Assembly (NCBI GenBank): GCA_003500955.1
Contig: DNQP01000020.1
Location: 703 to 17,946 of the forward strand
DNA: 17,244 bases
Source of the DNA: Curvibacter sp.
GTDB lineage: Bacteria > Pseudomonadota > Gammaproteobacteria > Burkholderiales > Burkholderiaceae_C
Direction: 5' to 3'
Part shown: positions 1 to 17,244 of the stretch, in pieces
How positions within the stretch are numbered: the stretch's first letter is position 1
How the letters are laid out: every line of letters begins with the position of its first letter
Translations under genes and position numbers: made by a program
Notes under the pieces: model-generated
The model's input: the letters and a program-made list of their open reading frames with translations, nothing else
Database searches by the model: none
What the model was told of the DNA's origin: nothing

Positions 1-1
1 C

Positions 2-409
2 GACGAGGTCAAGCGCCGCATCATGATCGGCACCTATGTGCTCTCGCACGGCTACTACGACGCCTATTACCTGCAGGCACAGAAGATCCGCCGCATGATC
101 GCTGACGATTTCCAGAACGCCTTCAAGCACTGCGACGTGATCGCCGGCCCCGTGGCGCCCACCGTGGCCTGGAAGCTCGGTGACAAGAGCGAGGACCCGG
201 TGGCCGCCTACCTGGCCGACATCTACACCCTGCCCGGCTCGCTGGCCGGACTGCCGGGCATGAGCCTGCCCGTGGGTTTCGGTGAAGGCCACATGCCCGT
301 GGGCCTGCAACTCATCGGCAACCATCTGCAGGAAGGCCGGCTGCTCAATCTGGCGCACCGCTACCAGCAGGCGACAGACTTCCACCTCCGCACCCCGGAG
401 GGCTATTGA
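2..409 (+). CDS. gatA: Glutamyl-tRNA(Gln)/aspartyl-tRNA(Asn) amidotransferase subunit A, C-terminal part
   Basis: This is the last 135 codons of GatA; the 5' end lies outside the window and the frame is open from base 2. GatA is the amidase subunit of the GatCAB complex, which releases ammonia from glutamine to amidate Glu-tRNA(Gln) or Asp-tRNA(Asn) in the cytoplasm. The visible part carries family-typical C-terminal stretches: [22 protein letters not shown], the [12 protein letters not shown] stretch, and the [17 protein letters not shown] block that closes the amidase fold. The catalytic Ser-Ser-Lys triad lies upstream and cannot be checked. The TGA stop is one base before the gatB ATG, so the two genes are almost certainly co-transcribed and translationally coupled. 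Confidence 0.96.
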
Positions 410-410
410 A

Positions 411-1916
411 ATGAGTACCCCCAAACTCGTCCAGGGCTACGAGGTCGTGATCGGCTTCGAGACGCATGCCCAGCTCTCCACCGCGAGCAAGATCTTCAGC
501 CGCGCGCCCACGGCCTTCGGCGCCGAACCCAACACCCAGGCCTGCGCCGTGGACCTGGCCCTGCCCGGTACCCTGCCCGTGATGAACGTTGGTGCGGTCG
601 AGCGCGCCATCCAGCTCGGGCTGGCCATCGGTTCGCACATCGCCCCGCGCAGCGTCTTTGCGCGCAAGAACTACTTCTACCCCGACCTGCCCAAGGGCTA
701 CCAGATCAGCCAGTTCGAGATCCCTGTCGTGCAGGGCGGCGAGATCAGCTTCTACCTCGGTGAGGAAAAGAAGACCGTGCGCCTGGTGCGCGCGCACCTG
801 GAGGAAGACGCGGGCAAGTCGCTGCACGAGGACTTCATCGGCCAGAGCGGCATCGACCTCAACCGCGCCGGCACGCCGCTGCTGGAGATCGTGACCGAGC
901 CCGACATCCGCTCCAGCGAAGAGGCCGTGGCCTACGCCAAGGAGCTGCACAAGATCGTCACCTGGATCGGCATCTGCGACGGCAATATGCAGGAGGGCAG
1001 CTTCCGCTGCGACGCCAACGTCTCGGTGCGCAAGCCGGGCCAGCCCCTGGGCACCCGCCGCGAGATCAAGAACCTGAACAGCTTCAAGTTCATGCAGCAG
1101 GCCATCGACTTTGAGGTGCGCTGGCAGATCGAGCAGATCGAGGACGGCCACGCCATCGAGCAGGCCACGGTGCTCTTCGACCCCGACACGGGCGAGACGC
1201 GCGCCATGCGCACCAAGGAAGATGCGGCCGATTACCGCTACTTCCCAGATCCGGACCTGCCGCCTCTGGTGATTGCGCAGGAGTGGGTGGAGGAGATCCG
1301 GGCGTCTATGCCTGCACTGCCAAGCGATTACATCCGCCGCTTCGTCAGCACCGACACCTATCGTGTTCAATTGCGGCTCGACATCGAGCAAGCGTACGTC
1401 CAGGTCACATACGGACTTCCGGAGTATGACGCGCGGACACTGGTCTCCAGTCGGGGTATGGCGGACTATTTTGAGCAAACAACCGCGGTGAGCGGCCAAC
1501 CAAAACTGACCAGCAACTGGATAATGGGCGAGGTCTCGCGCAAGCTAAATGCTGACGAGATTGATTTCGACAAGATTCCTGTTAGCCCGATTCAACTGGG
1601 CACGCTTATCAAACGAATCTTTGAAGGAATCGTTTCCAACAACGCCGCCAAGCAGGTGTTTGACGCACTGTGGGCCAGCGAAGGCAATGACGTTGACGCC
1701 ATCATCGAAGCCAAGGGTCTCAAACAGATGAACGACGCCGGCGCGCTGAAGAAGATCATCGACGAGGTCATCGCCGCCAATCCCGACAACGTGGCCCAGT
1801 TCAAGGCCGGCAAGGACAAGGCCTTCAACGCGCTCGTGGGTCAGGTCATGAAGGCCAGCAAGGGCAAGGCCAATCCGCAGCAGGTCAACGATCTGCTGCG
1901 CAGCAAGCTGGCTTGA
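411..1916 (+). CDS. gatB: Glutamyl-tRNA(Gln)/aspartyl-tRNA(Asn) amidotransferase subunit B
   Basis: GatB (501 aa) binds the mischarged tRNA, phosphorylates the misacylated residue and completes amidation with ammonia from GatA. I chose ATG 411, one base after the gatA stop, because family similarity starts there ([15 protein letters not shown] at residues 10-24); the frame is open further upstream but that part overlaps gatA. Family blocks in order: [18 protein letters not shown] (84-101), LEEDAGKS (130-137), [14 protein letters not shown] (152-165), [14 protein letters not shown] (194-207), EIKNLNSF (218-225), [11 protein letters not shown] (276-286), and the C-terminal GatB/YqeY tail (about 400-501) ending in [20 protein letters not shown]. 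Residues about 290-430 come from a visibly lower-GC block, and residues about 313-331 look like an extra stretch compared with the usual RFV..YGLPxYDA junction. At 501 aa it is a little longer than the roughly 475-490 usual for the family. The reading frame is intact, so the gene is probably functional. Confidence 0.97.
1265..1740 (+). other. Low-GC block of foreign codon usage inside gatB
   Basis: Within gatB the base composition changes abruptly. By hand count 57 of 120 bases are G or C at 1501-1620, against 41 of 60 at 1021-1080. Codons rare elsewhere in the window cluster here (TTG, CAA, TTT, ATT, GTT, CTA, AAA, ATA, CCT, CGA). The block encodes residues about 286-443, spanning the end of the catalytic domain and the start of the tail domain. 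Typical GC-rich codon use returns at about 1720-1750. The edges are approximate. I read this as a recombinant segment from a lower-GC relative; relaxed selection or a local cloning or assembly chimera are the alternatives. Confidence 0.7.
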
Positions 1917-1923
1917 ACAGGGG

Positions 1924-1943
1924 GCCGCGCCAGACGGCGCGGC
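1924..1943. terminator. GC-rich hairpin between convergent gatB and DUF4124 genes
   Basis: A perfect 8-bp stem, GCCGCGCC (1924-1931) with GGCGCGGC (1936-1943), encloses a 4-base loop AGAC. It sits 7 bases after the gatB stop and directly beside the stop of the oppositely oriented gene. There is no long T-run on either side (TTCAGTT follows on +), so it is either a weak intrinsic bidirectional terminator or an mRNA 3'-end stabiliser. Confidence 0.65.
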
Positions 1944-1944
1944 T

Positions 1945-2598
1945 TCAGTTGGCGGCGGCGGGCGCGGCGATCTGGGCCCAGAGCAGCTGCAGGCGCTGCA
2001 GCTCTTCGTCGAAACGGGCGTTCACGCGCACCATCTCGGCCTCCTGATCGGCGATGAAACGTTCCTGCACCGCCATGCTCTTCTCGTTGTCGTCCACCAG
2101 ACGGCGCAGGGAGGGCGGCACCTTCTCCGGATCCTTGGCGTAGAACTCGAGCTCGGTGTCGAGCTCCTTGCGCTGGCGCTGCAGTTCCTTGACGCGGTTC
2201 AGCGCCGCCTGGCGCACCACGGAGATCTGGCTCAGGGCCTCGGCGCGTTCCTTGTCGTGCACGGAGCGGTTGGGGTAACGCACCAGCAGGGCGCGCTCAC
2301 GCCGCCGTTCCTCGGCCTGGCGGGCGCGCTCCTCGGCCTCACGGCGCTGCCGGGCCTCCTGTGCGGCGCGCTCGGGGCCGGTCAGGGAGGGCGGTATCAC
2401 CGCGCGCACGGTACCGCTGGGGTTGAGCAGCAGCTGTTCGCGGTCGGCGCACTCACGGATGGGACGGTCGGAGGTGAGCTTGCGGCCCTTGGCATCGACG
2501 CAGCTGTAGATCCCACCGCCACCGGTCTGTGCCAGCGCAGGCAGGGCGCACACGCCCAGCATCCACCCTGTCAGCACCACCCTTGCCAAACGCAGCAT
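1945..2598 (-). CDS. Exported DUF4124-domain protein with coiled-coil region
   Basis: A 217-aa protein of unknown function. Residues 1-23 form a signal peptide (positive start, hydrophobic core, cleavage probably after ALA-23), so it should be periplasmic. Residues 29-60 (GIYSCVDAKGRKLTSDRP...ECADREQ) match the DUF4124 pattern common in beta- and gammaproteobacterial periplasmic proteins, with two cysteines (33 and 50) that could form a disulphide. Residues 75-105, 118-150 and 170-208 are rich in E, R, Q and K and look like coiled coil. I chose ATG 2598 because the signal peptide starts there; the frame is open upstream but overlaps pyrE. The start lies one base after the pyrE stop, so the gene is probably translated from the pyrE mRNA by coupling. 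There is no evident functional link to pyrimidine synthesis. Confidence 0.88.
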   Translation of the reverse strand: MLRLARVVLTGWMLGVCALPALAQTGGGGIYSCVDAKGRKLTSDRPIRECADREQLLLNPSGTVRAVIPPSLTGPERAAQEARQRREAEERARQAEERRRERALLVRYPNRSVHDKERAEALSQISVVRQAALNRVKELQRQRKELDTELEFYAKDPEKVPPSLRRLVDDNEKSMAVQERFIADQEAEMVRVNARFDEELQRLQLLWAQIAAPAAAN

Positions 2599-2599
2599 T

Positions 2600-3301
2600 T
2601 CAATTGTCCTGGACACCGTAGCGTTGTCGATAAGCGAGCACTCGGGCATGGTCGGCGGCGAGGCCGTCCTTGCTGTGCTGCTCCAGATACTGCAGCAAAT
2701 CAGCCAGCTTCGCAATGGCGGCAACCTGCAGGCCCAGGCGGTTGCGGACATATTGCACGGCACTGTAGGGCACGTCCTGGCCGTTCTCGGTGGCCATTTC
2801 CTGTCGGTCCAGGGCGATCACCACGCCGTGTGGCTTGGCGCCCGCCGCCTCGATCAGGGCGATGGACTCGCGCGCGGCGGTGCCGGCCGACATGACGTCG
2901 TCGACGATGAGCACGCGGCCCTTGAGCGGCGCACCCACCAGGGTGCCGCCCTCGCCGTGGTCCTTGGCTTCCTTGCGGTTGTAGGCAAAGGGCACGTTAC
3001 GACCGTGGCGCGCCAGCTCCACGGCCAGGGCCGCGCCCAGGGGGATGCCCTTGTAGGCCGGGCCGAAGACCATGTCGAACTCGATGCCGGAGGCGATCAG
3101 GCGGCGGGCATAGAATTCGGCGAGCCGGCCCAGCTTGGCGCCGTCGTCGAAAAGGCCTGCATTGAAGAAATAAGGGGACAGCCGGCCGGCCTTGGTCTTG
3201 AATTCGCCGAAGCGCAGCACACCGCACGCGACCGCAAAGGCCACAAAATCCTGGGCCAGGCCGTCCTGCCCTGCCACACCACCTGCCGTACCGCCTGCCA
3301 T
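2600..3301 (-). CDS. pyrE: Orotate phosphoribosyltransferase
   Basis: PyrE (233 aa) makes orotidine 5'-phosphate from orotate and PRPP, the fifth step of de novo pyrimidine synthesis, in the cytoplasm. Visible family features are FGEFKTKAGRLSPYFFNAG (31-49), FGPAYKGIPLG (79-89), the flexible catalytic loop RKEAKDHGEGG (109-119), and the PRPP-binding loop VLIVDDVMSAGTA (130-142). ATG 3301 is well supported: AAGGA (3313-3309 on the minus strand) lies 7 bases upstream and the N-terminus matches the expected MAG.. start. The ATG overlaps the ATG proposed for the divergent xth gene. The length is slightly above the usual 210-225 aa. It heads a two-gene unit with the DUF4124 gene. Confidence 0.96.
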   Translation of the reverse strand: MAGGTAGGVAGQDGLAQDFVAFAVACGVLRFGEFKTKAGRLSPYFFNAGLFDDGAKLGRLAEFYARRLIASGIEFDMVFGPAYKGIPLGAALAVELARHGRNVPFAYNRKEAKDHGEGGTLVGAPLKGRVLIVDDVMSAGTAARESIALIEAAGAKPHGVVIALDRQEMATENGQDVPYSAVQYVRNRLGLQVAAIAKLADLLQYLEQHSKDGLAADHARVLAYRQRYGVQDN

Positions 3302-4103
3302 GGGAAAGTCCTTGTTCAAACTTGTCAGCCTCAACCTCAACGGCATCCGCTCGGCCACCAGCAAGGGGCTGGAAGCCTGGATCGAGCAGACGCGGCCCGA
3401 TTGTATTTGTGTGCAGGAGGTCAAGGCCCAGGCGCCCGATGTGGCCGGCAAGTTCGAGTCGCTCGCCGGTCTGCAAGGTCATTTCCACTTTGCCGAGAAA
3501 AAGGGCTACTCGGGCGTGGGCGTCTACACGCGGCACACGCCCAGCGATGTGATCGTCGGCTTTGACGGCGGCGAGTTCGATGCCGAGGGCCGCTATGTGG
3601 AGCTGCGCTTCGACACGCCGCAGCGCAAGCTCTCGCTGATCAGCTGCTATTTCCCCAGCGGCTCCTCGGGCGAAGACCGGCAGGCGGCCAAGTACCGATT
3701 CCTCGACCTGATCTACCCGCATCTGCAGACGCTGCGCCAACAGCGCGAGTTCATCCTCTGCGGCGACGTGAACATCGCGCACAAGGAGATGGACCTCAAG
3801 AACTGGAAGGGCAACCTCAAGAACTCGGGCTTCCTGCCCGAGGAGCGCGCCTGGATGAGCAAGACGCTGAGCGAAGGCGGTCTGGTCGACGTCTACCGCC
3901 AGCTGCAACCGGACGCGACCGACGCCGCCTACACCTGGTGGAGCAACCGCGGCCAGGCCTACGCCAAGAACGTGGGCTGGCGCATCGACTACCACCTGGC
4001 CACACCGGCGCTGGCCGCGCTGGCGCGCCGGGAGTCGATCTACAAGGGCGAGAAGTTCAGCGACCATGCACCGCTGACCATCGACTACGAGCTGGGCCTC
4101 TGA
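3300..4103 (+). CDS. xth: Exodeoxyribonuclease III / AP endonuclease
   Basis: A 267-aa protein of the exonuclease III family, which cuts DNA 5' of abasic sites and has 3'-5' exonuclease activity in base-excision repair. Expected catalytic residues are present: N14 in LNLNGIRS, E40 in CVQEVKAQ, D156 and N158 in CGDVNIAHKEMDLKNW, D230 in GWRIDYHL, and D255-H256 in FSDHAPLTIDY. ATG 3300 overlaps the divergent pyrE ATG in CCATGG and has no clear Shine-Dalgarno sequence. An in-frame TTG at 3312, giving MFKLVSLNLNGIRS, is a credible alternative start. The next gene begins 13 bases after the stop, which suggests co-transcription with the GGDEF gene. Confidence 0.94.
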   Translation: MGKSLFKLVSLNLNGIRSATSKGLEAWIEQTRPDCICVQEVKAQAPDVAGKFESLAGLQGHFHFAEKKGYSGVGVYTRHTPSDVIVGFDGGEFDAEGRYVELRFDTPQRKLSLISCYFPSGSSGEDRQAAKYRFLDLIYPHLQTLRQQREFILCGDVNIAHKEMDLKNWKGNLKNSGFLPEERAWMSKTLSEGGLVDVYRQLQPDATDAAYTWWSNRGQAYAKNVGWRIDYHLATPALAALARRESIYKGEKFSDHAPLTIDYELGL

Positions 4104-4116
4104 GCCCACCAGAACC

Positions 4117-5673
4117 GTGCGCGACGCTCCATCACCGCCGACCGCTCCGCCTGAGGGACCCGGGCCGCATGCGCAGGTCGCGCCGGCACTTCCCGGCAGA
4201 CCGCGCGGCCTGTACGCCGCCGTCCTGCTCTTTCTCTTCTTGCTCGGCAGCTGGCTGGCCTGGGACCTGTGGCGCGAGCGCGAGCGCACACTGGAACTGG
4301 CGGCACGGCTGGTGATGCAGAAGAGCCAGCTCATGGCCCGCGCCTTCGGCGACACCTTCCTGGCGGCAGACTATGTGCTGCGCGATGTGCTCGGTCATGT
4401 GCGCCTGGACCGCGACCTGCGCTATCCCGAGCCCGACGCCGACCACCGCCAGGGCATCGAGGGCCTGCTGCGACTCAAGGCCGCGACGATACCGGTGCTC
4501 GAAGACGTGGCCTTGTTCAACCGCGACTGCATCTTCACCGCCTTTGCCAAGGGCAACTTCTACGGCCGCCGCAGCACGCAGCGCTTCTGCTCCGACCTGC
4601 AGGTCGGCCCCGGCGAACGGCTGCACATGCAGTATCTGCCGGTGGAGCGCTCGGCCTCCAAACGCCCGGTGGTGGTGATGGCGCGCACGGTCGGGGATGC
4701 GCAGGGCCGGCTGCTCGGCGGCGCGCTGGCGGTGCTCGACCTGCAGTACGCGCAGAACTGGCTGGCCAGCTTCGATGTCGATCCGCAGGACAACCTGAGC
4801 CTGCTGGATACCGATGGCGTGCTGCTGGCGCGCATCCCGCCCCTGCCCCAGGCCATCGGACAGCGCCTGCCTCCCACCCCGAGCCAGCTGCCCTTCAGCG
4901 AACTCGTCGGCGTGGACACTTTCACCGACCCTTCGCCCGTGGACGGCCGCCTGCGCGTGTACGGCGCCTCGCGGCTGGGTGACTTCCCCCTGGTGGCGCT
5001 CGTGGGCTTCGACCGCAGCACCGTGCTGGAAGGCTGGCGGCACCGGGCCTGGCAGCTGCTGGCTGGCTATGCCGTGCTGTGTGTGCTGACCCTGCTGATG
5101 CTGCGCATCCAGCTGGCCATGCTGCACCAGCGCGAGGAGCTGCGCGCGCTGGCCACCACCGACGCGCTGACCGGCATCGCCAACCGCGGTCACCTGATGA
5201 ACGCCGGCGCCCAGGAGTACGCACGCGCACGACGCTACGGCCAGGAGCTGGCCGTGCTCATGCTCGACATCGACCGCTTCAAGTCCATCAACGATCGCTG
5301 GGGCCATCCCACGGGCGACCAGGTGATCCGGGTCGTGGCCCAGAGCTTGCGCGCTCTGGCCCGCGGCCAGGACCTGGGAGGGCGCCTGGGCGGTGAGGAG
5401 TTCGCCTTGCTGCTGCCGGCCACCTCGCTGGCAGGTGCCCGGGTCATTGCCGAGCGGCTGCGCCAGAGCGTGCAAGATGAGGACAGCGTGCGCACGAAGG
5501 CCGGCGACGCCGTGCGCTTCACGGTCAGCATCGGCGTGGCCGCGCTGACGGCGCAGGACGCCGACTTCGACAGCCTGCTGCAACGCGCTGACCGCGCCCT
5601 CTACCTGGCCAAGGACAGCGGCCGCAACCGGGTGAAACTGCTCGACAGCGACGCCGCCGCCAGCCCGGCCTAG
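4117..5673 (+). CDS. Membrane-bound diguanylate cyclase (extracytoplasmic sensor + GGDEF)
   Basis: A 518-aa GGDEF protein predicted to make c-di-GMP from two GTP. Layout: short proline-rich cytoplasmic tail (1-30), membrane segment (about 31-51), a periplasmic sensor region of about 250 residues that looks like a Cache/PDC domain, a second membrane segment (about 310-332), a short linker helix (336-348), then GGDEF (about 349-508). DALTGIANR opens the domain. LMLDIDRFKSINDRWGH carries the metal and guanine contacts. The signature is GGEEF (425-429). RGQD (416-419), exactly five residues before it, is a canonical inhibitory I-site, so product inhibition is expected. The start is a GTG, 13 bases after xth, with a weak ribosome-binding site; no in-frame ATG precedes the first membrane segment. 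The signal sensed cannot be told. Confidence 0.93.
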   Translation: MRDAPSPPTAPPEGPGPHAQVAPALPGRPRGLYAAVLLFLFLLGSWLAWDLWRERERTLELAARLVMQKSQLMARAFGDTFLAADYVLRDVLGHVRLDRDLRYPEPDADHRQGIEGLLRLKAATIPVLEDVALFNRDCIFTAFAKGNFYGRRSTQRFCSDLQVGPGERLHMQYLPVERSASKRPVVVMARTVGDAQGRLLGGALAVLDLQYAQNWLASFDVDPQDNLSLLDTDGVLLARIPPLPQAIGQRLPPTPSQLPFSELVGVDTFTDPSPVDGRLRVYGASRLGDFPLVALVGFDRSTVLEGWRHRAWQLLAGYAVLCVLTLLMLRIQLAMLHQREELRALATTDALTGIANRGHLMNAGAQEYARARRYGQELAVLMLDIDRFKSINDRWGHPTGDQVIRVVAQSLRALARGQDLGGRLGGEEFALLLPATSLAGARVIAERLRQSVQDEDSVRTKAGDAVRFTVSIGVAALTAQDADFDSLLQRADRALYLAKDSGRNRVKLLDSDAAASPA

Positions 5674-5695
5674 ATGTGATGTTTCAGTAGGTTGT

Positions 5696-5782
5696 TCATC
5701 CGTCCCGGATTTGGGAAGCTGTGGTTACCACGCCCCAGAGCACCAGCGGGATCAGCGCGCTGGTGGCGATCGCCACGTTGAA
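5696..5782 (-). pseudogene. Stranded copy of the DUF3422 gene 3' end
   Basis: On the minus strand this reads FNVAIATSALIPLVLWGVV.. to a stop. It aligns with residues 411 onward of the complete DUF3422 protein (LNVEIATGALIPLVLWGVW..) in the second C-terminal membrane segment. Upstream of 5782 the frame gives unrelated sequence, so only the last ~28 codons are present and no start exists. The orientation and the distance to the preceding GGDEF stop (22 bases between stops) mimic the intact arrangement at 7871/7890 (18 bases). It is best read as a duplication scar. Confidence 0.75.
5729..5779 (+). repeat. Direct repeat, copy 1 (DUF3422 tail)
   Basis: Bases 5729-5779 match 7938-7988 at 48 of 51 positions, with a perfect 32-base core (5729-5760). 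Mismatches are at 5761, 5772 and 5777. The two copies are 2209 bases apart in the same orientation and bracket the second GGDEF gene. Confidence 0.9.
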
Positions 5783-5837
5783 GGCGTGGCTGCGGGTATG
5801 ATGACCACACAAAAAGGGGACCTGCCGAACCGCGCTC

Positions 5838-7871
5838 ATGCGTGGGCCGGACAGGCACAGGGGGCGACCATGGCCACACGACATGCCCAGACCCGATCCC
5901 GCCCCGAACTCGGACATTGGTCCGTTCACGCCTTTTCGCATCTTCCTGACTGAATGGCTGCTGGTCCTGGGGGCGGTACTCGCTCTCGGGGGTGGGCTGG
6001 GCTATACGCTCCTGCAAGACCATCGGGCGATCGCAGAACGCGAACACGAGCACCTCGCCAAGCAGGCCCAGGTGATCCACGACGACCTGACCCGCCAGCT
6101 CGAATCGACCAACCGGGCCCTGCTCAACATCCGCACCGAGTGGCCCGCCGCCAGCCTCAAAGACGGCTCGGTCAGCGCTGCTGTGCCGCGCCTCAAGGCC
6201 TTTGTCGATGCCATGCCCGGTGTGCGCGGCCTGTTCATCATCGATGCCGATGGCAAGCTGCGGGCCAGCAACTTCACCCAGCTCATCGGCCTCGATCTGC
6301 GGGAACGCAACTACTTTCAGCAGGTACTGAAGAACCCCCGCGCGGACACGCTCTACCTCAGCCCGCCCTTCCGGACCGCGCTCAACGTCTGGGGCATCAA
6401 CGTGGTGCGCATGATTCCGGGCCCGAAGGGCGAATTTGCTGGCCTGGTCGCCGCCACACTGGATCCGGAAGACTTCAAGCTGACCCTGCGTTCCATCAAC
6501 TACGCCCCCGATGTATGGTCGGCCCTGGCCCATGGCGGAGGCCTGATCTTCCTGTTCGAACCCGAGCGCACGGAGCAGCTGGGCGTGAACCTGGCCCAGC
6601 CCGGCTCGTTCTTCATGCGGCACCTTGAGAGCGGACAAAGTGCCACGGTGATGACCGGCAAGGTCCGGCTCACCGATGAGTTCCGCATGCTGGCGCAGCA
6701 CACCATCCAGCCCCCGAGCCTGAACATGGACTACCCCCTGGTGCTGGCCATCGGACGTGACCTGGAGGCGCTGTATGCCCCCTGGCGCAAGGAGGCGTGG
6801 AGCCGCGGGCTACTGCTGCTCCTGCTCATGCTGAGCACCAGCACGGTTCTGTACCTGCTGCAACGGCGCAAGCTGAAGAGCCTTCAGGACATCAGCGTGG
6901 CCCGCGAGGCCCTGCGCCTGAAGACCGAAGAGCAGCAACATTACTTCGACAACACGCTCAACCTGTTGTGCATCGCCGACTTCGAAGGGCGCTTCGTTAA
7001 GCTCAACCCGGCCTGGGAGGACGTATTGGGCCATCCGGTCGGGGAGCTCGAAGGCCGGTTCTTCCTGGAGTTCGTGCACCCCGAGGACAGGGACGAGACC
7101 TGGGCCGCCGTGGCGCAGTTGCAGCAGGGCCACAAGGTCGTGGGCCTGTGCAACCGCTACCGCCACCAGGACGGCAGCTACCGTGAAATCGAGTGGCAAG
7201 CGGTATCGCAGGGGGGACTGATCTTCGCCGATGCGCGGGACATCACCCAGGCGCGGGCCGACCAGCGCTCGCTGCTCGAGCTCAATGCCCGGCTGGAAGC
7301 CCAGAGCGAGACCCTGCGCTCGCTGGCCTTCCTGGACGGTCTGACGGGCGTGGCGAACCGACGGCGCTTCGACGAGAGCCTGCAGACCGAATGGCGCCAG
7401 TGCCTGCGTCAGCGCACACCGCTGGGCCTGCTGCTGATCGATGTCGATCACTTCAAGCTCTACAACGACCACTACGGCCATCAGGCCGGCGATGCCTGCC
7501 TGCAGCTGCTGGCCAAGACCTTGCTCAAGCAGATCGGGCGACCGCACGATCTGCTGGCGCGTTACGGCGGCGAAGAGTTCGTCTGCCTGCTGCCCCATAC
7601 CGATGCGGCAGGCAGCCAGGCCAAGGCCGAAGCCATGCGCCAGGCGGTGATGGAACTGGGCTTGTCCCATCAGCGCTCGCCGGTGGCAGATGTGGTGACC
7701 CTGAGCATCGGCGTGGTGAGCTGGGTGCCCACCGACCACACGACGTCCGAGCAAATGTTGCTGGCGGCCGATGAGGCGCTCTACGAGGCCAAACGCGGCG
7801 GGCGCAACCGGGTCGCCCCTGCATCACCGCAAGCCGCCGCCGGATCAACGGGGCCGAATCACCCCGCTTAG
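5838..7871 (+). CDS. Membrane-bound PAS-GGDEF diguanylate cyclase
   Basis: A 677-aa protein predicted to synthesise c-di-GMP. Layout: membrane segment (about 36-58), periplasmic double-Cache-like sensor (about 60-320; ERNYFQQVLKNP and TLYLSPPFRT are typical of dCache regions), membrane segment (323-342), a linker helix, PAS domain (about 365-470; FVKLNPAWEDVLGHP, FVHPEDRDE, YRHQDGSYREIEW), coiled linker, then GGDEF (about 494-657). The GGEEF signature is at 577-581, preceded by the I-site RPHD (568-571) at the canonical spacing. The start is uncertain: ATG 5838 is the only in-frame start before ATG 5883, and neither has a well-spaced Shine-Dalgarno. A TATGAT at 5797-5802 is a possible -10 box without a convincing -35. 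The gene is bracketed by the DUF3422-tail repeats, so it may have arrived or been duplicated as a unit. Confidence 0.93.
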   Translation: MRGPDRHRGRPWPHDMPRPDPAPNSDIGPFTPFRIFLTEWLLVLGAVLALGGGLGYTLLQDHRAIAEREHEHLAKQAQVIHDDLTRQLESTNRALLNIRTEWPAASLKDGSVSAAVPRLKAFVDAMPGVRGLFIIDADGKLRASNFTQLIGLDLRERNYFQQVLKNPRADTLYLSPPFRTALNVWGINVVRMIPGPKGEFAGLVAATLDPEDFKLTLRSINYAPDVWSALAHGGGLIFLFEPERTEQLGVNLAQPGSFFMRHLESGQSATVMTGKVRLTDEFRMLAQHTIQPPSLNMDYPLVLAIGRDLEALYAPWRKEAWSRGLLLLLLMLSTSTVLYLLQRRKLKSLQDISVAREALRLKTEEQQHYFDNTLNLLCIADFEGRFVKLNPAWEDVLGHPVGELEGRFFLEFVHPEDRDETWAAVAQLQQGHKVVGLCNRYRHQDGSYREIEWQAVSQGGLIFADARDITQARADQRSLLELNARLEAQSETLRSLAFLDGLTGVANRRRFDESLQTEWRQCLRQRTPLGLLLIDVDHFKLYNDHYGHQAGDACLQLLAKTLLKQIGRPHDLLARYGGEEFVCLLPHTDAAGSQAKAEAMRQAVMELGLSHQRSPVADVVTLSIGVVSWVPTDHTTSEQMLLAADEALYEAKRGGRNRVAPASPQAAAGSTGPNHPA

Positions 7872-7889
7872 CGCATGTTGTCCGCCGGC

Positions 7890-9221
7890 TCAGGCGCGGT
7901 GGCGGATCTTCTCGTGGATGCGCCGCGTGGTGCGCCACACGCCCCAGAGCACCAGCGGGATCAGCGCGCCGGTGGCGATCTCCACATTCAGCGGCACGCC
8001 CGCGGCCTTCACGGCCTTGACGGCATAGAACAACAGGCTGACGACGTAGTAGGAGATGGCCGCGATCGACAGACCTTCCACCGTGGTCTGCAGGCGCAGC
8101 TGCAGTTCCTGCCCGCGCGTGAGCTTTTCCAGCAGCAGCTGGTTCTGCGCCTCGGTGGCAATGTCCACGCGTGTGCGCAGCAGGGCGCTGGTGCGCGCCA
8201 CGCGTTCGGACAGGGATCGCAGTCGCTGGGACGTGGCGGCCACCGTGGCCATGGCGGGCGAGAGCCGGCGCTGCATGAATTCGCCCAGCGTCTGCGTGCC
8301 GGGCACGGGCTGCTCGCGCAGCTCGGTCAGGCGCTGGCCCACCAGGGTGTCATAGGCGCGCGTGGCGGCGAAGCGGTAGTCGTGCTCGGCGGTGGCGCGC
8401 TCGATCCCTGCGGCCAGCGCCACCAGGGTGTCGAGCAGCTCCTGCTCGGAAGCGGACTTGTATTCCAGCCGCGCCGTGATATCGGCCAGGCGCCCTTCGG
8501 CCTCGCCCAGCATGGCCCCCAGGCCCTTGGCCACGGGCAGGCCGCGCAGGGCCATGAGGCGGTAGGTCTCCAGCTCCAGCAGGCGCTGCGAAATGCGGCC
8601 GGCGCGGGTTTCGGTGGTGGTGGGCGGCGCCAGCACCAGCATGCGCTCGAAGCCGTCCTCGCGCAGCTGGAAGTCGGTCACGGCCCAGGAGTGTCCGTTG
8701 TTGCCCATGACCGAGGCCACGACGGTGCGGTCGCCGAACCAGCGCCGCGCCAGCGCCATCGTCGCGTCGCAGGGCTTGAGCTCGCTGTGCACCATGGCCA
8801 GCTGGATGGCCGCGATGGTGCGCCCCGGAATGTCGCGCAACCAGGCCGGCGCCACCACGAGCTCGCTGCTGAGGTCCGGCTCGCTCGCCCCCAGCGCGGC
8901 CTGCGCAGGCAGGGGCTGGACGATGGAGTAGCGTGTGAACTCGGTGTGGCGCTCCCACTTGACGGTGTAGCCCTCGAAGCGCAGCCGCAGGAAGTTGCCT
9001 TGCAGCTGCTCGGGCCGCAGGTCCTGCTGGCCGGGCAGACGGCGCAGGTGCTCGCACTCCTGCTCGCGGCTGATGCCCTCGTTGAGCACGGCAACATAGA
9101 TTACCAGCGCCGGCAGCCGGATGCGCGCGGGCGGTCGGGCGTGGACCTCGTTGTGCAGCAGGTCGCGCTGGGCGTCGTCATCCGGCAACAGGCGGGCAGG
9201 GGCGTGGTTCATGCGCACCAT
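7890..9221 (-). CDS. DUF3422 family membrane protein
   Basis: A 443-aa protein of the DUF3422 family, whose function is unknown. The N-terminus has the hallmark LLHNEVHARPPARIRLPA (21-38). The middle is largely helical, and two predicted membrane segments lie at the end (about 383-404 and 413-430), followed by a basic tail (RTTRRIHEKIRHR), so it is probably an inner-membrane protein anchored at its C-terminus. I chose ATG 9221; ATG 9212, three codons later, is equally possible and neither has a strong ribosome-binding site. It converges on the PAS-GGDEF gene with only 18 bases between stops and diverges from the hydrolase gene across 90 bases. Its 3' end is partly duplicated at 5696-5782. Confidence 0.92.
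   Translation of the reverse strand: MVRMNHAPARLLPDDDAQRDLLHNEVHARPPARIRLPALVIYVAVLNEGISREQECEHLRRLPGQQDLRPEQLQGNFLRLRFEGYTVKWERHTEFTRYSIVQPLPAQAALGASEPDLSSELVVAPAWLRDIPGRTIAAIQLAMVHSELKPCDATMALARRWFGDRTVVASVMGNNGHSWAVTDFQLREDGFERMLVLAPPTTTETRAGRISQRLLELETYRLMALRGLPVAKGLGAMLGEAEGRLADITARLEYKSASEQELLDTLVALAAGIERATAEHDYRFAATRAYDTLVGQRLTELREQPVPGTQTLGEFMQRRLSPAMATVAATSQRLRSLSERVARTSALLRTRVDIATEAQNQLLLEKLTRGQELQLRLQTTVEGLSIAAISYYVVSLLFYAVKAVKAAGVPLNVEIATGALIPLVLWGVWRTTRRIHEKIRHRA
7938..7988 (+). repeat. Direct repeat, copy 2 (inside intact DUF3422 gene)
   Basis: This is the functional copy of the 51-base repeat described at 5729-5779. It encodes part of the last membrane segment of the DUF3422 protein on the minus strand. 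Confidence 0.9.
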
Positions 9222-9311
9222 TGTGCCGCCAATGTCCTGCGGCGTGGCCGACTCACGCCGTGCACAATCGCGTCTGGCTCCCTTCCCCACCTACTTGCGT
9301 CTCCTCCGGCC

Positions 9312-9950
9312 ATGCTCCAGTACCTGACCGTCCCCGTCACCGCCTTCGAACAGAACTGCTCCATCGTCTGGTGCGATGAAACCATGGAGGCCGCCGTGAT
9401 CGACCCGGGCGGCGACCTGCCGCGCATCACGGCCGAGGCCGCGCGCCTGGGCGTGCGGCTCAAGGCCATCTGGCTGACCCATGCCCACATCGACCACGCC
9501 GGCGGCACGGCCGAGCTGGCGCGCCAGCTGGACCTGCCCATCATCGGCCCGCACCCGGGCGACCAGTTCTGGATCGACCAGCTGGCCGAGCAGAGCCGAA
9601 TGTTCCGCTTCCCCCAGTCCGAGCGCTTCACGCCCACCCGCTGGTTGGCCGACGGCGACACGGTGAGCATCGGCCACTGCACCCTGAACGTGCGCCACTG
9701 CCCGGGCCACACCCCCGGCCACGTGGTCTTCCATTCGCCCGAGGCCCAGCGTGCCTTTGTCGGCGATGTGCTGTTTGCCGGCTCCATTGGCCGCACCGAT
9801 TTTCCCCAGGGCAACCACGGCGACCTGATCCGCAGCATCACCGAGCGTCTGTGGCCGATGGGCAACGACACGGTGTTCATCCCCGGTCACGGCCCCGAAA
9901 GCAGCTTCGGCCGCGAGCGTCAGTCCAATCCTTTCGTGGGCGGGACGTAA
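9312..9950 (+). CDS. Metallo-beta-lactamase-fold hydrolase, glyoxalase II-like
   Basis: A 212-aa cytoplasmic protein of the MBL-fold hydrolase family, close to the short YcbL/GloB-like type. The metal site is complete: THAHIDH (H57, H59, D61, H62), PGHTPGH (H133), GDVLF (D152) and IPGHGP (H193). Short proteins of this class lack the C-terminal glutathione-binding domain of classical glyoxalase II, so thioesterase activity is likely but the substrate is unknown. ATG 9312 starts right at the family N-terminus (MLQYLTVPVTAFEQNCSI); the open frame upstream is an antisense shadow of the DUF3422 gene. CACAAT at 9263-9268 is a possible -10 box in the divergent intergenic region, without a clear -35. 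Confidence 0.94.
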   Translation: MLQYLTVPVTAFEQNCSIVWCDETMEAAVIDPGGDLPRITAEAARLGVRLKAIWLTHAHIDHAGGTAELARQLDLPIIGPHPGDQFWIDQLAEQSRMFRFPQSERFTPTRWLADGDTVSIGHCTLNVRHCPGHTPGHVVFHSPEAQRAFVGDVLFAGSIGRTDFPQGNHGDLIRSITERLWPMGNDTVFIPGHGPESSFGRERQSNPFVGGT

Positions 9951-9980
9951 GCGCACGCTACTGTCTTTCCGGACATGTTG

Positions 9981-10011
9981 CAGTGCCGCACAGAGACCAT
10001 GGGCGGCACTG
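9981..10011. promoter_or_regulatory. 9-bp dyad upstream of the outer-membrane-like gene
   Basis: A perfect inverted repeat, CAGTGCCGC (9981-9989) and GCGGCACTG (10003-10011), with 13 bases between the arms, lies 30 bases after the hydrolase stop and 67 bases before the next ATG. The arm centres are 22 bases apart, about two DNA turns, as in many dimeric-repressor operators. It could equally be a terminator hairpin for the hydrolase transcript, but no T-run follows on +. Confidence 0.45.
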
Positions 10012-10078
10012 GAGTAAACCCCCGGAACTGCCGATGTTTCCGAATAATCAAGCCCAGTGTTGAATTCGAGGAACTGTC

Positions 10079-10651
10079 ATGTTTTCCCTGCGCGCCCGTC
10101 GGCTGGCGCTGGCCATCCTTTCGATGGCGGCCACCCTGTCGACGGCTCAAACCCTGACCACCAGCCCCGGCCCGCACGGCCTGGGGTCCGGTCTGTCATG
10201 GAGTCTGCGCAGCGACTACTCTCCCGGCCTCAAGTGGAACGCGCCTGAGCCCCGTACCGACGCCGGGCCCTCGGCCGACCTCCATCGCGCCAGCCTGTAC
10301 GCCGACTGGTTCCCGTTCACCGGCAACGGCTTTCGGGTCGTCGGCGGTCTGACCCTCAACGACACCTGGAGCAACCCGCTGGGCGGTACCCCTGCCCTCA
10401 GCGGCGCCTACCAACTGCGGCCCCGGACCACGACCTACCTGGGCATAGGCTACGGTTCGCATGGTGTGTTGGGCAAGGGCCTGGGCTTCTACGCCGACAT
10501 GGGCGTGTCGATGGGCGCGGCGTCCGACAACGACAGCGGCCTGAACGGCATGCCGGCCACGGGCTTCGAAGGCTGGCGTACCCAGCAGAACGGCTGGCTG
10601 GGCTTTCGCTACCTGCCCAGCGTCTCGCTGGGCCTGATCTACCGCTACTAA
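10079..10651 (+). CDS. Small exported beta-barrel-like outer-membrane protein
   Basis: A 190-aa protein. Residues 1-23 form a signal peptide (MFSLRARRLALAILSMAA.., cleavage probably after STA). The mature part is rich in Gly, Ser, Thr and aromatic residues in alternating patterns (RASLYADWFPF, FRVVGGLTLND, TTTYLGIGYGSH, GLGFYADMGVSMG, WLGFRYLPSVSLGLIYRY). It ends in an aromatic residue, the usual BAM recognition signal of outer-membrane barrels. At about 167 mature residues it could form an 8-stranded barrel. GAGGAA at 10068-10073 gives a good ribosome-binding site for ATG 10079. The family is unassigned by me. The stop codon's last base is also the first base of the inverted-repeat element that follows. 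Confidence 0.85.
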   Translation: MFSLRARRLALAILSMAATLSTAQTLTTSPGPHGLGSGLSWSLRSDYSPGLKWNAPEPRTDAGPSADLHRASLYADWFPFTGNGFRVVGGLTLNDTWSNPLGGTPALSGAYQLRPRTTTYLGIGYGSHGVLGKGLGFYADMGVSMGAASDNDSGLNGMPATGFEGWRTQQNGWLGFRYLPSVSLGLIYRY

Positions 10652-10918
10652 GCGCCTGCCCACGCTCCCATAGGGGCCGCGCAAGCACCTTGCCGGGATG
10701 AGATGCAAGGCGCAAAACGAAGCTGGGCAGACGCCCAGCGAGGCTTTGCAACGCCGCAGACCACCCGGCAAGGTGCTTGCCCTTCGGGTTGGGGCGAAAT
10801 CGGGCGATTTGCCCACCAAATCCCTTGCATGGGCATGCGCCCATGCGGCGTGATCTTGGCGGCCAACTCATCCCGATTGCGCCCCAACGCGGCCCCTATG
10901 GGAACGTGGGCAGGCGCT
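10651..10918. repeat. 268-bp nested inverted-repeat element (MITE-like or cloverleaf)
   Basis: The outer arms 10651-10681 and 10888-10918 are 31-base inverted repeats with one mismatch. Directly inside the left arm, 10681-10697 pairs perfectly over 17 bases with 10764-10780. Next, CCC-TTC-GGG (10780-10788) is a mini-hairpin. Then 10789-10804 pairs with 10872-10887 (one mismatch), abutting the right outer arm. Each branch ends in a perfect small hairpin: GCTGGGC/GCCCAGC (10722-10739) and GCATGGGC/GCCCATGC (10827-10846). The whole element can fold like a cloverleaf as DNA or RNA. It has no convincing ORF and no clear target-site duplication. It fills the gap between two convergent genes and its right arm encodes the last six codons and the stop of the M48 gene. 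I cannot name the family. Confidence 0.85.
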
Positions 10919-11756
10919 GACCGCTCGTGCGCGCCCGCTCGTACAGCGGCATCACCTTGGGCAGGTTCTGCTCGATCTCGGCGATGCGCGTCTTGCCCGC
11001 CGGATGGGTGGACAGCCACTGCGGCGGCGCGCCCTTGCTGGCCGCGCTCATCTTCTGCCACAGCGTCACGCCGGCGCGCGGGTCGTAGCCAGCCCGTGCG
11101 GCCAGCTCCATGCCCACGAGGTCGGCCTCGGTCTCGTCGCTGCGGCTGAAGCTCAGCACGGCCAGATTGGCGCCGCCGCGCGCCACACCGTCCGTCAGCC
11201 GGGGGTCGATGCCCAGCCAGGCCGAGAGCACGGCGCCGCCGAGGCGGGCCACGCCTTCGGTCACGGCGCTTTTGCCCATGCGCTCGCGCGCGTGCTCGCG
11301 CAGCGCGTGGGCGATCTCGTGGCCCATGATCATCGCGACCTCGTCGTCCGTCAGCTGCAGCTGGTCCAGGATGCCGGTGTAGAAGGCGATCTTGCCGCCG
11401 GGCATGCAGTAGGCGTTGATCTGCTTCGAGCCGATCAGGTTGACCTCCCACTGCCAGTTCCGCGCCCGCGGGTTCCAGGGCAGGGCGTGCGGGATGATGC
11501 GCTGGGCGATGGCGCGCAGGCGTTGGAGCTGGGGATGGTCGGGCGGCGCCAGCGCGCGCTTCTCGGCCGCGGCACTCAGCTGCTGGCGGTATTGCTGCAG
11601 CGCCAGGCGCTCCACCTCCTCGGCCGGCGCCAGTTTGGTGAACGCGGAGTTCTTGCCCACGTCCACACCTTCGCGCGCCTCGGGCGCGGCATGGCTGGCC
11701 CCGGCCAGCAGCAGGGCCGCCACAGTCAGCGCGAGGCGTCGGGTCAGCAGTGTCAT
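10896..11756 (-). CDS. Exported M48-family zinc metallopeptidase
   Basis: A 286-aa protein with a signal peptide (about 1-23, cleavage near ASHA) and an M48 (HtpX/BepA/LoiP-like) catalytic domain, so it is a periplasmic or outer-membrane-associated protease, probably in envelope quality control. HEIAH (146-150) supplies two zinc histidines and the catalytic Glu; E210 in DETEADLVG is the likely third ligand. NAYCMPGGKIAFYTG (114-128) is a conserved M48 block, and WLSTHPAGKTRIAEI (247-261) is the usual C-terminal motif. No lipobox cysteine is seen and no TPR region follows. ATG 11756 was chosen because the signal peptide begins there. The last residues and the TAG stop are encoded by the right arm of the inverted-repeat element, so the original C-terminus may have been replaced. 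Confidence 0.93.
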   Translation of the reverse strand: MTLLTRRLALTVAALLLAGASHAAPEAREGVDVGKNSAFTKLAPAEEVERLALQQYRQQLSAAAEKRALAPPDHPQLQRLRAIAQRIIPHALPWNPRARNWQWEVNLIGSKQINAYCMPGGKIAFYTGILDQLQLTDDEVAMIMGHEIAHALREHARERMGKSAVTEGVARLGGAVLSAWLGIDPRLTDGVARGGANLAVLSFSRSDETEADLVGMELAARAGYDPRAGVTLWQKMSAASKGAPPQWLSTHPAGKTRIAEIEQNLPKVMPLYERARTSGQRLPTFP

Positions 11757-11779
11757 GGTGGGCAGGATCTTGCCGTGGC

Positions 11780-13126
11780 ATGCGTATGATGCCCGGCATG
11801 CTCCCAAGTGCGCCCGAAAGCCCCCAAGTCAAGCCTTCCTGGGGCGCCACGCTGCGCGTCTACCTCGAACCCGCCACCCTGCGCATGCTGGCGCTGGGCT
11901 TCGCCGCCGGCCTGCCCCTGCTGCTGGTGCTGGGGACCTTGAGCTTCCGCCTGCGCGAGGCGGGCATCAGCCGGGCCACCATAGGCGAACTCAGCTGGGT
12001 GGGGCTGGCCTACGCCTTCAAGTGGGCCTGGGCCCCGCTGGTGGACCGGGTGCCGCTGCCCGGCCTGACCCGCTGGCTGGGCCGCCGGCGCAGCTGGCTG
12101 CTGCTGTCGCAGTTCGCCATCATGGCCGGGCTGATCGGCATGGCGCTGGCCAACCCGCAGCAGGGCCTAGCGATCCTCGTCTGGTGCGCGCTGATCGTGG
12201 CCTTCGCCTCGGCCACGCAGGACATCGCGCTCGACGCCTACCGCATTGAATCGGCCGGCAGCGAAAGGCAAGCCGCGCTGGCCGCGGCCTACCAGACGGG
12301 CTACCGCGTGGCCATGATCTGGGCCGGTGCCGGCGTGCTCTGGCTGGCGGCACGCGCCGAGCTGCAGGCCACGGGCTACCAGAATGCGGCCTGGACCACG
12401 GCCTACCTCGTGATGGCCGCCAGCATGCTGCCCGGCGTGCTCACCGTGCTGCTCTCGCCCGAGCCGGCACGGCGCGAGCTGCCGCCGGCGCGCAACGCGG
12501 CCGAGTGGCTGCGGGGCGCGCTGGTCGAGCCCTTTGCCGACTTCCTGCGCCGCTACAAATGGCAGGCCGCGCTGATCCTCGCCCTGATCGCGGTCTACCG
12601 CATCAGCGACGTGGTCATGGGCATCATGGCCAATCCCTTCTATGTGGACATGGGCTACAGCAAGGACGAGGTAGCCGCCGTGACCAAGGTCTACGGTGTG
12701 ATCATGACCCTGGTGGGCGCCTTCGTCGGCGGCGTGCTGGCCCTGCGCCTGGGCGTGATGCGCGTGCTCATGCTGGGCGCCGTGCTCAGCGCCGCCAGCA
12801 ACCTGCTCTTCGCCTGGCTGGCCGGTCACGGCCACGATGTACACGCGCTGATCTTCGTGATCTCGGCCGACAACCTCTCCAGCGGCATCGCCTCGGCGGC
12901 CTTCATCGCCTATCTGTCGAGCCTGACCAACATCAGCTACTCGGCAACGCAGTACGCCCTGTTCAGCTCCATGATGCTGCTCGCCCCCAAGTTCATCGCC
13001 GGCTTCTCGGGCCATTACGTGGACGCCTACGGCTACAGCCAGTTCTTTGTCTCCACCGCCCTGCTCGGCCTGCCGGTGCTGCTGCTGGTGGCGCTGGCCG
13101 CACGCGCGCAGCGCGCGCCGACCTGA
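11780..13126 (+). CDS. ampG: AmpG-family muropeptide permease
   Basis: An MFS transporter of about 448 aa with 12 or more hydrophobic segments. AmpG imports GlcNAc-anhydroMurNAc peptides across the inner membrane for peptidoglycan recycling, and in many bacteria thereby affects beta-lactamase induction. Recognisable AmpG stretches are the N-terminal GFAAGLPLLLVLGTLSF, IGELSWVGLAYAFKWAWAPL, the GRRRSWLL loop, ATQDIALDAYRIE, and near the C-terminus FIAYLSSLTNISYSATQYALFSS. The start is uncertain: ATGs at 11780, 11786, 11789 and 11798 are in frame; AGGA (11764-11767) best serves 11780, although the spacing is long. A TATGAT at 11785-11790 could even be a -10 box, which would favour a start at 11798 or later. 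The gene diverges from the M48 peptidase with 23 bases between starts. Confidence 0.93.
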   Translation: MRMMPGMLPSAPESPQVKPSWGATLRVYLEPATLRMLALGFAAGLPLLLVLGTLSFRLREAGISRATIGELSWVGLAYAFKWAWAPLVDRVPLPGLTRWLGRRRSWLLLSQFAIMAGLIGMALANPQQGLAILVWCALIVAFASATQDIALDAYRIESAGSERQAALAAAYQTGYRVAMIWAGAGVLWLAARAELQATGYQNAAWTTAYLVMAASMLPGVLTVLLSPEPARRELPPARNAAEWLRGALVEPFADFLRRYKWQAALILALIAVYRISDVVMGIMANPFYVDMGYSKDEVAAVTKVYGVIMTLVGAFVGGVLALRLGVMRVLMLGAVLSAASNLLFAWLAGHGHDVHALIFVISADNLSSGIASAAFIAYLSSLTNISYSATQYALFSSMMLLAPKFIAGFSGHYVDAYGYSQFFVSTALLGLPVLLLVALAARAQRAPT

Positions 13127-13133
13127 GCGCCGG

Positions 13134-13148
13134 TTTACCTTTCTTTAC
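13134..13148 (+). promoter_or_regulatory. CpxR-like tandem box upstream of the two-component operon
   Basis: TTTAC at 13134-13138 and TTTAC at 13144-13148 form a direct repeat with a 10-base period, one DNA turn. Read on the other strand it is GTAAA-N5-GTAAA, the known CpxR box. OmpR-family regulators bind such head-to-tail repeats. It lies 66-80 bases before the regulator ATG at 13214, which fits autoregulation by the encoded regulator. This is inference from pattern only. Confidence 0.5.
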
Positions 13149-13213
13149 GGCCGCGACAAGACGCGCTGACCGCCACCCGCCAGCATCGGGGCATGGACGA
13201 TAGACTTGCCGAC

Positions 13214-13927
13214 ATGAGCACCCAAGCCCTGCTGATGATCGAGGACGACGCCCGCCTGGCCGCCATGGTCAGCGACTACCTGGGGCACTCGGGCTACAGC
13301 GTGCAGGTGTGCGGCAACGGTGCCGACGGCCTGGCCCGGCTGGAGGCCGCCAACCCCGCGCCCCAACTGCTCATCCTCGACCTCATGCTGCCCGACATGG
13401 ACGGGCTGGAGATCTGCCGGCGTATCCGCGCCCTGCCCTCGGGGCTGGCCCAGACCCCGGTGCTCATGCTGACGGCCAAGGGCGATCCCATGGACCGCGT
13501 GATCGGGCTGGAGATCGGCGCCGACGACTACCTGGCCAAGCCCTTCGAGCCGCGCGAGCTGCTGGCCCGCATCCGCGCCGTGCTTCGCCGGCGCAGCGGC
13601 AGCGGTGCCGCCCCCAGCAACCAGCTGCGCTTCGGCTCGCTGGCCATCGACCGCGACGCGCGCAGCGTCACCGTCAACGGCCACGCCTGCGAGCTCACCT
13701 CCTACCAGTTCGACCTGCTGGTCACGCTGGCCGAGCGCGCCGGCCGCGTGCTCACGCGCGACCAGATCATGGAAGCCGTGCGCGGCCGCGAACTCGAGGC
13801 CTTCGACCGCTCGATCGACGTGCACATGGGCCGGATCCGCGCCGCGATCGAAGCCGACGCCAAGAACCCCAAGCGCATCCTGACCGTGCGCGGCGTGGGC
13901 TACGTGTTCGCGCGCCAGCAGGATTGA
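13214..13927 (+). CDS. OmpR-family response regulator
   Basis: A 237-aa regulator: receiver domain (about 5-122), linker, then a winged-helix DNA-binding domain (about 136-234). The acidic pocket E10-D11-D12, phospho-acceptor D56 (LILDLMLPDMDG), T87 and K109 (YLAKPFEPRELLARI) are all present. The C-terminal part has the OmpR hallmarks LTSYQFDLLVTLAERAGRVLTRDQ, RSIDVHMGRIR and the final VRGVGYVF. It most resembles the RstA/CpxR type. ATG 13214 is preferred on family length; ATG 13193 adds seven residues (MDDRLAD) and cannot be excluded, as neither has a good ribosome-binding site. It is followed 13 bases later by its sensor kinase. Confidence 0.94.
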   Translation: MSTQALLMIEDDARLAAMVSDYLGHSGYSVQVCGNGADGLARLEAANPAPQLLILDLMLPDMDGLEICRRIRALPSGLAQTPVLMLTAKGDPMDRVIGLEIGADDYLAKPFEPRELLARIRAVLRRRSGSGAAPSNQLRFGSLAIDRDARSVTVNGHACELTSYQFDLLVTLAERAGRVLTRDQIMEAVRGRELEAFDRSIDVHMGRIRAAIEADAKNPKRILTVRGVGYVFARQQD

Positions 13928-13940
13928 GCCCCGCCCCAGC

Positions 13941-15128
13941 ATGACCCCCCCTTTGGCCCAACGCCTCTACCTGCGCATCTGGCTCGCGGTGGTCGCGGCC
14001 GTCGTGCTGCTGACCTTGATCTTCGGCTGGATCTGGCGTGCCGAGGCCGAACGCGAGCGGGCCCAGCGCCCGGGCCGCGAGATCATCCTGCGCAACACCC
14101 AGGGCGAGGTGCTGGGCCAGGCGCAGGCCAAAGGCAACCGGGTGCCGGGGCAGGGCTGGGAATTCGAGGTGCCGCTGCGCGACGGCCAGACCGTGGTGGT
14201 GCAGCTGCCGCGCCCGGGCAACCGCCCGCCACCGCCGCTGCCTCCACCCTCCTGGTGGCGACCGCCCTACAACCTGCTGGCCCTGCTGGCGCTGGTGGCG
14301 TCCGCCGTGGCCCTGGGCGCCTACCCCATCGTGCGCCGCCTGACCAAACGGCTCGAGGCCTTGCAGCAGGACGTGGAGCGCTGGGGCGAAGGCGATCTGG
14401 GGCGCCGCTTGCCCGAGGACGGGCAGGACGAGGTGGCCTTTCTGGCCCAGCGCTTCAACGTGGCCGCCGCGCGCGTGCAGGCCCTGCTGCTGTCGCACAA
14501 GGCCCTGCTGGCCAACGCGTCGCACGAGTTGCGCTCACCGCTGGCGCGCATCCGCATGGGACTCGAGCTGCTCGACAGCCAGCCCGGCCCGGCGGCCCGC
14601 GAAGAGATCGCGCGCAATATCCGCGAGCTCGACCAGCTGATCGACGAGATCCTGCTCGCCAGCCGGCTCGACGCCAGCCCCGACGACCTCGGCCCGCTCG
14701 AAGCCGTCGATCTGGTGGGGCTGGCGGCCGAGGAATGCGCACGCACGGGCGCCGAGTTCGAGACGCCGCCAGGCGTGACCAGCGTGGTGGTGTCGGGCCT
14801 GACCCGCTTGTTGCGGCGCGCGCTGCGTAATCTGCTGGAAAATGCGCGCCGCCATGGCGGGGGCTCGGTCACGCTGACGCTGCGCACGGCGGGATCGCAC
14901 GTCGAGATCCGGGTCCGCGACCATGGCCCGGGCGTGCCCGCCGCGCTGCGCGAGCGCATCTTCGAACCCTTCTTCCGCCTGCCGGGTGCTTCGGAGCGTG
15001 AAGGTGGGGTGGGCCTGGGCCTGGCCCTGGTGCGCTCCATCGCCCAGCGTCATGGCGGCACGGTGCACTGCGAGGAGCCACCAGACGGTGGCGCATGCTT
15101 CCTGCTGCGCCTGCCACTGGCCCACTGA
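13941..15128 (+). CDS. Sensor histidine kinase of the adjacent response regulator
   Basis: A 395-aa inner-membrane kinase: membrane segment (about 12-32), a short periplasmic region (33-109) with a proline-rich stretch (RPPPPLPPPSWW, 96-106) just before the second membrane segment (about 110-130), HAMP (about 130-183), dimerisation/phospho-acceptor helix with H195 in ASHELRSPLARIRMGLELL, and an HATPase domain. The N-box is N297..E300-N301, the G1 box DHGPGVP (327-333), the F-box EPFFRLP (342-348) and the G2 box GVGLGLALV (356-364). HELRSPLAR is typical of RstB/CpxA-like kinases. The small periplasmic region leaves little room for a classical ligand domain, so membrane or envelope sensing is possible. 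It forms an operon with the regulator and ends before a terminator-like hairpin. Confidence 0.94.
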   Translation: MTPPLAQRLYLRIWLAVVAAVVLLTLIFGWIWRAEAERERAQRPGREIILRNTQGEVLGQAQAKGNRVPGQGWEFEVPLRDGQTVVVQLPRPGNRPPPPLPPPSWWRPPYNLLALLALVASAVALGAYPIVRRLTKRLEALQQDVERWGEGDLGRRLPEDGQDEVAFLAQRFNVAAARVQALLLSHKALLANASHELRSPLARIRMGLELLDSQPGPAAREEIARNIRELDQLIDEILLASRLDASPDDLGPLEAVDLVGLAAEECARTGAEFETPPGVTSVVVSGLTRLLRRALRNLLENARRHGGGSVTLTLRTAGSHVEIRVRDHGPGVPAALRERIFEPFFRLPGASEREGGVGLGLALVRSIAQRHGGTVHCEEPPDGGACFLLRLPLAH

Positions 15129-15180
15129 CCCGGGTTAGAAACGCCCCCGGCCGTGAAAAACCGCACGCCCGGGCAGCGCG

Positions 15181-15210
15181 CCGGGCTGGCATTGCAGCCC
15201 GGTCTTTCCT
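15181..15210 (+). terminator. Rho-independent-like terminator after the kinase gene
   Basis: CCGGGCTG (15181-15188) pairs perfectly with CAGCCCGG (15195-15202) around a 6-base loop, followed by the pyrimidine tract TCTTTCCT. It lies 52 bases after the kinase stop and 34 bases before the next small gene. The T-tract is interrupted, so termination may be partial. Confidence 0.65.
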
Positions 15211-15236
15211 ATGGTGTACGTCAGCAGGACCTCATC

Positions 15237-15455
15237 ATGAACGCCATTCCCTCACAGACCGACCGCCCGACCCAGGTCCAGCGTCACCCCAGCTTTCGTG
15301 GCCTGCGGGTGGAACGGAACCTGCTGAGCCCGTTCACCATGTACACCATCGAGCTGGACAGTCTGGGGCTGTTCATTTCGGACTCCAGCCTGGAAGCCTT
15401 CAACATGGCCTTTGAAGCCCTCTTCAACCCCCTGCCCAGCAGCCAATTCCGCTAG
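15237..15455 (+). CDS. Small protein of unknown function (72 aa)
   Basis: A 72-aa ORF starting MNAIPSQTDRPTQ. AGGA at 15226-15229, 7 bases before ATG 15237, is a good ribosome-binding site. An in-frame ATG at 15153 lies inside the preceding hairpin region and lacks such a site. The protein has a polar, proline-containing N-terminus, a basic middle (RGLRVERN) and a mixed hydrophobic C-terminal half (MYTIELDSLGLFISDSSLEAFNMAFEAL), with no signal peptide or membrane segment. I do not recognise the family. It stands alone between a terminator-like hairpin and a lower-GC intergenic region. Confidence 0.6.
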   Translation: MNAIPSQTDRPTQVQRHPSFRGLRVERNLLSPFTMYTIELDSLGLFISDSSLEAFNMAFEALFNPLPSSQFR

Positions 15456-15657
15456 AGCAGCATCCTGAATGTCTTATTTCGCGACACTTCCGTGCATCTA
15501 TCCCCAATTTGTGGGATATCAAATCCCTGGTGCGGCCGATATATTCATACCCGTGCTGCTGTCACAGTCACGAGTTTCCAGATACCGCCGGTTTGCGTTT
15601 TCCTCTAGCAGCGCGGGCCGACGTCAACGATCCCAACGACGTCCTTTCGAGGACTTT
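15456..15657 (+). other. Lower-GC intergenic region, possible structured RNA or long 3' UTR
   Basis: No credible gene: a 90-codon frame from 15469 runs through the terminator into antisense waaF sequence. Composition is unlike the surroundings (62 of 120 bases G or C at 15481-15600 by hand count). Near its end, GTCCT-TTCG-AGGAC (15641-15654) is a perfect hairpin closed by a TTCG tetraloop, followed 3 bases later by a strong + strand terminator. This is the architecture expected at the 3' end of a small RNA, but I find no convincing promoter. The region may instead be the 3' untranslated part of the 72-aa gene's mRNA. Confidence 0.35.
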
Positions 15658-15687
15658 CAAAGCCACCCGCAAGGGTGGCTTTTTTTT
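15658..15687 (+). terminator. Strong intrinsic terminator, also convergent to waaF
   Basis: AGCCACCC (15661-15668) pairs with GGGTGGCT (15673-15680) around loop GCAA, and flanking A and T bases extend the stem. Eight T residues (15680-15687) follow on the + strand, which is textbook Rho-independent structure. On the minus strand the same stem lies just after the waaF stop but is followed only by TTTGAAA, so it would work less well there. The waaF stop codon (15688-15686) overlaps the T-run. Confidence 0.92.
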
Positions 15688-16723
15688 ATCCGCCGGGGGC
15701 CAGCGCCTGCAGGACGCGCTCGGCGTGGATGTCGTTGAGGCAGCGCAGATGGCCCAGCGGGCACTCGCGCTCGAAGCAGGGCGCGCAGTCCAGCGGCGGC
15801 TGGTAGGCCGGGTCCTGCTTGAGCCAGAGCACGCGGGCACGGTCGCTGAGCGGCGGCGTGTGCTCGGGGCTGCTGGAGCCGAAGATCGCGACCTGGGGCA
15901 CGTCCAGGGCCGCGGCCACGTGCATGAGGCCGGTGTCGTTGCTGATGACCTGGCGCGCACCGGCGATCAGCGCAAAGGCCTCGTCCAGACGGGTGGCACC
16001 GGCCAGGTTGCGGCAATCGGCGCCCGTGGCCAGGGCACAGATCTCGACACCCAGCGGTGCCTCCTTGCCCGAACCCAACAGGACGACGGGCGCATCGAGC
16101 GAGCGCGCCAGTTCCGCATAACGCGCCACGGGCCAACGCTTGGCCGGGCCGTACTCGGCGCCCGGCACGAAGACGTAGTAGCCGCCGCGCGCCAGGCCCT
16201 GCGCTGCCAGCACGGCCTGGACTGCGGCGGCGTCCAGTTGCAGCTGCGGCCGATCGGTCTCGATGCCGGGCTCGCCAGCGAGGGCTGAGTAGAAGGCCAC
16301 CATGGGCGGACGCTTGCCCTTGGCAGGATTCTTGAGCCGGTGCGTCAGCAGACCCACGCGCGCCTCGCCCAGATAACCCACGCGCTTCGGGATGCTGGCC
16401 AGGAAGGGCAGCAAGGCGCTCTTGATCGAGTTGGGCAGCACATAGGCCGTCTGGAAACGGCCCTCGAACTGCTGCGCCAGCGCACGCCGGGCCTTGAACT
16501 GCAGGCCGCCGTGCGCAAAGGGGAATTCGATGACCTCGGCCACCTGCGGCATGGCGCGGTAGACCGGCGCCACCCAGGGCAGCGCCCCCACGGTGAGCCG
16601 CTCGCCACGCGCTGCGAGCCGGCGCATGAGCGGCTCGGTCATGACCGCGTCGCCGATCCACTGGGGCGCAATGACCAGCGCCGCTACTGCGCGGGCCGGC
16701 AGCTTTGTCGCGTGCTCGCTCAC
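15686..16723 (-). CDS. waaF: Lipopolysaccharide heptosyltransferase II
   Basis: A 345-aa glycosyltransferase family 9 protein that adds the second heptose to the LPS inner core at the cytoplasmic face of the inner membrane. Features: N-terminal ALVIAPQWIGDAVMTEPL (15-32), GALPWVAPVYRAMPQV (46-61), AYVLPNSIKSAL (93-104), FVPGAEYGPAKRWP (185-198), the donor-binding motif SNDTGLMHVAAALDVPQVAIFG (261-282) with SSPEHTPPL, and the C-terminal cysteine block CAPCFERECPLGHLRC typical of WaaF. The start at 16723 is GTG; GAGGA directly abuts it, which is too close for good function, so the real start is not certain. The family N-terminus begins near residue 15. It probably belongs to a minus-strand unit with the zf-CHCC gene and ilvE upstream. 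Confidence 0.94.
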   Translation of the reverse strand: MSEHATKLPARAVAALVIAPQWIGDAVMTEPLMRRLAARGERLTVGALPWVAPVYRAMPQVAEVIEFPFAHGGLQFKARRALAQQFEGRFQTAYVLPNSIKSALLPFLASIPKRVGYLGEARVGLLTHRLKNPAKGKRPPMVAFYSALAGEPGIETDRPQLQLDAAAVQAVLAAQGLARGGYYVFVPGAEYGPAKRWPVARYAELARSLDAPVVLLGSGKEAPLGVEICALATGADCRNLAGATRLDEAFALIAGARQVISNDTGLMHVAAALDVPQVAIFGSSSPEHTPPLSDRARVLWLKQDPAYQPPLDCAPCFERECPLGHLRCLNDIHAERVLQALAPGG

Positions 16724-16750
16724 TCCTCGTCTACCTTTCCAGGTATGCCT

Positions 16751-16799
16751 CGTCGTTCGCTGCGCGGCTTCGCGCTGCCAACCCGCTCGCGACGCGTCG
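16751..16799. repeat. Palindrome-rich spacer between zf-CHCC and waaF genes
   Basis: The 81-base gap holds a GCGCG-GCTT-CGCGC hairpin (16762-16775) and the palindrome CGACGCGTCG (16790-16799). It is C/G-rich, without a T-run. It may be a small repetitive extragenic palindrome or an attenuating hairpin between co-transcribed genes. Confidence 0.35.
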
Positions 16800-16804
16800 G
16801 GGAA

Positions 16805-17011
16805 TCAATGGTGAGCCGCGAAATGCTCACCGGCCTTGAGCTTGTAGACGGTGCCGCAGTAGGGGCACTTGGCCTCCCCGGTGTGGGCCACGTCCAGGTA
16901 GACCTTGGGGTGGCTGTTCCAGAGCGTCATGTCCGCCTTGGGGCTGGGGCAGTAGACCCCGCCCTGGTGGTTCAAATCGGTCGCCAGCAATTCGACGGTC
17001 TGTTTGCTCAT
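16805..17011 (-). CDS. Zinc-finger (zf-CHCC type) protein
   Basis: A 68-aa protein with the zf-CHCC pattern related to the mitochondrial complex I subunit NDUFS6: YCPSPKADMTLWNSHPKVYLDV (20-41) then GEAKCPYCGTVYKL (45-58). Likely zinc ligands are C21, H34, C49 and C52. Its function in bacteria is not established. AAGAGG lies 5 bases before ATG 17011, a strong ribosome-binding site. The order ilvE, this gene, waaF is one I associate with Burkholderiales, and all three point the same way with short gaps. Confidence 0.9.
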   Translation of the reverse strand: MSKQTVELLATDLNHQGGVYCPSPKADMTLWNSHPKVYLDVAHTGEAKCPYCGTVYKLKAGEHFAAHH

Positions 17012-17031
17012 ATTTGCCTCTTGATCAGTGG

Positions 17032-17067
17032 GGGTCAGAGCACATCGCTGCGCGAGTGGTCTGACCC
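17032..17067. repeat. REP-like hairpin between ilvE and the zf-CHCC gene
   Basis: GGGTCAGA (17032-17039) and TCTGACCC (17060-17067) form perfect 8-base arms around 20 bases, which contain an inner stem TCGC/GCGA (17045-17055). Hairpins ending in GGGTCAGA/TCTGACCC resemble dispersed palindromes I associate with betaproteobacterial intergenic regions. It lies 7 bases after the ilvE stop and may trim or attenuate the ilvE transcript. Confidence 0.55.
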
Positions 17068-17074
17068 GCCAGGT

Positions 17075-17244
17075 TTAAACCTTCGTCAGCCAATGGGCGT
17101 ACTTGGGATTACGGCCGTTCACGATGTCGAAGAAGGCGTTCTGGATCTTCTCCGTGATCGGGCCGCGCGAGCCGATGCCGATCTCGACGCGGTCGAGTTC
17201 GCGGATGGGGGTGACTTCCGCGGCGGTGCCGGTGAAGAAGGCCT
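17075..17244 (-). CDS. ilvE: Branched-chain amino acid aminotransferase, C-terminal end
   Basis: The last 55 codons of IlvE; the start lies beyond the window. IlvE is a PLP enzyme that transfers the amino group in the final step of leucine, isoleucine and valine synthesis. The visible part contains [13 protein letters not shown] (the conserved FxTGTAAxVxP motif that contacts the cofactor phosphate), [30 protein letters not shown] and the end YAHWLTKV. Stop TAA is at 17077-17075. The PLP lysine is outside the window. Confidence 0.96.

Follow-up and report, generated by a model that had tools for sequence, protein, structure and literature searches.

The window analyzed here, which is the whole stretch of 17,244 nt from a Curvibacter sp. 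genome, carries a mobile element of 266 bp between two convergent genes (Table 1). The upstream gene gave no match in a Pfam search, and the TAA with which it ends terminates an open frame of 195 codons. The gene converging on it encodes a Peptidase_M48 protein that is present in all 26 genomes of the genus, the one under study included.

Table 1. Features of the element and of its neighboring genes, in window coordinates.
Feature	Coordinates	Strand	Basis or remark
Upstream gene, 190 aa	10079-10651	+	stop codon is the insertion target
Left flanking TNA (TAA)	10649-10651	+	stop codon of the upstream gene; junction compared with the empty sites in G017 (L122) and G005 (L138)
Mobile cloverleaf element	10652-10917	+	missing in congeneric genomes with both flanking genes retained
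Left arm / terminal inverted repeat	10652-10680	+	23-copy consensus starts GAGCCTGTTCACGGTCTC
Left branch, 100 nt	10681-10780	+	MFE structure, covariation
Core hairpin unit (GCAAGGCGCA...TTTGCAACGCCGC)	10693-10771	+	covariance model R1, E 1.1e-18 (this core, G000:C28:11395-11473, is itself among the 26 sequences used to build R1)
Mini-hairpin CC-TTC-GG, within CCC-TTC-GGG	10781-10787	+	MFE structure
Right branch, 101 nt	10788-10888	+	MFE structure; related elements have cores in inverted pairs
Right arm / terminal inverted repeat	10889-10917	+	arm complementarity, MFE structure
Right flanking TNA (TGA)	10918-10920	+	junction comparison with empty sites
Convergent Peptidase_M48 gene (start codon not settled)	10896-11807	-	Pfam PF01435

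An initial annotation of this DNA had described a cloverleaf-like arrangement of inverted repeats between the two genes. We found that both the stems and the cloverleaf plan are borne out, far above chance, by arm complementarity, by the MFE structure and by comparison with shuffled sequences. The arms (10651-10681 and 10888-10918) are 97% complementary over 31 nt, the left branch has a perfectly paired stem of 17 nt, and the stem of the right branch (10785-10804 and 10872-10891) is 90% complementary over 20 nt. The MFE structure places the outer stem, the left branch (100 nt), the mini-hairpin (7 nt) and the right branch (101 nt) in this order. Folding of 291 nt around the element gave -113.6 kcal/mol as DNA (z -12.0) and -196.4 kcal/mol as RNA (z -13.9), and none of 200 shuffled controls was as stable with either type of folding. 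The span originally given for the structure, 10651-10918, holds overall except for its outermost bases, which belong to the flanking TNA triplets, and the element is therefore delimited here as 10652-10917.

Insertion at TNA triplets and gene ends

Two genomes of the same genus (G017 and G005) contain the same convergent gene pair with no element between the genes, two others (G019 and G023) have both genes without the element at greater divergence, and in G013 an arm-like remnant lies at the window site. Among the M48 loci that were fetched, the whole element was matched at the window locus only. At the junction, G017 and G005 have the TGA with which the upstream gene stops, whereas the window has TAA-element-TGA. 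We read the window flanks as a 3-bp duplication of a TNA target with one later base change, the left triplet being TGA in the relatives and TAA in the window. The insertion removed the original stop codon of the M48 gene, whose last seven codons and stop now span the junction and the right arm (10896-10920, by sequence comparison), and its protein gained a new seven-residue tail.

Empty and reduced sites were also found elsewhere. Site L062 lies where a short gene of G019 ends. Of the 17 loci aligned across this junction, 14 are uninterrupted, with TAA as the empty-site triplet in 10 of them and TAG in 4; the remaining loci carry 11 additional bases (L381) or 28 additional bases (L394) or have diverged (L396). 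The extra 11 nt of L381 adjoin a CTAG, and the extra bases of L381 and L394, found where this gene ends in other species, are perhaps scars of other elements. At site L032 just the two arms remain in G014, and at site L035 one arm remains in G019. Filled sites thus have TNA flanks and empty sites a single copy of the triplet, which is the pattern of target-site duplication expected of a MITE and not that of the REP/RAYT type, in which insertion occurs without target duplication. Among 23 full copies with the same end type as the window copy (type A), both 3-bp flanks are TNA in 14, the flanks are identical in 7, and neither flank is TNA in 2 (L034 and L065). We read non-identical flanks as decay of the duplication.

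When the positions of these copies were compared with open frames, the flanking triplet in 11 of the 23 type A copies proved to coincide exactly with the stop codon that ends a frame of 100 codons or more, against 14% in a null set of 1122 TNA sites in the flanks (p=1e-4). Nearly all copies (22/23) lie within -45 to +12 nt of the end of such a frame (null 33%), and frame ends are present on both sides in 7 of 23 (null 4%). More weight is due to the exact-stop figure, because avoidance of gene interiors contributes to such proximity and because some open frames of GC-rich DNA are not genes. Since TAA and TGA stops are themselves TNA triplets, insertion at these sites keeps the upstream gene intact.

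A dispersed family with near-constant geometry and variable ends

A BLAST search with the element (E<=1e-5) returned matches in 35 of 149 genomes, the window's own included. Within the genus these are full or nearly full copies with 86-91% identity; other genera have copies of 73-76% identity over most of the length, and elsewhere shorter pieces are found. The same query matched 1 of 72,556 plasmid records and 0 of 50,697 phage records, while a query with the core matched 6 and 0 of these records, respectively. The own draft genome contains one close copy by BLAST and 17 core matches (E<=1e-3) to R1, a covariance model built from 26 sequences of the left-branch core, in which the modeled core measures 79-82 nt. 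Across the order, R1 detected the core in 90 of 200 genomes and 56 of 109 genera (E<=1e-4, own included), with copy counts that are lower bounds because at most 23 candidates were scored per genome. Across the class it was detected in 36 of 185 genomes, 35 of them outside the order (E<=1e-6). Carriers among the matches listed include Acidovorax, Polaromonas, Simplicispira, Verminephrobacter, Castellaniella, a Bordetella MAG and Methylobacillus.

The three-branched plan was shared by 55 of 58 elements with resolved ends. This plan consists of an outer stem of 26-33 pairs (about 29 bp), a left branch of 92-104 nt (about 100), a mini-hairpin of 7-11 nt and a right branch of 95-104 nt (about 101), the last with the exception of two elements (79 and 169 nt). 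The motif CCC-N3/4-GGG was present in all 58. The departures are L119, which forms one long hairpin, and L065 and L069, in which the mini-hairpin is fused with the left branch. The 58 elements are a non-random set, as 36 were obtained through similarity to the window, 10 came from other loci (BLAST core pieces, the end pattern and R1) and 12 came from 20 class-wide loci fetched by R1 alone. Those 20 loci comprised 14 cloverleafs, 4 other forms and 2 that could not be resolved; two of the cloverleafs (L452 and L458) were excluded from the 58 as near-copies of L451 and L457. Most of one branch is missing in L111 and L112, and about 70 extra nt of hairpins are present in the right branch of L064, L067, L078, L045 and L083. 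The copies L078 and L066 occupy the same site with and without the extra hairpins, respectively. In several related elements the right branch is a second core on the opposite strand, with the paired R1 matches about 102-106 nt apart, and we accordingly read the right branch of the window copy as a putative second core unit that has diverged in inverted orientation.

The ends differ among elements around this common interior. We observed an end type GAGCCTGTTCACGRTC flanked by TNA, types GGGAAGGTCTGAACAAGTC or GGGACCCTCTGCATAAC, some with CTAG flanks, a type GGCGTCGAGAAACAATAA with TAA or TTA, and a further type CTAGTGTACTGCG. These are examples and not a census, as automatic typing gave no ends at 19 of 40 loci ("no core" at 15, "no arms" at 4) and weak arms were set aside. 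The elements in G134 (L187 and L436-L442), with ends GGCGTCGAGAAACAATAA and flanks TAA or TTA, are about 97% identical and several lie at contig ends; their similarity suggests recent activity with these other ends.

Proposed mobilization and maintenance of the fold

Insertion sequences (ISs) with similar ends occur in the same bacterial family and were found in G089, G042, G038, G029 and G103 in searches with PF13340 (60 genomes) and PF01609 (14 genomes). In G089 an 843-bp IS (L406) with ends GAACCTGTTCAAAGTCTC has TGA on both sides, and its protein pieces scored 143 and 96 bits against NCBIfam IS5_3 (cut-off 110). The L428-group IS occurs at 8 loci in G042, with the end GGGCCTGTTCACG visible in 7, and encodes two protein pieces of 99 bits each to IS5_3, under the cut-off of 110. 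The ISs found in G038 (L407 and L412) have ends similar to other end types of the element, and L412 exceeds the IS5_4 cut-off; the similarity of ends is looser for a multi-copy IS5_4 element in G042 (L408). The initial annotation had proposed a search for a transposase with ends matching the 31-base arms. Similar IS ends were found in other genomes, and an end-pattern search of 12 genomes found no IS with exactly the end sequence of the window. This search yielded 73 sites against 17 for a reversed control pattern, and ten regions examined, of 20, contained solo arms, deletion derivatives and one full element. PF01609 at 1e-8 had no match in 8 of the 14 genomes searched, including the own genome and the copy-rich G016, and PF13340 at 1e-10 had none in these two genomes. 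The partner in the own genome may have been lost, may be missing from the draft or may be a transposase of another type. At positions 1478-2446 of L406, a shortened element copy that has type A ends adjoins the IS5-family IS; the two share a TGA target, in the arrangement TGA-IS-TGA-element-TGA. A solitary end of the element is found in L118, with an L428-type IS end at a distance of 1.1 kb.

We estimate a probability of roughly 0.8 that the element is a non-autonomous, MITE-like transposable element of about 266 bp. It is short, has terminal inverted repeats and lacks a transposase gene, and the dispersed copies, empty sites, TNA flanks and IS-like ends agree with the earlier proposal of a non-autonomous mobile element. 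Comparison of sequences demonstrates its insertion, dispersal, compensatory evolution and near-constant geometry. From the similar IS ends we infer, with support, mobilization in trans: IS5-family DDE transposases would cut and join the ends of about 20-30 bp and would duplicate a TNA target, for which TAA and TGA stops qualify. Between the ends, the two inverted hairpins and the mini-hairpin would allow a single strand to fold as a near-constant cloverleaf, and selection could act on this fold either in single-stranded DNA, while the element transposes or is replicated, or in RNA at the 3' ends of genes. The MITE mechanism alone does not explain the conserved cloverleaf, since simple MITEs need no paired interior.

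We assessed how the pairing has evolved in an alignment of the 23 full copies with 99 predicted pairs (A1). A1 omits L046 and 13 copies with another end type (type B), copies with no good arm pair (L039, L068 and L076), partial or altered copies (L042, L072 and L073) and the five copies with extra right-branch hairpins. Pairing is kept in 96.3% of A1 cells, compared with 86.0% when shuffled and 34-41% when slid, and double (compensatory) changes occur at 56 of the 99 pairs, well above the 26 of the shuffled control. The covariation is very strong, and not at the random level that the initial annotation had named as refuting a conserved RNA; the large structured RNA raised there is a candidate form. 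The outer arms are more alike within an element (identity 0.943) than between elements (0.759), the best match to the left arm being the element's own right arm in 19 of 23 copies. Mismatches over the element are G.T in 76 cases versus A.C in 42 (p=0.002), and in the left branch 43 versus 15 (p=0.0003), mainly due to one nearly constant U.G pair; when this pair is excluded, the counts over the element are 56 and 42 (p=0.19). The nearly constant pair hints at the + strand as RNA, while the other mismatches point to neither strand nor to RNA. The unpaired bulge bases (A, with AAC opposite) do not vary among the 23 A1 copies; in the alignment A2 such invariance is partly built in, as its members were chosen by that motif. 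We infer that the fold is kept by selection.

What the fold is kept for can be read in several ways that are compatible with a mobile element, and the probability given above applies to the mobile-element reading. Tentatively, the folded cloverleaf might be the heritable unit, that is, an old structured lineage without a transposase that spans more than one order, keeps its three-branched fold (a stem of about 29 bp, a branch of about 100 nt, a 7-nt hairpin and a branch of about 101 nt) and swaps terminal repeats to parasitize different IS5-type transposases, its folded single strand (DNA or RNA) being recognized by a conserved factor via the bulged GCAAGGCGC/GCAACGCC motif. We consider it rather unlikely that the element is instead a host-selected DNA or RNA structure at gene 3' ends, beneficial as a bidirectional terminator, an mRNA 3' stabilizer, an RNase III site or a REP-like structure, with mobility merely a past origin. 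Placement at gene ends, on both sides in 7 of the 23 copies, the compensatory changes and the left-branch excess of G.T over A.C, mostly from one pair, would be consistent with such a function, as would the one intact copy common to two species at the same site (L066 and L078) and the transcription of the BRE repeat region as bprJ in Bordetella pertussis (PMC3110155, in its section on the repeat). However, several sites are not common to the species compared, remnants without branches persist at orthologous sites (L403 and L404), and G.T and A.C mismatches are in balance across the whole element once that one pair is left out.

Alternatively, arm complementarity may have arisen by mutation, with template switching during replication copying one arm onto the other. 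This would account for arms that vary among copies, even within one genome, yet match each other; it is nonetheless doubtful, as correction of a palindrome should erase bulges, whereas the A and AAC bulges are invariant in A1, and the branch lengths are nearly constant. It is very improbable that we are dealing with a REP/BIME-type element moved by a Y1 single-strand transposase (RAYT, IS200/IS605), despite the many intergenic, hairpin-rich copies. HUH/Y1 transposases are not known to make a target duplication, and the earlier suggestion of a substrate for a single-strand transposase was not supported, as the flanks are in keeping with such a duplication and the ends are similar to those of IS5 elements of the DDE type. 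A one-off fold-back palindrome, for which the initial annotation had expected a single copy without relatives and to which the one close BLAST copy in the draft genome would correspond, is practically excluded by 17 R1 cores in the host, full copies in relatives and a dispersed family with matches in 35 of 149 genomes. The MITE-like element remains our preferred reading.

Relation to known repeats

The BRE, a repeat of about 90 bp (75-91 bp) in Bordetella and other betaproteobacteria, was described as mostly intergenic, present in a transcribed region (bprJ) and possibly mobile (Hot et al., 2011; PMC3110155, section on the BRE). The core resembles it as a dispersed, mostly intergenic repeat of similar length (modeled core 79-82 nt), and Bordetella, Polaromonas, Acidovorax, Verminephrobacter and Rhodoferax are common to both among the matches listed. 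In Polaromonas sp. JS666, 29 BREs were counted according to that section, and we obtained 23 R1 matches. The left core hairpin is very probably the BRE, as judged from genera, length and JS666 copy number and not from the BRE sequence. The BRE section of that paper does not mention ends, target duplication, fold, a second inverted unit, a transposase or a preference for stop codons.

The Correia/NEMIS elements (CREE) of Neisseria are likewise non-autonomous, with inverted repeats and target duplication; in the parts of PMC2649163 that concern them they number more than 100 copies, are mostly 153-157 or 104-108 bp, often lie 5' of genes and form a hairpin cleavable by RNase III. Unlike these, the element described here has a three-branched near-constant fold, lies at gene 3' ends and has several end types. 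IS-derived MITEs also have IS-like ends and a duplication without a transposase gene (as treated in part of PMC10969869), whereas the element here conserves its interior too, while its ends vary. In the literature searched, with most subscription papers outside its scope, neither the cloverleaf nor its ends nor its insertion at stop codons is described. We regard as new the whole-element architecture, the near-constant geometry, the insertion at stop codons and the combination of one kind of interior with differing end types, which extends to other orders. An obscure repeat from 2011 would in this way become a mobile element whose ends, target and architecture are defined. It shows a route by which insertion at stop codons spares the upstream gene, and it offers an evolving near-constant fold whose reason can now be tested. 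The covariance model allows annotation of intergenic DNA that has so far been nameless.

The element shares strong covariation with Rfam families, none of which reaches its gathering score on the window. Relaxed Rfam matches (best MIR918, 33.7 bits vs. 268 required) look like chance hairpin matches. A second fold-back element, at positions 28-172 of L098 (ends GAGGCTGAGAACTTTT), contains an Rfam sX9 match of 50.9 bits (gathering 44), and L340 in G019 is a core-bearing element with ends similar to GAGGCTGAGAACTTTT. The sX9 family, filed in Rfam as a Xanthomonas sRNA, may be a mobile-element hairpin.
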